A stretch of DNA of 64,000 bases from Flavobacteriaceae bacterium (GTDB lineage Bacteria; Bacteroidota; Bacteroidia; Flavobacteriales; Flavobacteriaceae). Location of the stretch: NCBI GenBank assembly GCA_028284005.1, contig JANQSO010000007.1, positions 310,001 through 374,000 on the forward strand. Direction: 5' to 3'. Position 1 is the first letter of the stretch. Each line of letters opens with the position of its first letter. Position numbers and translations under genes: made by a program. Shown piece by piece: positions 1-64,000 of the stretch. Below the pieces are notes generated by a model, which had not been told where the DNA came from, did not search any database, and saw nothing but the letters and a program-made list of their open reading frames with translations.

Positions 1-428
1 TGATGTTTTATGTTCCTATCTACGCTTTTTTAGCAAAGCTGGTTTTCCTGAAGAAGAAAACTTTTAACTATACCGAGCTCCTGGTAATTTTTACGTATAT
101 CCTTTCACAGATCTCTATCACTACCAGTGTGTTAACAATTATTGCTGCATTTTTTGGTGTCTCTTTGGGGGTTTTGGTTTTTATATTCATGCTGCTTCAA
201 ATCCTATATTCGGCATATTGTTTAAAGCACTTATACGGTTTGAGTATGGAAGGTATTATTTTAAGAACCCTCCTGTTTTTATTGATATTAAGTATCTTTT
301 TTATCGTGATCACTATAGCAATTGCTATAATAGTACGCTATACGGTAGGTTTTGAAGAGTTTATAAATGTTAAAAAAGCCAATGAGGTTTCTTATATCAT
401 CTCCTCCGCCATGAATTGGACCTCATAA
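1..428 (+). CDS. C-terminal part of a multi-pass membrane protein (DUF3667-like), 5' end outside window
   Basis: The reading frame is open from the left edge, so the gene starts upstream and only about 142 residues are seen. The visible part is very hydrophobic, with about three membrane segments followed by a short charged tail. The start of the visible part (PIYAFLAKLVF, then charged residues and an NYTE motif) resembles the membrane portion of the DUF3667 family, in which a zinc ribbon normally precedes the helices; that part would lie outside the window. The stop overlaps the 3' end of the convergent ABC transporter gene by 37 bp. Family assignment is by eye and could be wrong; an integral membrane protein is secure. 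Confidence 0.5.
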   Translation, partial: MFYVPIYAFLAKLVFLKKKTFNYTELLVIFTYILSQISITTSVLTIIAAFFGVSLGVLVFIFMLLQILYSAYCLKHLYGLSMEGIILRTLLFLLILSIFFIVITIAIAIIVRYTVGFEEFINVKKANEVSYIISSAMNWTS

Positions 429-2155
429 AGGTTACGGTAATAGCCATCCTGTTTCTTAAGCAATTCTTTGTGGGTTCCTATTTCTACAATTTTACCTGCA
501 TCCATCACCAGGATTTTATCTGCTTTTTTAACCGTTGCCAGTCGGTGTGCTATGACTATAGAAGTTCTTCCTTTGGTGATCTTGTCTGTCGCAGTTTGTA
601 TCATCTCTTCAGAATAAGTGTCTACCGAAGAAGTTGCTTCATCCAATACTAAAATACTGGGCTTACTAACATACGCCCTCAAAAATGCTATTAATTGACG
701 CTGCCCGGAAGATAGCATCGCACCACGCTCTTTTACATTATATTGATATCCTCCCGGAAGTGATTCTATAAATTTATGAACACCTATTTCTTTGGCGGCC
801 ACAATTACTTCTTCTTCAGTGATATCTGTGTTCTGTAAAGTGATATTATTCAAAATAGTATCCGCAAATAAGAATACGTCCTGCAAAACGATCGCAATAT
901 GACTTCGCAATGAAGTAAGTTTATAATCTTTAATTTCTATTCCATCAATAAAAATAGCGCCGCTATTGATTTCATAAAAACGATTGAGCAAATTGATAAT
1001 GGTTGATTTTCCAGCACCCGTTGCACCAACAATGGCAACAGTTTCCCCAGGTTGGACTTTAAAAGAGATATCCCTGATTACTTCCTCATCTTCATTATAC
1101 CCAAAACGAACGTTCTTAAACTCAATAGATCCGTTCGTATGATGCAGCTCTGTAAGGCCATTGTCTGCAATATGTGATTGGGTGTCTAATATTCCAAAGA
1201 CACGATTGGCAGCAACCATACCCATTTGTAGTGTATTAAACTTATCCGCAATTTGCCGAAGCGGTCTAAAAAGCATTTGTGCCAATTCTACAAAAGCAAC
1301 AATAAGCCCTAAGGTAATTACTCCTCCTTCTGTTGCATTAAGGCCACCGTACCATACCAATAACCCTATGGCTACGGATGAAGACATTTCAGCAATTGGA
1401 AAAAATATGGAATTATACCAGACTGTTTTCACCCATGCCTTTTTATGTTTTTCATTGATCGCCTTAAATTGTTTGAATTCGGTTTCTTCGCGTGTAAAAA
1501 TCTGTACAATTTTCATTCCCGTAATACGCTCTTGTACAAACGAATTCAAATTGGCTACCTGGTTCCTAACCTCCTCAAAAGCCACCTTCATTGCACGTTG
1601 GAACAGACGTGTTGCATATAAGATAATAGGTAAAATAGCAAAGACAATCAAAGACAATCGCCAACTTTGATAGATCATGAATCCGGCAATGACGACCATT
1701 TTTAAGAGGTCGCTTATGATCATGAAAAGCCCCTGGCTAAAAATAGATGAAATGGTTTCAATATCGTTTACTGCACGGGTTGTTAATCGCCCGACCGCAC
1801 TTTTGTCAAAATATTCCATTTTAAAACTCGTCATTAGTTTGAAAAGTTTTATACGAATATCTTTGATCACACTTTGTCCTAACCAGTTCGCATAGAATAT
1901 AAAAGCAAATTGAAAGATCACCTCTAACAATAGCACCACAATCATTAAAGAGATAAAGTAAATTAGGCTTTCGCCATCTTTGGGGACCACAGATTCATCT
2001 ATGGTTCTTCTCAATAAATAGGGTCTTAATATTGCCAGGCCGGACATGGCTATTGCCGCAAAAGCTACAAAATAGAATATCCACCGATAGGCGTTCGTAA
2101 ACGCTAACAATCGTCTAAATAATTTAAAATCGAATGCCTTACCTGAATCTGCCAT
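392..2155 (-). CDS. ABC transporter, fused permease and ATPase (MsbA/lipid-exporter type)
   Basis: This is a 587-residue half-transporter with an N-terminal six-helix exporter domain (about residues 20-310) and a C-terminal nucleotide-binding domain. Walker A is GATGAGKS at 377-384, the signature LSSGQ at 481-485, Walker B ILVLDE at 501-506 and the switch His at 537, so the ATPase should be active. It would work as a homodimer or heterodimer in the inner membrane. Substrate cannot be read from sequence; lipid or drug export is usual for this subfamily. Its ATG follows the truA stop codon with no gap, so the two are very probably co-transcribed and translationally coupled. Confidence 0.9.
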   Translation of the reverse strand: MADSGKAFDFKLFRRLLAFTNAYRWIFYFVAFAAIAMSGLAILRPYLLRRTIDESVVPKDGESLIYFISLMIVVLLLEVIFQFAFIFYANWLGQSVIKDIRIKLFKLMTSFKMEYFDKSAVGRLTTRAVNDIETISSIFSQGLFMIISDLLKMVVIAGFMIYQSWRLSLIVFAILPIILYATRLFQRAMKVAFEEVRNQVANLNSFVQERITGMKIVQIFTREETEFKQFKAINEKHKKAWVKTVWYNSIFFPIAEMSSSVAIGLLVWYGGLNATEGGVITLGLIVAFVELAQMLFRPLRQIADKFNTLQMGMVAANRVFGILDTQSHIADNGLTELHHTNGSIEFKNVRFGYNEDEEVIRDISFKVQPGETVAIVGATGAGKSTIINLLNRFYEINSGAIFIDGIEIKDYKLTSLRSHIAIVLQDVFLFADTILNNITLQNTDITEEEVIVAAKEIGVHKFIESLPGGYQYNVKERGAMLSSGQRQLIAFLRAYVSKPSILVLDEATSSVDTYSEEMIQTATDKITKGRTSIVIAHRLATVKKADKILVMDAGKIVEIGTHKELLKKQDGYYRNLYEVQFMAEEMI

Positions 2156-2899
2156 TTACTGTTTTATTGTTTCAGGGTATATCACTTTAGTAAGGTACAA
2201 CCCATGGGCCGGAGCCGAAGCTCCTGCTCTACTCCTGTCTTTACTTCTAATTATGCCATGAAATTCTGCAAGTGAGATCTTTTCATAGCCAACATCTAAA
2301 AGGGTTCCTACGATAGCTCGTACCATATTTCGCAAAAAACGATCTGCTGCAATGGTAAAGGTCAATTGCGAATCTTTTTCAGTCCAAGCCGCTTTTTGGA
2401 TACTACAATGATACGTTTTTACATCGGTTTTTGAACGTGAAAAGCATTGAAAATCGTTATAGTCCAATAACGTATTTGCAGCTTCATTCATTAAAGCCAA
2501 TTTTGGTTTTTGGTAGATCAAATAGGCAAAGTTTTCCAAAAAGGGGTCTTTTCGCAATGTTATCACATATTTATACTCGCGCTCTACTGCATCAAAACGG
2601 GCATGTGCCTCTTTTTTAACTTTAAAAATATTTTTTATTGAAATATCCTTCGGAAGAAAGGAATTTAACCTGAAAACCAATTGTGAAATATCTTCAATTT
2701 CTTCAACATCAAAATGTGCGAAAAGTTGCTTTGCATGAACTCCCGTATCTGTTCTTCCTGCTCCGGTTACTTTTATTTCTTTCCGAAATAATGTAGAAAG
2801 TGCGCGCTCCAAAACTTCTTGTACACTTATAGCATCCGGCTGTATTTGCCAGCCATGATAATTTTTTCCGTTATAAGCTATTTCAATAAAATATCGCAA
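2156..2899 (-). CDS. truA: tRNA pseudouridine(38-40) synthase TruA
   Basis: TruA converts uridines 38-40 of the tRNA anticodon arm to pseudouridine. The 247-residue protein has the family N-terminus (MRYFIEIAYNG) and the catalytic motif GAGRTDTGVHA with nucleophile Asp51. Length is normal for bacterial TruA. The only in-frame start that gives this N-terminus is a TTG at 2897-2899; an in-frame stop lies a few codons further upstream. The gene is first in a two-gene unit with the ABC transporter and is divergent from the phosphodiesterase gene 77 bp away. Confidence 0.93.
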   Translation of the reverse strand: MRYFIEIAYNGKNYHGWQIQPDAISVQEVLERALSTLFRKEIKVTGAGRTDTGVHAKQLFAHFDVEEIEDISQLVFRLNSFLPKDISIKNIFKVKKEAHARFDAVEREYKYVITLRKDPFLENFAYLIYQKPKLALMNEAANTLLDYNDFQCFSRSKTDVKTYHCSIQKAAWTEKDSQLTFTIAADRFLRNMVRAIVGTLLDVGYEKISLAEFHGIIRSKDRSRAGASAPAHGLYLTKVIYPETIKQ

Positions 2900-2976
2900 G
2901 GAATCTGTACTTTTGAGACAAAGTCAAAGATACATAAACTGAGATGTACAAATGGTATATCCTTTTCATAAAATAA

Positions 2977-3468
2977 ATGAAAAAAATCTTATTACTTAGT
3001 GATACCCATAGCTACATAGACGATAAAATCTTAAGTCATGTACAAAGAGCCGATGAAGTATGGCATGCCGGGGATATTGGAGATTTACGGGTTACAGATG
3101 CTATAAAAAAGCTAAAGCCTTTACGTGCCGTATATGGAAATATCGACGATGCCAAAGCGAGAGCCGAATTTCCCCTGCACAACCGCTTTCTATGTGAAGC
3201 AGTAGATGTTTGGATAACACATATTGGTGGTTACCCCGGAAAATATAATCCCAAGATCCGGGAAGATATATATAACAATCCGCCTAAGTTATTCATTACC
3301 GGGCATTCGCATATTCTAAAAGTAATGAACGACAAAAAAACCGGATTGCTTCACATGAATCCCGGTGCTGTTGGAAAACATGGATTTCAAGCAGTACGAA
3401 CCATGCTACGTTTTGAGATAGATGGAGAGAAAATTCAAAATTTGGAAGTGATTGAATTTGCAAGATAA
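2977..3468 (+). CDS. Metallophosphoesterase, YfcE/MJ0936-type phosphodiesterase
   Basis: This is a small (163-residue) calcineurin-like phosphoesterase of the YfcE/MJ0936 family, cytoplasmic phosphodiesterases whose physiological substrate is generally unknown. The dinuclear metal site is complete: Asp9 and His11 (SDTH), Asp33 (HAGD), Asn55 (YGNID), a His in ITHIGG, and the GHSH pair near residue 110. The NPGA motif follows. The gene stands alone and ends at a strong bidirectional hairpin. Confidence 0.87.
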   Translation: MKKILLLSDTHSYIDDKILSHVQRADEVWHAGDIGDLRVTDAIKKLKPLRAVYGNIDDAKARAEFPLHNRFLCEAVDVWITHIGGYPGKYNPKIREDIYNNPPKLFITGHSHILKVMNDKKTGLLHMNPGAVGKHGFQAVRTMLRFEIDGEKIQNLEVIEFAR

Positions 3469-3500
3469 AACCCCCAAAGATGGCATTCTTTGAGGGTTTT
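3467..3500. terminator. Bidirectional intrinsic terminator
   Basis: A 14-bp stem with one mismatch (3467-3480 pairing with 3487-3500) and a 6-nt loop, flanked by A and T runs. It lies between the convergent phosphodiesterase and DUF4293 genes and can serve both. Confidence 0.8.
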
Positions 3501-3525
3501 GCACTAAAATATACTAAGATGTAGT

Positions 3526-3936
3526 TTAGCGTAGTCGGTCCACAGATTTTACGAGATCCTCGTCCCTTTTGATGGCCTTATTGGCCAACACTAAAAAAAC
3601 GATAGAAATGATGGGAAATAGCACCCCAATACCCTTCTCAGAGACCAGTGTCTCTCCGGATAAGCTTAGTGACCTGTATACGAAAACTCCCAGTAATACA
3701 AAGTTTAATATGATATTTAAACGGTTCAGTACAAATTGTAATTGCCGTTTTTTAAAGCTCAAAATAGAAACAACCACCAACGCAATTGACACAAAAATAA
3801 GCCCAAATACTAAGGGCTCACTTCTCTCAATCACAGCAACACCTGCTTCATTCCGTACTGCTGGAAACCATATGTATAACGCTCCCATTATGAGGGCAGA
3901 AACGATAAGATATACTGTTTGTATACGTTGTAACAT
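3526..3936 (-). CDS. DUF4293 family membrane protein
   Basis: A 136-residue protein with four predicted membrane helices and a short charged C-terminus. The start was set at the ATG giving MLQRIQTVYL, the hallmark N-terminus of the DUF4293 family, which is restricted to Bacteroidota and has no known function. A longer reading frame continues upstream to 4029, but the extension is not family-like. It is divergent from rho, a neighbourhood I recall as common in flavobacteria (knowledge, not seen here). Confidence 0.85.
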   Translation of the reverse strand: MLQRIQTVYLIVSALIMGALYIWFPAVRNEAGVAVIERSEPLVFGLIFVSIALVVVSILSFKKRQLQFVLNRLNIILNFVLLGVFVYRSLSLSGETLVSEKGIGVLFPIISIVFLVLANKAIKRDEDLVKSVDRLR

Positions 3937-4134
3937 GATATTTAGTTGTAACAGAATGCAAAAATAGTGTTTCTTTTTAAAAAATTTAAATGCTAAATTT
4001 AATTTATTGTTGTATACTTGCAGTATCAATTCGTAACCACTTCAACAACGGTTACTTATGTCTTCGACAAAATATTCAACTAATTACCTACACAAGAATT
4101 ACATAGTATCAATTTAAACTTATACATTTTTTAA

Positions 4135-5766
4135 ATGTTTGAAATTTCAGAATTAAAAGCAAAAAAGTTGCCTGAACTTCAGGAACTTGCTAATGCATTA
4201 GGTGTTCCCAAATACCGAAGCTTAAAAAAATTAGACTTAGTATATCAAATACTTGATTATCAAGCTGCCAATCCAAAAGCAGTAAAAGTGATTGCTACAG
4301 AAGAAACTTCTGCAAATGCCCCGGAAAACAAGCCCGAAATAAAGGAGCCCGCCCCAGAGAAGAAACCTCAGCAAAGGGATAACCGCAAACGGCAACAGCG
4401 AAACGATCATCGTAATGACAATCGCACCGATAACAGAACCCAAAAAGGTCATCAAAAAAATCAAGAACCAAAAAAACAAAATGATGACAAACGTACTAAC
4501 AATGAGCAGGTAAATGCCGGAAATGATGCAAAACCAAAGCATCAAAAAGAAAATAAACGAAAGGACGGAAATCAGCACAATAATCCAAAAGATAGCCGAA
4601 ATAACGGGAATAAGGATAACCGCAACAGATATAAAGAGCCTGACTTTGAATTTGACAGTATTATTGAGAGTGAAGGTGTTCTGGACATTATGCAGGATGG
4701 TTACGGTTTTTTGCGTTCCAGCGATTATAATTATTTGTCGTCTCCGGATGATATCTATGTGTCACAGTCTCAAATACGTTTGTTCGGACTTAAAACCGGA
4801 GATACCGTATTAGGGGAGGTTCGCCCTCCAAAAGAAGGTGAGAAATACTTCCCGTTGATAAAAGTGAACAAAATAAACGGATTAAACCCAAATGTGGTTC
4901 GTGACCGTGTTTCTTTTGAACATTTAACTCCTCTTTTCCCACAGGAAAAGTTTAATATAGCAGATAAGCAAAGTACTATTTCAACACGTATCATAGATCT
5001 GTTCGCCCCAATAGGGAAAGGACAGCGTGGGATGATCGTTTCGCAGCCTAAAACCGGTAAAACAATGTTATTAAAAGATATTGCGAATGCCATTGCTGCT
5101 AATCATCCGGAAGTATACCAAATAATCCTTTTGATCGATGAAAGACCGGAAGAGGTTACAGATATGCAACGTAATGTGAGTGGTGAAGTAGTAGCTTCTA
5201 CTTTCGACAAGGAAGCCACAGAACATGTAAGAGTTGCTAATCTTGTTATTGACAAAGCAAAACGACTGGTAGAATGTGGCCATGATGTTGTTATTCTTTT
5301 AGACTCGATCACACGTCTGGCAAGAGCGTATAACACTGTACAACCAGCCAGTGGAAAAATATTAAGTGGTGGTGTGGATGCTAATGCTTTACACAAACCC
5401 AAGCGGTTCTTTGGAGCGGCTCGAAATATTGAAAATGGAGGATCCTTAAGTATTATTGCTACAGCACTTACCGAAACAGGTTCTAAAATGGACGAAGTGA
5501 TCTTTGAAGAATTTAAAGGAACCGGTAATATGGAGCTTCAGTTAGACAGAAAAATCTCTAACCGAAGAATTTTCCCTGCTATAGACCTTACTTCATCCAG
5601 TACGCGTAGAGATGATCTACTGTTAGACGAGAACACGATTCAACGTATGTGGGTAATGCGTAAATATTTGGCAGATATGAATCCGGTAGAAGCTATGGAA
5701 TTTATCAATGAACGCTTCAAACAAACCCGAAACAACGAGGAGTTCCTTATATCCATGAATGGATAG
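4135..5766 (+). CDS. rho: Transcription termination factor Rho with long disordered insertion
   Basis: Rho is the hexameric RNA helicase that ends transcription at many operons. Of 543 residues, 1-45 form the Rho N-terminal helical domain; about 50-170 are a low-complexity stretch rich in Asn, Lys, Arg, Gln and Asp; about 175-250 are the cold-shock-like RNA-binding domain; the rest is the RecA-like ATPase. The P-loop PKTGKT is at 305-310 and the DERPEEV catalytic region follows near 335. The insertion makes the protein longer than E. coli Rho (419 residues) and is typical of Bacteroidota. The frame is intact and a terminator follows. Confidence 0.96.
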
Positions 5767-5803
5767 TATTTGCTAATAAAAATTTAGAAAGAAACTCTTG
5801 AAC

Positions 5804-5838
5804 AATAAAAAAAGCCTCGCAAATGCGAGGCTTTTTTT
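5804..5838. terminator. Bidirectional terminator between rho and the first T9SS cargo gene
   Basis: A stem of GCCTCGC (5814-5820) with GCGAGGC (5825-5831), extended by flanking A and T runs, with a loop of four bases. It is perfectly symmetrical, so it can end rho on the plus strand and the T9SS gene on the minus strand. The hairpin is nearly the same as those at 6939-6970 and 8049-8077. Confidence 0.85.
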
Positions 5839-5861
5839 ATTCTTTTTGTAAAGTAATAATC

Positions 5862-6809
5862 TTACTGCTTAACAACTTTTTGAATAAGCTTACCAGCAGA
5901 AGTATTTAAATTCAACATATAGATTCCTCTTGCAAGATTAGAAGTATTCATAGTACCATTTACCAGTCTTACTCCAGTATCTTTACCTAATACATCGTAA
6001 AGAACAGCTCCCTTGATTTCAAGAGTAGAAGGAGTTCTAATGTTTAACACCTCTGAAGCCGGGTTTGGGTAAATTGAAACTTGTGACAATGCATTTTCAC
6101 CAACTCCTAATACTGGCTCACCTTCAATAGTCATAGCTAAAGCACCAACTGTAACACCTAAAGTAGAGAAAGGAGTATATACAGTGAATCCTCCACCAAA
6201 ATTATCATTTACATCAATTAAGTGAGGCTCAGATCCATTAACATCTCCAGAAGAATCCCAGTTATATCTCTCACCTGTTGCAGTATTATCAGTAATATCA
6301 GCGATAGTCATTATAGGACCAGCAGATACCCAATATGTTCCAGCAGCTAAATCTAAATTTCCTCCGTTAAGAGCAGTAACATCAAACTGAACATCTACAG
6401 CATCAACACCATCATCAGTTACAGTTATACCAGCTCCACTTATGTTTTGTAATGCTAGTGGTGCACTCGCTGAATTAGAAGGATCTTCTCCTGGAACTCC
6501 AGCAGCATCATTAAAGATATATAAATCCCATCCTGTAATATTAGACGCTAAACCATTATTTACGGTACCACGGATTGTAATAGATGTAATAGTAGTTGCA
6601 TCTGTTAATGTAAAATCATCAGCACATAAAACAACTGCCGTTTCAGCTGTATTAGAGCATGAAACAATAGTATTAGCACCATCTTCTGTTTGGTCTAAGA
6701 TTACTGCTTGTCTAGCCTCCAAAGAAGTTTCTCCAGAAGGAGTCCCTGTAAACTGAGCAAAAGCAAATGTTGTTGCTAAAGAAAAAGCAACTAAAGTTAT
6801 TTTTTTCAT
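5862..6809 (-). CDS. Secreted T9SS cargo protein, cassette 1 of a three-gene array
   Basis: A 315-residue exported protein. Residues 1-19 are a Sec signal peptide (MKKITLVAF...FAFAQ); the start was chosen to give it, although the frame continues upstream. The middle is beta-rich, low in Lys, and rich in Thr, Asp, Gly and Asn, with two Cys near residue 45 and no recognised domain. The last 75 or so residues are a T9SS type A sorting domain (YPNPASEVLNI, then a beta-sandwich pattern, ending KVVKQ). It should cross the outer membrane by T9SS and be released or anchored at the surface. The C-terminus is almost identical to that of the next gene, while the middles are unrelated. Confidence 0.85.
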   Translation of the reverse strand: MKKITLVAFSLATTFAFAQFTGTPSGETSLEARQAVILDQTEDGANTIVSCSNTAETAVVLCADDFTLTDATTITSITIRGTVNNGLASNITGWDLYIFNDAAGVPGEDPSNSASAPLALQNISGAGITVTDDGVDAVDVQFDVTALNGGNLDLAAGTYWVSAGPIMTIADITDNTATGERYNWDSSGDVNGSEPHLIDVNDNFGGGFTVYTPFSTLGVTVGALAMTIEGEPVLGVGENALSQVSIYPNPASEVLNIRTPSTLEIKGAVLYDVLGKDTGVRLVNGTMNTSNLARGIYMLNLNTSAGKLIQKVVKQ

Positions 6810-6840
6810 AATTAACTGTAATATTAAATTAGTAATAAGC

Positions 6841-6848
6841 CAAATATA
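6841..6848 (-). promoter_or_regulatory. -7 type promoter element of T9SS cassette 1
   Basis: On the minus strand this reads TATATTTG, a perfect match to the Bacteroidota -7 consensus TAnnTTTG, 31 nt before the ATG. The same element occurs at nearly the same distance before cassettes 2 and 3. A -33 TTTG at standard spacing was not found; a TTTG lies 13 nt upstream. Confidence 0.6.
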
Positions 6849-6938
6849 TGAAACCATTTGACAAAAACTGGTCATATTACAAAATATTTACTGCTAATTT
6901 CTATATCTGTATTGAAGTCATTTGCATCCATATAAAAG

Positions 6939-6970
6939 CAAAAAGCCTTGCAAATGCGAGGCTTTTTTTT
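6939..6970 (-). terminator. Intrinsic terminator of T9SS cassette 2
   Basis: Stem AGCCTTGCA (6944-6952) with TGCGAGGCT (6955-6963), with one G-T wobble and flanking A/T runs. On the minus strand it lies just after the stop codon of cassette 2. Confidence 0.8.
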
Positions 6971-6992
6971 ATCTATTTTAAGAAGTAATATC

Positions 6993-7922
6993 TTACTGCT
7001 TAACAACTTTTTGGATAAACTTACCAGCAGAGGTATTTAAATTCAACATATAGATTCCTCTTGCTAGATTAGAAGTATTCATGGTACCATTTACCAATCT
7101 TACTCCAGTATCCTTACCTAATACATCGTAAAGAACAGCTCCCTTAATTTCAAGGGCAGAAGGTGCGCTAATATTTAACACTTCTGAAGCAGGATTAGGA
7201 TATACGGAAACTCTAGAAAGCAAGTAATCATCTACAGATAATTGTGTACAGTCGCCTCCAAATTGGAAATTACCTATTAACTCTCCACTTCCATTTTCTC
7301 CTTCTATTTCCATTTTAGTAACAACTTCATCAGAAATAAAACCAAAGAAAGTCTGGCTATTAACCGGTGTAATGACTGTAAATGTATCAATAAGAACATC
7401 GCCGGCCCCATAAATTCTAACCACTGTGCTAGGGTCATTATTTTCCCATAGATCCATAGCTACAGCATAGACATCAACAGAAAAATTAACAATTGTATAC
7501 TCTGCAAACGTAATAGCTCCGGCTAACGCATCTACATTACCAATAGCTCCCGGTGGAATAGAAACAACATTTGTAGCGTTGGAAGCTTCTATGGAAAATC
7601 CATCTTCCAATTCACCTGCTGCATAGCAACCATCTCCGGCACTACTCACAATAGGTCCACAATCTGTTATACCTCCAGGTCCTCCGGAAAAATCTTCTGA
7701 AGCTAATGTTCCTGTACAATTCGCAGCGAAAGCGATATCAAAATCTACTAAACTGGAATAGGTGTCTATAATAGGTTGTCTGTTATTGTCAACTCTTGTA
7801 ATAATGGCAGGAGTATTGGATTGATTTGCTTGAATACCTACATCATTAGCTAGGTCTCCGTACGACTGTTGCCCAAATGCAGTACAAGCTATAAGGCAAA
7901 GCAATAAAGTAATTTTTTTCAT
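6993..7922 (-). CDS. Secreted T9SS cargo protein, cassette 2 of the array
   Basis: A 309-residue exported protein with an N-terminal signal peptide (MKKITLLLCLIACTAFGQ) and a C-terminal T9SS type A sorting domain of about 75 residues nearly identical to that of cassette 1 (same VLYDVLGKDTGVRLVNG run and KVVKQ end). The middle has five Cys and a Gly/Asp/Asn-rich beta-type composition; it does not resemble cassette 1 or 3. An ATG further upstream is in frame, but the signal peptide fixes the start at 7922. It has its own promoter-like element and terminator, so it is probably monocistronic. Function unknown; binding or adhesion is only a guess. Confidence 0.85.
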   Translation of the reverse strand: MKKITLLLCLIACTAFGQQSYGDLANDVGIQANQSNTPAIITRVDNNRQPIIDTYSSLVDFDIAFAANCTGTLASEDFSGGPGGITDCGPIVSSAGDGCYAAGELEDGFSIEASNATNVVSIPPGAIGNVDALAGAITFAEYTIVNFSVDVYAVAMDLWENNDPSTVVRIYGAGDVLIDTFTVITPVNSQTFFGFISDEVVTKMEIEGENGSGELIGNFQFGGDCTQLSVDDYLLSRVSVYPNPASEVLNISAPSALEIKGAVLYDVLGKDTGVRLVNGTMNTSNLARGIYMLNLNTSAGKFIQKVVKQ

Positions 7923-7952
7923 AATTAGTTGTTTTGTTGTTTTAGTATAAAT

Positions 7953-7960
7953 CAAATATA
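7953..7960 (-). promoter_or_regulatory. -7 type promoter element of T9SS cassette 2
   Basis: TATATTTG on the minus strand, 30 nt before the ATG. It is embedded in a region (about 7950-7980) that is clearly similar to the one before cassette 1, including a TTTGTCAAAT stretch just upstream. Confidence 0.6.
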
Positions 7961-8048
7961 TAAAACGATTTGACAAAACTGGTGGATAATCAAAACATTT
8001 ACTGTCATTTTCTATTCTGAATTAAAATCGCTTGCATCCATATAAAAG

Positions 8049-8077
8049 CAAAAAGCCTTGCAAATGCAAGGCTTTTC
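8049..8077 (-). terminator. Intrinsic terminator of T9SS cassette 3
   Basis: Stem AGCCTTGCA (8054-8062) with TGCAAGGCT (8065-8073), two-base loop, flanking A run and T run. It follows the stop codon of cassette 3 on the minus strand and is the third copy of the same hairpin. Confidence 0.75.
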
Positions 8078-8097
8078 CTTAAGTTTTGAAGCAATAT

Positions 8098-8949
8098 TTA
8101 CTGCTTAACAATTTTATGCGTTAGTGTACCTACAGAAGTTTTTACATTCAATATGTATACTCCTCTGGCAAGATTAGAGGTGTTAACAACACCATTTACC
8201 AATTTCAAACCGGTGTCCTTACCTGTAACATCAAATACAGAAGAACTGACTAACTCTACATTAGATGGTAATCTAACATTTAAAACATCACTTGTAGGGT
8301 TAGGGTAAATAGATGTAGCCTCAGCTAAATTGTCACTTGTACCTAATACTACATTATCACCTATAAGGTTTAAGATAATATCGTTATCAAAACCGGCTCC
8401 AACATCCGCCATAAGAGTTGGTACATCGATACTACAGTCAGAAGCAGATAAATAAGATGGGGCTGTTTCACCCAAAGTATTTTGCCCAATTCTAAAAGCT
8501 ACAGTATCGTCATCCAATCCAATTAGCTCAACAACTACTTCATCTCCCGGAGCAACAACAGCAGGAGTATCAAGATCTGCAACAATTAAAGTTCCTACAT
8601 CTGCGGCAGTAACTACAGTAGTTGAGTTATTTCCTATTAAAGTAAGATTCCCTAATGGAAAAGGAGCGTCTGTTGTATAAACATTTATGATCAAACTCGC
8701 ACTTGGAGCAAGGTCAACCTGTCCAACACCAAATTCAACGCTTCTAATTTCAAAATCCATTGTTACTTCAGGGAAATCCGGAAGGTAGTAAGATCTCCAC
8801 CAGTTATTTTGAGCTGTAGGACCACCTTGAACTCCACAAGCAACACCTGCTTCAATAGTCGCTACATCTGTTGAATGCGACAAGGTTATCTGTGCACTCA
8901 TAAAAGTTGTTGCCAGTAAAGCAACAAATAGTAGTGTAATTTTTTTCAT
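8098..8949 (-). CDS. Secreted T9SS cargo protein, cassette 3 of the array
   Basis: A 283-residue protein starting with a Sec signal peptide (MKKITLLFVALLATTFMSAQ) and ending in a T9SS type A sorting domain (YPNPTSDVLNV ... HKIVKQ). This domain is related to but more diverged than those of cassettes 1 and 2. The central region has a WW pair near residue 50, two Cys, and alternating beta-strand patterns; no known domain was recognised. It is the upstream member of the minus-strand array and carries its own promoter-like element. Confidence 0.83.
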   Translation of the reverse strand: MKKITLLFVALLATTFMSAQITLSHSTDVATIEAGVACGVQGGPTAQNNWWRSYYLPDFPEVTMDFEIRSVEFGVGQVDLAPSASLIINVYTTDAPFPLGNLTLIGNNSTTVVTAADVGTLIVADLDTPAVVAPGDEVVVELIGLDDDTVAFRIGQNTLGETAPSYLSASDCSIDVPTLMADVGAGFDNDIILNLIGDNVVLGTSDNLAEATSIYPNPTSDVLNVRLPSNVELVSSSVFDVTGKDTGLKLVNGVVNTSNLARGVYILNVKTSVGTLTHKIVKQ

Positions 8950-8981
8950 AATTTATGATTTTAAAGTTTAATATTGAGTAA

Positions 8982-8989
8982 CAAATATA
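8982..8989 (-). promoter_or_regulatory. -7 type promoter element of T9SS cassette 3
   Basis: TATATTTG on the minus strand, 32 nt before the ATG, matching the position of the same element before cassettes 1 and 2. Sequence further upstream is not similar to the other two copies. Confidence 0.55.
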
Positions 8990-9098
8990 TAAAAGCAATT
9001 GGTATAAATCTCTCTTTACGTGTTAAATCTATAGGCCTTTGATTTCTCTTAAATACTATAAATAGTACAATTATTAAATATTTTGTTATTTTGTTCTC

Positions 9099-10844
9099 AT
9101 GAAAAAAATCACTTTCCTCATTTGTACAATTTGTATTATTTCCTGTACAACGAACAAGAAAAAAATTGACCTCGATCTTACTACTATTTTTGAAAAATCC
9201 AATGGTACAGAAACTGCTACTTATCATGAAGTCATCGCTTTTTATGAAAATCTTTCAGAACAATATACTTCGATTGCGATGTACACAATGGGGAAAACCG
9301 ATAGTGGCAATCCCTTACATTTAATAACTTTTAATCCGGACAGGACCTTTGAATCTGAGTTTTCCAATGATGAAAACAAAAACATTCTTTTGATCAACAA
9401 CGGTATTCATCCGGGCGAAAGTGATGGCATTGATGCATCCATGTTACTATTAAGGGATCTGGCCGAAGAAAAAATTGATGCGCCAAAAAATACTATTATA
9501 GCTGTGATCCCCGTATACAATATTGGCGGCTCATTAAACCGGAACAGTACAACCCGAACCAACCAAAATGGCCCGGTTTCATATGGTTTTAGAGGTAATG
9601 CACGCAATTATGACCTTAACAGGGATTTCATAAAAGCAGATACAAAAAATGCACGGGCGTTCATAGATATTTTCAGAACCGTGAATCCTGATCTGTTTAT
9701 TGACAATCATGTAAGTAATGGTGCAGATTATCAATACGTCTTAACACATTTATTTACACAGCATAATAAACTAGGGGGCGAATTGGGCAATTATATGCAT
9801 ACTTCTTTGATGCCAAAATTGGAAAACACGCTTAAACAAAAAGAATGGGATATTACACCTTATGTAAATATCTTTAATCGTTCCCCGGAAAGTGGTTTTT
9901 CACAATTTATGGACAACCCAAGATATTCAACAGGATATACCACCTTGTACAATACCATTGGGATGATGGTGGAAACACATATGCTTAAACCTTACAAGCA
10001 ACGTGTAGAAGGCACTTACGAATTAATGAAAAGTTTTATTGAGATTACCGATAAAGACGCGGAGGTGATCAAAGAGCTTCGTAAAAATGCTGTTACAAAA
10101 TACAAAACCGGGAATACGTACCCACTTTCCTGGAAAATAGACAGTTCAAAAACAACTACACTTTCTTTTAAAGGCTACGAAGCAGAAATGAGGCCCAGTA
10201 ACATAACTAACGCAGATCGTTTAAAATACGATCGCAGTAAACCCTTTACAAAAGAGATCACTTACTACAATAATTTTGTCCCTGCTCAAACAATTGTGAT
10301 CCCTTCCGCATACATTGTACCACAAGGATGGTGGAATATCATAGATGTGTTAAAGTTGAACAATATAGAAATGGAAAGAGTGCAGAAAGATACCATTATC
10401 ACTGCAAAAGTCTATAGGATTAAGAGTTATGAAACCGTTCAAAGCCCATATGAAGGGCATTATCTACATTACAATACGCAAACCGACATTAAAACTGAGC
10501 AGGTCTCTGTTAAAAAAGGAGATTACATGATAGATACACAACAAAACAGTGTACGCTATTTATTGGAAACCTTAGAGCCTTCTGCACCGGATTCATTCTT
10601 TAATTGGAACTTTTTTGATACGATACTACAGCAAAAAGAAGGTTTCTCTCCTTATGTTTGGGAAGATATGGCTGAAGACCTTTTAAATGAAAATCCAATA
10701 ATTAAAGCTCAATTTGATGCTAAGAAAGCAAGTGACTCTAATTTTGCAAATAACTGGTACGCGCAATTGGACTGGATACACAAACAATCACCAAACTATG
10801 AAAAATCACACTTGCGGTATCCTGTCGTTAGGGTGGGTGGTTAA
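9099..10844 (+). CDS. M14 family zinc carboxypeptidase, lipoprotein
   Basis: A 581-residue exported metallopeptidase. The N-terminus is a lipoprotein signal with a lipobox ending at Cys16 (IISC). The M14 zinc site is complete: His104 and Glu107 (HPGES), His204 (DNHVSNG), with the RNYDLNRDF substrate-binding region between them and the catalytic Glu at 292 (VETH). It probably removes C-terminal residues from peptides outside the cytoplasm. The C-terminal 250 residues are a family-specific extension. Its 3' end overlaps the convergent NUDIX gene by 39 bp. Confidence 0.88.
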   Translation: MKKITFLICTICIISCTTNKKKIDLDLTTIFEKSNGTETATYHEVIAFYENLSEQYTSIAMYTMGKTDSGNPLHLITFNPDRTFESEFSNDENKNILLINNGIHPGESDGIDASMLLLRDLAEEKIDAPKNTIIAVIPVYNIGGSLNRNSTTRTNQNGPVSYGFRGNARNYDLNRDFIKADTKNARAFIDIFRTVNPDLFIDNHVSNGADYQYVLTHLFTQHNKLGGELGNYMHTSLMPKLENTLKQKEWDITPYVNIFNRSPESGFSQFMDNPRYSTGYTTLYNTIGMMVETHMLKPYKQRVEGTYELMKSFIEITDKDAEVIKELRKNAVTKYKTGNTYPLSWKIDSSKTTTLSFKGYEAEMRPSNITNADRLKYDRSKPFTKEITYYNNFVPAQTIVIPSAYIVPQGWWNIIDVLKLNNIEMERVQKDTIITAKVYRIKSYETVQSPYEGHYLHYNTQTDIKTEQVSVKKGDYMIDTQQNSVRYLLETLEPSAPDSFFNWNFFDTILQQKEGFSPYVWEDMAEDLLNENPIIKAQFDAKKASDSNFANNWYAQLDWIHKQSPNYEKSHLRYPVVRVGG

Positions 10845-11435
10845 ATACTCTTTTGGAAAAAGCAGTTTAATATTTTCGTAAGAATCCTGTAATGCTTTTT
10901 GCGTTTTTTCAAAATTTTTCCAGCGTACCTTTTTTATACCTTCTTCAGGTTCGGGAATTAAAGGGCCGTTGTAATCTGTATACATCTCATACCAATAGGT
11001 CACTTTTAGTTTAAACTTATCATTGCGCTTAAAGACATGATATGTTTTGGTAATAAACCTTTTCACTTCAAGATGCTTCACACCTGTCTCTTCCATAGTT
11101 TCCCGTATCGCAGCCTCTTCATATGTCTCCCCTTTTTCAACTTTTCCTTTTGGGAGGTCCCATTTTTTGTTTCGGCGTATAAAGAGAATTTCTTTTTTAT
11201 AATTAAACACCATACTCCCACCTGCCTCAACAACCGGTAGTTTTTTTCGAAGAAATTTTTCCAGTTTTTCAGGGTTTTTGTGATAAAGGTTTACATACAA
11301 CAATTCACCGTTATTGATCTTCTTTATTAATTTTTTAAACTTGGCAAGCTTTAAGGGAATAGAGGTATATTGTTTTCCTATTTTTTTCTCTGTAGAGAGA
11401 ATTATAGGAATATCATTGACAAAAACTTTATACAT
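10806..11435 (-). CDS. NUDIX hydrolase
   Basis: A 209-residue protein with a NUDIX fold in its second half. The NUDIX box runs from GKVEKGE through REtmEEtG and is intact. The first 95 residues are a Lys-rich N-terminal domain found in flavobacterial members. Substrate is unknown; nucleoside diphosphate derivatives are usual. The start was placed at the ATG at 11435 rather than at the far end of the open frame (11570), which would run across the pyrE start. The pyrE ATG lies only 7 bp away on the other strand. Confidence 0.85.
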   Translation of the reverse strand: MYKVFVNDIPIILSTEKKIGKQYTSIPLKLAKFKKLIKKINNGELLYVNLYHKNPEKLEKFLRKKLPVVEAGGSMVFNYKKEILFIRRNKKWDLPKGKVEKGETYEEAAIRETMEETGVKHLEVKRFITKTYHVFKRNDKFKLKVTYWYEMYTDYNGPLIPEPEEGIKKVRWKNFEKTQKALQDSYENIKLLFPKEYLTTHPNDRIPQV

Positions 11436-11438
11436 TTG
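11431..11438 (+). promoter_or_regulatory. -7 element for pyrE, nearly leaderless
   Basis: TACATTTG matches TAnnTTTG and ends only 4 nt before the pyrE ATG. If it is used, transcription would start at about the ATG itself. It overlaps the NUDIX start codon. Confidence 0.55.
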
Positions 11439-11442
11439 CAGT

Positions 11443-12111
11443 ATGATTTTAAGCAAAGAAACAGCACAAAAAACGGCTGAATTACTATTGCAAATTAATG
11501 CAATTAAATTACAACCACAAAACCCTTTTACTTGGGCATCCGGATGGAGATCTCCAATATATTGTGACAATCGTATAACCCTTTCATACCCGGCAATTCG
11601 TAACTTCCTGCGAGAACATATAGCTTCACAAATTGAAGATATTTATGGAAAACCCGATGTAATCGCCGGTGTTGCAACAGGTGCAATTGGTATAGGTGCC
11701 CTGGTGGCAGACTACCTTAATCTTCCTTTTTGCTATATTCGCCCGGAAGCAAAAAAGCACGGGCGTCAAAATAAAATTGAAGGCCATGTGGAAGCCAATC
11801 ATAACGTTGTTGTTGTGGAAGACCTTATTAGTACCGGTAAAAGCAGTCTGCTTGCAGTGGAAGCACTTAGAGAAGCTAATATCAATGTAAAAGGAATGAT
11901 AGCCATTTTCTCTTATGGGTTTGAAGTTGCAGAAAACAACTTTAAGGAAGCAAATGTTCTGCTTAATACCCTTAGCAACTATGAAAACCTATTACAACAG
12001 GCTGAAAAATCCAATTATATCTCTGCGGAAGAAGTAAAGCTTTTAAGTCAGTGGCGCGAAGATCCCGGGAATTGGAACCCCAAAACCAAGACCAATGTCG
12101 AAAAGGCATAA
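11443..12111 (+). CDS. pyrE: Orotate phosphoribosyltransferase
   Basis: PyrE joins orotate to PRPP to make OMP in pyrimidine synthesis. The 222-residue protein has the family start (TWASGWRSPIYCDNR), the KHGRQN loop and the PRPP-binding motif VVVVEDLISTGKSS. The open frame extends upstream to 11314, but the ATG at 11443 gives the family N-terminus. It is followed 38 bp later by a SRPBCC gene that is probably co-transcribed. Confidence 0.95.
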   Translation: MILSKETAQKTAELLLQINAIKLQPQNPFTWASGWRSPIYCDNRITLSYPAIRNFLREHIASQIEDIYGKPDVIAGVATGAIGIGALVADYLNLPFCYIRPEAKKHGRQNKIEGHVEANHNVVVVEDLISTGKSSLLAVEALREANINVKGMIAIFSYGFEVAENNFKEANVLLNTLSNYENLLQQAEKSNYISAEEVKLLSQWREDPGNWNPKTKTNVEKA

Positions 12112-12149
12112 TTATTGCCAGTTAGCAATTTAAAAAGTATATCTTATCC

Positions 12150-12542
12150 ATGGAATTGAACAGTAAAAAAATAACCGTACAAAAGTCTGCCGAAGAATTA
12201 TGTGATTTTCTCAGTGATGTAAAGAACTTTGAGCAGTTAATGCCGGAAAACATTAGTAAATTTGAGGTGATTAACGAAAAAGCATTTGTTTTTGCATTAA
12301 AAGGAATGCCGGAAATTGCATTGGAAGTGAAAGAAATTAACGCTCCAAACAAAGTGGTTTTGGGAGCAATGAGTGATAAGATTCCGTTTACGTTAATAGG
12401 TGATATCGAAGCTGTAAATGAAAATTCATCCCAGGCAGAACTACAGTTCCAGGGAGATTTTAACCCTATGATGGCTATGATGATCAAAGGGCCCATCACT
12501 AAATTTCTGGATACCTTAAGTACTAATTTGGAGCAGGTTTAA
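12150..12542 (+). CDS. SRPBCC (START-like) fold protein
   Basis: A 130-residue single-domain protein resembling the SRPBCC/polyketide-cyclase superfamily: an N-terminal strand-helix (VQKSAEELCDFLSDVKNF), a central beta-sheet, and a long C-terminal helix. Such proteins bind hydrophobic ligands in a deep pocket; no ligand can be inferred. It follows pyrE closely on the same strand and overlaps the 3' end of birA by 4 bp. Confidence 0.75.
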   Translation: MELNSKKITVQKSAEELCDFLSDVKNFEQLMPENISKFEVINEKAFVFALKGMPEIALEVKEINAPNKVVLGAMSDKIPFTLIGDIEAVNENSSQAELQFQGDFNPMMAMMIKGPITKFLDTLSTNLEQV

Positions 12543-13270
12543 AGGAGTAACTTGATTTCTTTAAGTTGATATTTGTTAAGTTGCCGGTCGTCTTTTTCAA
12601 CCAGTAATTCTCCTGTATCTGCTACCCCTTTGATTATTCCGTTGAATTGTTTCCCTGTTGTGTCTTCAAATACGGACACTTTATTTTTTCTAAAAAGTGA
12701 AGCTTCATATTCAAGTTTCAAAGTTTCAAAATTTGATGCGGAAATGCGTTCCAACTGTGATAGGATTGCTTCAGAAACAGATTCCAGTATGACATCGAGA
12801 TCATATTTTTTATTGGTCGCCAAAAAAAGAGAGGTTGCATTTGGCAATCCTTCAAATTCAGATTCATTCACATTTAATCCCACTCCAATAACCGAAGCTT
12901 CCAAATTTGTCCCTTTGATCTGATTTTCAATTAAAATACCCGCAACTTTTTTTTGATATGACATTATGTCGTTAGGCCATTTGATGGAAACTGAAGGAAT
13001 TTTTAGCTTTTCCAAAGCTATTTGCACCCCTATAGAAACAGCAAAAGCTATGTAAGGTTGATGAAGTACAGATATGTCATTAAATCTCTTAAACACACTA
13101 AACGCAACACTTTCGCCCTCTTTAGATCTCCATTTTGCACCCATTTGACCTTTCCCTTTTGTTTGCTTTTTAGCAACCACAACAAGAGCATCTTCCAACA
13201 TTGTTTGCTTACTTAAGTCCTTAAGGTAGCTGTTGGTAGAATCAATGGCATTAAGTTTGATTATTTTCAC
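12539..13270 (-). CDS. birA: Biotin--[acetyl-CoA-carboxylase] ligase
   Basis: BirA attaches biotin to the acetyl-CoA carboxylase carrier protein. The protein has the ligase motifs GKGQMGAKW (biotinyl-AMP site) and KWPND (biotin site), then a small C-terminal domain. There is no N-terminal helix-turn-helix, so it is the monofunctional form without repressor activity. I chose the GTG at 13270 (243 residues, VKIIKLNAIDSTN), which matches the family start; the frame extends to 13468 but that part would overlap rsfS and is not family-like. Confidence 0.88.
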   Translation of the reverse strand: MKIIKLNAIDSTNSYLKDLSKQTMLEDALVVVAKKQTKGKGQMGAKWRSKEGESVAFSVFKRFNDISVLHQPYIAFAVSIGVQIALEKLKIPSVSIKWPNDIMSYQKKVAGILIENQIKGTNLEASVIGVGLNVNESEFEGLPNATSLFLATNKKYDLDVILESVSEAILSQLERISASNFETLKLEYEASLFRKNKVSVFEDTTGKQFNGIIKGVADTGELLVEKDDRQLNKYQLKEIKLLL

Positions 13271-13329
13271 AAGGTAGAAGATTGTGTTAATGTTACGTTT
13301 ACAAAGTGTTTCAAGAAACAAAAAAGTAA

Positions 13330-13337
13330 TAACTTTG
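13330..13337 (+). promoter_or_regulatory. -7 element for rsfS-ftsH
   Basis: TAACTTTG matches TAnnTTTG, 18 nt before the rsfS ATG. No clear -33 TTG was seen at 17-23 nt spacing. Confidence 0.5.
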
Positions 13338-13355
13338 CACAAATAAATTCCATTA

Positions 13356-13727
13356 ATGTCAAAAAAAGAAATAGGAACAGACCAACTTGTAACAAAAATA
13401 ATAGCAGGAATTGAAGAAGTTAAGGGACAGAACATTGAAATTCTGGACCTTAGGGATATAGAGAACACAGTATGTGACTATTTTATTATCTGTGACGGTA
13501 CCTCAAATACTCAAGTAAATGCAATTGTAAATTCAGTTCAGAAAATAGTAAGCAAAGCCGCTCAAGAAAAGCCCTGGCATGTTGAAGGAAGTGATAATGC
13601 AGAGTGGGTCTTAATGGATTATGTTAATGTAGTAGTACATATTTTTCAAAAACATATCCGTGAATTTTACGATATTGAAGGATTATGGGGCGATGCTAAG
13701 TCTGTAAAAATAGAAACAACTTATTAA
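13356..13727 (+). CDS. rsfS: Ribosome silencing factor RsfS
   Basis: A 123-residue RsfS/YbeB/Iojap protein that binds uL14 on the 50S subunit and blocks subunit joining when nutrients are scarce. The family signatures are present: DYFIICDGTSNTQVNAI, WHVEG.DNAEWVLMDY and VVVHIFQ..IREFYDIEGLWGDA in the second half. It lies 15 bp before ftsH and is very likely in one operon with it, a pairing common in Bacteroidota. Confidence 0.95.
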   Translation: MSKKEIGTDQLVTKIIAGIEEVKGQNIEILDLRDIENTVCDYFIICDGTSNTQVNAIVNSVQKIVSKAAQEKPWHVEGSDNAEWVLMDYVNVVVHIFQKHIREFYDIEGLWGDAKSVKIETTY

Positions 13728-13742
13728 AACTAATTAAGCCAT

Positions 13743-15686
13743 ATGGCCGAAGAAAATAAAAAACCCGAGATTAAAAAACCAAAATTCAATGCCTATTGGA
13801 TCTATGCCGCTATTATTTTAGTGTTTTTAGGTATTCAGTTTTTTGGTGGAAGTAGTTGGTCCCAACCTGAAAAAACTACTCAAGCCGATTTTCAAAGATA
13901 TCTGGAAGATGGCGATGTTGAAAAGATCGAGATCATCAATAAAAAGATAGCAAAGGTATATCTCACACCCGAAGCAAAAAATAAAGAAGTGCATTCAAAA
14001 AAGAAAGGCCCTACTTTTTTACAGAGTGCAAATGATGCTTCTTATCAATTTGAATTTGGAGATCTTCAAAATTTTGAGAACAATATCAACCAGATAAAGG
14101 AACGTAATAACCTAACCACCAAAATAGTCTGGAACACAGACAGCAACATGTGGGGGGAACTTTTACTTACGCTACTCCCTTTCATTGTAATTATTGGTAT
14201 ATGGATATTTATTATGCGCAGAATGTCATCCGGTGCGGGTGGCGGTGCAGGAGGGCAGATCTTCAACATTGGAAAATCCAAAGCCAAACTTTTTGATGAA
14301 AAGACCGATGTAAAAACATCCTTTAAAGATGTAGCCGGCTTAGAAGGTGCCAAAGAAGAAGTTCAGGAAATTGTGGATTTCCTTAAATATCCTTCAAAAT
14401 ATACTGCCCTTGGTGGCAAAATTCCTAAAGGAGCACTGTTAGTAGGGCCTCCCGGAACCGGTAAAACCTTATTGGCAAAAGCTGTTGCCGGAGAAGCAAA
14501 AGTACCTTTCTTTTCTCTGTCGGGGTCAGATTTTGTTGAGATGTTCGTAGGTGTAGGTGCTTCGCGTGTACGCGACCTCTTTAAACAGGCAAAGGAAAAA
14601 TCTCCTTCAATAATTTTTATTGATGAGATAGATGCCATTGGTCGTGCCAGAGGAAAAAATAATTTTTCAGGTTCTAACGATGAACGCGAAAATACACTCA
14701 ATCAGCTACTAACAGAAATGGACGGTTTTGGAACCAATACTAACGTAATTGTTCTGGCTGCCACGAACCGTGCTGATGTTTTAGATAAAGCTTTAATGCG
14801 TGCCGGACGTTTTGACAGGCAAATTTACGTGGACCTTCCTGATGTCCGTGAACGTAAAGAAATTTTTGAAGTACATCTTCGCCCAATTAAAATAGACGAT
14901 ACGCTTGATACAGATTTTCTTTCTAAGCAAACACCTGGTTTTTCGGGAGCAGATATAGCAAATGTGTGTAACGAAGCTGCTTTGATCGCTGCAAGACAAG
15001 AAAAGAAATCTGTTGGTAAACAAGATTTTCTTGATGCAGTGGACCGTATTGTGGGTGGACTTGAGAAAAAGAATAAAATTATTACACCAGATGAAAAGAA
15101 AGCGATCGCTTTTCACGAAGCCGGCCATGCTACAGTGAGCTGGATGCTGGAACACGCCGCTCCACTTGTAAAGGTTACTATTGTACCTCGAGGCCAATCT
15201 TTAGGTGCTGCATGGTATTTACCGGAGGAAAGGCTTATTGTACGGCCAGAGCAAATGCTAGATGAAATGTGTGCTGCAATGGGTGGGCGTGCTGCCGAAA
15301 AAGTGATTTTTGACAAAATTTCCACCGGAGCTTTAAGTGACCTTGAAAAAGTGACAAAACAAGCCCGCGCCATGGTTACGATCTATGGCTTAAATGAGAC
15401 CATTGGAAATTTAACTTATTATGACTCTTCCGGGCAGAACGAATACGGTTTTACAAAGCCTTATAGTGAAAAAACCGCCGAGATGATCGATAAAGAAATA
15501 TCAAGGATCATTGAAGAGCAATACCAGCGAGCCGTTGACCTGCTTATAAAAAATAAAGATAAACTCACTTTATTGGCCAACGAACTACTCGAAAAAGAAG
15601 TTATTTTTAAAGATAACCTTCAAAGGATATTTGGCGACAGACCTTTCGAAAAAACCGAAGAAGAGGAAAAAGTGGCAACTACATAG
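13743..15686 (+). CDS. ftsH: ATP-dependent zinc metalloprotease FtsH
   Basis: FtsH is the membrane-bound AAA+ protease for membrane and short-lived cytosolic proteins. The 647-residue protein has two membrane helices (about 19-35 and 138-158) around a periplasmic domain, Walker A GPPGTGKT at 235-242, Walker B IFIDEID near 291-297, the SRH region with the Arg finger (AGRFDR), and the zinc site HEAGH at 458-462. All catalytic parts are intact. It follows rsfS. Confidence 0.96.
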
Positions 15687-15800
15687 TGTTGCCCTTTTTT
15701 CGTTTCCCTTTACAAACTTTAGTTTTATGGTAACAAAACTTCAATATAGATTTTATATATTTGGAGAATAACGTATAAGAAACTCCTCAAATTGCTATAA

Positions 15801-16403
15801 ATGAGTCTGTTTAAAAGACTTTTAAATCCTAACTATAAGTCAGAAGAAAAAGCCAAAAAATCTGACCACGGTAAATATTACCCTGAGGATAAGCTACCTA
15901 CAGATGAGAAGTTTACCTATAATTTTAATAAAAACGGCGGGAAATTTCTTTATTGTGAAAACCTGGAAGAAGTTCTGGAAGCGTTCGATAATATTCTGTT
16001 GGAAAATGATTGGTATGAGCGCGATGTTTTTTGCATCAACGAGCAATTAATCGAAAGATTTGCCGGATACAACCTAAATTTTATAGAAAACCCAAATGCC
16101 ACTTTTTTTCTATCTGCTTGTGAGTCTTTGGTGGCAAACAATGGTTCTATTTTGCTTTGTTCTAATCAAATAAAAGAAAAAAAGCTAAACGAGCTCCCTG
16201 CAAATTTTGTGATCTTTGCCACTACAAGTCAATTAGTAGATAGTATTAGTGAAGGGCTCCGTAATATAAAAAACCAAAGCAAAAGACATATTCCCAGTAA
16301 CATAACCACTATCCAAGACTTTGAGACCGAAAAAGAAAAGGATTTTATGAGTTATGGAAGTAGCACAAAAAACCTATATTTGCTGCTTTTGGAAGACCTG
16401 TAA
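15801..16403 (+). CDS. LUD domain protein (LutC/YkgG-like)
   Basis: A 200-residue protein of the flavobacterial LUD-domain type, related to LutC of lactate-utilisation systems. There is no Fe-S cluster motif, and lutA/lutB are not adjacent, so lactate use cannot be inferred. The ATG at 15801 follows an untranslated region of about 110 bp. It ends 3 bp before cdsA and appears to lead the phospholipid operon. Confidence 0.7.
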   Translation: MSLFKRLLNPNYKSEEKAKKSDHGKYYPEDKLPTDEKFTYNFNKNGGKFLYCENLEEVLEAFDNILLENDWYERDVFCINEQLIERFAGYNLNFIENPNATFFLSACESLVANNGSILLCSNQIKEKKLNELPANFVIFATTSQLVDSISEGLRNIKNQSKRHIPSNITTIQDFETEKEKDFMSYGSSTKNLYLLLLEDL

Positions 16404-16406
16404 TTT

Positions 16407-17210
16407 ATGAAAGAACTTATCGTGCGATCCATATCGGGTGTTTTATACATTTCGATAATAATCTTTTCAATGTTTGCATCGCGCGAATGGTTTATGGGGC
16501 TTTTCTTTATTCTGGGACTTATTACTCTTAATGAATTTTTACGACTGGTACATTTAAAAAGTTACATTGCTTACGTATTGTTGGCAGCTGGAATGTATTT
16601 TTTAAGTTATTCGGTATTTGATATGAATGCCGTAAGCTTATTTTTGATCCTCTCTGTGTTTATCAACCTATTTTTATTGAAAGACGTATTATGGGTAAAC
16701 AAAATACCCATGTTCGAAAAGAAGAAATACATTACAATAATTTTTTATTTAATTAGTGGTTTTGTGTTCTTAACATTGATTCCCTTTAGGAATGAAGAAT
16801 TTGTTCCGGAAATAATCATTGGAGTATTCATATTAATCTGGGCCAATGATACATTTGCCTATCTAATTGGAAAAAACCTGGGGAAACGTAAACTATTGGA
16901 ACGCATATCTCCCAAAAAAACAGTCGAAGGATTTTTAGGAGGAATGGTGGGTTCTATTTGTGCAGCATTTTTTATCTTTAAGTATTTACAACTTTTTAGT
17001 TTGAGTATTTGGATAACATTGGCTGTTATCGTTACTTTATTTGGAACAGTCGGGGATTTAATTCAGTCAAAATTCAAACGTCAGGCAAACGTAAAAGATA
17101 GCGGTATATTAATGCCGGGGCACGGAGGGCTATATGACAGGTTAGATAGTGTTATTTATGCAAGCCCCTTTGTATATGCCTTTTTAGAAATTGTAGATTA
17201 TGTTTCATAG
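16407..17210 (+). CDS. cdsA: Phosphatidate cytidylyltransferase
   Basis: CdsA makes CDP-diacylglycerol from phosphatidate and CTP. The 267-residue protein is highly hydrophobic (about eight helices) and carries the CDS signature near its C-terminus: GTVGDLIQSKFKR, then KDSG, then PGHGGLYDRLDS. It overlaps psd by 11 bp, indicating translational coupling in a phosphatidylethanolamine-synthesis operon. Confidence 0.95.
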   Translation: MKELIVRSISGVLYISIIIFSMFASREWFMGLFFILGLITLNEFLRLVHLKSYIAYVLLAAGMYFLSYSVFDMNAVSLFLILSVFINLFLLKDVLWVNKIPMFEKKKYITIIFYLISGFVFLTLIPFRNEEFVPEIIIGVFILIWANDTFAYLIGKNLGKRKLLERISPKKTVEGFLGGMVGSICAAFFIFKYLQLFSLSIWITLAVIVTLFGTVGDLIQSKFKRQANVKDSGILMPGHGGLYDRLDSVIYASPFVYAFLEIVDYVS

Positions 17211-17850
17211 GGAAGGACATAAAATAATTTTCATTGCGCTTTCTATTTGTATAATATTAAGTCTTATTACTGAGTTTTTAATAGAAAACAGGTTGTTAAA
17301 GGGAGGTATCATTGTTTTATTAATGATTCTTTTGGTGTTAGTGCTTCAATTCTTTAGAAATCCGAAAAGAAATTTTACACGTAATGAAGAACAGGTACTT
17401 TCTCCTGTAGATGGTAAAGTGGTTGTTATAGAGGAAGTATTTGAAAAAGAATATTTCAATGAAAAACGTATACAGGTTTCCGTATTTATGTCTCCTTTAA
17501 ATGTACATGTTACACGTTATCCGGTTGGTGGAAAAGTAGTATTCAGCAAATACCATCCGGGTAAATATTTGGTCGCCTGGCATCCTAAATCCAGTGAAGA
17601 GAATGAACGTACTACCGTTGTGGTAAATACCAAAGCTTTTGGTGATGTATTGTTTCGCCAGATCGCCGGGGCTTTAGCGAAACGGATCGTAAACTATGCA
17701 AAGGAAGGGCAAGAGATCAAACAAACAGAAGATAGTGGGTTTATAAAATTTGGTTCTCGGGTAGATGTTTTTCTACCAATAGATACCAGAATAGATGTAA
17801 AGCTGAATCAAAAAGTAAAAGGAGGAATTACTGCCATTGCATCAAAATGA
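17200..17850 (+). CDS. psd: Phosphatidylserine decarboxylase proenzyme, short form
   Basis: Psd converts phosphatidylserine to phosphatidylethanolamine. The 216-residue protein begins with a membrane-anchoring hydrophobic region and has the short-form self-cleavage site FGSR near residue 187, where the Ser becomes the pyruvoyl group. Motifs SPVDG, VFMSPLNVHV and RQIAGALAKRIV are present. The phosphatidylserine synthase gene is not in this window. It overlaps the next gene by 4 bp (ATGA). Confidence 0.94.
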   Translation: MFHREGHKIIFIALSICIILSLITEFLIENRLLKGGIIVLLMILLVLVLQFFRNPKRNFTRNEEQVLSPVDGKVVVIEEVFEKEYFNEKRIQVSVFMSPLNVHVTRYPVGGKVVFSKYHPGKYLVAWHPKSSEENERTTVVVNTKAFGDVLFRQIAGALAKRIVNYAKEGQEIKQTEDSGFIKFGSRVDVFLPIDTRIDVKLNQKVKGGITAIASK

Positions 17851-18113
17851 CACCGGAAGAACTAGATATTGCTTTTAAAAACGCTGTAGAAAGCATCAAC
17901 AGCCATACAGAACCTTTTCCTGCTGATGTCTTATTGAAATTATATGCTTATTATAAGCGAGCCACAAATTCTCAAGACACTTCTACCGGAACCAAACCTT
18001 TAATAAGTGCTTTTAAAACCAATGCATTGTTCCAGACAAGGCATTTAAGCTCAGATGAAGCTAAAGAGCTTTACATTGAAGCGGTAAATCAATATTTTTT
18101 ATATAGAAAGTAG
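17847..18113 (+). CDS. Acyl-CoA-binding protein
   Basis: An 88-residue ACBP-fold protein (four-helix bundle) that binds long-chain acyl-CoA esters in the cytoplasm. Visible signatures are the first helix FKNAVESIN, the LKLYAYYKRAT core with the conserved Tyr and Lys, and the C-terminal AKELYIEAV helix. The usual length (about 87 residues) is kept. ACBP is mainly eukaryotic, but found in some Bacteroidota. Coupling to psd by an ATGA overlap suggests it supplies or buffers acyl-CoA for lipid synthesis (inference). Confidence 0.85.
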   Translation: MTPEELDIAFKNAVESINSHTEPFPADVLLKLYAYYKRATNSQDTSTGTKPLISAFKTNALFQTRHLSSDEAKELYIEAVNQYFLYRK

Positions 18114-18117
18114 TTAA

Positions 18118-20748
18118 CTATTGTAAGCTTGCCAAACTTGCCTTAATAGTTTCAATTTTTGCAAGTGCGTCGGCTTCTTTTTGCTTTTCCATCATTACTA
18201 CTTTTTCCGGTGCACCGGTAACAAAACGCTCATTCTTCAGTTTTCCCTGAACGCTCTTTAAAAAGCCTTCGGTATATTTTAATTCTTCTGTAAGTTTTAC
18301 AATTTCTTCTTCCACATTGATATTCCCTGAAATAGGCACAAAGTATTCATTTGATTTTACCCGAAAAGTCAATGCGCCGTCTATCTTTTCAGAAATATAA
18401 TTCAGATCTGAAATATTCCCGAGTTTACTTATTACTACATCGAAAGTGTTCAACGCACCTGTATTATTTATAACTGAAAGGCTTATAGCTTCTTTAAAAG
18501 AAATATTCTTTTCTTTCCTGATGGTCCGTATTCCCGAAACAACTTCCGAAGCAAATTCAAATTCTTTTATCAACTCCGGGTCAAAAGGTTGTGTTTCCGG
18601 CCAGTCTGCAATTATTAACGCTTCCTGAGGAGTTCGTTCTGCTATATGTTGCCAGATCTCTTCAGAAACAAAAGGAACAAAAGGATGTAATATCTTTAAA
18701 TTATTCTCTAAAACCGAGATCACTTTTTTATAGGTTTCTGCAGAAATAGGCTCACCATATCCGGGTTTCACCATTTCCAGGAACCAGGAGCAAAAATCAT
18801 CCCATACCAATTTATATGTAGCCATCAACGCATCACTAATACGGTATTTACTATAGTGGTCCTCGATCTCTGCTAACGTCTTTTGGAACTTGTTTTGATA
18901 CCATTTTATGGCAATAGCCGCAGTCTCTGTCTCTTCTTTTTCTTCTGAAATTTCCCAACCATCGATCAATCGGTAGGCATTCCATATCTTGTTTACAAAA
19001 GCACTCCCCTGTTTACAGAGGTCTTCATCGAACATTAAATCGTTTCCAGCAGGTGAACTTAGCAACATTCCTACACGCACCCCATCTGCACCGTATTTTT
19101 TCATTAGTTCAATAGGATCCGGAGAATTCCCCAACGATTTACTCATTTTTCTTCGCTGCTTGTCACGTACAATTCCTGTGAGATACACATTTGTAAATGG
19201 TTTCTCTTTTCGGTATTCACACCCGTAAATGATCATTCTGGCAACCCAAAAGAATAAGATCTCCGGTGCAGTAACCAGATCGTTTGTAGGGTAGTAATAA
19301 TTGATTTCCTTATTGTCAGGCTCTAAAATTCCATTAAAGACAGTTATAGGCCATAACCCGGAAGAGAACCAGGTATCCAATACATCCGGATCCTGTCTTA
19401 GGTCTGATGCCGAAAGTGTGTCATTTCCGGTTCTCGTACGAGCCTCGACAACAGCTTCTTCCAATGTCTCTGCAACTACAAAGTCTTCTTTACCATCGCC
19501 AAAATAATAGGCAGGGATCTGCTGCCCCCACCAAAGCTGGCGGGAAATATTCCAATCACGGACATTCTCCATCCAATGGCGGTATGTATTTATAAATTTT
19601 TCAGGAACGAGGTTTATATCCTTGTCAAGAACCGCATCTAAAGCCGGTTGCGCCAATTCTTTCATTTTCAAAAACCATTGGTCACTTAATTTAGGTTCGA
19701 TAACTGCCCCAGTTCGTTCGCTGGTCCCTACTTTGTTGGTATGTTGTTCAATTTTTGCAACAACGCCCATCCCTTCCAGTTCTTTTACAATCTCTTTACG
19801 GGCCACAAAGCGGTCTTTACCTTCATAATGTAATCCAAAACTGTTTAAGCTTGCATCATCGTTAAGGATATCAATAACTTCCAAACCATGCTTGTCTCCT
19901 AATACTTTATCATTTTCATCATGTGCCGGAGTTACTTTTAAACAACCGGTTCCAAACTCCATGGTCACATATTCATCTTCGATGATCGGGATAACACGGT
20001 TGCATATAGGCACAATAGCCTTTTTACCTTTTAAATGAGTAAAACGCTCATCATTTGGATTGATACAGATAGCCGTATCACCAAGAATTGTTTCGGGACG
20101 AGTAGTAGCAATAGTTACGTGATCGTTACTACCTTCTATTTTGTATTTTAAATAGTATAGATTTCCCTGTTTTTCTTCATAGTTTACTTCTTCGTCAGAC
20201 AGTGTCGTTTTAGCCTGTGGGTCCCAGTTCACCATTCTATAGCCACGGTAAATGTTCCCTTTTTTATAAAGGTCCACAAAAACCTTGATCACAGATTCAG
20301 ACATGTCGTCATCCATTGTAAATTTAGTACGCTCCCAATCACAGGAAGCACCTAATTTTTTAAGCTGCTCAAGGATGATCCCTCCATGTTTATGTGTCCA
20401 TTCCCAGGCATGTTCAAGGAAAGCTTCACGGGAGAGGTCGGTTTTTTGTATCCCTTCTTCCTTCAATTTAGCCACAACTTTGGCTTCGGTCGCAATTGAA
20501 GCATGATCTGTTCCCGGTACCCAGCAAGCATTATAGCCTTTTAGACGTGCACGGCGAATGAGTACGTCCTGCAGTGTATTATTTAACATATGCCCCATAT
20601 GAAGCACTCCGGTCACATTTGGTGGCGGAATTACAATAGTATATGGCTCTCTGTCATCTACCTCACTGTGGAAGTAATTATGTTCCATCCAGTAGCTATA
20701 CCACTTATCTTCAACGTTTTGAGCATTATATTTTGCTTCTAAGGCCAT
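18118..20748 (-). CDS. valS: Valine--tRNA ligase
   Basis: The 876-residue class I aminoacyl-tRNA synthetase charges tRNA-Val. It shows the HIGH-type motif HMGH at 50-53, the KMSKS loop (RRKMSKSLGN), the editing domain with TTRPETILGDTA, the anticodon-binding domain, and the C-terminal coiled-coil arm typical of ValRS. It is a single transcription unit, convergent with the phospholipid operon with a 4-bp gap. Confidence 0.97.
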   Translation of the reverse strand: MALEAKYNAQNVEDKWYSYWMEHNYFHSEVDDREPYTIVIPPPNVTGVLHMGHMLNNTLQDVLIRRARLKGYNACWVPGTDHASIATEAKVVAKLKEEGIQKTDLSREAFLEHAWEWTHKHGGIILEQLKKLGASCDWERTKFTMDDDMSESVIKVFVDLYKKGNIYRGYRMVNWDPQAKTTLSDEEVNYEEKQGNLYYLKYKIEGSNDHVTIATTRPETILGDTAICINPNDERFTHLKGKKAIVPICNRVIPIIEDEYVTMEFGTGCLKVTPAHDENDKVLGDKHGLEVIDILNDDASLNSFGLHYEGKDRFVARKEIVKELEGMGVVAKIEQHTNKVGTSERTGAVIEPKLSDQWFLKMKELAQPALDAVLDKDINLVPEKFINTYRHWMENVRDWNISRQLWWGQQIPAYYFGDGKEDFVVAETLEEAVVEARTRTGNDTLSASDLRQDPDVLDTWFSSGLWPITVFNGILEPDNKEINYYYPTNDLVTAPEILFFWVARMIIYGCEYRKEKPFTNVYLTGIVRDKQRRKMSKSLGNSPDPIELMKKYGADGVRVGMLLSSPAGNDLMFDEDLCKQGSAFVNKIWNAYRLIDGWEISEEKEETETAAIAIKWYQNKFQKTLAEIEDHYSKYRISDALMATYKLVWDDFCSWFLEMVKPGYGEPISAETYKKVISVLENNLKILHPFVPFVSEEIWQHIAERTPQEALIIADWPETQPFDPELIKEFEFASEVVSGIRTIRKEKNISFKEAISLSVINNTGALNTFDVVISKLGNISDLNYISEKIDGALTFRVKSNEYFVPISGNINVEEEIVKLTEELKYTEGFLKSVQGKLKNERFVTGAPEKVVMMEKQKEADALAKIETIKASLASLQ

Positions 20749-20875
20749 TTTTGGTCTAATTTTTGAATTGTAATGTGCAAAAGTAGTTATATCTGCAAGA
20801 TTATAAAAGTGAATAACTTATTTTGCAGTTTGTAAGAAAGATACTTACATTAGCTATTCAAAAATTTTAAAGACT

Positions 20876-21271
20876 ATGAAAAAATTAGTAATAATAGCAG
20901 TAGTTGCATTAGTTAGTTTTGCTGCCAACGCACAAGCGAAAATTAGTTTTAAAGCTGAAACAATAAATTACGGGCAAGTAGCGAAAGGTAGTGATGGCGT
21001 TCGTATTTTTGAATTTACAAATACCGGTAATGCTCCTTTGATCATCAGTGATGTAAAATCAAGTTGTGGCTGTACAGTTCCTAAAAAACCGGATGGTCCT
21101 ATTGCTCCCGGTGAAAGCAGCACCATAGAAGTAAAGTATGATACAAACCGAGTAGGTCCTATAAGAAAAACCGTTACCGTATATTCAAATGCAGACGAGC
21201 CTATTAAGGCATTAAAAATTAAAGGTGAAGTTCTCGCGGAAGGAAAAAGTGTTTTAGAAAAAACGAGATAA
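20876..21271 (+). CDS. DUF1573 family exported protein
   Basis: A 131-residue protein with a Sec signal peptide (MKKLVIIAVVALVSFAANA) followed by one immunoglobulin-like DUF1573 domain (GVRIFEFTNTGNAPLII, then SSCGCTVP with the conserved CGC pair). The family is abundant in Bacteroidota and of unknown function; it resembles the ASH/MSP-type beta-sandwich. It is probably periplasmic. It is followed by a strong terminator. Confidence 0.88.
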   Translation: MKKLVIIAVVALVSFAANAQAKISFKAETINYGQVAKGSDGVRIFEFTNTGNAPLIISDVKSSCGCTVPKKPDGPIAPGESSTIEVKYDTNRVGPIRKTVTVYSNADEPIKALKIKGEVLAEGKSVLEKTR

Positions 21272-21291
21272 CACTATTTTAAATATTAATT

Positions 21292-21319
21292 AAAAACCGC
21301 CTAAAAAGGCGGTTTTTTT
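21292..21319. terminator. Bidirectional intrinsic terminator
   Basis: An 11-bp perfect stem, AAAAACCGCCT (21292-21302) with AGGCGGTTTTT (21307-21317), with an AAAA loop and a T run. It serves DUF1573 on the plus strand and the PDZ protease on the minus strand. Confidence 0.85.
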
Positions 21320-22673
21320 ATATTACTTTTTTAAGGCTAAATCTAACTTTGGACTGTACCCCGTTTCGTTCAATAACCATAGAGATTGTTTTACCTACTT
21401 TAGAACTGAATAACGAGACCAATTCGTACAACTTATAACGGTAGGAAAGTTTATTGTTAATACTAATGATCTCATCTCCCTTTTCAATTCCCGCCAACGC
21501 CGCAGGTGAATTACTTCTAACATCGGCTACCACAAACTTGGGTGCCAGAAAGAAGTTATACACCTTCTGTGTTAAAATAGTCACCGCACCACTGGTCTCA
21601 TTGACCTCATTTGTCCCCCTTAATGCGCCTTCGAGAATTTCCTTCTCATCTTTTACTACAACCAAACCGTCATGCTCAATGGTTAAGCCACTCATATTAT
21701 AATAGAACGGATCGTTAAAATTACCGTTCTTTCTAAGGATCATTCTTTCACCCGGATAATCTATTATAACCGTAAAGCGCTTAAGGATGTCCCCACCAAT
21801 GCTACCGTCTCGTTCTTCGTAAAAATTAATATTATCCAATGCTTTTTCACTTGGAAAGGCAACATTTACACCTTCTAATGTATATTTTCCTATACTTGCC
21901 TCAGTTAATCTTGAGCGTTTTCCAAAAATATTACCGCTTAATCCCAAGCCTAAAAAATCATCAAAATAGTTTTTGGGAGATTCTGTTATTCCCATAGCTT
22001 CATCAAAAAGCCAAAGGGCATCACTGGACCCGCTATCTAAAAGTAAAGTCACTTCTTTAGAAACATTGAAGGATGTAATGTTGAGATCCAAATAAGGCTT
22101 GTTTTCATGGAAAGTAAGGTCGAAAACCTCACAGGACCTACACACTTTTGGTGTAAACTGAAGTGGGTCATAAAAGATCAATCTCTTCTTCAAATAATCG
22201 GTCTTGACAATAAATTTTTTGAAGAACTCGTAACCTATTATACCATGTACAGGAAGCCCCATACGAGGAGAAAGATTGAGAGATTGCTCGAAGATCACAT
22301 AGATTGTATGATCATTATCTGTAGCATCTCCAATAGTAACCGAGTTATTCCTACTCCTAAGTGCTTCTATACTGCCTCCTTCTCCCAAACCACGAAGCCT
22401 TAAAGGTCTTGCATTTCTCAATTCCAGAGAATCTTCTTGTGAAACACCAAAGAGAATTGTAGAATTAACACCTGTGTCCAGCAGAAAAGAAAGTTTGGTG
22501 CCGTTTATGGTTACCGGAATTATTACAAGGTTATTAACTAGTTCAAAGCGGATTTTATCTTTTTTAACATCCTCAGGGAATGAGAATCCTCCCTGAGAAA
22601 ATCCGGTAGCACATACCCCTAAAAAAACCCCTAATAAAAGGGCTAAATGCATTATTTTTCGAGTTGTTTTCAA
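21318..22673 (-). CDS. Exported aspartyl protease with C-terminal PDZ domain
   Basis: A protein of about 451 residues with a retropepsin-like double domain: LDTGVNSTI near residue 65 and LLDSGSSDALW near residue 212 supply two catalytic Asp-containing motifs within one chain. A PDZ domain follows at about 375-445 (SNSPAALAGIEKGDEI). A signal peptide directs it to the periplasm or beyond. The start is uncertain: the TTG at 22673 gives a basic n-region before the hydrophobic core, while the ATG at 22652 leaves a signal peptide lacking positive charge. Single-gene unit. Confidence 0.82.
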   Translation of the reverse strand: MKTTRKIMHLALLLGVFLGVCATGFSQGGFSFPEDVKKDKIRFELVNNLVIIPVTINGTKLSFLLDTGVNSTILFGVSQEDSLELRNARPLRLRGLGEGGSIEALRSRNNSVTIGDATDNDHTIYVIFEQSLNLSPRMGLPVHGIIGYEFFKKFIVKTDYLKKRLIFYDPLQFTPKVCRSCEVFDLTFHENKPYLDLNITSFNVSKEVTLLLDSGSSDALWLFDEAMGITESPKNYFDDFLGLGLSGNIFGKRSRLTEASIGKYTLEGVNVAFPSEKALDNINFYEERDGSIGGDILKRFTVIIDYPGERMILRKNGNFNDPFYYNMSGLTIEHDGLVVVKDEKEILEGALRGTNEVNETSGAVTILTQKVYNFFLAPKFVVADVRSNSPAALAGIEKGDEIISINNKLSYRYKLYELVSLFSSKVGKTISMVIERNGVQSKVRFSLKKVI

Positions 22674-22767
22674 TAAAATTGAAGATATAAAATTTTACTG
22701 AAAGTAGCACAATACTGTATGGATTTATAAAATATATTTCGCAACTTTGCCACTAAACGACAAAGCT

Positions 22768-23958
22768 ATGCCTTCTATTTCTGTTAAGGGACAAAATATG
22801 CCGGAATCACCTATTAGAAAGTTGGTTCCTTATGCTGAAAAAGCATATAAAGAAAATAAAAAAGTTTACCATTTAAACATAGGGCAACCGGATATTAAGA
22901 CACCGCAAATTGCTATGAACGCTGTCGCTTCCCATAGTTTAGATGTGTTAGCCTACTCTCGGTCTGAAGGATCTGAAGAATACCGCGAAAAAATAGCACA
23001 GTACTATAAAAAAAATCAAATAGATGTTGATGCTGATGACATCATCGTAACAACAGGTGGCAGTGAAGCTTTATTATTTGCAATGGGGAGTATAGCAGAT
23101 GCAGGTGATGAAATTATCATACCCGAACCCTTCTACGCAAATTATAATGGTTTTGCAACCGCTTCCGGAGTAAAGATAGTTCCGGTCATTTCGAAGATCG
23201 AAGACAATTTTGCATTACCTCCTATTTCAGAATTTGAACGGCTCATTACCCCAAGAACCAAAGCGATACTTATTTGCAACCCCGGCAACCCAACAGGCTA
23301 CCTGTATTCCAAAGAAGAAATTCAAACACTGGCTTCTATAGTAAAAAAACACGACCTGTTCTTAGTAGCAGATGAAGTATACCGTGAATTTACATACGAT
23401 GGTTTTGAGCATTATTCCATCTTACAAGAGGAGAACATGTCCGAAAATGGTATCATAATTGACTCCGTTTCGAAGCGATATAGTATGTGCGGAGCGAGAA
23501 TAGGATGCCTGGTCTCTAAGAATAAAAATGTAATTAAAACAGCTTTGAAGTTTGCTCAGGCAAGATTGAGCCCACCTACTTTTGCTCAAATTGCCAGTGA
23601 GGCTGCCTTGCAAACTCCCCAAAGTTATTTTGATGATGTCATCAATGAATATGAAGACCGACGGAATACACTAATACAACATTTACAAGAAATTCCGGGA
23701 GTAAAAGCGGGTGTGCCAAAAGGAGCCTTTTACTGTATTGTAGAACTTCCCGTGAAAAACAGTGATGCATTTGCTCAATGGCTTTTGGAGAAATTTGATT
23801 ATAATGGCGAAACCATTATGGTAGCGCCGGCTGCCGGTTTTTATTCCAGTCCGGGAGTTGGGTTAAATCAAGTACGAATAGCTTATGTACTTAACAAAGA
23901 GAGCCTTATTAAAGCTGTAAAGATCTTAAAAGTGGCATTAGAACAATACCGTGATTGA
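22768..23958 (+). CDS. PLP-dependent aminotransferase, class I/II
   Basis: A 396-residue fold-type I aminotransferase. The PLP lysine lies in SVSKRYSMCGARIG, with NPGNPTG (substrate/PLP Asn), the DEVYREF motif and the C-terminal Arg in VGLNQVRIAY. This is the aspartate/alanine-type aminotransferase family; the exact amino acid cannot be told. I preferred the ATG at 22768 to an in-frame TTG at 22747, because the latter falls inside the CTTTG of a probable promoter. It is joined to murB by a one-base stop/start overlap (TGATG). Confidence 0.88.
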   Translation: MPSISVKGQNMPESPIRKLVPYAEKAYKENKKVYHLNIGQPDIKTPQIAMNAVASHSLDVLAYSRSEGSEEYREKIAQYYKKNQIDVDADDIIVTTGGSEALLFAMGSIADAGDEIIIPEPFYANYNGFATASGVKIVPVISKIEDNFALPPISEFERLITPRTKAILICNPGNPTGYLYSKEEIQTLASIVKKHDLFLVADEVYREFTYDGFEHYSILQEENMSENGIIIDSVSKRYSMCGARIGCLVSKNKNVIKTALKFAQARLSPPTFAQIASEAALQTPQSYFDDVINEYEDRRNTLIQHLQEIPGVKAGVPKGAFYCIVELPVKNSDAFAQWLLEKFDYNGETIMVAPAAGFYSSPGVGLNQVRIAYVLNKESLIKAVKILKVALEQYRD

Positions 23959-24971
23959 TGCAACTAAAAAAAAATAAATCGCTAAAAGAGTTCAACACCT
24001 TCGGGATCGATGTTAAAGCGCGTTATTTTATTGAAATTACCTCGGTCGGTAAACTAAAAGATGCTCTAACCACATATTCCAAAGAAAAGCTTTTTATTTT
24101 AGGCGGAGGCAGTAATATGTTACTTACCCAGGATATAGATGCACTTGTATTGTACATAAACCTTAAAGGGATCGATGTCCTTTCCGAAGACGAAAATCAT
24201 GTGATTTTAAAAGTTATGGCCGGTGAAAACTGGCATGAATTTGTTACCTATTGTGTTGAGAATAATTATGGTGGAATTGAAAACCTATCTCTAATTCCGG
24301 GAAATGTAGGTTCTGCCCCCATTCAAAACATTGGTGCATACGGAGTAGAATTAAAAGATGTCTTCCAGAGCTGTAGCGCACTGGAGATTGCCAATCAGAC
24401 CAAAAAGGAGTTCAATAAGGAAGAATGCCTATTTGGGTATCGAAATTCTATCTTTAAAAACGAAGCAAAAAGTAAATATATTATTACGGACGTTACACTT
24501 AAACTTACAAAGCGTGATCATGTTTTAAGTACATCTTACGGTGCCATTCGGGAAAATCTGGCCAATAAAAATATTGAAGCTCCAACAATAAAAGATGTTT
24601 CAGAAGCAGTGATCGCTATTCGTCAAACTAAACTACCGGATCCAAAAGAACTGGGAAACAGCGGCAGCTTTTTCAAGAACCCTGTACTGGATCCAGATAC
24701 TTTCAGAGCTTTCAGGCTAAATTTTCCTGAAGCTCCCTTTTATGAAGTTTCTCCTACAGAGTTTAAGGTTCCGGCGGGTTGGTTAATTGAACAGGCAGGG
24801 TTTAAAGGAAAGCGTTTTGGAAATGCAGGAGTGCATAAAAACCAGGCATTGGTATTAGTAAATCATGGTAATGCAACCGGAAATGAAATTTGGCAATTGG
24901 CTTTAAATATTCAGAAAACAGTAAAAGAAAAGTTTGGTATCTATATTGAACCCGAAGTAAATGTTTTTTAG
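23958..24971 (+). CDS. murB: UDP-N-acetylenolpyruvoylglucosamine reductase
   Basis: MurB reduces UDP-GlcNAc-enolpyruvate to UDP-MurNAc in peptidoglycan synthesis using FAD and NADPH. The 337-residue type I enzyme has GGGSNML (FAD binding), NIGAYGVELKD, the proton-donating Ser in NSGSFFKNP and the C-terminal Glu region IEPEVN. The start overlaps the aminotransferase stop (TGATG), and the end overlaps the convergent fasciclin gene by 4 bp. Confidence 0.95.
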   Translation: MQLKKNKSLKEFNTFGIDVKARYFIEITSVGKLKDALTTYSKEKLFILGGGSNMLLTQDIDALVLYINLKGIDVLSEDENHVILKVMAGENWHEFVTYCVENNYGGIENLSLIPGNVGSAPIQNIGAYGVELKDVFQSCSALEIANQTKKEFNKEECLFGYRNSIFKNEAKSKYIITDVTLKLTKRDHVLSTSYGAIRENLANKNIEAPTIKDVSEAVIAIRQTKLPDPKELGNSGSFFKNPVLDPDTFRAFRLNFPEAPFYEVSPTEFKVPAGWLIEQAGFKGKRFGNAGVHKNQALVLVNHGNATGNEIWQLALNIQKTVKEKFGIYIEPEVNVF

Positions 24972-25579
24972 TTCAACAATAACAATGCGTCTATGGTATG
25001 TACTACTCCATTAGAACCATTGATATCACTCTTTTTAATAATTCCTTTACTGCCCTTGGTATTTTTAATGACTATGTCATCCCCTTGTTTTGAGGCTGTC
25101 AATGTTTCGCCCGAAATTGTTTTTAAAGTATAGGTTCCACCGCCATTCCTTATGTTTTGAATTAGAGAAACCGAATCGTGGTTACCTTCTATAATATGGC
25201 ATTTCATCAATGTTATTAAACTCTCCTTGTTCTCAAGCTTTAAAAAATTATTCAGCTCTTCTGTATCCAATTTTCCAAAAGACGTATCTATAGGTGCCAT
25301 CACGGTATAAGGCCCTTTTTGTTTTATAAGAAGGTCGGCCAATTCTGCAGAAACCATATAACTCGCAAACATTTTTAGCTCCGGTGTGATCATGACTTTG
25401 CTAAAAACACTATTTGCTAATGCCTTTTCTTCTTCGGTAAGGACCTTCTTCTCTCTTTTTACAATAGTATCGACCTTCACAGGCTCATCACTCTTCGTAG
25501 TTTCTTTGGTTTCATTCTTACAGGCTATTAATGTTATTGAAAAAGCAAAAACCCAAAGGGAGCGATATATAAATCTCAT
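24968..25579 (-). CDS. Fasciclin-domain lipoprotein
   Basis: A 203-residue lipoprotein. The ATG at 25579 gives a signal peptide ending in a lipobox (LIAC, Cys19 from this start). After a Lys/Thr/Glu-rich linker comes one fasciclin (FAS1) domain with the two conserved blocks: TVMAPIDTSFG and the C-terminal NGVVHTIDALLL. FAS1 domains mediate adhesion or ligand binding; the role here is unknown. An in-frame TTG at 25594 would add only five residues. Confidence 0.87.
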   Translation of the reverse strand: MRFIYRSLWVFAFSITLIACKNETKETTKSDEPVKVDTIVKREKKVLTEEEKALANSVFSKVMITPELKMFASYMVSAELADLLIKQKGPYTVMAPIDTSFGKLDTEELNNFLKLENKESLITLMKCHIIEGNHDSVSLIQNIRNGGGTYTLKTISGETLTASKQGDDIVIKNTKGSKGIIKKSDINGSNGVVHTIDALLLLN

Positions 25580-25644
25580 AGTTAGTTTATTCAAAATTCA
25601 AGCTAAAAATAGTGAAATTACATGCACATCACCAAGAAAGATTG

Positions 25645-25652
25645 TATTTTTG
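25645..25652 (+). promoter_or_regulatory. -7 element for the small Cys-rich membrane protein
   Basis: TATTTTTG matches TAnnTTTG, 17 nt before the ATG at 25670. This supports starting the gene there rather than further upstream. Confidence 0.45.
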
Positions 25653-25669
25653 TTCTTCAAAAGAATAGT

Positions 25670-25873
25670 ATGGGAATTTTTATAATCACTTTTGTATTAT
25701 TACTACTCGCTTTTGCCGGTATTGCTATAAAAATATGGGGTAAAAAGGATGGTAAGTTTGCAGGAACCTGCGCCAGTCAAAGCCCCTTTTTAAACAAAGA
25801 TGGAGAGGCTTGCGGTTTTTGCGGGAAGACCCCGGACCAGTTTGATACTTGCAACGAAGCGCCGCACAAATAA
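25670..25873 (+). CDS. Small single-pass membrane protein with four-Cys tail
   Basis: A 67-residue protein: one N-terminal membrane helix (about residues 3-23), a basic stretch (GKKDGK), then a soluble tail with Cys34, Cys48, Cys51 and Cys61 (spacing C-x13-C-x2-C-x9-C). Four Cys in a compact tail suggest a metal site or disulfides; which one depends on topology, and the positive charges after the helix favour a cytoplasmic tail. I recognise the type as a conserved flavobacterial small protein without known function. The frame extends upstream to 25622, but the -7 element lies inside that extension. Confidence 0.7.
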   Translation: MGIFIITFVLLLLAFAGIAIKIWGKKDGKFAGTCASQSPFLNKDGEACGFCGKTPDQFDTCNEAPHK

Positions 25874-25893
25874 TATAAATCCTTTAGCAGCTT

Positions 25894-26988
25894 ATGGTAC
25901 TACTTTATGGTTTTGCTGCAGTAGTTTTTATAAACTGTTTGTACTTTTTTCTTTTCTCAAAATTTTCCTTTAGTAAAGCTTCTGAAAAAATTACTTCGGA
26001 AAAATATCCTGTTTCTCTGCTTGTCTGTGCAAAAAACGAAGCCGAGAACCTTAAGAAACACATTCCCCTTTGGCAAAAATTGGACTACCCTGATTTTGAA
26101 ATTATTTTGATCAATGACGCATCTATAGACGATACATTGGAGGTAATGGAACATTTCGCTGAAAAGGACTCCCGTATTAAAATTGTTAATGTTAAAAACA
26201 ATGAGGCTTTTTGGGCCAATAAAAAATATGCAATGACCCTAGGCATCAAAAAAGCAAGGAATAAACGAATGCTTTTTACGGATGCAGACTGCCGCCCTTC
26301 CAGTGATCAATGGTTAAAGATAATGGCATCACATTTCTCTGAAAAGAAACAACTTATCTTAGGCTATGGAGCTTATAAAAAAACAACTTCTTTTTTAAAT
26401 AAACTCATCCGTTTTGAAACATTGATGACCGCCTTGCAATATTTCTCATATGCGAAAGCCGGAATGCCATATATGGGTGTAGGGCGTAACCTGGCATACA
26501 CTGCTAATCTTTATTATGGCACCAATGGTTTTATGTCTCACATGAAGATAGCTTCAGGAGATGATGACCTTTTTGTAAATGAAGCCGCAACTAAGGAAAA
26601 TACGGCAATTTGTTTTGCCGAAGACGCTTTTACCTATTCAATTCCCAAAAGAACGTGGAAATCATGGATACTTCAGAAAAAAAGGCACCTTACTACTGCC
26701 AGGTTGTATAAGTTCAAGTATCGTTTTTTGTTAAGTTCATATTATATTTCCAACTTTTTATTTTGGGTATTGGCAATTACAAATCTAATACTGGCAGATT
26801 GGAAGGTAGCCACAATACTAATTGGTTTCAGGCTTTTAGTACAATGGGTAGTCGTTGGCAGCTCTGCTGTAAAACTTAAAGAGAAAAACCTTATACCCTT
26901 CCTTCCTTTTCTTGAATTCTTTTTAGTATTCATTCAAATGAGTATCTTTATTTCTAATAGCATTTCAAAACCGGTTAAGTGGAAATAA
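25894..26988 (+). CDS. Membrane-associated glycosyltransferase, family 2
   Basis: A 364-residue GT-A glycosyltransferase with an N-terminal membrane helix, a catalytic domain with LINDASIDDT and the DAD metal motif (FTDADCRPSS), the GDDDLFVN acceptor-site region, a distal KRTWKSWILQKKRH motif similar to the Q/RxxRW box, and two or three C-terminal helices. It probably adds sugars to a lipid or polysaccharide at the inner membrane. The last 10 bp overlap the start of the sigma factor gene. Confidence 0.85.
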   Translation: MVLLYGFAAVVFINCLYFFLFSKFSFSKASEKITSEKYPVSLLVCAKNEAENLKKHIPLWQKLDYPDFEIILINDASIDDTLEVMEHFAEKDSRIKIVNVKNNEAFWANKKYAMTLGIKKARNKRMLFTDADCRPSSDQWLKIMASHFSEKKQLILGYGAYKKTTSFLNKLIRFETLMTALQYFSYAKAGMPYMGVGRNLAYTANLYYGTNGFMSHMKIASGDDDLFVNEAATKENTAICFAEDAFTYSIPKRTWKSWILQKKRHLTTARLYKFKYRFLLSSYYISNFLFWVLAITNLILADWKVATILIGFRLLVQWVVVGSSAVKLKEKNLIPFLPFLEFFLVFIQMSIFISNSISKPVKWK

Positions 26989-27551
26989 CGAAAGAATACA
27001 TCTTACATCAAATTCAAAATGCAAAAAAAGGCGAGCAAAGTGCGTTCAATTTTTTATTAGACTATTTTTGGAACAAAGTGTATGGTTTTCAAATTAAAAG
27101 AGTGAAAGATGAGTATGAGGCAGAGGATATTACCATTGAGACCTTTTCGAAAGCATTTGACAAAATAGAAACGTTCAATGAGAAGTATGTGTTTGGAACC
27201 TGGTTGATGACCATTTCAAAAAACATACAAATAGATAAGACCCGAAAAAAGAATGCTTCAATCCATATGCATACAACAGATGCCAGTGATGAACATGTTA
27301 AAAAAATAGCAGACCTCAACCCCACTCCCGAAGATAAGCTAATTACAGAGCAGAACCTGGCAGAATTACTCCGCTTCATAAAGGAACTTAAACCTCATTA
27401 TCAAGAGATCATTAACCTTCGGTATTTTCAGGAAATGAGTTATAATGAAATTTCCGAAACTTTGGAGGAACCTCTCAATAATGTAAAAATAAGATTATTG
27501 AGAGCCCGAAAATTATTAGCCGAAATTATTACACAAAACCATAACAATTGA
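26979..27551 (+). CDS. ECF-type RNA polymerase sigma factor
   Basis: A 190-residue sigma-70 family factor of ECF size. Region 2 (YEAEDITIETFSKAFDKIETF, with the W in GTWLMTISKN) and region 4 (MSYNEISETL then VKIRLLRARKLL) are visible, and sigma regions 1 and 3 are missing. No anti-sigma factor gene is next to it. The start is a GTG at 26979 inside the glycosyltransferase gene, and the stop overlaps the next gene's TTG start (TTGA), so three genes appear coupled. Confidence 0.88.
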   Translation: MEITKEYILHQIQNAKKGEQSAFNFLLDYFWNKVYGFQIKRVKDEYEAEDITIETFSKAFDKIETFNEKYVFGTWLMTISKNIQIDKTRKKNASIHMHTTDASDEHVKKIADLNPTPEDKLITEQNLAELLRFIKELKPHYQEIINLRYFQEMSYNEISETLEEPLNNVKIRLLRARKLLAEIITQNHNN

Positions 27552-28756
27552 AATTTTCACTTAAAAAACTGGGACCCGGTTTTCTATTTGCCGGGGCGGC
27601 TATTGGTGTTTCGCACCTGGTACAATCCACCCGCGCCGGTGCAGATTTTGGTTTTGGGCTGTTATGGGCCCTATTACTTATAAATACTGTAAAGTATCCT
27701 TTCTTTGAATTTGGACCTCGTTATGCATCGGCAACCGGAGAAAGCCTCCTTGCCGGATATAAAAAATTAGGTAAAGGGGTATTAATAGCATACTTCGTGA
27801 TCACTTTTGCTACAATGTTCACAATTCAAACTGCAGTAACTATTGTGACAGCCGGAATTGCATCCTCCTTATTTGGGAGCGGGTCTGTAGTGTTTTGGAC
27901 CGCTGTTATTACCGGAATTTGTTTTACCATACTAATTATTGGAAGGTATAAGATTCTGGATTCATTGATGAAGATCATTATTCTCTGCCTGACCTTAAGC
28001 ACTATTATTGCAGTAGTACTTGCCATAAAACCCGAAACCTCTATAAGCATATCGCAGGTAATTCCAACTGAAGCGGCTTCAGTTGCATTTTTAATTGCAT
28101 TTATGGGCTGGATGCCTGCACCATTGGACATTTCTATTTGGCACTCCATCTGGACAGTTGAAAAAAAGAAGTTAAACCCTTCAATCACTTCGGAACAATC
28201 CCGCTTTGACTTTAACATAGGTTATATCACTACAACGATCCTGGCTATTGGGTTTTTATCTCTTGGTGCATTAGTATTATTTGGCACAGGGGAAAGTTTT
28301 TCTCCAAAAGGTGGAGAATTTGCAAATCAATTGATCTCAATGTATACATTTAGTTTAGGAGACGGAGCTAAAATCATCATTGGTATCGCAGCATTAACGA
28401 CTATGTTTAGTACGACACTGACCACTCTGGATGCCTCTCCAAGGGTCATGAACAGTACTACAGGGATTTTAACCGGAAAACCACTAAAAAGGGGTTATTT
28501 GGCCTGGCTTTTAATTTTAGTGTTTGGAACGCTTGCCATCTTTTTCTTTTTTATTTCTGAAATGGGACTTCTTATAAAAATTGCCACTATTCTATCATTT
28601 TTAACGGCTCCGTTCTATGCCATAGTGAATTACAGGCTTCTTACCGGAAAACACACGCCAAAAGAGGCACGACCTTCAAAGTTTTTAAAGATATACAGTA
28701 TCATTTCCATAGTGGTTCTAATTGCGTTCAGTATCTGGTATCTCACCACATTGTAA
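27548..28756 (+). CDS. Nramp-family transporter with altered metal-binding motifs
   Basis: A 402-residue protein with 11 or so membrane helices and the overall Nramp (SLC11) pattern: LGPGFLF at the start of helix 1 and GWMPAPLDISIWHS in helix 6. The canonical helix 1 motif DPGN aligns with Gly20-Val21-Ser22-His23, and the helix 6 motif MPH reads Met189-Pro190-Ala191. The residues that normally hold Mn/Fe are therefore absent, so divalent transition-metal uptake is doubtful. The start is a TTG overlapping the sigma factor stop. Confidence 0.78.
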   Translation: MKFSLKKLGPGFLFAGAAIGVSHLVQSTRAGADFGFGLLWALLLINTVKYPFFEFGPRYASATGESLLAGYKKLGKGVLIAYFVITFATMFTIQTAVTIVTAGIASSLFGSGSVVFWTAVITGICFTILIIGRYKILDSLMKIIILCLTLSTIIAVVLAIKPETSISISQVIPTEAASVAFLIAFMGWMPAPLDISIWHSIWTVEKKKLNPSITSEQSRFDFNIGYITTTILAIGFLSLGALVLFGTGESFSPKGGEFANQLISMYTFSLGDGAKIIIGIAALTTMFSTTLTTLDASPRVMNSTTGILTGKPLKRGYLAWLLILVFGTLAIFFFFISEMGLLIKIATILSFLTAPFYAIVNYRLLTGKHTPKEARPSKFLKIYSIISIVVLIAFSIWYLTTL

Positions 28757-28780
28757 TACTGTTCTTTTAGGTATTCTTCG

Positions 28781-28788
28781 TACCTTTG
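28781..28788 (+). promoter_or_regulatory. -7 element for lipA
   Basis: TACCTTTG matches TAnnTTTG and ends 9 nt before the lipA ATG, predicting a leader of only a few bases. Confidence 0.5.
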
Positions 28789-28797
28789 TGGATTCTT

Positions 28798-29670
28798 ATG
28801 AGTACAGATACAATTAATGCCCAAAAACCGTCACCAAAGCCAAAATGGCTACGGGTGAAGTTGCCCACAGGTAAGAAATATACCGAATTACGTGGCCTCG
28901 TAGATAAATATAGCTTACATACCATTTGCACCTCCGGAAGCTGCCCGAATATGGGTGAATGCTGGACAGAAGGTACCGCTACCTTTATGATCTTAGGAAA
29001 TATTTGTACACGTTCCTGTGGTTTTTGTGGTGTAAAGACCGGAAGGCCGGAAACAGTGGATTGGGACGAACCCGAAAAAGTAGCCCGTTCTATTAAGCTT
29101 ATGAATATTAAACATGCGGTGGTCACTTCTGTAGACCGGGATGACCTGAAAGATATGGGATCTATTATTTGGGCAGAAACTGTAAAAGCTATCCGCCGAA
29201 TGAATCCTGAAACAACTCTTGAAACTTTAATTCCCGATTTTCAAGGTGTTACCAGAAATATTGACCGGATTATCGCAGTAAAACCGGAAGTTGTCTCACA
29301 TAATATGGAAACCGTAAAAAGGTTAACACGTGAAGTACGCATACAGGCCAAATATGAGCGTAGTTTAGAGGTTTTAAGATATCTAAAAGAGCAAGGCATC
29401 GAACGTACAAAAAGCGGTATTATGCTGGGGTTGGGTGAAACCGAAGCCGAAGTTCTTCAAACCATGCAGGACCTTCGCAATGTTGGGCTCGATATTGTAA
29501 CCCTTGGACAATACCTGCAGCCTTCCAAAAAGCACCTGCCGGTCAAAGAGTTCATAGTACCTGAGCAATTTCAAAAATATGAGAAAATAGGTTTGGAAAT
29601 AGGCTTTCGCCATGTGGAAAGCGGAGCTTTGGTACGTTCTTCATACAAAGCTCAAAAGCATCTTACATAA
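28798..29670 (+). CDS. lipA: Lipoyl synthase
   Basis: LipA inserts sulfur into octanoyl groups on lipoyl domains (radical SAM). The 290-residue protein has both cluster motifs: the auxiliary C-x4-C-x5-C ([12 protein letters not shown]) and the radical [11 protein letters not shown]. The RSSY motif near the C-terminus is present. The ATG at 28798 was preferred to an in-frame start at 28786, which lies inside the promoter element. gap follows 12 bp later. Confidence 0.96.
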
Positions 29671-29682
29671 CGATACTAATTC

Positions 29683-30681
29683 ATGGAAAGAACTATCAAA
29701 ATAGGAATTAACGGTTTTGGCCGTATAGGGAGAAATCTTTTTAGGTTATTGATCCGTCATCCTAATATAGAAGTTGTTGCCGTGAATGATATTTCAGACA
29801 CTAAAACACTTAGCCATTTACTGAAATATGATAGTATTCATGGGGTTTTGCATGAAAATATAGCTTATTCGGAAAAAAGCATGACCGTTGCAGGTAAAAC
29901 AATTCGATTCTCTTCTGAAAAGGATATTAAAGCAATTGAATGGGGAACTATAGATTTTGTAATAGAATGTTCGGGAAAATTCAAACAACGTAAGGAACTG
30001 GAGAATCACCTGAAAAATGGGGCCAAAAGAGTAATCTTATCCGTACCTCCCATAGAAGATGACATAAAAACGGTTGTTTGTGGTGTTAACGACTCTATTT
30101 TAAGTTCTAACGACAAGATCGTATCAAATGCGTCCTGTACCACCAATAATGCAGCTCCCATGCTAAAGATCATCAATGAGCTGTGTGGTATTGAACAAGC
30201 CTATATAACAACGGTACACTCTTACACTACAGATCAAAGTCTACACGATCAACCCCATAGAGACCTACGCAGGGCAAGAGCAGCCGGGCAATCTATTGTC
30301 CCCACAACTACGGGGGCTGCCAAAGCATTAACCAAAATTTTTCCTGAATTGGCTTCTGCTATAGGAGGCTGCGGTATACGGGTTCCGGTTCCCAACGGAT
30401 CCTTAACAGATATAACCTTAAACGTTAAGGAAGAGGTTTCCATCGAAGCTGTCAATACTGCATTCAAAAGGGCCTCGGAGCACGAACTAAAAGGAATACT
30501 TCAATATACCGAGGACCCTATTGTATCGATAGATATTGTTGGAAATGCACATTCCTGCATTTTTGATGCCGGAATGACCTCAGTTATAGGCAAAATGGTT
30601 AAAATCATTGGTTGGTACGACAATGAGATAGGATATTCTTCAAGAATTGTCGATTTAATCCTACAATTTTCCAATAAATAG
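29683..30681 (+). CDS. gap: Glyceraldehyde-3-phosphate dehydrogenase
   Basis: A 332-residue phosphorylating GAPDH. The nucleotide-binding motif INGFGRIGR, the NAD-type Asp in AVNDIS, and the catalytic Cys in SNASCTTNN are all present, as are HSYTTDQ and the C-terminal WYDNEIGYS. It catalyses oxidation of glyceraldehyde-3-phosphate in glycolysis or the reverse reaction. It sits directly behind lipA. Another gap copy may exist elsewhere, as is usual in flavobacteria; this window shows one. Confidence 0.95.
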   Translation: MERTIKIGINGFGRIGRNLFRLLIRHPNIEVVAVNDISDTKTLSHLLKYDSIHGVLHENIAYSEKSMTVAGKTIRFSSEKDIKAIEWGTIDFVIECSGKFKQRKELENHLKNGAKRVILSVPPIEDDIKTVVCGVNDSILSSNDKIVSNASCTTNNAAPMLKIINELCGIEQAYITTVHSYTTDQSLHDQPHRDLRRARAAGQSIVPTTTGAAKALTKIFPELASAIGGCGIRVPVPNGSLTDITLNVKEEVSIEAVNTAFKRASEHELKGILQYTEDPIVSIDIVGNAHSCIFDAGMTSVIGKMVKIIGWYDNEIGYSSRIVDLILQFSNK

Positions 30682-30732
30682 CCCTCATTATCGAGGAAAT
30701 GACTATATTTATCGCCGAAGTACATAAGATAG

Positions 30733-32985
30733 ATGAATAGTATTCCCCTAAAATACAAGATATTATTCCCCGTTCTGTTCTGTTTTTTTTTCTTATCCGC
30801 GATAAATGCGCAAGGAAAAAAGCAGGATACTATTTCCCTTATAAAAAATTATCAGGTTGAAGCAGGGCAGGCTATTGTTGTACATGATTTTGAACTGGCT
30901 ATCACTAATTTGGCGAAAGCCAACAAGCTAGTGTCCAATATCGATGATCATTTGCTAAAAGCTGATCTTCAACTGGATGGAGCGGAGTTATATTATTATA
31001 TTGAGAATTATGAAAAAGCGGCTTCCGAAATACGGAAAGCTATTCCAATCATAAAACAATCCAATGACAAAAGTGAGTTAGCCAAAGCTTATAACCTTTT
31101 TGGGCTGATCCTTACAAGGACAGGGGATTTTGAAGAAGCCGAAAGATATTTTAAGGATGCAGATTCTATCTTCACGCAACAAAACGATGAAAAAAATCAG
31201 GCCAATGTTATCCTGGGAAGGGGGATTCTCGAATTAAAAAGAGGAAACCTAAAAAGCTCGGTAAATTATCTTGATGCCGGAATACCACTATTTATAAGTA
31301 ATGGCTTGTCGTATCAGGAAGCACTCTCGTATCTTAACAAAGCTTCCGCATTATTGGACATTGAAGAAGGAGAGGTTAAAAACAACCTTGAACTCGCTAA
31401 AGCTTCATTAGCAAAAGCTCTGGCAATCGTTAATGCGAATTCCTATACAAAACTTAAGATAGAAAGTTATAAGATCTCTTCCCGAATTGCGCTAAAAGAA
31501 AACAGAGTCTTCGAAGCCGAAAACTACCTAATCTTGTATGCTGAAAAAAAGGATTCCATAAATCAGGTTTTCTTTACCGCATTGTCAAAAGGAGTTGAAA
31601 CCGAGGCAAATGTAGGTGACCTAAATGAGATCATTGCAACACAACAGGATGATCTGGATAAAAAACAAAAATCCATTAATTTCGGTAAAATGACCACCGG
31701 TCTGAGTATTGCATTGATTGTGATCTTATCTCTTTTAACATTGTCATTATATAAAAACAACAATTTACGTGCAAAGGCAAATGAATTGTTGCAGGATAAA
31801 AATAACGAACTACTACTGGCTAAGGAAAAAGCAGAAAAAGCATCTCTTGCCAAAGCTCAGTTTCTTTCTACCATTACCCACGAATTGCGTACTCCGTTAT
31901 ATGCTGTAACTGGGCTTACTCATTTGTTATTGGAAGAAGACCCCAAACCGCATCAAAAAGAGCACCTAAACTCTTTAAAGTTCTCCGGGGAATACCTCTT
32001 ATCGCTTATTAATAATATCCTTGATCTTAATAAGTTGGAAGCCAATAAGGTTGAGATCGAAAAAACAACCTTCTCTATCAAAAAGCGTATCAATGATGTA
32101 CTGATTGCTTTGAAGAAATCTGCAGATGACAGGAAGAACAACATACATTTTGAATTTGATGAAAATATTCCGGATAAGCTAGTTGGAGATCCGTTAAAGC
32201 TCTCACAGGTATTGATCAACCTGGTGGGTAACTCGGTAAAATTTACTCAAAATGGAGATGTCTTTGTTCGGGTTAGTAAGTTGGACCAAACAGATAGTAA
32301 AGTTTCTCTCCACTTTGAGATAGAAGATAACGGAGTAGGTATCTCGAAGAAAAAACAAAAAAGTATATTCGAAACTTTTTCTCAAGCTTCGCTCCAGATC
32401 AATAGAAAATTTGGAGGTACCGGTCTGGGGCTTTCTATCGTTAAAAACCTGTTGGAACTTATGGGAAGCAGGATCCATTTAGAAAGCCAGCTGGGAAAAG
32501 GGTCTAAGTTTTGGTTCAATATTAATTTTGATATTGCTGAAGAATTAAGAGAAGATACAAATCCAAACAATATTATCTACGATGTAGATTATGTTGCACT
32601 TGAGAACAGAAGGGTCCTGGTTGTTGAAGACAACAAAATTAACCAAATGATCACGAAAAAGATCCTCGAAAAGAACAAGATGAATTGTATGGTAGCTGAT
32701 AATGGAATAGATGCCATAAAATTGATCAAAGAAAATACTTTCGATGTAATTCTAATGGATATCCATATGCCGGGAATAAGTGGTATTGAAGCGACACAGA
32801 GAATTAGAAAGTTTGATAAGAACCTTCCTATTATAGCATTAACCGCAGTAACTATTGATGAAAATCTGGATGATTTTTATCGTGCAGGTTTCAATGAAAT
32901 TATTCCAAAACCTTTTAAAACCGAAGAGTTCTTCGAAAAGATCTATCGTACACTTGAAGGCAGAAAATTTCCGGTAGGTAGTTAA
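30733..32985 (+). CDS. Hybrid histidine kinase with TPR sensor region and receiver domain
   Basis: A 750-residue protein: signal peptide (about 1-27), a periplasmic TPR-like helical array (about 35-290), one membrane helix (about 320-341), a coiled coil, a HisKA domain with phospho-acceptor His383 (THELRTP), a HATPase_c domain with the N box and GGTGLGLS, and a C-terminal receiver with Asp676 (MDIHMPG). No Hpt or DNA-binding domain is fused and no partner regulator is adjacent. It likely relays a periplasmic signal through an unlinked Hpt protein. Its 3' end overlaps lpxK by 4 bp. Confidence 0.92.
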   Translation: MNSIPLKYKILFPVLFCFFFLSAINAQGKKQDTISLIKNYQVEAGQAIVVHDFELAITNLAKANKLVSNIDDHLLKADLQLDGAELYYYIENYEKAASEIRKAIPIIKQSNDKSELAKAYNLFGLILTRTGDFEEAERYFKDADSIFTQQNDEKNQANVILGRGILELKRGNLKSSVNYLDAGIPLFISNGLSYQEALSYLNKASALLDIEEGEVKNNLELAKASLAKALAIVNANSYTKLKIESYKISSRIALKENRVFEAENYLILYAEKKDSINQVFFTALSKGVETEANVGDLNEIIATQQDDLDKKQKSINFGKMTTGLSIALIVILSLLTLSLYKNNNLRAKANELLQDKNNELLLAKEKAEKASLAKAQFLSTITHELRTPLYAVTGLTHLLLEEDPKPHQKEHLNSLKFSGEYLLSLINNILDLNKLEANKVEIEKTTFSIKKRINDVLIALKKSADDRKNNIHFEFDENIPDKLVGDPLKLSQVLINLVGNSVKFTQNGDVFVRVSKLDQTDSKVSLHFEIEDNGVGISKKKQKSIFETFSQASLQINRKFGGTGLGLSIVKNLLELMGSRIHLESQLGKGSKFWFNINFDIAEELREDTNPNNIIYDVDYVALENRRVLVVEDNKINQMITKKILEKNKMNCMVADNGIDAIKLIKENTFDVILMDIHMPGISGIEATQRIRKFDKNLPIIALTAVTIDENLDDFYRAGFNEIIPKPFKTEEFFEKIYRTLEGRKFPVGS

Positions 32986-33995
32986 CCTTTTTTATGGTTT
33001 TCAATCCTATTAAATATAGTTTCCTTGAAGAATTCCTCCTGTTCGTTTAAAATCAACACTTTTATTGGCAGATAGTACAAAGCAAACTTTTCCAGCTTTG
33101 GTTGTAAACGCATATAATCCTTTTCTGTAGTTAGTATAATTTCCTTTTGTTTCAATTTTTTTATATCGGAATCACTAAAATGGTGATGATCCGGAAATTT
33201 TTCATGCGTAAACCTAAACTGCTTTCTTTTAAGAAATGCAACCAGGGGTTCCGGTTTTGCGATCCCCGTAACCAGTGTAAAAGATTTATCCTGTAGATAG
33301 TGAATTGATAAAGTTTCGGAAACACCGTAAATTAGTTTATCATACCCAATTTTCGAAAAGTATATTTTTTGATGCGGCAGTAGATTCAACCGAAATTGAA
33401 TTTCCTGAATCTTTGCATAAGGAGCCCCTTCCGGGCATTTGGTCACTACTATGATATCTGCTCGTTTCGAACCACTTCTCGCTTCCCGCAAATTACCGGT
33501 AGGAAGTATATAATCTTCAATATACAAGTCGTCATAAGAAGTCAAAAGGATATTAGTGGATGCCTTCACTTTTCTATGCTGAAATGCATCATCCAACAAA
33601 ATAACATCTGCCTTAGACCTTAGCTTCTCAATCCCCTCTCTTCTATTAGCGCATACAACGACAGTGACTTTTGGAAAGTTTTGTTTGAACTGAAGCGGCT
33701 CATCCCCTACTTCTTCTGCAGTACTATTTATAAAAACTTCACGGAAGCCTTTAGTCCTCCTTTTATAACCTCTGCTCAAAATAGCAAGCTCGTAATCCTC
33801 TTTCAGAAAGGAAACCAGGTATTGGATCATTGGAGATTTTCCCGTTCCGCCGGTTGTAAGGTTACCTACACAAATAATTGGGATCTTATACGTTCGGCTT
33901 TCCAACCATCCCCGGTCATAAAAATAGTTTCGTAGCCACGTTATGCCTCCATACAATATTGAAAAGGGGAAAAGGATTTTTCTAAGCAAGTTCAT
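32982..33995 (-). CDS. lpxK: Tetraacyldisaccharide 4'-kinase
   Basis: LpxK phosphorylates the 4' position of the lipid A disaccharide at the inner membrane. The 337-residue protein has an N-terminal hydrophobic segment, the P-loop GNLTTGGTGKSP, a DDAFQHR motif and the TGIAKP region near 240. Length is typical. It stands alone on the minus strand, divergent from the Nif3-like gene. Confidence 0.93.
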   Translation of the reverse strand: MNLLRKILFPFSILYGGITWLRNYFYDRGWLESRTYKIPIICVGNLTTGGTGKSPMIQYLVSFLKEDYELAILSRGYKRRTKGFREVFINSTAEEVGDEPLQFKQNFPKVTVVVCANRREGIEKLRSKADVILLDDAFQHRKVKASTNILLTSYDDLYIEDYILPTGNLREARSGSKRADIIVVTKCPEGAPYAKIQEIQFRLNLLPHQKIYFSKIGYDKLIYGVSETLSIHYLQDKSFTLVTGIAKPEPLVAFLKRKQFRFTHEKFPDHHHFSDSDIKKLKQKEIILTTEKDYMRLQPKLEKFALYYLPIKVLILNEQEEFFKETIFNRIENHKKG

Positions 33996-34039
33996 ATAAC
34001 GAAAGTAACTTTTTTATCTTTACCGTAAAATACAAAACG

Positions 34040-35134
34040 ATGAAGGTAAAAGAAGTTGTACAATTATTTGAAGAGTTTGCACCACAAAGTTATGCGGAAG
34101 GTTTTGATAATACCGGGCTTTTGGTAGGTAATGCAAATACAGTTGTTACGGGAGTGTTGGTAACACTTGACACCCTGGAAAGTGTAGTCGATGAAGCTCT
34201 CGAGAATAATTGCAACCTCATTGTTAGTTTTCACCCCATTGTATTTTCCGGCCTAAAAAAATTGACAGGAAAAACCTATGTGGAACGAGTAGTACAAAAA
34301 GCGATCAAACACGATATTGCCATTTTCGCCATTCATACCGCATTGGATAATGCCTGGAATGGAGTAAATGCGGTGATCTGTGAAAAACTCAAATTAAAGA
34401 ACCGGAAAATATTGATCCCCCAAAAGGAAACCATCAAAAAACTTATCACTTTTGTTCCATCCGCAGAGGCAAACAACGTTCGTGAAGCACTATTTGCAGC
34501 AGGAGCCGGTGAAATTGGAAATTACACCAATTGCAGTTTTAATGTTGTTGGAAAAGGGAGTTTTAATGGTAATGAAGCGTCCAATCCAACAATTGGTGTT
34601 CAAGGTGAAACCCATTTTGAAGAAGAAGTTCAAATTGGAGTTACATTTCAAAAACATTTGGAAGCTTCGGTACTAAAAGCACTGTTCAATGCACATCCCT
34701 ATGAAGAAATCGCTTACGAAATCACAACACTCGAAAATACCAACCAGCATATCGGTATGGGTATGATTGGTGAATTGGCTGCGCCGGTTTCAGAAAAAGA
34801 ATTTTTGCAAAGTTTAAAAGAGACTATGAAAACCGGGTGTGTGAGACATTCTGAATTTCTTAATACATCCATTAAAAAGGTTGCTGTATTGGGTGGAAGC
34901 GGTAGCTTTGCAATTGAAGCTGCCAAACGTGCAGGAGCAGATGTGTTTGTGAGTGCAGATTTTAAATACCATGATTTTTTTAAAGCGGAAAAGTCCATTC
35001 TTTTAGCAGATATAGGCCATTATGAGAGTGAACAATTCACAAAAGACCTTTTAGTTGCCGTGCTTAACAAAAAAATCACTAATTTTGCAGTCGTTTTATC
35101 GCAAATAAACACCAATCCTATTAGTTATTTTTAA
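34040..35134 (+). CDS. Nif3-like dinuclear metal center protein
   Basis: A 364-residue member of the Nif3/YqfO family with the two-half metal domain and the central CutA1/PII-like insertion (about 125-235) seen in the long form. Metal ligands are seen as VSFHPIVF, FAIHTALDN, and the C-terminal DIGHYESEQ. The family is sometimes annotated as GTP cyclohydrolase I type 2, but the true function is uncertain. It is followed by the coiled-coil gene with a 3-bp gap, an association common in flavobacteria. Confidence 0.9.
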   Translation: MKVKEVVQLFEEFAPQSYAEGFDNTGLLVGNANTVVTGVLVTLDTLESVVDEALENNCNLIVSFHPIVFSGLKKLTGKTYVERVVQKAIKHDIAIFAIHTALDNAWNGVNAVICEKLKLKNRKILIPQKETIKKLITFVPSAEANNVREALFAAGAGEIGNYTNCSFNVVGKGSFNGNEASNPTIGVQGETHFEEEVQIGVTFQKHLEASVLKALFNAHPYEEIAYEITTLENTNQHIGMGMIGELAAPVSEKEFLQSLKETMKTGCVRHSEFLNTSIKKVAVLGGSGSFAIEAAKRAGADVFVSADFKYHDFFKAEKSILLADIGHYESEQFTKDLLVAVLNKKITNFAVVLSQINTNPISYF

Positions 35135-35137
35135 GAT

Positions 35138-35920
35138 ATGGCAGCAAAAGCAGAACATACAGTAGAAGAAAAGTTAAGGGCTTTATTCGATCTACAACTA
35201 ATCGATTCTCGTATAGATGAAATCCGCAATGTACGTGGAGAACTTCCTTTAGAAGTTGAAGACCTGGAAGATGAAGTAGCCGGAATGAATACACGTCTTG
35301 AAAAATTGAATACCGACCTGGAGGTAATTGAAGACGACATCAAAGGAAAGAAAAACCTGATCGAAGAAGCAAAAGCTTTAATTAAAAAATATACTACCCA
35401 ACAGGATAATGTTCGTAATAACCGTGAATACAATTCTTTGAGCAAAGAAATTGAATTCCAGGAACTGGAGATCCAACTGGCAGAAAAGCACATTAAAGAA
35501 TTTAAAGCGCAAATCGAACAAAAGAAACAGGTTATAGAAGAAACCAAAGAACGCTTAAAAGAACGTGAAGAGCACTTAAAGCATAAGCAAGGTGAACTAA
35601 ACGAGATCCTTTCAGAAACCGAAAAAGAAGAAAAAGCGTTGATCAAAAAGTCTGAATCTTTTGAAAAACAGATCGAAGAGCGTTTAGTAAAAGCCTACAA
35701 AAGAATTCGCACCAATGTAAAAAATGGGTTGGCTGTAGTAGCAGTTGAGCGTGGTGCTTCAGGAGGTTCATTCTTCACTATTCCTCCACAGGTACAAATG
35801 GAAATTGCATCTCGTAAAAAGATCATTACCGATGAGCACAGTGGAAGGATTTTGGTAGATCCTGAATTAGCAAATGAAGAAAAAGAAAAAATGGAGAAGT
35901 TATTTGCTAAAGTAAAATAA
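35138..35920 (+). CDS. Coiled-coil protein of the DUF164/zinc-ribbon family, zinc ligands lost
   Basis: A 260-residue protein with a long antiparallel coiled coil (about 10-185) and a C-terminal domain shaped like the zf-RING_7 ribbon. The family usually has two CxxC pairs there; here they read Ser208-Gly-Gly-Ser211 before FFTIPPQ and Asp232-Glu-His-Ser235 before GRILVDP. The fold is therefore probably kept without zinc. Related proteins are implicated in nucleic-acid or secretion roles, but none is proven here. It follows the Nif3-like gene and ends at a terminator. Confidence 0.83.
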   Translation: MAAKAEHTVEEKLRALFDLQLIDSRIDEIRNVRGELPLEVEDLEDEVAGMNTRLEKLNTDLEVIEDDIKGKKNLIEEAKALIKKYTTQQDNVRNNREYNSLSKEIEFQELEIQLAEKHIKEFKAQIEQKKQVIEETKERLKEREEHLKHKQGELNEILSETEKEEKALIKKSESFEKQIEERLVKAYKRIRTNVKNGLAVVAVERGASGGSFFTIPPQVQMEIASRKKIITDEHSGRILVDPELANEEKEKMEKLFAKVK

Positions 35921-35942
35921 ACATTCCCAATTAATCTATAAC

Positions 35943-35973
35943 AAGGCCCTTACAAAATGTGAGGGCTTTTTTT
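35943..35973 (+). terminator. Intrinsic terminator after the coiled-coil gene
   Basis: A 9-bp stem (35946-35954 with 35958-35966, one G-T pair), a 3-base loop and a run of seven T. Confidence 0.8.
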
Positions 35974-36027
35974 ATTACATTTTGTGAAAGGATTTTAAAT
36001 ACAATCCGACATTTTAAAAAAATTGCT

Positions 36028-36711
36028 ATGAAAAAGTATACTCTTTTATTTGCAGCTACCTTGTTATTTGCTTTTACAGGAGCTTGTAAACCTTCCAATG
36101 AAAAAAACAAAGAAGCAGAAGCTATTGCTCAAAAAGAGATTGTTCCCGTACAGGTAGAAATGGTGAATGGCATGAAACGTGCTTACTTTGCCAGTGGTTG
36201 CTTTTGGTGTGTTGAAGCCATTTACGAAAGTGTAAGAGGAGTAAAAGAATCTATCTCCGGCTATAGTGGCGGACATACTAAGAATCCAACCTACGAAGAG
36301 AGCAATACCGGACGTACCGGACATGCGGAAGCGGTTGAAATTATTTACGACCCAAAAGTAGTGAGTTTTGCCACCCTGGTAGATGTCTATTTCGGTTCCC
36401 AAAATATCACGCAGGTAAATGGACAAGGGCCGGACAGAGGTTCACAATACAGGTCCATCATATTTTATCAGAACGATGAAGAAAAGAAGATCATTGATGA
36501 AAAAATTGCTGCCCTGAATGCTACATTGGGAGACCAAAAAGTAGCAGCGCAGGTACTACCTTTCCAAAAATTCTGGGATGCAGAAGGGTATCACCAAAAT
36601 TATGAAAAACTAAACCCCAACAATCCCTATATTAGAAATGTATCTATTCCCAGGTTGAAAAGGTTTCAGGAGAAATTTCCTCATTTACTAAAAAAAGGAG
36701 CAAAGCACTAG
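36028..36711 (+). CDS. msrA: Peptide-methionine (S)-S-oxide reductase, exported lipoprotein form
   Basis: MsrA reduces methionine-S-sulfoxide in proteins. The 227-residue form has a lipoprotein signal with lipobox Cys20 (FTGAC), a linker, and an MsrA domain with the catalytic GCFWC (Cys58 and Cys61), GYSGG, and the GQGPDRGSQYRS region. It should act in the periplasm or at the outer membrane, repairing envelope proteins. The open frame begins at 35959 but the lipoprotein signal fixes the ATG at 36028. msrB is not adjacent. Confidence 0.93.
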   Translation: MKKYTLLFAATLLFAFTGACKPSNEKNKEAEAIAQKEIVPVQVEMVNGMKRAYFASGCFWCVEAIYESVRGVKESISGYSGGHTKNPTYEESNTGRTGHAEAVEIIYDPKVVSFATLVDVYFGSQNITQVNGQGPDRGSQYRSIIFYQNDEEKKIIDEKIAALNATLGDQKVAAQVLPFQKFWDAEGYHQNYEKLNPNNPYIRNVSIPRLKRFQEKFPHLLKKGAKH

Positions 36712-36715
36712 GTTT

Positions 36716-37513
36716 TTAATCTTTGGTCGCTTTTACCTCAAAGATCAAAGGGTAAAGTTTATCAGGTAACTCATACAATCCTTTGTCATTCTTTTCCAAT
36801 CCGGGAAAGATATCATAGGGAGAACCATCATGCTCTTTTAAATAATCAATACGTAATCCTGCATTAGAAAGTGATGTGATCACCTCTCCCAAACTATGGT
36901 TCCAGCCATATTCTTTACTCACCATTTTTGAGTTCCCGTCTGCATAGGTTCCTGCATATTCTTCATATATCACCTCTTTTTGCTGGTAGCCGTATCTTAA
37001 TTGAGGTGGCGATACCGTATAATCATACATCCAGGCTATAGGGTGAAATTCTATTATATAAAAAGTTCCTCCCGGTTTCAATCGCTTCGAGATCATCTGT
37101 GCCCAGGGATGAAGGTCGGGCAGCCAGCCTATCGTCCCATAACTGGTGAACACAATATCAAAGGTTTTCGAAATATACTGCGAAGTGTCCAGTACATTAC
37201 AGCAAACAAACTTTGCATCAAGTTGTAATTCCTCATTTAAATTTTGTGCAAGTTGAACGGCTTCTTCCGAAATATCTACTCCGGTACAATTGGCACCCAT
37301 CCTACTCCAACTTAAGGTATCCTGCCCGAAATGACATTGCAAATGGAGCAATGACTTTCCGGAAACATCACCTAATGCATGCAATTCATAGTTATTTAAA
37401 GAGTTTTTTCCCTTCTTAAAATTTTCAAGGTCGTAGAAATCACTGGCTGCATGAATAGCAACTTTTTTGTTCCATGTTTCTCTGTTTGTATCAAAAGCTT
37501 TTTGAAGATCCAT
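36716..37513 (-). CDS. Class I SAM-dependent methyltransferase
   Basis: A 265-residue methyltransferase with SAM motif I LLHLQCHFGQDTLSW (an LxLxCxxG variant), then GVDISEEAV (acidic residue after strand 2), a DIVFTSYGTIGW motif and LKPGGTFYIIEFHP. The substrate is unknown. It is convergent with msrA 4 bp away and separated by 24 bp from the GNAT gene upstream on the same strand. Confidence 0.85.
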   Translation of the reverse strand: MDLQKAFDTNRETWNKKVAIHAASDFYDLENFKKGKNSLNNYELHALGDVSGKSLLHLQCHFGQDTLSWSRMGANCTGVDISEEAVQLAQNLNEELQLDAKFVCCNVLDTSQYISKTFDIVFTSYGTIGWLPDLHPWAQMISKRLKPGGTFYIIEFHPIAWMYDYTVSPPQLRYGYQQKEVIYEEYAGTYADGNSKMVSKEYGWNHSLGEVITSLSNAGLRIDYLKEHDGSPYDIFPGLEKNDKGLYELPDKLYPLIFEVKATKD

Positions 37514-37537
37514 TACATCAAATAATTATACAAGAAG

Positions 37538-37828
37538 TTATACATTATAGCCTTTCGCTAAAATATCTTTCCACTCTGGGTGTCTTTTAAGGTACGCGGC
37601 TATAAACGGACAAAGAGGTACCAGTTGAAGGCCTTCATCCTTAATTTGTTGTAATACCGTCTTTGTCATGGAGGAAGCAACTCCTTTTCCTTCTAACTCT
37701 TTAGGTACTTCCGTATGGGTGAGGTACATTTTATCTTCTGCCCTTATGTATTCTATGATCGCTTTTTTACCTTCAAAATCGGCTTCAAACCGTTTTCTTT
37801 CTTTATTTTCTAAAACAGTAAGTTCCAT
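37538..37828 (-). CDS. Small GNAT-like N-acetyltransferase (YjdJ/NATD1 type)
   Basis: A 96-residue protein of the short GNAT family (Pfam Acetyltransf_CG type): AIIEYIRAEDKMYLTHTEVP, then GKGVASSMTK (acetyl-CoA pyrophosphate loop) and the C-terminal LCPFIAAYLKRHPEW. It is two bases downstream of the Fe-S protein gene, so the two are co-transcribed. Substrate unknown. Confidence 0.85.
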   Translation of the reverse strand: MELTVLENKERKRFEADFEGKKAIIEYIRAEDKMYLTHTEVPKELEGKGVASSMTKTVLQQIKDEGLQLVPLCPFIAAYLKRHPEWKDILAKGYNV

Positions 37829-37830
37829 TA

Positions 37831-38247
37831 CTAATTTTTGTGTGAGCCATCACAAAATGGCTTATTCCCAGTTTGGCCGCACCGGCAAAAAGCTGTGGCA
37901 CGGGACTTTTGTTCCTCGCTGCCATCGGCATGAGTTACCGTTAGACTTCCATAGACCATCAAAGGGCCGCCTTGAATGACTTCTACCTTCGTATTTTCCA
38001 TCACTGTTTCAGAAGAATCGGCAACCTTTCCGGTTGCATTCATATAAAAACTTAAAGCGCCGCTTGGACACCCTTTTACAGCATTTATAATGGCATCGGT
38101 ATTTGAATTTTCAACTTGCACCCAGGGCCTCTCTTTAGGCTTAAAGACTTCCGGAAGGTTCCCTACACATTTTGCAGAGTGAATACAATTTTTCGGTTTC
38201 CAAACAACAGTTACTTCATTATTTGTATATTCTATTATCTTTTCCAT
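37831..38247 (-). CDS. Two-domain iron-sulfur protein: Fer4_19 plus CDGSH
   Basis: A 138-residue protein. The N-terminal half carries Cys21, Cys27 and Cys60 (CIHSAKC, GCPSGAL), the pattern of divergent monocluster ferredoxins (Fer4_19). The C-terminal half is a CDGSH domain: CRC at 121-123, Cys132 and His136 (FCDGSH), giving the 3Cys-1His [2Fe-2S] site of mitoNEET-like proteins. It may act in redox sensing or Fe-S transfer (inference). It is upstream of and nearly touching the GNAT gene. Confidence 0.88.
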   Translation of the reverse strand: MEKIIEYTNNEVTVVWKPKNCIHSAKCVGNLPEVFKPKERPWVQVENSNTDAIINAVKGCPSGALSFYMNATGKVADSSETVMENTKVEVIQGGPLMVYGSLTVTHADGSEEQKSRATAFCRCGQTGNKPFCDGSHKN

Positions 38248-38405
38248 AGTTTAAATTTACAAAAATTATTATAGCAACAATGCTTCAGATATTCTTACTA
38301 AAAACCTGTTTTATTATAAAAGATACTGAAGAAGTTTCCGAAGAAAAAGAGAACATTGATAGTTTTATATTATATTTTTCAGATATTTCGATAAAATAAG
38401 ATCGC

Positions 38406-38750
38406 ATGGAAACAGCATTATTTACATTGGCAGGTACAATTGTTGGAGGATTAATCACTTATTTTTTGCAACATCAGCGTTTTAAGCATGAACTGAAGAT
38501 ACTTCAGCAAGAGCATAAAACCGAATTTATCGCTGAATCTACCGTAAAGCATTTTCTGAATCATAAATCCTATACGGACCGCTCTTTCCAAACCTTAAAA
38601 AAGCACTTGGGTGGCTTTGATGACGATGAACTTCGAAAAATTTTAGTCCGTGCCGGAGCTATTCGTACATATAGAGACGACGGCAGTGAGTGGTGGCGGT
38701 TATTATCCAGAATGGACGAATTCATTGAAAAAAAGCAAGCCGGTCGATAG
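38406..38750 (+). CDS. Small membrane-anchored hypothetical protein
   Basis: A 114-residue protein with one N-terminal membrane helix (residues 3-20, LFTLAGTIVGGLITYFL) and a charged soluble domain rich in Lys, Arg, Glu and aromatic residues (KSYTDRSFQTL, SEWWRLL). The second half looks like a small helical bundle, possibly a winged-helix shape; no family was recognised. It is convergent with the haloperoxidase gene with a 2-bp gap. Confidence 0.6.
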   Translation: METALFTLAGTIVGGLITYFLQHQRFKHELKILQQEHKTEFIAESTVKHFLNHKSYTDRSFQTLKKHLGGFDDDELRKILVRAGAIRTYRDDGSEWWRLLSRMDEFIEKKQAGR

Positions 38751-38752
38751 TA

Positions 38753-40909
38753 TTATTTCTTGATCAGTTTCTTAACCATAGTATTTTTTTCATTTTCCTG
38801 AAGTACAACAAAATACATCCCTTGACTCAAAGAGGAAACATCAATTGCAAAACGATCATCTGCATCAAAATTGGCCGGAGTTGCTATTACTATTCTTCTC
38901 AATATATCATAAACATATAATTGAGCCGGCTCTTTTGCATCAAAATAGACCGTCACCATGTCGTTTGTTGGGTTAGGATATAGAATACCATCTATAGCAA
39001 GCTTCTTTGTAAAATACTCCTCTGCGAATAAAAAAGCTTCAATACCAATTTTCTTACCAATTACCCGTCCGGGAATATCATCAATTGGAGGATGTATGCC
39101 TCCCCAGATTCGTGATAAACTGGTTTGGTCACTGGCATCTCTATAGGTAGCCCATTGTAGTTGCATATCCATGGATGGGCCTCTCTCAAATTTTAAAAAC
39201 TCATCTTTGGCAATATCAAAAGTTCCCATCCCTCCCGGAAAATATTCATCTCCAGTTAAAAGGGTCAAAATTTCGGATGCAGCTCTTGAGTAGGTAGAAT
39301 GTCCGGAAACATAACCTGCAAAAGGTGGCGTAACAAAGGAAGGGCGTTGATACGGAAACCACTCTTCAGCAAGGATCCAATCCACCCCGGCTACATCAAT
39401 ATTAGGATCAATGATCCAATCCGGGCCACGCCAGGTATACAATTTTATTTTGCCTACATTTTCATTAAAAGCACCTGCTAATATATCACCTTCATTAACA
39501 ATCTCTATTAATCCTTCACTTAAAGGCAAACCATGAGGGTGATAACTGGGAAGTGACGCGTCTGTGGATTGCCCTCTATCTGCCATATAGCGAATGGCAC
39601 TTATAGGCCGGACATAATCATAGTAGCCTTTAATTCCCCAGGCACTCACAGCTACATCGTGCATAGCACCTCCTAAAATAAAATATGCTTTTACATCCCA
39701 TTCCAAATCATTTAAAACGGTTCCTTCTCCTCTAAATTTCTTTTCAAAAAGCGGGTGGTCATTTACATAATTAAGAATGGTGAACCAGTGACCGGGAGGT
39801 GTTTCGCTATCGGGGCCATCGGCCCAGAATTCAGCAAGGACCCTTCCATAGTCACCTCTTTTCACCATTTGTGTTTCATAAGGCATTCCTGTAACAGGAT
39901 TGACGCTCCTTCCTAAACTTGGATCTCCGCCACTCTTGAAATTGTAGAAGCTTTTATATTCTGAAAACGTTTTAGGATAGGATTCAAAAGCTACATTTCC
40001 AAGACTCTTTGGAGAGATATCAATTAAGGTAGGGTCTTCGGGGTCCAAATGAGAACCCCAGGCAGCTACTAATGCAAAACCCCATTTGTAAGGATCGTCT
40101 ATTCCCATTCCTTCCTGAATATAGGAAGGATCTCCGGGATCGTGATATACGTGATAATCAAATCCGGAAGCTGAATATGTCGTTCTATCCTCTTCAGTAA
40201 GAGAAAAAGGGGTCACGGCACCCCACTCCGGACTTAAAAACGGAGGCTGCCCTCCGGGGATTATATTACCGCTTTGGTCTACATAATTTTCAACCTTTAA
40301 AGGTTGCCAATTATTGGGATGCGTCATGGTTAGATTTCCCGAAATATCTGTATTTAAGGGCTCATTGAGGGGTTCATAAAACTGGTTTTCGTAATCGTTC
40401 GCCTCATTGGCACCATCCTGCAATCCAAAAGCGATCATTTGTTGTGCCGCATAATTACCCAAAGCAGCCGGGTCACCATTTTCATAATCTGTAGATGTGT
40501 TTGCGGTATTGTATCCCAACTCTTCCATTAGAAGTTCAATAGACTGCATAATTTCTTCCCGTCCCGGGGATGCGTCAAAACGGTGTTTCATTAGTCGGTA
40601 TACTGCATAGCTCATCGCCTTCTTTTGCGCTTCGGAAGTAGCTTCCGAGGTTTCAAAACCGTTAAAAGGGCATGTATAACCGCCAACTTTTTTTCCCAGA
40701 AAATAGGTGTCGGCCCTATCATCAAACAATGCCCACATATCATATAATAAAACCGAAGAGTGAAACAAGTTACGCGCATGTACTGTAGGGCGTGCAAAGT
40801 CATTGCGTATTCCATTTAGCATTTCTTCATTCCAATGCCTTGCAACAGATTGCGAAAAAGCTGTTACCGAAATAACTAAAAACAAAATTAGGAGTAGATA
40901 TCTTTTCAT
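38753..40909 (-). CDS. T9SS-exported vanadium-dependent haloperoxidase (PAP2 superfamily)
   Basis: A 718-residue exported enzyme with signal peptide (MKRYLLLILFLVISVTAFS), a vanadium haloperoxidase/PAP2 core, and a C-terminal T9SS type A sorting domain (LYPNPTNDMVTVYF ... VKKLIKK). Core motifs in order: RPISAIRYM (Arg of the vanadate/phosphate site), GYVSGHSTYSRA (acid-base His), and RIWGGIHPPIDD (Arg and the His that binds vanadate). It may halogenate or dephosphorylate at the cell surface; the sequence does not separate these. The start was set by the signal peptide. Divergent from the kynurenine operon. Confidence 0.87.
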   Translation of the reverse strand: MKRYLLLILFLVISVTAFSQSVARHWNEEMLNGIRNDFARPTVHARNLFHSSVLLYDMWALFDDRADTYFLGKKVGGYTCPFNGFETSEATSEAQKKAMSYAVYRLMKHRFDASPGREEIMQSIELLMEELGYNTANTSTDYENGDPAALGNYAAQQMIAFGLQDGANEANDYENQFYEPLNEPLNTDISGNLTMTHPNNWQPLKVENYVDQSGNIIPGGQPPFLSPEWGAVTPFSLTEEDRTTYSASGFDYHVYHDPGDPSYIQEGMGIDDPYKWGFALVAAWGSHLDPEDPTLIDISPKSLGNVAFESYPKTFSEYKSFYNFKSGGDPSLGRSVNPVTGMPYETQMVKRGDYGRVLAEFWADGPDSETPPGHWFTILNYVNDHPLFEKKFRGEGTVLNDLEWDVKAYFILGGAMHDVAVSAWGIKGYYDYVRPISAIRYMADRGQSTDASLPSYHPHGLPLSEGLIEIVNEGDILAGAFNENVGKIKLYTWRGPDWIIDPNIDVAGVDWILAEEWFPYQRPSFVTPPFAGYVSGHSTYSRAASEILTLLTGDEYFPGGMGTFDIAKDEFLKFERGPSMDMQLQWATYRDASDQTSLSRIWGGIHPPIDDIPGRVIGKKIGIEAFLFAEEYFTKKLAIDGILYPNPTNDMVTVYFDAKEPAQLYVYDILRRIVIATPANFDADDRFAIDVSSLSQGMYFVVLQENEKNTMVKKLIKK

Positions 40910-40962
40910 TTTAGGTTTTTTCAAAGATAGCAAGAACCTTCTAATTAATAGCAAACTTTGAT

Positions 40963-40996
40963 TTGCCAAAACTTCAAATATTAATTCCTATTTTTG
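40963..40996 (+). promoter_or_regulatory. Promoter of the kynurenine operon
   Basis: TTG at 40963-40965, a 23-nt spacer and TATTTTTG at 40989-40996, fitting the flavobacterial pattern TTG-N17-23-TAnnTTTG. The leader to the kynU ATG would be about 22 nt. It is the best promoter match I found in this window. Confidence 0.65.
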
Positions 40997-41024
40997 CTAA
41001 GCGCTCATAAACGAACCGACACCT

Positions 41025-42287
41025 ATGTTCCAAAACAATCTAGAATTTGCTAAAAAATGTGATGTCGAAGACAGCTTATCACATTTTAGAGATCAGTTTC
41101 ACATCCCTAAAAATCCAGCCGGTGAAGAACTTATATACCTTTGTGGAAACTCTCTTGGATTACAACCAAAGATTACTTCAGAATATATAAAAAAGGAACT
41201 GGAAGACTGGGCAAACTTAGGTGTTGAAGGCCATACCGAAGCAGAACACCCATGGCTGCCTTATCATGAATTTCTTACCCAAAGCATGGCAAAACTGGTA
41301 GGTGCAAAACCAAATGAGGTTGTGATCATGAATACCCTCACAACCAATCTGCACCTAATGATGGTTTCTTTTTACCAACCTACCAAAACAAAATATAAAA
41401 TCATTGTGGAAAGTGACGCTTTTCCAAGTGATAAATATGCGGTAGAAAGTCAGTTACGATTTCATGGATTCGATCCAAAAGAAGGCCTCGTTTTATGGAA
41501 GCCACGTAAAGGGGAAGAACTTTGTCGTTTTGAGGATCTGGAAGAGATCATGGAAAAACAAGGTGATGAGATAGCGTTATTAATGATTGGCAATACCAAT
41601 TATTATAGCGGACAATCCTTCCCTCTTAAAAAAATTACCGAACTTGGACATAAATATGGTTGTATGGTTGGTTTTGACCTTGCACACGGAGCAGGAAATA
41701 TTGAACCGGGTTTGCACGATACGGGGGCCGATTTTGCCGTTTGGTGTAGTTATAAATACCTCAACAGTGGCCCGGGAAGCCTAGGAGGTTGTTTTGTGAA
41801 CGAACGCCATGCTCATAATAAAGACCTTAAACGCTTTACAGGTTGGTGGGGGCATAACAAGCAAACACGTTTTAATATGCGCCACGAGTTTGACCTATTA
41901 CCCGGTGCCGAAGGCTGGCAACTAAGTAATCCCCCCATTTTATCAATGGCAGCAATTCGTGCATCCTTAGACACCTTTGAAAAAGCAGGGTTTGAAAATC
42001 TTCGGAAAAAATCTATAAAACTTACCGGCTATCTTGAATTTTTGGTAGATAACCTGAATGATGACAGAATTAATATCATTACACCCCGAAATCCTGAAGA
42101 AAGAGGTTGTCAATTATCAATACAAGTGATAAGTGCAGACAAAAGTCTACATACTAAATTAACCGAGGCCGGAGTAATAAGTGATTGGCGTGAACCCGAT
42201 GTAATTAGGATAGCTCCTGTCCCGCTTTATAATAGTTTTGAGGACGTGTATCATTTTGCACAGCGGCTAAAAGAAATTTTAAATTGA
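41025..42287 (+). CDS. kynU: Kynureninase
   Basis: KynU cleaves kynurenine or 3-hydroxykynurenine to (3-hydroxy)anthranilate and alanine. The 420-residue PLP enzyme shows the family motifs IYLCGNSLGLQP, the DLAHGAGN PLP-contact region, and the PLP Lys in WCSYKYLNSGPG. Length is standard. It is the first gene of a seven-gene plus-strand run; the gap to kmo is 35 bp. Confidence 0.96.
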   Translation: MFQNNLEFAKKCDVEDSLSHFRDQFHIPKNPAGEELIYLCGNSLGLQPKITSEYIKKELEDWANLGVEGHTEAEHPWLPYHEFLTQSMAKLVGAKPNEVVIMNTLTTNLHLMMVSFYQPTKTKYKIIVESDAFPSDKYAVESQLRFHGFDPKEGLVLWKPRKGEELCRFEDLEEIMEKQGDEIALLMIGNTNYYSGQSFPLKKITELGHKYGCMVGFDLAHGAGNIEPGLHDTGADFAVWCSYKYLNSGPGSLGGCFVNERHAHNKDLKRFTGWWGHNKQTRFNMRHEFDLLPGAEGWQLSNPPILSMAAIRASLDTFEKAGFENLRKKSIKLTGYLEFLVDNLNDDRINIITPRNPEERGCQLSIQVISADKSLHTKLTEAGVISDWREPDVIRIAPVPLYNSFEDVYHFAQRLKEILN

Positions 42288-42322
42288 AATAATTGTCTTT
42301 CTGAACTTAATTCGGAATCTAT

Positions 42323-43729
42323 ATGCATATGAACAACAAAGAAAATATACTCATTATAGGCGCAGGCCTCTGCGGAAGCCTTCTCGCTTTACGTTTAGCA
42401 CAACGTGGTTATCAAATAACATTAGTGGAAAAACGTCCGGACCTTCGAAAGGTCACCCAGGATGCCGGGCGTTCAATTAACCTGGCGCTTAGTGACCGGG
42501 GTCTGCGAGGGCTCCGATTGGGAGGAGTGGAAGAAGAAGCTAAGAAACTTTGTATTCCAATGTACGGCAGGATGATCCATGACAAAGAAGGTAATACCTT
42601 TTTGAGTAAATACAGCGGCCGGGAAGACGAATATATTAATTCCATTTCCCGCCCCGGATTGAATATTCTTTTGTTGAATGCTGCAGAAGCAATGCCTAAT
42701 GTCACCATTCACTTTAACCAGGGCTGCAAAAAGGTAGATCTGGAAAATGCAACAGCGACTTTCAAAGACTATACTACTGGAACCGAAACTACTTTTGGCG
42801 GAGATATTATTCTTGGTACAGATGGGGCAGGTTCTGCAGTTCGTAAGAGTATGTTTCAACACAAAAAGTTCTTATTTAGTTTCTCACAACAATGGCTCAC
42901 CCATGGATATAAAGAACTGGAGATTCCTCCGGCTGAAGGAGGCGGTTATCGTACAGATAAAGGAGCCCTGCATATTTGGCCGCGTGGTAAAGATATGTTG
43001 ATCGCCCTACCCAATCTGGATGGTAGTTTTACGGTAACACTTTTCGCTCCTTATGACGATGACAGCGACTATTGTTTTAATAATCTCACAACAAAAGAAA
43101 AGGTTATGGAATACTTTACCAAAGAGTTTCCGGATGCTGTCGCATTGATGCCTTCTCTAGCCGAAGAGTTTTTTGAAAATCCCACCGGACCTCTCGGCAC
43201 AATAAAATGTTCTCCCTGGAATTGCTATGGAAAAACATTATTGCTTGGAGATGCTGCTCATGCCGTTGTTCCATTTTACGGACAGGGAATGAATGCCTCT
43301 TTCGAGGATGTAATTGTACTGGATGAAACTCTTGACAAATTTGAAGGTGATTGGGAAAAGGTTTTTAAGGAATACGAAAAAGCCCGCAAAAAAAATACCG
43401 ATGCCATTGCCGACCTGGCTGTGGATAATTTCTACGAAATGAAGGAACATACCGCCAGCCCCTTATTTCAACAAAAAAGAAAATTGGAAACTGCTTTTGA
43501 AGCCGAGTTCCCAAATGAATATTTTTCAAAATATTCTTTGGTTACTTTTAATGAAAACATTTCATACGAAGAAGCTATGAAAAGAGGGCGTGCACAGGAT
43601 AAAGCCATTCTAAATCTAATACACGATGGCAATATTTCCGAATCCATGAACTTACGTGATACACTTGAATTAGTAAAAACCGAAACCGAAGCTATTTTGC
43701 ATGATGATTCGGTCATAAAAAATTTATAG
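42323..43729 (+). CDS. kmo: Kynurenine 3-monooxygenase
   Basis: Kmo hydroxylates L-kynurenine using FAD and NADPH. The 468-residue protein has the Rossmann motif IIGAGLCGSLLA, the kynurenine-site motif GRSINLALSDRG (with the conserved Arg), the DG motif ILGTDGAGS, and LLGDAAHAVVPFYGQG. A C-terminal membrane-anchoring helix as in mammals is not evident. A second in-frame ATG lies two codons in. Second gene of the kynurenine operon. Confidence 0.95.
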   Translation: MHMNNKENILIIGAGLCGSLLALRLAQRGYQITLVEKRPDLRKVTQDAGRSINLALSDRGLRGLRLGGVEEEAKKLCIPMYGRMIHDKEGNTFLSKYSGREDEYINSISRPGLNILLLNAAEAMPNVTIHFNQGCKKVDLENATATFKDYTTGTETTFGGDIILGTDGAGSAVRKSMFQHKKFLFSFSQQWLTHGYKELEIPPAEGGGYRTDKGALHIWPRGKDMLIALPNLDGSFTVTLFAPYDDDSDYCFNNLTTKEKVMEYFTKEFPDAVALMPSLAEEFFENPTGPLGTIKCSPWNCYGKTLLLGDAAHAVVPFYGQGMNASFEDVIVLDETLDKFEGDWEKVFKEYEKARKKNTDAIADLAVDNFYEMKEHTASPLFQQKRKLETAFEAEFPNEYFSKYSLVTFNENISYEEAMKRGRAQDKAILNLIHDGNISESMNLRDTLELVKTETEAILHDDSVIKNL

Positions 43730-43732
43730 CAG

Positions 43733-44149
43733 ATGAAAAGTAGATTAGTAGAAGGAAAAGCTACCCCAAGAGGAGCGTATCCACACGTAAAACGTGCAGG
43801 TGATTTTATTTTTGTAAGCGGAACCAGCTCCCGTTTACCGGATAACACTTTTGCCGGTGTACACCAGGTAGATGAAATGGGGACAATGCACTTGGACGTT
43901 CGGGAACAAACAAGAGCCGTCCTGGAAAACATTAAAGATTATCTCGCTACAGAGGGTGCTACAATGGAAGATATAGTCGATGTCACCAGTTTTTTAGTGA
44001 ATATGAATGACTTTGCCGGCTATAATGAAGTGTATGCCGAATTCTTTGATAAGGAAACAGGACCGGCACGAACAACTGTTGCAGTGCACCAGTTACCACA
44101 TCCTAATTTGGTAGTGGAAATTAAAGTAATGGCATACAAACCTGTTTAA
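43733..44149 (+). CDS. RidA-family protein, probable 2-aminomuconate deaminase
   Basis: A 138-residue RidA-fold enzyme. [16 protein letters not shown] and the ligand Arg in [12 protein letters not shown] are typical of the 2-aminomuconate deaminase branch rather than generic RidA. In kynurenine degradation this enzyme removes ammonia from 2-aminomuconate to give 4-oxalocrotonate. Position between kmo and the aldehyde dehydrogenase supports that assignment (compare NbaF of the 2-nitrobenzoate pathway). It ends one base before the next ATG. Confidence 0.85.
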
Positions 44150-44150
44150 A

Positions 44151-45596
44151 ATGCAAAAAATCCTAAACTATATCAACGGCGAATATTGTGAACCTCATTC
44201 CGGAGAATGGCTGGAAAATTACAATTCAAGCAACGGAGAGGTCTATTCACAGATCGCAAATTCCAACGCAACGGATATTTCAAAGGCATATGATGCTGCA
44301 AAAGCTGCTTTTCCGGAATGGTCCAATACTACCATTGAAGAACGCAGCAGGATACTTTTAAAAATCGCAGCAATTATTGAGAAGAACTTAGACCGCCTTG
44401 CCGAAGCGGAAGCCAAAGATAACGGCAAACCGCTAAGTCTTGCCAGAGTGGTTGATATTCCTAGAGCGTCGAGCAATTTTCGATTCTTTGGCAATGCCAT
44501 TACTCAATTTGCTAGTGATGCTCATGAAAGTGTAGGTTTAGGTACTATGAACTACACACTTCGCCAGCCCATAGGTGTTGTAGGTTGTATCTCACCATGG
44601 AACCTTCCCCTCTATCTGTTTTCATGGAAAATTGCCCCTGCTCTGGCAGCAGGCAATACAGTTGTGGCAAAGCCCAGTGAAGTAACACCCATGACAGCTT
44701 ATTTATTGGGTGAAATTTGTACAGAAGCTGGCCTGCCTAAAGGTGTTTTGAATATTGTTCACGGTACAGGCCCATCTGCAGGCCAGGCCATAGTGGAGCA
44801 CCCCGGGATTAAAGCAATTTCTTTTACCGGAGGCACTAAAACTGGTGAGCACCTTGCACGTACAGCAGCTCCTATGTTTAAAAAATTATCGTTGGAACTG
44901 GGCGGAAAAAACCCCAATCTCATCTTTGCAGATTGTGACTATGACAAAATGTTAGCAGTAACAGTAAAATCATCTTTTGCCAATCAAGGACAGATCTGCC
45001 TTTGTGGGAGTAGAATTTTTGTTGAAAGTTCTATCTACGAGAAATTTAAAAAAGATTTTGTAGCAAAAGTGCAGCAATTAAAAGTTGGAAATCCTTTTGA
45101 TGCTGATACTAATCTGGGTGCTTTGGTTTCCAAACCACACTTGGAGAAAGTACAAGCTTATATTGCTATTGCCGAAGATGAAGGCGGAAAAATCCTATGT
45201 GGTGGCAAGACAGTTACCGTGAAAGGTTCGGAAAACGGATATTATCTGGAGCCTACTGTTATTGAAGTACATGACGATCAATGTCGTGTAAATCAGGAAG
45301 AGATCTTTGGCCCGGTAGTAACCATTATGCCTTTCGAAACAGAGGAAGAAGCGCTGCAAATGGCTAATGGTGTAAAGTATGGGCTGTCTTCCACATTATG
45401 GACCAGTGACCTTAACCGTACAATGCGAGTTTCAAAAAGGCTGGAAGCAGGAATTGTTTGGGTGAATACCTGGTTGAACCGTGACCTGAGAACTCCCTTT
45501 GGAGGTGTTAAAGACAGTGGTGTTGGGCGTGAAGGTGGTTTTGAAGCGCTTCGGTTCTTTACAGAGGCTAAGAACGTATGTATAAAATATGAATAG
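44151..45596 (+). CDS. 2-aminomuconate-6-semialdehyde dehydrogenase
   Basis: A 481-residue NAD-dependent aldehyde dehydrogenase. The catalytic Cys is in NQGQICLCGSR, the general-base Glu in LELGGKNP, the NAD-binding SFTGGT follows the Rossmann region, and the substrate Asn is in SPWNLPLY, as in aminomuconate-semialdehyde dehydrogenases. It would oxidise the product of the ACMSD-type gene downstream. Assignment to this substrate rests on residues plus operon context (AmnC/NbaE analogue). Confidence 0.88.
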   Translation: MQKILNYINGEYCEPHSGEWLENYNSSNGEVYSQIANSNATDISKAYDAAKAAFPEWSNTTIEERSRILLKIAAIIEKNLDRLAEAEAKDNGKPLSLARVVDIPRASSNFRFFGNAITQFASDAHESVGLGTMNYTLRQPIGVVGCISPWNLPLYLFSWKIAPALAAGNTVVAKPSEVTPMTAYLLGEICTEAGLPKGVLNIVHGTGPSAGQAIVEHPGIKAISFTGGTKTGEHLARTAAPMFKKLSLELGGKNPNLIFADCDYDKMLAVTVKSSFANQGQICLCGSRIFVESSIYEKFKKDFVAKVQQLKVGNPFDADTNLGALVSKPHLEKVQAYIAIAEDEGGKILCGGKTVTVKGSENGYYLEPTVIEVHDDQCRVNQEEIFGPVVTIMPFETEEEALQMANGVKYGLSSTLWTSDLNRTMRVSKRLEAGIVWVNTWLNRDLRTPFGGVKDSGVGREGGFEALRFFTEAKNVCIKYE

Positions 45597-45611
45597 AAAT
45601 AATCCTTTCAA

Positions 45612-46397
45612 ATGAATTTAGACCTAAAAAATAAAAATGCATTGATCTGTGGCAGTACTGCCGGTATCGGAAAAGCTTCGGCAATACAATTAGCAGAGAT
45701 GGGAGCAACTGTCACACTTGTTGCCAGAGATGAAGAAAAATTAAAAAAAACACTATTGGAGTTGCCTTTTCAGGAGGGCCAAAAACATAATTATCTGGTA
45801 GCAGACTTCAGTGACCCCGAATTACTTCGTAAAAAAGTGAACAAGGCAGTTGAAAACAAAACCTTCCATATTTTGCTGAACAATACCGGTGGCCCAAAAG
45901 GAGGCGCTATATTTTCAGCAGATGTTTCGGAATTCGCAAATGCTTTTTCTCAGCATTTGGTTTGCAATCAGATCTTGGTCCAAGCAGTGGTTCCGGGAAT
46001 GAAAAATGCTGATTTCGGAAGGATCATCAACATTATTTCCACTTCAGTAAAACAACCTATTGATGGTTTGGGAGTAAGTAATACCATTCGGGGTGCAGTA
46101 GCAAACTGGAGTAAGACACTGGCAAACGAACTGGGGCAATTTGGAATAACCGTGAACAATGTCCTTCCCGGCTTTACAGCAACAGACCGCCTGGATGATA
46201 TTGTTGCCAACGCCGCTAAGAAATTGAATAAAACCGAAGCAGAAGCCAGTGCATTTATGAAAAATCTGGTTCCTGCCAAACGTTTTGCACAGCCGGGAGA
46301 AGTTGCAAATGCAGTTGCATTTCTAGCCAGTGAAGCAGCAAGTTACATTAATGGAATAAACCTTCCGGTAGATGGCGGGCGTACAAAATCTTTGTAA
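45612..46397 (+). CDS. Short-chain dehydrogenase/reductase in the kynurenine operon
   Basis: A 261-residue SDR with the cofactor motif GSTAGIGKA and NNTGG (an NNAG variant). The catalytic Ser lies in NIISTSVKQ; at the position expected for the catalytic Tyr the sequence reads GLGVSNTIRGAV, with no YxxxK visible, so the normal Tyr-Lys pair seems to be missing. Role in the pathway is unknown. The gene is in line with the operon (15 bp after the dehydrogenase, 9 bp before the decarboxylase). Confidence 0.83.
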   Translation: MNLDLKNKNALICGSTAGIGKASAIQLAEMGATVTLVARDEEKLKKTLLELPFQEGQKHNYLVADFSDPELLRKKVNKAVENKTFHILLNNTGGPKGGAIFSADVSEFANAFSQHLVCNQILVQAVVPGMKNADFGRIINIISTSVKQPIDGLGVSNTIRGAVANWSKTLANELGQFGITVNNVLPGFTATDRLDDIVANAAKKLNKTEAEASAFMKNLVPAKRFAQPGEVANAVAFLASEAASYINGINLPVDGGRTKSL

Positions 46398-46406
46398 CTT
46401 TAGGCT

Positions 46407-47489
46407 ATGAAACGAAAACTTCGCATAAACGGTCATTCACATTTACTTCCTTACCCGGAGGAGATTCCTCAATTTATGAAAGACAAAGGAATCTTCTGGG
46501 TAGATAAAGACCGCAAGTTTATGCTTCAAAAAGATTGGAGCCGCCCTGTGACCGATTCCAGTTTTTTCCTCAATGAAAAACTGGAATGGATGGAACGCTA
46601 CAAGATAGACCATGCGGTAGTTTTAAATTTGTCACAATTATATGGAAACGGACTGCGTGTGGAAGAAATGAAACAAGCCCTCCGGTTCCAGAACGATTTC
46701 AATGCACGTGTACAACATGACAATCCATCAAAATTTACTTGTGGCTTTGTTGTACATCCGGGTTTTGTCCGTGGTGCTCTATGGGAAATTGAACGGTGTG
46801 TTGAAGAATTGGGGCTTCAGTTATTGTGCCTGCCAACACACTATATGGACACTATAGGTACGTGGCGCTGTATTTTTGATGAAGAGAATGAGCCTATTTT
46901 TGAACTTGCAAGCAAATACAATCTGGCAGTGGAAATTCATCCTTATGACGGAGAAAAATTTATAAAACTGGAAAATACGGCCTGGCGTTTTCACCTTATA
47001 TGGATGCTGGCACAATGTGCAGACGCATACCATTTTCTCACACTGAACGGCTATGCGGATAAATTTCCGAATATGCGTACCTGTTTTGCCCATGGAGGAC
47101 AATTAGCGCAGATAAACCTGGGGAGGCGCATTCAAGGTTTTGATGGCCGTCCGGACCTTTTTGAAGGAAAAGAACATCCACGAAAATCTGTGGCGCATAA
47201 AAATATATTCTTTGACACATTGGTACATGATACCGGATCTTTAAAGTTGGTTGTAGAAAATCAAACCTCAAAACAAGTCGTCATGGGATTAGATGACCCC
47301 TATCCGTTAGGTGAAATGGAAAGTGAATCTCAGTCATCATATCCAGGAAAGATCTTAGACCTTGCCATGGAGCGAAACATTTTGACGAAAGAAGAATGTG
47401 ATGCTATTTGGGAAGATAATGTGATACAATGGCTATGTGGTGATAATGAAGAAGCCAAACAGAAATTGATCAAACGAATACTTAGCTAA
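46407..47489 (+). CDS. Amidohydrolase, probable 2-amino-3-carboxymuconate-6-semialdehyde decarboxylase
   Basis: A 360-residue amidohydrolase-superfamily decarboxylase. The zinc ligands are visible as His10 and His12 (NGHSH), His178 (EIHPY), the catalytic His229 (CFAHGG) and Asp296 in MGLDDPYPLGE, which closely matches the ACMSD motif. ACMSD removes CO2 from ACMS, steering carbon away from quinolinate and NAD. It sits at the end of the enzyme part of the kynurenine operon (NbaD analogue). Confidence 0.87.
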   Translation: MKRKLRINGHSHLLPYPEEIPQFMKDKGIFWVDKDRKFMLQKDWSRPVTDSSFFLNEKLEWMERYKIDHAVVLNLSQLYGNGLRVEEMKQALRFQNDFNARVQHDNPSKFTCGFVVHPGFVRGALWEIERCVEELGLQLLCLPTHYMDTIGTWRCIFDEENEPIFELASKYNLAVEIHPYDGEKFIKLENTAWRFHLIWMLAQCADAYHFLTLNGYADKFPNMRTCFAHGGQLAQINLGRRIQGFDGRPDLFEGKEHPRKSVAHKNIFFDTLVHDTGSLKLVVENQTSKQVVMGLDDPYPLGEMESESQSSYPGKILDLAMERNILTKEECDAIWEDNVIQWLCGDNEEAKQKLIKRILS

Positions 47490-47490
47490 A

Positions 47491-48630
47491 ATGACTGAAG
47501 TTGCTAAGTTCTATATCTTATCACATATTTTCATTTCTTTCATTGGAGCCGTACTACTATTGGCCATATGGTATCATATAAGAAATCGATTTAAGCAACT
47601 TCTGGAAGAAAATGACTCTCAGAAACGCGTTGATAAAGGTTTATTATATCTAAGTTTTGCTATGTTTATCTGGGTAATTGCCGGATGTTGGACCTATACC
47701 GGAACTTCTTTTTCCTTTACAGATTCTCAAGGTTTTCAATTAGGTTTAAGTTTACTTTCAATAGTAAACAATATGTTTTTACTATTAGCCCTTTTCTATT
47801 TTTATTATGCTCCAAAATTTATTTATAACAACGAAAAGAACATCAAGAAAATAGTAGTTGTAATTATAGTTACTTCGTTATTGACTTTTATTATCACACC
47901 CCTTTTAGGAGAAAACAATGTTATTTACAATATAAAAATAAGCAACATTCCTGAGTTGGTTTTATCCGGCTTCCTGTGTTATCTGTTAGGAATCTCATTT
48001 TATAGAACCTTTGCCTTTAGAGGCCTAAAAATAATTGGGATTATCTCGGTTTTGGTTATTGTACTTACATTTATTTCGCAACTTTCGGAAGTATTTTTAA
48101 ACTTTGGAGACGACTTTACCAATAATTTTATTAGGATTTGCGCAAAGACATCTTTGATCTCTATCTTTCTGGTTCTGGCTACAACCTGGGTTATTAGATT
48201 GGCTGGTATGCCTAAGCCCAATGAAATGTCAGTTTCCTTTTTGGATTGGAGTTTGATCAAAATAAACATCCCTGCCAAAGGTATTTTTGACCAAACTATA
48301 GATTTTGGATCTAAAACCACTCAATACAAAAACTTATTGAAACTTGCTATTCGCCGTAAGTTTGGAGAAGGAATTTCGCAAAGCATTCTAGTGAATTTGG
48401 GTGGAGAAATTAAGAATCAGACCTACTTAACCCGGATCATTGAAAATATGAATGATATTCTGAGTCTGGACGATTCTCAAAAACTGGAACGAAGAGATCT
48501 TTTTACTTTCATTGGAGAAAGCAGATACCGCTTAAGAATAATCCCGGAAAACATTACCATTGATAAGAATTTATTGGAAGAATTCTCCGAAAACATTGAT
48601 AATGAAGAATATATGTCTATTTGTAATTAA
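47491..48630 (+). CDS. Uncharacterised multi-pass membrane protein with cytoplasmic domain
   Basis: A 379-residue protein with about seven hydrophobic helices in residues 1-235 (the arrangement resembles 7TM sensor proteins) and a soluble C-terminal domain of about 140 residues (FDQTIDFGSK to the end). The C-terminal domain matches no family I know. It begins one base after the decarboxylase stop, so it belongs to the kynurenine operon transcript. It might be a sensor or a transport accessory; neither can be shown. Confidence 0.7.
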   Translation: MTEVAKFYILSHIFISFIGAVLLLAIWYHIRNRFKQLLEENDSQKRVDKGLLYLSFAMFIWVIAGCWTYTGTSFSFTDSQGFQLGLSLLSIVNNMFLLLALFYFYYAPKFIYNNEKNIKKIVVVIIVTSLLTFIITPLLGENNVIYNIKISNIPELVLSGFLCYLLGISFYRTFAFRGLKIIGIISVLVIVLTFISQLSEVFLNFGDDFTNNFIRICAKTSLISIFLVLATTWVIRLAGMPKPNEMSVSFLDWSLIKINIPAKGIFDQTIDFGSKTTQYKNLLKLAIRRKFGEGISQSILVNLGGEIKNQTYLTRIIENMNDILSLDDSQKLERRDLFTFIGESRYRLRIIPENITIDKNLLEEFSENIDNEEYMSICN

Positions 48631-48742
48631 TTGTTACTACAAAAACAAATAGTCACTTTATGTTATTTTTTGTTATAATTTAAAACAGAGGTTCTACAAC
48701 TCATCTCGCTCACATACCTTGCTCAAAAAAGTTTATATACTT

Positions 48743-50299
48743 ATGAGCATATCAAATTCTAAAACTCCGTCATCAGAAATTTTTGGACATCCTAAGGGAC
48801 TACTTTATCTATTCTTTGCCGAACTGTGGGAGCGTTTTTCCTTTTATGGAATGCGCGCACTGTTGGTGCTTTATATGACTAAGCATCTCTTATTTGATGA
48901 TGATATGGCATTTGGTGTTTATGCCGCATATATGTCGTTGGTATATGTAACACCTATAATTGGAGGCATACTGGCAGATAAGGTTCTTGGGTTTAGAAAA
49001 GCGATTCTTCTGGGGGGCGTTCTAATGGCACTGGGCCATTTTTTTCTAACGATAGAACTACCTGTATTTTTTTATGGCTCTTTGGCCCTGATCATAGTTG
49101 GAAACGGTTTTTTTAAACCTAATATTTCATCGTTTGTAGGTGAATTGTACAAACAAGGGGATTCCAGAAGGGATTCCGGTTTTACCATTTTTTATTTGGG
49201 AATAAATCTTGGAGCAGCTATTGCTCCTTTAGTTTGTGCATGGTTTGCTGAAACTTATGGATGGCACTATGGTTTTGTTTTAGCGGGAATTGGTATGTTA
49301 ATAGGACTCATTGTATTTAAAAAGGGGTTAAAAAGCAATGTATTTGAAGCAAAGGGACTCGTCCCAAATTCTGAATTATATCATCAAAAAACGATCGGAT
49401 TAAATAAAGGGCAACTTGCAATACTTGGATCATTTTTAGCGGTCCCGGTTTTCGCGACAATTGTAAGGTTCAACGAATTTGAGCACTACCTTGTGTGGAT
49501 CGTTTCCACCTTTTTAATTGGATACATAGTCTATGTTTTCACAAAGGTAAGTTCAATTGAAAAGAAACGCCTATTAGTTGCTGTTTACTTCACTGTTCTG
49601 TACACTTTATTTTCTGCCATATTCGAACAGGCCGGCAGTTCGCTAACTTTATTTGCAGACAGAAATGTGAACCTGGTGGGAATGGACGCAGCAGGAACCA
49701 ATAGTATCAATGCAGGGTTTATCATTTTACTCGCGGTCCCATTTTCAATGCTATGGACATTCTTAAGTAAGAAAAAAAAGAACCCAAATTCTGCTATTAA
49801 ATTTGGTTTAGGCTTACTTTTTTTGGGGTTAGGGTTCATTATTTTCGCTTTATCCGCCCATAGTGTGGATTCATTCGCAAGGACATCTATGCTATATTTG
49901 GTGCTTGGGTATTTGGTGCTCACGATCGGGGAATTGTTCTTATCTCCTATTGGGCTTTCCAAAATGACCGAGCTATCACCTTTAAAATATGTTGCTTTTA
50001 TTATGGGAGTATGGTTTTCGGCAAACTTTTATGGCCACTTCTTTGCGGGTAAAATAGCGAAGTTAACAACCGTTTCTAATGGAGAGGCCAATATCTTTTC
50101 AAGTGGGGTTTTTGGAGATATTGTAACATTTATTACCGGTTTAACACCAGATATTGCTACTCACAGTAGTGAATCGTTTCAGCAGTTATTTTCATATGTT
50201 TCTGTATATGCAAGTTTTGGAGTAATAAGTTTAATTGTAGGTATATTTGCAATGCTTATTTCACCGGTTATAAAAAAGTTGATGGCCGGTATCCATTAA
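48743..50299 (+). CDS. Proton-dependent oligopeptide transporter (POT/PTR2)
   Basis: A 518-residue, roughly 14-helix POT-family peptide:H+ symporter. The signature ExxER is seen in FFAELWERFSFYGM of helix 1, followed by the FYLGINLGA motif. Bacterial POTs import di- and tripeptides. I chose the ATG at 48743; the open frame extends to an in-frame TTG at 48719. An O-methyltransferase gene follows 10 bp later on the same strand. Confidence 0.9.
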   Translation: MSISNSKTPSSEIFGHPKGLLYLFFAELWERFSFYGMRALLVLYMTKHLLFDDDMAFGVYAAYMSLVYVTPIIGGILADKVLGFRKAILLGGVLMALGHFFLTIELPVFFYGSLALIIVGNGFFKPNISSFVGELYKQGDSRRDSGFTIFYLGINLGAAIAPLVCAWFAETYGWHYGFVLAGIGMLIGLIVFKKGLKSNVFEAKGLVPNSELYHQKTIGLNKGQLAILGSFLAVPVFATIVRFNEFEHYLVWIVSTFLIGYIVYVFTKVSSIEKKRLLVAVYFTVLYTLFSAIFEQAGSSLTLFADRNVNLVGMDAAGTNSINAGFIILLAVPFSMLWTFLSKKKKNPNSAIKFGLGLLFLGLGFIIFALSAHSVDSFARTSMLYLVLGYLVLTIGELFLSPIGLSKMTELSPLKYVAFIMGVWFSANFYGHFFAGKIAKLTTVSNGEANIFSSGVFGDIVTFITGLTPDIATHSSESFQQLFSYVSVYASFGVISLIVGIFAMLISPVIKKLMAGIH

Positions 50300-50309
50300 C
50301 ATAAACTAT

Positions 50310-50951
50310 ATGAATTTTATTTCAGATAAATTAGATGACTACGTCGTCGCTCACTCACAGCCCGAACCTGAACTATTACAGGAATTAAATAGAGAGACCT
50401 GGCAAAAGGTCCTGGCTCCTCGTATGTTAAGTGGCCATTTCCAGGGAAGAGTACTAAGTATGATCTCTAAACTGATCCGGCCAAGATACATTCTGGAAAT
50501 AGGAACCTATACAGGATATTCGGCTTTATGCCTGGCTGAAGGAATGAATCCTGAAGGAGAGTTGCACACCATAGATATTAATGAAGAATTACACGACCTG
50601 CAACGAAAGTATTTTGATAGATCCGGACATGGTTCACAGATTTTCCAACATACCGGAAACGCACTGGAGATTATCCCAACATTGAATATTCATTTTGACC
50701 TGGTATTTATAGATGCAGATAAAAATAATTATCCTAACTATCTGGAAATGATCCTTCCCAAATTATCAAAAGGAGCGGTAATCTTGAGTGATAATGTTCT
50801 GTGGAGTGGTAAAGTATTAGAACCTGTTAACAAAGAGGATGAAGACACCAGGGCTTTGGTTATTTATAATAAATTGCTCAACGAACACCCCAAGTTAGAA
50901 ACAGTTTTGCTCCCTATAAGAGACGGATTGACAATTTCCAGAGTAAAATAG
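50310..50951 (+). CDS. O-methyltransferase (COMT-like)
   Basis: A 213-residue SAM-dependent O-methyltransferase of the CCoAMT/COMT family. Motif I ILEIGTYTGYSALCLAEG, acidic strand-2 residue in ELHTIDINEE, and the metal-binding DLVFIDADKNNY and DNVLWSGKV are present. It likely methylates a catechol-type hydroxyl, with Mg2+. Whether it acts on an aromatic linked to the nearby kynurenine genes is unknown. It ends against the convergent response regulator. Confidence 0.88.
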   Translation: MNFISDKLDDYVVAHSQPEPELLQELNRETWQKVLAPRMLSGHFQGRVLSMISKLIRPRYILEIGTYTGYSALCLAEGMNPEGELHTIDINEELHDLQRKYFDRSGHGSQIFQHTGNALEIIPTLNIHFDLVFIDADKNNYPNYLEMILPKLSKGAVILSDNVLWSGKVLEPVNKEDEDTRALVIYNKLLNEHPKLETVLLPIRDGLTISRVK

Positions 50952-51590
50952 CTAAGGAACAAAGATCTTATTCTTTATGGCGTAAATAACCAACCCGGTT
51001 CTGTTTCTTAAATTCAATTTTTCAAACAATACGTTTCTGTACCCTTCAATAGTCTTATAGCTTAGACACATATCGTCTGCAATTTCCTTATATGTTTTTT
51101 CAGTACAGGCGTGTTTTATAAATTCAATTTCACGTTCTTTTAAAGAAGAAACACTTGTTTCCTTCTGCGCTAAGGAGCCTACCAAAATTTTAGCTACTGT
51201 GTTTGTATGATAGTACCCTTTTTTAAGAACTTCTAACAACGCATTCTCGAGTTCGGTCTTTTTAACATCTTTCATTAAATACCCCTTTGCACCGGCACGA
51301 AGCATTTTTAGGATTGTGTTTTCATCTTCTTCGATGGAAAGTGCCAATACATTTACTTGAGGAAAATGCTGTCGTAAATGGTCGGTCGTTTCAATACCAT
51401 TTAGAATTGGCATATTAACGTCCATTAATACAATATCGGGTATGTTCCTTGGGTTTTTAAATTTTTCAATTAATTCCTGTCCATTGTTACACAGGTATAG
51501 TACTCTAAATTGTTCAAAATCCTCGATGAGGCTGCCTATAGCCTGCGAGAGTAAATTATGATCATCTACTACAACAACTGAATACTTCAT
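50952..51590 (-). CDS. LuxR/NarL-type response regulator
   Basis: A 212-residue regulator with an N-terminal receiver (acidic Asp9/Asp10, phospho-acceptor Asp57 in LMDVNMP, and KDV near 104) and a C-terminal LuxR-type helix-turn-helix (LKEREIEFIKHACTEKTYKEIAD, TIEGYR). It pairs with the kinase gene 2 bp upstream. It is expected to control genes when phosphorylated; targets are unknown, though the neighbouring exported genes are candidates (inference). Confidence 0.93.
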   Translation of the reverse strand: MKYSVVVVDDHNLLSQAIGSLIEDFEQFRVLYLCNNGQELIEKFKNPRNIPDIVLMDVNMPILNGIETTDHLRQHFPQVNVLALSIEEDENTILKMLRAGAKGYLMKDVKKTELENALLEVLKKGYYHTNTVAKILVGSLAQKETSVSSLKEREIEFIKHACTEKTYKEIADDMCLSYKTIEGYRNVLFEKLNLRNRTGLVIYAIKNKIFVP

Positions 51591-51592
51591 AA

Positions 51593-52357
51593 TTAATCAA
51601 TTTTATATGAGAGGGAAAATTGAGTGCCTTTATTTTTTTCAGATGTGATCTGTACTTTTGCACCAATTAACTTAGCTCTGTTCTTGATATTACTTAAACC
51701 AATCCCCTTTTTCGTGTTTACTTTGGAAGTATCAAACCCTACTCCGTTATCTTCAGCATTAATTTGCAATACATTATCACTAAAGTCCACATTTACAAAG
51801 AGTTTTGATGCTTTTGAGTGTTTTACCGTATTCGTAAAAAACTCTTGAAGCATCCTAAAGATAATAATCTCTTTCTTATTATCTATAGAGAATGAAGCTT
51901 TAGTATATTCCATGGATGCTTCCAAATATTTTAACCTGTTAAAACGTTCCACTTCTTGTTGCAGAGCCTCCACCAATGAAAGGTTATTTAGTGAACTTGG
52001 ATTAATGAGCTTGGAGAGGCTTCTTAATTCGTTCAAGCTTGTACCAATTGTACTTATAGCTTCTTCTATGGCTTCCGGACTACCTTTCGCGTTCTGCAAT
52101 TGAATTTTTGCCAATGTTAGCAGCTGTCCGATATTATCATGCAGTTCCCAGCTCACATTACGCAAGGTATCTTCCTTAATTTCAATTTGCGTTTCAATTA
52201 TTTCTTCTTTGAACCTACTCTCGGCTTCCTGCTGTTCTTTTACCAATTTATTTTTTCTTTTCTGAAACAAGGCAAAAAGAAGGATAACGGTAAGTGCTAA
52301 AAACAAAGCAATGACCGAAAAAATAATTAGAAACGATTGTACTTCTTTTTCGTCCAT
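51593..52357 (-). CDS. Sensor histidine kinase, HisKA_3 type, with no sensor domain
   Basis: A 254-residue kinase: a single N-terminal membrane helix (about 8-31), a coiled coil, the HisKA_3 dimerisation region with His73 (WELHDNIGQ), and a HATPase domain (DNGVGF, GIGLSNIKNR, GTQFSL). There is no periplasmic sensor of any size, so the signal probably comes from a partner. Its first 31 bp overlap the 3' end of the upstream membrane gene. Confidence 0.92.
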   Translation of the reverse strand: MDEKEVQSFLIIFSVIALFLALTVILLFALFQKRKNKLVKEQQEAESRFKEEIIETQIEIKEDTLRNVSWELHDNIGQLLTLAKIQLQNAKGSPEAIEEAISTIGTSLNELRSLSKLINPSSLNNLSLVEALQQEVERFNRLKYLEASMEYTKASFSIDNKKEIIIFRMLQEFFTNTVKHSKASKLFVNVDFSDNVLQINAEDNGVGFDTSKVNTKKGIGLSNIKNRAKLIGAKVQITSEKNKGTQFSLSYKID

Positions 52358-52968
52358 ATAAATCCAATAATATAACAGCCATATAAAATGATGTTCAGGC
52401 TTAACAGAATCAATAAATAACTTAGACCTCTAAATTTTATATACCCCGATAAAGAGAACAAAGGTATTATTCCCATATAAAAAAGGAGTAGCGCCGTAGA
52501 GATCCAAAAGCTCAGTTTGTATTTTACAATGAGAACTTCGTCGCTATTCAACAATTGATAAAAATGGAATATGGTAAGTACTAATACAAATAAGGCTCCG
52601 GCTATTAGTGTATACATATGGTATTCTAACCAACTTTGGTACACTAAGTTCACAATTGCAATGACTGTGAAAATTATTGAAAAAACAATGACTATGTTTT
52701 TAAATATCTTCCGTTTTAATATGGTATGATACCAATAAAAATAAAAGAGAAAGCTTGTTATCGTAAAAGCATTATACAACCAGATATTCTTAACCTCAAA
52801 GACATATCCTAAAATTGCTCCGGTAACTTCAAGTGCAAAGGTGTACCATAAAAAATACAGGAAAAACTTTTCGGTAGAAAAACTATATTTTTTAAAGTGA
52901 ACTGTTGCAATAATAGCTGCCAAAAGTTCAAGTCCTAAAGGAATTAAAGATAGAGGTTGTATTTCCAT
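52327..52968 (-). CDS. Multi-pass membrane protein partnered with a two-component system
   Basis: A 213-residue hydrophobic protein with about seven helices and short loops, ending in a basic tail (WTKKKYNRF). No named family was recognised. Its 3' end overlaps the start of the histidine kinase by 31 bp, so the two are translationally coupled. As that kinase has no sensor domain of its own, this protein may be the sensory partner (inference). It is downstream of a lipoprotein gene 8 bp away. Confidence 0.72.
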   Translation of the reverse strand: MEIQPLSLIPLGLELLAAIIATVHFKKYSFSTEKFFLYFLWYTFALEVTGAILGYVFEVKNIWLYNAFTITSFLFYFYWYHTILKRKIFKNIVIVFSIIFTVIAIVNLVYQSWLEYHMYTLIAGALFVLVLTIFHFYQLLNSDEVLIVKYKLSFWISTALLLFYMGIIPLFSLSGYIKFRGLSYLLILLSLNIILYGCYIIGFIWTKKKYNRF

Positions 52969-52976
52969 TTAAAATA

Positions 52977-53462
52977 TTAATAACCTATTGGTGGTTGCCC
53001 TCCCTGCGAATAATTTAAGGCTTTAAGCCCATCAATATTTTCGTTTTCGGGCAATACCGGTAAAAATCCTTGTCGCAATGGAGAAGTCTTCTTCCGGGTC
53101 GTTGGTACTAAAAATACAGTAGAATAGCCTGCATCCCTATAATTACTGTTTTTAGGGTATGCTGCAAAATAAACACGCATCCCTAAATTATTGAGGTCTT
53201 GTTTTTTTGCTTCATATTCAACATATTCAATATACTTTTTTAATGAATCCAGTGAGAACCAAAATTCTCTGGTATCATCATACCCGAGAGCATCATTGAT
53301 AACTCTATATCTTGTGACTATATAATCCTCTTCCAGCGTATTAGCCTCATCATAGCTAATTACTTGTTGGGGAGGAGTCACCTGTGGGTCACAAGAAACA
53401 TTGAAAAGAATAAGTAGTACAACTACACAAAATACTAAAGATGATACAATTTTTGATTTCAT
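52977..53462 (-). CDS. Putative lipoprotein
   Basis: A 161-residue protein with a lipoprotein signal (hydrophobic core then lipobox NVSC, Cys25) and a soluble domain without a recognised family, ending in a Gly/Pro-rich tail (GGQPPIGY). It is upstream of and close to the membrane protein and kinase genes on the same strand, so it is probably in the same transcript. Function unknown. Confidence 0.75.
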   Translation of the reverse strand: MKSKIVSSLVFCVVVLLILFNVSCDPQVTPPQQVISYDEANTLEEDYIVTRYRVINDALGYDDTREFWFSLDSLKKYIEYVEYEAKKQDLNNLGMRVYFAAYPKNSNYRDAGYSTVFLVPTTRKKTSPLRQGFLPVLPENENIDGLKALNYSQGGQPPIGY

Positions 53463-53831
53463 AATACACTGGTTTTAAGGTTTGTGTAAAATTAAGTATT
53501 AAATGTTTATAAAAAGAATCTTATATTTCTATAGCAACAAAAATTAATTATAAATAATTGGTTTATAATTAGTTAAACTGTCTACATAAAAAAATAATAA
53601 GGCATTTTCCTTATCTGCATAGGGGTTTTTCCCTTTATTGATTTAGGGTATATCTTATCAAGCTCCGGAATCTACACTAATAAAATAAGGAGGTTTTACA
53701 ATAGCTAAAAACAGCTTTTTAACTCTAGTCTCATTTCACATTGAACCTCATCTTTGTACCAGTTATTTCGAAATGCTGCATCAATTTTTGCATCGATAAA
53801 AAACATTTTTAATCATTTAAAAAGAGCAATT
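53463..53831. other. Intergenic region between two divergent exported-protein units
   Basis: 369 bp of AT-rich sequence with no gene visible. It must hold promoters for the minus-strand lipoprotein unit and the plus-strand T9SS protein. A CATCTTTG (53748-53755) is one mismatch from the -7 consensus and lies 76 nt before the plus-strand ATG. An AGGAGG at about 53688 is not followed by a usable start codon. A small hairpin (AGGG-loop-CCCT) lies near 53620. Confidence 0.4.
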
Positions 53832-54326
53832 ATGAACAAATCAATTTACATCGCACTCTTTGTTTGCCTTACTATGAGTATGGGCTATGCACAGAGTTTA
53901 AGTCAAACGGTGATGGCGAACTCGGGCGAAACCATAACCGGAGCATCAAATACTTTGAGCTTTACCGCAGGAGAAACTATTATAGGTAATATAAGCAGTA
54001 GTTCTTCTTTGGGGCAAGGCTTTTGGTTAGGTGCAATTGTGGAACTGACGCTAAGCAGTGAAGATTTTACTTTTGAAGTAGAGGCCACTGTCTATCCAAA
54101 CCCGGTAACCGACTATCTAAATCTTTATTTTAAAGATATGGCCGGAGAAGATTTTAAGGCTGTTGTGTATGACCTCAACGGAAAGCAGGTATTGCATAAA
54201 GAGTTGCTTAAAAGCTCCGCAAATGAACTACTCAATTTTAGCACATTTAGCTCGGGTGTCTATCTTTTAAAAATTGAACAGAGCACAACTAAAAAATCAA
54301 AAACTTTTAAAATTATCAAACAATAA
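53832..54326 (+). CDS. Small secreted T9SS cargo protein
   Basis: A 164-residue exported protein: a signal peptide (MNKSIYIALFVCLTMSMGYA), a short Ser/Gly/Thr-rich segment (residues 22-70) with the sequence SLGQGFWLG, and a C-terminal T9SS type A sorting domain (VYPNPVTDYLNLYF ... KTFKIIKQ) taking up about half of the protein. Such small QGF-containing proteins are common in Bacteroidota and often precede a larger exported partner. The next gene starts 12 bp later and is probably co-transcribed. Confidence 0.85.
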   Translation: MNKSIYIALFVCLTMSMGYAQSLSQTVMANSGETITGASNTLSFTAGETIIGNISSSSSLGQGFWLGAIVELTLSSEDFTFEVEATVYPNPVTDYLNLYFKDMAGEDFKAVVYDLNGKQVLHKELLKSSANELLNFSTFSSGVYLLKIEQSTTKKSKTFKIIKQ

Positions 54327-54338
54327 AAACCAATTATT

Positions 54339-55376
54339 ATGAAAACTAAAATAACTTTTTTTGTATTCGCTTCATTATTGATGACTTTCTCGACCACATT
54401 TGCACAAGAAGGAGAAGGTTTTGTAAATAACTCAGATTATGCTAACCAAAGAGCATTGGATGAAGCCAAGAAGGTAGAGGCTAACTCTCAAACAACTATT
54501 AAAGGAAGTGAAGTAACGAACACTTCTGTAAGATTAGTAGCTGCAGAACTTATCAACTATCAGGCTGTTGCAAGAGATGCCGGTGGGAATTTAATGACAA
54601 ATGCCAATGTTACTATCGATTTTGAAATAAGAAATGGTGCCGGTGGAGCTGCCGTTTTTAATGAAACTCAAAACTTAGTAACTGATGCCAATGGTGTCTT
54701 CTCTGCACAAATAGGTAGTGTAAGCCCTTTAAATGCTGTAAACTGGCTGGATATCGACGCTTATCTTGATGTTACTATGGATGGTACCAATGTAGGTGAA
54801 ACTCAAATTGGAAGTGTTCCTACTGCTTTACATAGTAGAGAAAGTGGGCAAGTGATGATCTATGGATCTGGAACTACAAATGCAGACAAAATGATCGCAC
54901 AACACTCTCCCGGATTTCCAGGATGGGGAATTGGATACAGCGATGTTGGAGATGACGTAAACTTTATGGCCGGAGGTACAACAAATCTAAGTGTTGATCT
55001 TGGAACTGGTAATATGACTACTGACGGAAATATAGAAATCACTCAGACTACGACCAACCCTTCTGTAAATACAATTTACGGAAACTCCGTTCCAATTGCT
55101 TTTGGAAGTATAGATTCTCTTGGAGGAATTTCAACAGGATATGGTATTGCATCAGTTAACAACTCTGCAACAGGTGTATATGAAGTTACTTTAGACCTGG
55201 ATTCAAACCCAGCCAACACTATTGTTACCATTACTCCGTTTACCATTGGTTTTGGTGTGCCGGAAATTTGTGGATATGAAACAACCGGTGCCAATACATT
55301 TACTATTAGGATACAGGATGCTTCAGGAACAGCAAGAGACAGTGCTTTTACTTTCGTAGTTTACGGAAACCAATAA
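54339..55376 (+). CDS. Exported repeat-like beta protein without a T9SS sorting domain
   Basis: A 345-residue protein with a Sec signal peptide (MKTKITFFVFASLLMTFSTTFAQ), a spacer, and from residue 70 the motif LINYQAVARDAGGN, seen in many large Bacteroidota cell-surface proteins and tail-fibre-like proteins, followed by LVTDANGVFSAQIG. The C-terminal half is beta-rich and ends in YGNQ with no sorting domain. It may be released to the periplasm or exported by other means. Co-transcribed with the small T9SS protein; function unknown. Confidence 0.72.
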   Translation: MKTKITFFVFASLLMTFSTTFAQEGEGFVNNSDYANQRALDEAKKVEANSQTTIKGSEVTNTSVRLVAAELINYQAVARDAGGNLMTNANVTIDFEIRNGAGGAAVFNETQNLVTDANGVFSAQIGSVSPLNAVNWLDIDAYLDVTMDGTNVGETQIGSVPTALHSRESGQVMIYGSGTTNADKMIAQHSPGFPGWGIGYSDVGDDVNFMAGGTTNLSVDLGTGNMTTDGNIEITQTTTNPSVNTIYGNSVPIAFGSIDSLGGISTGYGIASVNNSATGVYEVTLDLDSNPANTIVTITPFTIGFGVPEICGYETTGANTFTIRIQDASGTARDSAFTFVVYGNQ

Positions 55377-55473
55377 ATATACTTAAAGCCCTCTTCAAGA
55401 CGTAAGCAGCTTTGGGGAGGGTTTAGTTCTTAGATTATGATTTTTTTCATATGTACATGATTGCGGTGTACAA

Positions 55474-55507
55474 AAAAGGTTCGGGAGTATTTTCTTCCGA
55501 ACCTTTT
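55474..55507 (+). terminator. Intrinsic terminator after the exported pair
   Basis: A perfect 11-bp stem, AAAAGGTTCGG (55474-55484) with CCGAACCTTTT (55497-55507), and a 12-nt loop. The T run is short (four). A weaker stem (55385-55393 with 55417-55424) lies closer to the stop codon. Confidence 0.55.
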
Positions 55508-55568
55508 CCATTAAAGCTATTTCTTATCACATTCTTTCTATGCTACCAAGCAATTCAAAATATAAAAA

Positions 55569-56123
55569 CTAAGATCTCCTTAAAATTACTTTTAAAATCT
55601 TATAAAATACAATAGCGAAGAGAATACCAACCAAAGCTCCAACTAAAATATCGCTGGGATAATGGACTCCAGTGTAAATTCGGCTCATTGCAAAAAGAAG
55701 AGGCCACAAATAAGCAATCCAAATCCACTTATTGAATTTACGTAATGCCAAAACCACAAAAGTTATAATAGCAAAGCTTGAAGAAGCATGGCCCGAAAAA
55801 AAGCTATAGGTAGCAGGTTCTTTTAACACCCTGATAAGGTCCGCGATCGCTTCTACATTGTTAGGTCGTAATCGGGCTACCAGTTCTTTTGTAATATTGG
55901 TTGTAATGAATGTAAGCGTAAATGTAAGTAACACAAAACCAAAGACTATAGCTCCTTTTCTACGTTTGTAATAGTAGAAGATCAGTAGGGTTAAAAAAAT
56001 GAACAGTGGTATCCAGGATTCTATGTGAGTTACAAAGATCCAAAAACCATCGTATGTTTCTACTCCAAGATTATTTAGAAAAATGAATAATTGACGATCC
56101 CATTCTTTAAGTACTTCGAACAT
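55569..56123 (-). CDS. PAP2-family membrane phosphatase
   Basis: A 184-residue integral membrane phosphatase with the three PAP2 motifs: KELVARLRP, SFFSGHASS and SRIYTGVHYPSD. About five helices. Candidate substrates are phosphatidate, phosphatidylglycerol phosphate or undecaprenyl pyrophosphate; the sequence does not decide. The gene starts immediately after the tatA stop codon, and is convergent with the exported beta protein. Confidence 0.9.
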   Translation of the reverse strand: MFEVLKEWDRQLFIFLNNLGVETYDGFWIFVTHIESWIPLFIFLTLLIFYYYKRRKGAIVFGFVLLTFTLTFITTNITKELVARLRPNNVEAIADLIRVLKEPATYSFFSGHASSSFAIITFVVLALRKFNKWIWIAYLWPLLFAMSRIYTGVHYPSDILVGALVGILFAIVFYKILKVILRRS

Positions 56124-56411
56124 TTAGAATTTTCTTTTGATAGGCCTGCTAATATCGTCTACATCTTCTTTTAGTTTGTCAATTTCTTTTCGTACATCCT
56201 TAGTAATATCAACATCAATTCCCTGCTTCTCGGCACTTTTGGTGATCTCACTCTTAATATCATTGGTAGCATCCTTGATCTGGCGCATCCCTTTCCCTAA
56301 CCCACGTGCTATTTCCGGAACTTTATCTGCCCCAAACACCATTAGAATAATGAAGACAATAAAGGCAATTTCCGCGCCGCTAATAAATAGAAAGAAAGTG
56401 TTTGATATCAT
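56124..56411 (-). CDS. tatA: Twin-arginine translocase subunit, TatA/TatE type
   Basis: A 95-residue TatA/TatB-family protein: one N-terminal membrane helix (about 5-25) ending in the FGADKVPEIARGLGKGMR hinge and amphipathic helix, then a charged tail (DVRKEIDKLKED). It forms the pore-related component of the Tat export system. No tatC is adjacent. The stop abuts the PAP2 start codon. TatA versus TatB cannot be settled from one sequence. Confidence 0.85.
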   Translation of the reverse strand: MISNTFFLFISGAEIAFIVFIILMVFGADKVPEIARGLGKGMRQIKDATNDIKSEITKSAEKQGIDVDITKDVRKEIDKLKEDVDDISRPIKRKF

Positions 56412-56444
56412 ACCACAAATATAAGGAAGTTTATATCCATAACT

Positions 56445-56472
56445 AAAAAAGCCCCGTTAAAGTAACGGGGCC
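56445..56472 (-). terminator. Intrinsic terminator of the M1 metallopeptidase gene
   Basis: Stem GCCCCGTTA (56451-56459) with TAACGGGGC (56463-56471), a 3-base loop and, on the minus strand, a run of six T. Confidence 0.8.
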
Positions 56473-56493
56473 ATCATTATAAATTAAGGAGTA

Positions 56494-58797
56494 TTACTGT
56501 CCTTTTACATTTTCTTTGAACTTATCAAACTCACCAAGCTCTTTACTTTTTGGCCAGTTGTTATTAGAAGTATCAATATCTGCGGTTTCTTCATCCGGAT
56601 CTACCACAATTTTGGTGATCTCTTTATCTGAAGCAATTACTTTACCAACAAACTTATCGTTCTTTCTCCAAATTTGAGCAGGGTAGGTAATTCTTTCTGT
56701 AGTTCCATCGCTATAGGTATATTCTGCAATGATAGGCATTGGAATTCCTCCCGGTTTTTCGAAAGTTACTTCATAGAAGTATTTCGGGTTTTTAAGTTTG
56801 GACCTTTCTTCAGCCGGAACATTATCCATAATATATTCCTGAAGTGTTGTTACATCAGACAGTGTCGATGTACGCATACTTTCTTCAAAATCTTCACTTC
56901 CTTCTTCTACCAGGTATACCAATGGAGGTAAATCACTTTCGGTCATTCCACGTTCTTTCAGCATCTCACGAATTTCTGTGTTCATTTTTGAAGTAACATA
57001 GAATTCTTTCACCTCTTTTACACCTATATCCGTATAGTCCGTTGTATAGAACCAGGCTCTCCAAAACCAATCCAGGTCTACGGCTGATGCATCTTCCATA
57101 CTACGGAAAAAATCTTCCGGAGTTGGATGCTTAAACATCCAGCGCTGTGAGTAGGTTCTAAAAGCATAGTCAAAAAGGTCACGTCCCATAACGGTTTCAC
57201 GAAGAATATTCAATCCGGTCGCCGGTTTGGAATAAGCATTGGCTCCAAAGTTATAGGTATTTAACCCTTTGGTCATAATAGGTGCCAAAGAACTTTGGTC
57301 TCCTGCCATATAATCTACTATTTTATTTGCAGGTCCGCGACGTGACGGATATTTTTTGTTAGGAGCAATTGCATCCGGATACCATTCTCCAAAATCCTGT
57401 TCTGCAACATATTGTACAAATGTATTTAAGCCTTCATCCATCCATGTCCATTGACGTTCGTCACTGTTTACGATCATAGGGAAATAGTTGTGCCCTACTT
57501 CGTGAATAATCACACTCATCATTCCGTACTTAGTGCGGTCACTGTAAGTACCGTCTTTCTCTGGCCTACCATAGTTCCAGCATATCATAGGATATTCCAT
57601 TCCCTGGTTCTTAGCATGTACAGAAATTGCTTTGTGATATGGGTAATCAAACGCCATTCTTGAATAGGTCTTCAGTGTGCTGGCAACCACTATGGTAGAA
57701 TAGTCTTCCCAAAGAGGATTTCCCTCCGGAGGATAAACCGATACTGCCATTACATCTTTGTTGCCAATTTTTACAGCCATCATATCCCAAATGTATCTTC
57801 GGGAAGATGCAAATCCGTAATCACGTACGTTCTCAGCTCTAAATTTCCACGTTTTCTTTTGGGTTGAAAACCCTTTTGAAGCAGCTTCGGCTTCTTCTTG
57901 AGTTACAATAAGAACAGGCTTATCATACGATTTCTTGGCCTGATCGTAGCGTTTCATCATATCCCTGGAAAAGACCTCTTTTCGGTTTAAGAGAACACCT
58001 GTAGCATCTAAAGTGTGATCCGCAGGCACCGTAATGTTCACATCAAAATTTCCAAAAGGCAACGCAAACTCATCACGCCCCCAGAACTGACTATTTTGCC
58101 AACCTTCCACATCGTTATAAACAGCCATACGAGGATAGAACTGTGCAATTACATAGCCACGGTTTCCATCATCAAAAGTCTCATATCCACTTCGTGCACG
58201 GTTAACGGTATGTTCCGGAATATTGTACCACCATTTTATAGAAAATGTAAACTTCTCTCCGGGTTTTAAGTCTTTAGGCATCTCTACACGCATCATAGTC
58301 CGGTTAATTGTATAAGGAAGGCTTCCTCCTTTGGTATTTTTAACCTCTTGAATGTTAAAACCTCCTTCAAAGGGGTCTTCCATATAATCTCCCACAAAAC
58401 CGCTTACTCTTCTTGCAGGGCCTGCACCACCTCCGTCAATCAGTGGAGTCTTTGAATCTTTAGAACGTACATTTTGGTCCAACTGCACCCAAAGATATTC
58501 CAGTACATCCGGAGAGTTATTGGTATACGTTATGGTCTCATTACCATAGAGTTTTGCATTTTTGTCATCCAACTCTATGTCCATCACATAGTCCGCCTGT
58601 TGTTGGTAGTATTGTGGCCCTGGGGCTCCACTGCCAGCTCTATACACATTAGGAGTTGAGAACTCTTCGTATAGTTGTTTAAAACGGTTACTATTGTAAT
58701 GTCCGGGTTCGCGTTCTGTTTTTTCTTTTTCCTGTGCGTAACTCATTCCTGCAGTAAGAAACAATATCGCTAAAGAAAGGTACTTCACTAGTTTCAT
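56494..58797 (-). CDS. Exported M1-family metallopeptidase
   Basis: A 767-residue gluzincin aminopeptidase-like protein with signal peptide (MKLVKYLSLAILFLTAGMSYAQ), an N-terminal beta domain, and a catalytic domain with HEVGHN and the third zinc ligand Glu in WMDEGLNTF. Many relatives in flavobacteria lack a conventional exopeptidase GAMEN motif and may act differently. It ends in an Asp/Lys-rich tail. It is followed by a terminator; DUF6702 lies upstream on the same strand. Confidence 0.88.
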   Translation of the reverse strand: MKLVKYLSLAILFLTAGMSYAQEKEKTEREPGHYNSNRFKQLYEEFSTPNVYRAGSGAPGPQYYQQQADYVMDIELDDKNAKLYGNETITYTNNSPDVLEYLWVQLDQNVRSKDSKTPLIDGGGAGPARRVSGFVGDYMEDPFEGGFNIQEVKNTKGGSLPYTINRTMMRVEMPKDLKPGEKFTFSIKWWYNIPEHTVNRARSGYETFDDGNRGYVIAQFYPRMAVYNDVEGWQNSQFWGRDEFALPFGNFDVNITVPADHTLDATGVLLNRKEVFSRDMMKRYDQAKKSYDKPVLIVTQEEAEAASKGFSTQKKTWKFRAENVRDYGFASSRRYIWDMMAVKIGNKDVMAVSVYPPEGNPLWEDYSTIVVASTLKTYSRMAFDYPYHKAISVHAKNQGMEYPMICWNYGRPEKDGTYSDRTKYGMMSVIIHEVGHNYFPMIVNSDERQWTWMDEGLNTFVQYVAEQDFGEWYPDAIAPNKKYPSRRGPANKIVDYMAGDQSSLAPIMTKGLNTYNFGANAYSKPATGLNILRETVMGRDLFDYAFRTYSQRWMFKHPTPEDFFRSMEDASAVDLDWFWRAWFYTTDYTDIGVKEVKEFYVTSKMNTEIREMLKERGMTESDLPPLVYLVEEGSEDFEESMRTSTLSDVTTLQEYIMDNVPAEERSKLKNPKYFYEVTFEKPGGIPMPIIAEYTYSDGTTERITYPAQIWRKNDKFVGKVIASDKEITKIVVDPDEETADIDTSNNNWPKSKELGEFDKFKENVKGQ

Positions 58798-58854
58798 AAT
58801 ATTAATTTGATTGATTAAGGTTCTAAAAATAGTTTTTTATTGTCTTTATTTTGC

Positions 58855-59361
58855 TCATTCACCGAAGTTTAACAATCCTTTAGGATTATCTTTGTCCAAA
58901 ACGAGGCTTCTTCTGTTTTTGGGTGTTTTTAAATGAATGATATTTTGTTGTTCATCGAACATATCGAATAAAATTTCATTTTCAATTTCCAGGGTCTTTA
59001 AATCTGCTATTCCTGTAATTTCAAGGTAGACTTTCATCACATCATTTTCATACGCTATACCAACAAAAGTGAAAGTTTCCGGCTCGCCATTTACATGAAT
59101 CTGTAATTTCTGAAGAATATATTTCTTTAGATAAGCGATATCTGTAGTTGTTTCATCTTTAGTGCCTAGTGAAATATCCGGACTGTATCTTTCCTGAAGC
59201 ACATCTTCAATATCATCTGTAAAGATCTTTGTAATTATCTGAAGTGATTCTTTCTCCTGTACGTATTCAATCTTGGTGATACTTACATAAAATTTATGAG
59301 CTGTAGCAGCTGTAAATAAAGAAAAGAGCAGTAGTAGAGTTGCTATTCTAAAAAACTTCAT
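58855..59361 (-). CDS. DUF6702 family exported protein
   Basis: A 168-residue protein with a signal peptide (MKFFRIATLLLLFSLFTAATA) and a soluble domain starting HKFYVSITKIEY, the hallmark N-terminus of DUF6702, a Bacteroidota family of unknown function. The gene lies between the M1 peptidase and the carboxypeptidase-regulatory-like gene, a set I recall as a repeated neighbourhood in flavobacteria. Confidence 0.82.
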   Translation of the reverse strand: MKFFRIATLLLLFSLFTAATAHKFYVSITKIEYVQEKESLQIITKIFTDDIEDVLQERYSPDISLGTKDETTTDIAYLKKYILQKLQIHVNGEPETFTFVGIAYENDVMKVYLEITGIADLKTLEIENEILFDMFDEQQNIIHLKTPKNRRSLVLDKDNPKGLLNFGE

Positions 59362-59477
59362 AAATAAAACCGGTTCAAAGTATATAAGACGTACCTTTTT
59401 GAAAAATGTTACATATTTTATTTTCTTTTTGAGAAATTCTTAAAACCTCAACATAATTTCCTTTTCAAAATATGCTT

Positions 59478-60287
59478 TTAATTCCCTCCTATTTCCTTTT
59501 TATAGAGAGTACTTTGATAGGTAATAAAGTCTAAAAGAAGCAGTTCATTTTCTATTTTTAACAGATCGCTGTCAATACCTGCTTCCTCCATATAGTATAT
59601 AAAATCATTTACCCTGTTTTCAGGAATTCCAAATGTTTTGGTGAGATAGTCATTACTAAAGCGTTGTCGCATGGCATTGATAAGTACCACCTTATCAATT
59701 GGCTTTTCAACCGGATCTTTTTTCTTCTTCTTAAAAAGCAACCCTGCCAACCCAACAAAATCCAAAGAAGCTTGTTTCTGGCCGTTGTAAAATGCCTCTT
59801 CTGCTTTGTTACCGTCAATAGAACTATACTGGTCATCCGAGAATTCGTAACCAAACTCCAGAGTTGTATAAGACAGGTCCCACTGAGGGTTCATATTTGC
59901 TGTTTTAATTCTCTTCAGGTCCGCAATGATATTCCCTGAAAGATCGTATGGACTTACAACTACCTCTTCCAACTGATTTATAGTAGGGTTTAAATAGATC
60001 GCCATTCGTTTTTTATCGATAACTCCTTTATCCACAATGATCGTAAAACTTTGAAATTGTATAGCAGTAACCTGTACACGGTCATTTTCGGCAACATCCA
60101 GTTCAAAATCACCAGTTATATTTGTTATAGTACCTTTCTGTGAAGAAATATTATACACATTCACGCTCTCCACATCTTCGCCTTGAGGAGCAGTGATCTT
60201 TCCCTGAATTTTAACACGTTCAATGTTCTGAGAAAAAACATACATTGGAAAAGAAAAAAACAATATGACTAACAGACTTCTTCGCAT
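59478..60287 (-). CDS. Exported carboxypeptidase-regulatory-like domain protein
   Basis: A 269-residue protein: signal peptide (MRRSLLVILFFSFPMYVFSQ), then a CarboxypepD_reg-like beta-sandwich (VKIQGKITAPQG ... TITNITGDFELDV ... LEEVVVSP), the plug-preceding domain seen in TonB-dependent receptors, but with no barrel. The C-terminal part is a Lys-rich helical region. It may bind ligands or partners in the periplasm. It is upstream of DUF6702 on the same strand. Confidence 0.8.
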   Translation of the reverse strand: MRRSLLVILFFSFPMYVFSQNIERVKIQGKITAPQGEDVESVNVYNISSQKGTITNITGDFELDVAENDRVQVTAIQFQSFTIIVDKGVIDKKRMAIYLNPTINQLEEVVVSPYDLSGNIIADLKRIKTANMNPQWDLSYTTLEFGYEFSDDQYSSIDGNKAEEAFYNGQKQASLDFVGLAGLLFKKKKKDPVEKPIDKVVLINAMRQRFSNDYLTKTFGIPENRVNDFIYYMEEAGIDSDLLKIENELLLLDFITYQSTLYKKEIGGN

Positions 60288-60370
60288 TCTTTAAAAGTAC
60301 TGTTTGTTTTCTTACTAAAATCTTAAGGTTACGCTTCTATTTGTTAAATTTACATTTTATACATCTTTCT

Positions 60371-61081
60371 ATGAAGAACCTTATTGTTGCCAGCACCTCT
60401 ACAGTTTACGGAGGGAGTTATCTCGATTATTTATTAGAAGAAATTCCACATTTGTTTTCTAATACCGAAGAAGTTCTTTTCATTCCTTATGCGCGCCCCG
60501 GTGGAATTTCACATAACACTTATACTGAAAAGGCAGCCGAAGCTTTTTCACAAATAGGTAAAAAACTCGTAGGAATTCATACTTTCGAAAATCCGGAAAC
60601 AGCAGTAAAAAACGCTAAAGGAGTTTTTACGGGAGGTGGAAACACATTTGTTCTGGTTTCACAATTATACCAAAACAACTTAATGCAACCCTTACGGGAG
60701 GCTATTTTCAATGGGCTTCCCTATCTGGGTACCAGTGCGGGAAGTAATATTTGCGGTGTAACAATGCAAACCACCAATGATATGCCTATTGCCTATCCCC
60801 CTTCTTTTAAAACACTGGGAGCCATACCTTTTAACATCAACCCACATTACCTGGATCCCGATCCTGCAAGTACACATATGGGCGAGACCCGGGAAACCCG
60901 AATAAAAGAATACCACACACAAAATAACATTCCGGTGGCAGGGCTTAGGGAAGGAAGTTGGTTACAAGTAACCGGAGATACTGTTATTTTGAAAGGGGAA
61001 CATTCTGCCAGGATTTTCCAACAGGACAAAGAACCTTTTGAAATAGCATCAGGCACAGACCTTGGTGTACTCCTTAGTTAA
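60371..61081 (+). CDS. pepE: Dipeptidase E (peptidase S51)
   Basis: A 236-residue cytoplasmic S51 peptidase that cleaves N-terminal Asp dipeptides. The nucleophile lies in LGTSAGSN, with GGGNTFVL before it and the C-terminal LREGSWLQV region. The start was taken at ATG 60371 (MKNLIVASTST) because it matches the family; the frame continues to 60341. Its 3' end overlaps the convergent GNAT gene by 4 bp. Confidence 0.9.
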   Translation: MKNLIVASTSTVYGGSYLDYLLEEIPHLFSNTEEVLFIPYARPGGISHNTYTEKAAEAFSQIGKKLVGIHTFENPETAVKNAKGVFTGGGNTFVLVSQLYQNNLMQPLREAIFNGLPYLGTSAGSNICGVTMQTTNDMPIAYPPSFKTLGAIPFNINPHYLDPDPASTHMGETRETRIKEYHTQNNIPVAGLREGSWLQVTGDTVILKGEHSARIFQQDKEPFEIASGTDLGVLLS

Positions 61082-61503
61082 AGTTTCTTTATAAAATGAT
61101 AGCCACGTGCTATAAACCCTTGATTTGCATAAAATTTATGAGAAGGATAGTTATCTACGTATGTGTTTAGCTCTACCCACTTACAATCTCTTTTTTGAGC
61201 GTATTCATAAACAAACTCCATCAAACTATTACCAATACCTTTACTTCTATGAGTGTCGTCGATGATCACATGGTCTACCTCAAGGCTCTTACCTGCATAA
61301 TGCCTTGTCTGAAACCACATCCCGCAAATTCCAATTAATTTTTCAGCATCATAGATCCCTATACATTCATAATTCTGCTGTGACATTTCCAAAACACGCT
61401 CTTTTAAAACCGCTTCGGAAATACTATTATTTCCTAGTTTTTGCAGTAACGGAACAATAATTAAAATATCCTTTGGAGGAATAATGAGAAAATTAACGGT
61501 CAT
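61078..61503 (-). CDS. GNAT-family N-acetyltransferase
   Basis: A 141-residue acetyltransferase with a typical acetyl-CoA loop SKGIGNSLMEFV preceded by the VDHVIIDDTHR strand and followed by a C-terminal FYANQGFI motif. The ATG at 61503 was chosen; a GTG nine bases upstream is also in frame. It is convergent with pepE and is separated by 165 bp from the M15 peptidase gene on the other strand. Substrate unknown. Confidence 0.82.
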   Translation of the reverse strand: MTVNFLIIPPKDILIIVPLLQKLGNNSISEAVLKERVLEMSQQNYECIGIYDAEKLIGICGMWFQTRHYAGKSLEVDHVIIDDTHRSKGIGNSLMEFVYEYAQKRDCKWVELNTYVDNYPSHKFYANQGFIARGYHFIKKL

Positions 61504-61668
61504 AGCTATCACTTTGATATCCTTGCATTTGGATTCAAATTCATTTTAAAATCTTATTCATATCAAAAATAGGACAAAAAACCCACTTAAATTGTATTGC
61601 AATTGTTACATTGAAATATAGTATCTTGATTGTCATAATTTTTTCTGTTACTGAATTTTAAAACATAA

Positions 61669-62409
61669 ATGACCCGAGATACATTCATAAAAATTACAAG
61701 CATAGCTGTAGCCGGCTTTGGTATTCTTCCACAAATTTCATTCATGGCACTCCAGGAAAATTTTACACGGGAACAACTCATTGGCAAAGGAAATCCGGAC
61801 ATTATTGGAGATTCTTATACTTCTACCATGCACAAAGAAGTGAAGATTGCATTTCAAAAAATGAAAGATGCAGCAGCCAAAGAGGGTATCAATATTGAAA
61901 TCGTTTCGGCTTATAGAAGCTTTCAGAGACAAAAAGAGATCTTTGAAGAAAAATACAAGCGGTTTACCGGAGAAGGGTTAAGTCCTATGCAAGCCATCGA
62001 AAAGATCATTGAATATTCGACCATTCCCGGAACTTCCCGCCACCATTGGGGAACCGACATCGACATTATCGATGCGAACGCTCCTCGCCCCGAAAGTGTA
62101 TTGCAGGCAAAGCACTTTCATGGTGATGGCCCTTTTTGTAAACTGAAAGACTGGTTGAATGAAAATGCCAATTCCTTTGGTTTCTTTGAAGTATATACCC
62201 TCAATGCCAATCGAAAAGGTTTTAAATATGAGCCCTGGCATTTTTCTTATGCCCCTGTTTCAAAACCAATGTTGCAAGCCTATAAAAAGCTGGACCTGAA
62301 ACAAATCCTTTTGGAAGAAAAAATTATGGGCGCTGAACATTTTTCAGATGAATTTATTTCAAAATACCGTACAGAGAATATTTTGGATATTAATCCCAAA
62401 TTACTTTAG
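61669..62409 (+). CDS. M15-family metallopeptidase (D,D-carboxypeptidase, VanY/LAS type)
   Basis: A 246-residue zinc peptidase with an N-terminal hydrophobic segment that probably directs export. The zinc motif RHHWGTDIDI near residue 124 supplies a His and Asp, with the third ligand His in EPWHFSYAP near residue 198. It is expected to trim peptidoglycan stem peptides or related D-Ala substrates in the periplasm. The M48 peptidase gene follows 26 bp later on the same strand. Confidence 0.86.
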   Translation: MTRDTFIKITSIAVAGFGILPQISFMALQENFTREQLIGKGNPDIIGDSYTSTMHKEVKIAFQKMKDAAAKEGINIEIVSAYRSFQRQKEIFEEKYKRFTGEGLSPMQAIEKIIEYSTIPGTSRHHWGTDIDIIDANAPRPESVLQAKHFHGDGPFCKLKDWLNENANSFGFFEVYTLNANRKGFKYEPWHFSYAPVSKPMLQAYKKLDLKQILLEEKIMGAEHFSDEFISKYRTENILDINPKLL

Positions 62410-62435
62410 TAACTTTAAGTCATTAAATTTTAACT

Positions 62436-63200
62436 ATGAGAAGAGGTAGCTGGAAAATAAGGATCTTTATAGGCCTTGCCATTGTGGCTTTTGCATTTTT
62501 TAAAAAATGCTCCAATACAGAAGAAAACCCATATACAGGAAAGGAACAGGCCATATCATTAACCACTGAAGAAGAGATCGCTATCGGGCTGCAAAGTGCT
62601 CCGCAGATGGCACGGGAATATGGTGGTTTACATCCTGACGAACGGATGCAGGCCTATGTTGATATGGTAGGAGATAAGCTAGTGAATAGTAGTGTGGCAA
62701 GGGACACTCCTTATCAATATGACTTTCATTTACTGGCAGATCAAAATACTGTCAATGCCTTTGCCTTACCGGGAGGGCAGATATTCATTACCTATGCCCT
62801 ACTTTCAAAATTGGAAAATGAAGACCAGTTAGCTGGCGTATTGGGCCATGAGATCGGCCATGTTCTGGGGCGTCATTCTGCTGAACGAATTGCAAATAGC
62901 GAGTTTTGGCAAACTCTTGCTCAGGGAGCTTCCGTTGGTGCTGATGCCGGAGGATTGGTTTCGGGGATCGGGCAAAATGTATTGCTTGGCAATGGCCGTG
63001 GTGACGAATTGGAAAGTGACGACCTGGGAGTTCGGTTTATGATCAAAGCCGGGTACGAACCCCGGGAAATGATCGATGTGATGGAGATCTTAAAAGCTGC
63101 CGGAGGTTCAAACCGTGTACCCGAGTTTCAAAGTACCCACCCAGACCCGGATAACCGTATTCAAAAAATAAAAGAATCCATTGAAAAATATGGAGGATAG
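62436..63200 (+). CDS. M48-family metallopeptidase, lipoprotein-like
   Basis: A 254-residue zinc protease. An N-terminal hydrophobic segment ends in FFKKCSN, resembling a lipobox, so membrane attachment is likely. The zinc motif HEIGHVLGRHSAER is followed by the third ligand in ESDDLG. The family includes BepA-like periplasmic quality-control proteases of outer-membrane assembly. The gene ends at a hairpin. Confidence 0.88.
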   Translation: MRRGSWKIRIFIGLAIVAFAFFKKCSNTEENPYTGKEQAISLTTEEEIAIGLQSAPQMAREYGGLHPDERMQAYVDMVGDKLVNSSVARDTPYQYDFHLLADQNTVNAFALPGGQIFITYALLSKLENEDQLAGVLGHEIGHVLGRHSAERIANSEFWQTLAQGASVGADAGGLVSGIGQNVLLGNGRGDELESDDLGVRFMIKAGYEPREMIDVMEILKAAGGSNRVPEFQSTHPDPDNRIQKIKESIEKYGG

Positions 63201-63222
63201 AATAATCTTTAAATCACAGCTC

Positions 63223-63250
63223 AAATCCCGCTTAGGCGGGATTTTGTTTT
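63223..63250 (+). terminator. Intrinsic terminator after the M48 peptidase
   Basis: Stem AAATCCCGC (63223-63231) with GCGGGATTT (63236-63244), a TTAG loop and a T-rich tail. It immediately precedes the gpmI -7 element. Confidence 0.8.
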
Positions 63251-63258
63251 TATCTTTG
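63251..63258 (+). promoter_or_regulatory. -7 element for gpmI, nearly leaderless
   Basis: TATCTTTG matches TAnnTTTG and ends 4 nt before the gpmI ATG, placing the predicted start of transcription at the start codon. The upstream sequence is the preceding terminator. Confidence 0.5.
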
Positions 63259-63262
63259 CAGG

Positions 63263-64000
63263 ATGAATAAAAAAGTCCTTTTACTAATACTAGATGGTTG
63301 GGGAATCACGCAGGACCCGGCTGTTTCTGCCATTGCTCAAGCCAATACCTTTTTTATAGATTCTTTGTATTCAAAATATCCAAATACTCAATTACTAACC
63401 CATGGGATGAATGTAGGTTTACCTGAAGGACAAATGGGAAACAGTGAAGTAGGGCATATGAATTTGGGTGCAGGGCGTATTGTTTATCAAGATCTTGCAA
63501 AAGTAAATATGGCAATTGAAAACAATACCCTAAAAGATGAACCGGTATTAAAACAAGCTTTTGCATATGCCAAAAAATATGATAAGAATATCCACTTCCT
63601 GGGATTGGTTTCAGATGGAGGTGTGCATTCACATATCGACCACTTAAAAGGTTTATTGACCGCTGCAAATGATGAAGGTGTTAAAAAAGTGTTTGTACAT
63701 GCTTTTACAGATGGCAGAGATGTCGATCCAAGATCGGGAGTTGGACATATTGAGGATCTACAGGAACATCTTTCAAAAACCACCGGAAAATTGGCTTCGG
63801 TAGTTGGCAGGTACTATGCCATGGATCGTGATAAACGTTGGGAAAGAGTGAAGAAAGCATATGACCTTTTAGTCTTCGGAAAAGGAAAAACCTCAGAGAA
63901 TATCACTCAAACTATTCAGGAAAGCTATGCCGAAGGAATTACCGATGAGTTCATCGAACCTATAGTTCTAACCGAAGAAGATGATAAGCCCGTAGGAACT
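63263..64000 (+). CDS. gpmI: 2,3-bisphosphoglycerate-independent phosphoglycerate mutase, 5' part
   Basis: The first 246 residues of a GpmI enzyme that runs off the right edge (full length about 510). It interconverts 2- and 3-phosphoglycerate with two Mn ions. Visible motifs are LLILDGWG (metal ligand Asp), GNSEVGHMNLGAGR with the phospho-acceptor Ser, SDGGVHSH and FTDGRDVDP. The ATG is right behind the promoter element. The frame is intact up to the window edge; the remaining metal ligands of the phosphatase domain lie outside. Confidence 0.93.
   Translation, partial: MNKKVLLLILDGWGITQDPAVSAIAQANTFFIDSLYSKYPNTQLLTHGMNVGLPEGQMGNSEVGHMNLGAGRIVYQDLAKVNMAIENNTLKDEPVLKQAFAYAKKYDKNIHFLGLVSDGGVHSHIDHLKGLLTAANDEGVKKVFVHAFTDGRDVDPRSGVGHIEDLQEHLSKTTGKLASVVGRYYAMDRDKRWERVKKAYDLLVFGKGKTSENITQTIQESYAEGITDEFIEPIVLTEEDDKPVGT

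Follow-up and report, generated by a model that had tools for sequence, protein, structure and literature searches.

The window, a 64,000-nucleotide stretch of DNA from a member of the Flavobacteriaceae, carries three T9SS cargo genes on its minus strand, transcribed in the order c3, c2, c1 and lying between rho and an M14-type gene, both on the plus strand. Each of the three consists of a signal-peptide-like start, a core of ~190–220 residues and a tail formed by a T9SS type A sorting domain (CTD). By core family, the array reads A (c3), C (c2), B (c1). The genes and their associated features are as follows.

4135–5766, plus strand: rho, the downstream border of the slot; found at this position in relatives too, with 75–99% identity
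5804–5841, minus strand: terminator hairpin of c1, symmetrical, which could also serve rho on the plus strand
5809–6081, minus strand: shared 3' block of c1 (tail and terminator), 273 nt, direct repeat family D1; repeated on the minus strand at 6940–7212 (88%, c2) and 8045–8317 (60%, c3)
5862–6809, minus strand: c1, T9SS cargo gene, 315 aa, core family B (core 6096–6755, CTD 5862–6095); open reading frame and alignment, TIGR04183 E = 1.3e-12
6810–6992, minus strand: c2–c1 intergenic junction repeat (terminator, spacer, promoter), resembling 7923–8097 (repeats D2–D6)
6841–6848, minus strand: TATATTTG box in the c2–c1 intergenic promoter
6940–6967, minus strand: terminator hairpin of c2
6993–7922, minus strand: c2, T9SS cargo gene, 309 aa, core family C (core 7227–7868, CTD 6993–7226); open reading frame and alignment, TIGR04183 E = 4e-12
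7923–8097, minus strand: c3–c2 intergenic part of the junction repeat, with a TATATTTG box at 7953–7960
8050–8077, minus strand: terminator hairpin of c3
8098–8949, minus strand: c3, T9SS cargo gene, 283 aa, core family A (core 8332–8895, CTD 8098–8331); open reading frame and alignment, TIGR04183 E = 9e-12
9099–10844, plus strand: carboxypeptidase gene, which we take to be of the M14 family (a putative assignment of our own); the other border of the slot

The presence of three tandem T9SS cargo genes, as originally predicted, was confirmed by minus-strand open reading frames that each match both TIGR04183 (44.8–47.5 bits against a cut-off of 23; E of 1e-12 to 9e-12) and PF18962 (43–44 bits against a cut-off of 27). 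Additionally, the genome encodes SprA, the T9SS translocon (2864.7 bits). The open reading frames called for c1 and c2 run further upstream than their MKKIT starts, and the MKKIT codons at 6809 (c1) and 7922 (c2) are likely to be the start codons. Judged by eye, all three genes begin with MKKIT, a hydrophobic stretch and AQ or GQ, the typical form of a signal peptide. A TATATTTG box stands 5' and a GC-rich hairpin terminator 3' of each gene; the promoter consensus of the Bacteroidota is TAnnTTTG, which the box fits. Because of the T9SS tail, the products of c1–c3 are presumably surface proteins displayed by means of that tail. Two further T9SS sorting domains in the window, at 38756–38983 (minus strand) and 54090–54323 (plus strand), are unrelated to the array.

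Comparison of the three proteins by BLASTP matched only the tails and signal peptides. Between c1 and c2 the tail proteins have 90% identity, and that of c3 is 54–58% identical to either. At the DNA level the c1 and c2 tails are 86–88% identical (dS 0.55), with single 60-nt windows in the 3' block reaching up to 95%, and the likeness continues beyond the stop codon and through the terminator. Because synonymous sites and an untranslated terminator are included, the shared stretch is one of DNA and not of protein alone. Thus the shared 3' end stood up, while the description of the two ends as near-identical was slightly strong for an 88% block and a 90% protein. The greater divergence of cassette 3 within the same layout was likewise borne out by its 60% block. 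Upstream, c1 and c2 are modestly alike in both promoter (0.78, against a background 95th percentile of 0.71) and signal peptide (0.75 against 0.74), and c3 is at background level in comparison with either; the proposed sharing of 5' sequence between the first two genes thus holds. Inverted repeats between the array copies are the terminators.

The cores had been predicted to be unrelated, and their nucleotide identity of 0.51–0.56 is that of random pairs of different cores (0.55 ± 0.02). We looked for uniform divergence along the genes and for cores that align as full-length homologs, and found neither. A weak profile similarity was detected between the c1 and c3 cores (hhalign probability 63%), on account of which a very distant relationship between families A and B may exist. 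No named family was found for any of the three cores in profile searches of Pfam and NCBIfam, and searches of PDB sequences with core profiles returned nothing credible. AlphaFold models were poor (pLDDT 46 for the c2 core and 53 for the c1 core), and Foldseek gave no match at E ≤ 0.001 for the c1 core model. A second look at that core (VIA) placed the beta-sandwich part of bacterial sialidases first, at a best Z of 6.3, which is below the trusted level. We therefore claim no fold for the cores, which may be ligand- or glycan-binding modules.

Altogether, four core families occur at this site, A (c3), B (c1), C (c2) and D, each in several genera. Family A has 20 members and family B consists of c1 and 9 other slot genes; within a family, cores of different genera are 30–60% identical. 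Modules A, C and D are also found within T9SS proteins of 900–1500 residues with P-domains, HYR or PA domains. Additionally, A, B and C cores occur as single-module genes outside the slot, mostly with unrelated tails; the tails of off-slot genes with slot cores are mostly only 23–49% like slot tails. At one locus (L175, 1434–10195), two adjacent giant T9SS proteins of 1406 and 1466 aa are built of modules D, C and A and differ in their middles, while 101 N-terminal residues are 71% and ~870 C-terminal residues 88% identical; judged by sequence, this pair may represent the slot pattern at a larger scale. At another (L178, 1294–7156), adjacent T9SS proteins of 936–954 aa are 85% alike over their last ~480 residues and not in their first halves.

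The position of the array is conserved in many Flavobacteriaceae, in the order ABC transporter, truA, yfcE, DUF4293-like gene, rho, cargo, M14-type gene, nudix, pyrE. The M14-type border gene is 96% identical in the sister species and 59–73% in other slot loci. Across 34 distinct loci with both borders, many of the compared genomes being MAGs, the slot is empty in 8 and holds one cargo gene in 19, two in 6 and three in one, the window. The gene order of every multi-gene slot is compatible with the series D, A, C, B, and an adjacent pair of A genes was not seen in any slot. The subset retained differs between related genomes (A-C and D-A in g64; D-C and A in g55). The sister species also has three cargo genes, split over two contigs, and its assembly breaks within the second tail (L051, 7199–7399; L052, 1–96), as is expected of repeated tails. 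In one slot (L086, 7747–9908, oriented with the M14-type gene on the minus strand), an intact tail follows neither a recognisable core nor a long frame (125-aa open reading frame), and this is probably a decayed cargo gene. The second cargo gene of another slot (L055, 6035–6800) is short (177-aa open reading frame), with a core lacking a family assignment and a tail 42% identical to its neighbour's, and is possibly truncated.

Tails follow the genome and not the core. In 820 pairs of CTDs (short alignments of 77 residues), identity climbs with genome relatedness as measured by M14 identity, and a common core family adds only 1.2 points. Neighbours with different cores in one genome have a mean CTD identity of 0.735 versus 0.516 in matched random pairs (0/2000). 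Tails of neighbours with unrelated cores reach 0.99 (D and C, L063), 0.90 (B and C, the window) and 0.88 (L054), and tails of the same core in different genera are 0.52–0.65 identical; the neighbour pairs of L056 (0.52) and L055 (0.42) lack homogenised tails. A CTD tree rejects the core families as clades (p-AU 5e-7 for A, 5e-6 for B and 2e-3 for C) and instead joins D and C genes of one genome, with support of 100/97 and 99/92, and B and C of the window, with 100/99. Terminators are 0.76–0.95 alike in 6 of 9 same-genome pairs, c1/c2 among them, versus 0.64 between genomes. Neighbouring tails thus resemble each other more than orthologous tails of different genomes do, as expected of concerted evolution, and these alignments indicate that tails are homogenised between neighbours.

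Tract borders are significant at two loci, L053 (p = 0.0027; 1-mismatch run, 0/10000) and L054 (p = 0.024; 1-mismatch run, 0.0048). L053 is from Ulvibacter litoralis (also sampled as L088), where the last ~25 codons and the terminator of the A and C genes are nearly identical and the first 50 tail codons strongly diverged; from this pattern we read the shared 3' stretch as a conversion tract. No significant border was found in L063, L065 or c1/c2 of the window, the likeness of the last pair being rather even across the CTD.

A comparison of single-gene slots bears on the cores. Altibacter lentus (L062, identical to L090) and Altibacter EAC109 (L092, a single MAG) have M14-type genes that are 88% identical and one cargo gene each. 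These two genes have the promoter (97% identical) and most of the tail (CTD 74% at the amino acid level) in common, and their A-type cores are 32% identical. The EAC109 core instead shares 80% identity with the core of Altibacter HG106 (L055, identical to L102), with which M14 identity is 0.705 and tail identity only 51%. Sliding-window identity of L092 changes abruptly in two places, the signal peptide and the border of core and CTD. As judged from these alignments, there is at least one single-copy locus in which the core is that of one lineage and the promoter and tail are those of another, a pattern that hidden paralogy followed by loss could mimic. Across genomes, core A identity correlates poorly with genome relatedness (r 0.20) compared with that of its tail (r 0.50).

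At the level of sequence comparison, a mosaic structure and DNA-level homogenisation of the tails are established. We consider it probable that the rho–M14 interval is a slot for small single-module T9SS cargo, in which the gene ends are bound to the site, tails are kept alike by recombination and cores turn over. The promoter and signal-peptide start and the CTD and terminator end would be properties of the site, neighbouring tails would be kept alike through homologous recombination, by way of either gene conversion or unequal crossing-over, and the cores between these flanks would be gained, lost or replaced. A crossover between adjacent tails would add or remove exactly one unit and leave the protein in frame, which would explain why slots have 0–3 genes, why the local tail is found behind any of the cores and why multi-gene slots keep to the order D, A, C, B. 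Outside cores would replace resident ones through the same flanks, as L092 supports; we infer both the donor and recombination between shared flanks as the route. Of the mechanism originally proposed, duplication plus gene conversion or exchange of the middle segment, the homogenisation of neighbouring tails and the exchange of middles are supported by the tail tree, the terminators and L092. Rather than being variants of a single gene, the cores belong to separate families that recur in the rho–M14 slot of other genera. More tentatively, and with somewhat less than an even chance, the slot may be a self-maintaining cassette site. Adjacent genes would maintain the likeness of their tails and junctions, and through these shared ends a single crossover could insert, remove or exchange a surface module in frame, the modules coming from the same pool as those of the giant multi-module T9SS proteins.

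The main rival holds that an ancestral D-A-C-B array was inherited vertically, with conversion of neighbouring tails, lineage-specific losses and no replacement of cores in place. Such a history fits the gene order of all multi-gene slots and the different subsets kept by related genomes, and accounts for the tails without any donor. However, it sits poorly with A-type cores as distant as those of L062 and L092 behind a nearly unchanged promoter, with the lack of an adjacent A-A pair and with the weak tracking of genome relatedness by core A. We judge this history rather unlikely.

Plain tandem duplication, with the middles then diverging fast, would give c1–c3 their common layout, ends and orientation, but each core belongs to a family of its own that spans genera. 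At 30–60% identity within families, the origin of the cores lies long before that of the c1/c2 tail pair. Additionally, ordinary duplicates in this genome keep their cores better than their tails: in tandem arrays of related cores (contigs C10, C7 and C2), the cores match at E of 5e-26 to 9e-195 and the CTDs at 0.26–0.65, the reverse gradient, and adjacent CTD genes with unrelated cores elsewhere have CTDs only 0.24–0.37 identical. Cores of different families are not full-length homologs, and plain duplication was rejected as very improbable. One of the comparison arrays (L079; G000 contig C10, 109600–116018) comprises five tandem genes of homologous T9SS cargo (core E ~1e-180), whose CTDs (0.36–0.65) are less alike than their cores, the reverse of the slot pattern.

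Parallel adaptation of the tails to the species' own T9SS machinery, for which all of them are sorting signals and of which SprA is present, is scarcely credible and was rejected as well, since the likeness reaches synonymous sites and the untranslated terminator, and since CTDs outside the array, among 91 TIGR04183 matches in the genome, have no more than 42% identity to that of c1, so that the c1/c2 likeness is not generic.

In the lineage of the window the slot has been stable. The sister species (an Altibacter MAG, G001) has the same three genes in unchanged order, with cores 98.7–99.5% identical to those of the window. Tail orthologs of the two species differ by a dS of 0.06–0.09, versus 0.55 between the c1 and c2 tails; the event that joined the latter therefore predates the species split. 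Comparison with this one sister species gave no sign of rapid switching, and the suggested surface-protein diversification locus is not supported as a fast one in this lineage. Diversification may be an adaptive function of the slot.

The principle of surface-module exchange is already known. In Porphyromonas gingivalis, surface proteins differ among strains through domain rearrangement and exchange, and gingipains and adhesins exported by the T9SS are among them (PMC5266723). As in the slot, T9SS cargo with conserved ends and CTD has variable inner domains and exchanged segments, but there several loci for large virulence proteins vary from strain to strain within a single species; the slot is one site with small single-module genes, unrelated neighbours with homogenised tails, and variation between species and genera. 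In genes of the emm region of Streptococcus pyogenes, conserved signal and anchor ends enclose variable parts, and surface-protein genes are adjacent at a single site, as in the slot. The genes of this emm/mrp/enn region encode M and M-like proteins, and switching of emm occurs via double crossover in the flanks (PMC10700362). Unlike the T9SS-dependent slot, with its unrelated core families and slow turnover, the region encodes sortase-anchored coiled-coil proteins of one family that switch fast at the strain level under host immunity. Flavobacterium psychrophilum has tandem leucine-rich-repeat genes whose number differs among isolates (PMC8400371). This too is a flavobacterial tandem array of variable gene number, but it consists of one repeat-protein family, whereas the slot has unrelated cores that share only their ends. 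In the open-access literature searched, we found no account of T9SS cargo genes whose tails are homogenised, nor of a shared-tail slot with unrelated core families, and a search of plasmid DNA gave no match.

Flavobacteriaceae each have dozens of T9SS cargo genes, and the origin of new ones is poorly known. Arrays of repeated tails can break assemblies, as in the second tail of the sister MAG. The locus suggests that a promoter and a secretion tail can remain in place as one exported module gives way to another; unrelated modules would become T9SS cargo in this way. The phylogeny of a sorting domain may differ from that of the protein to which it is attached.
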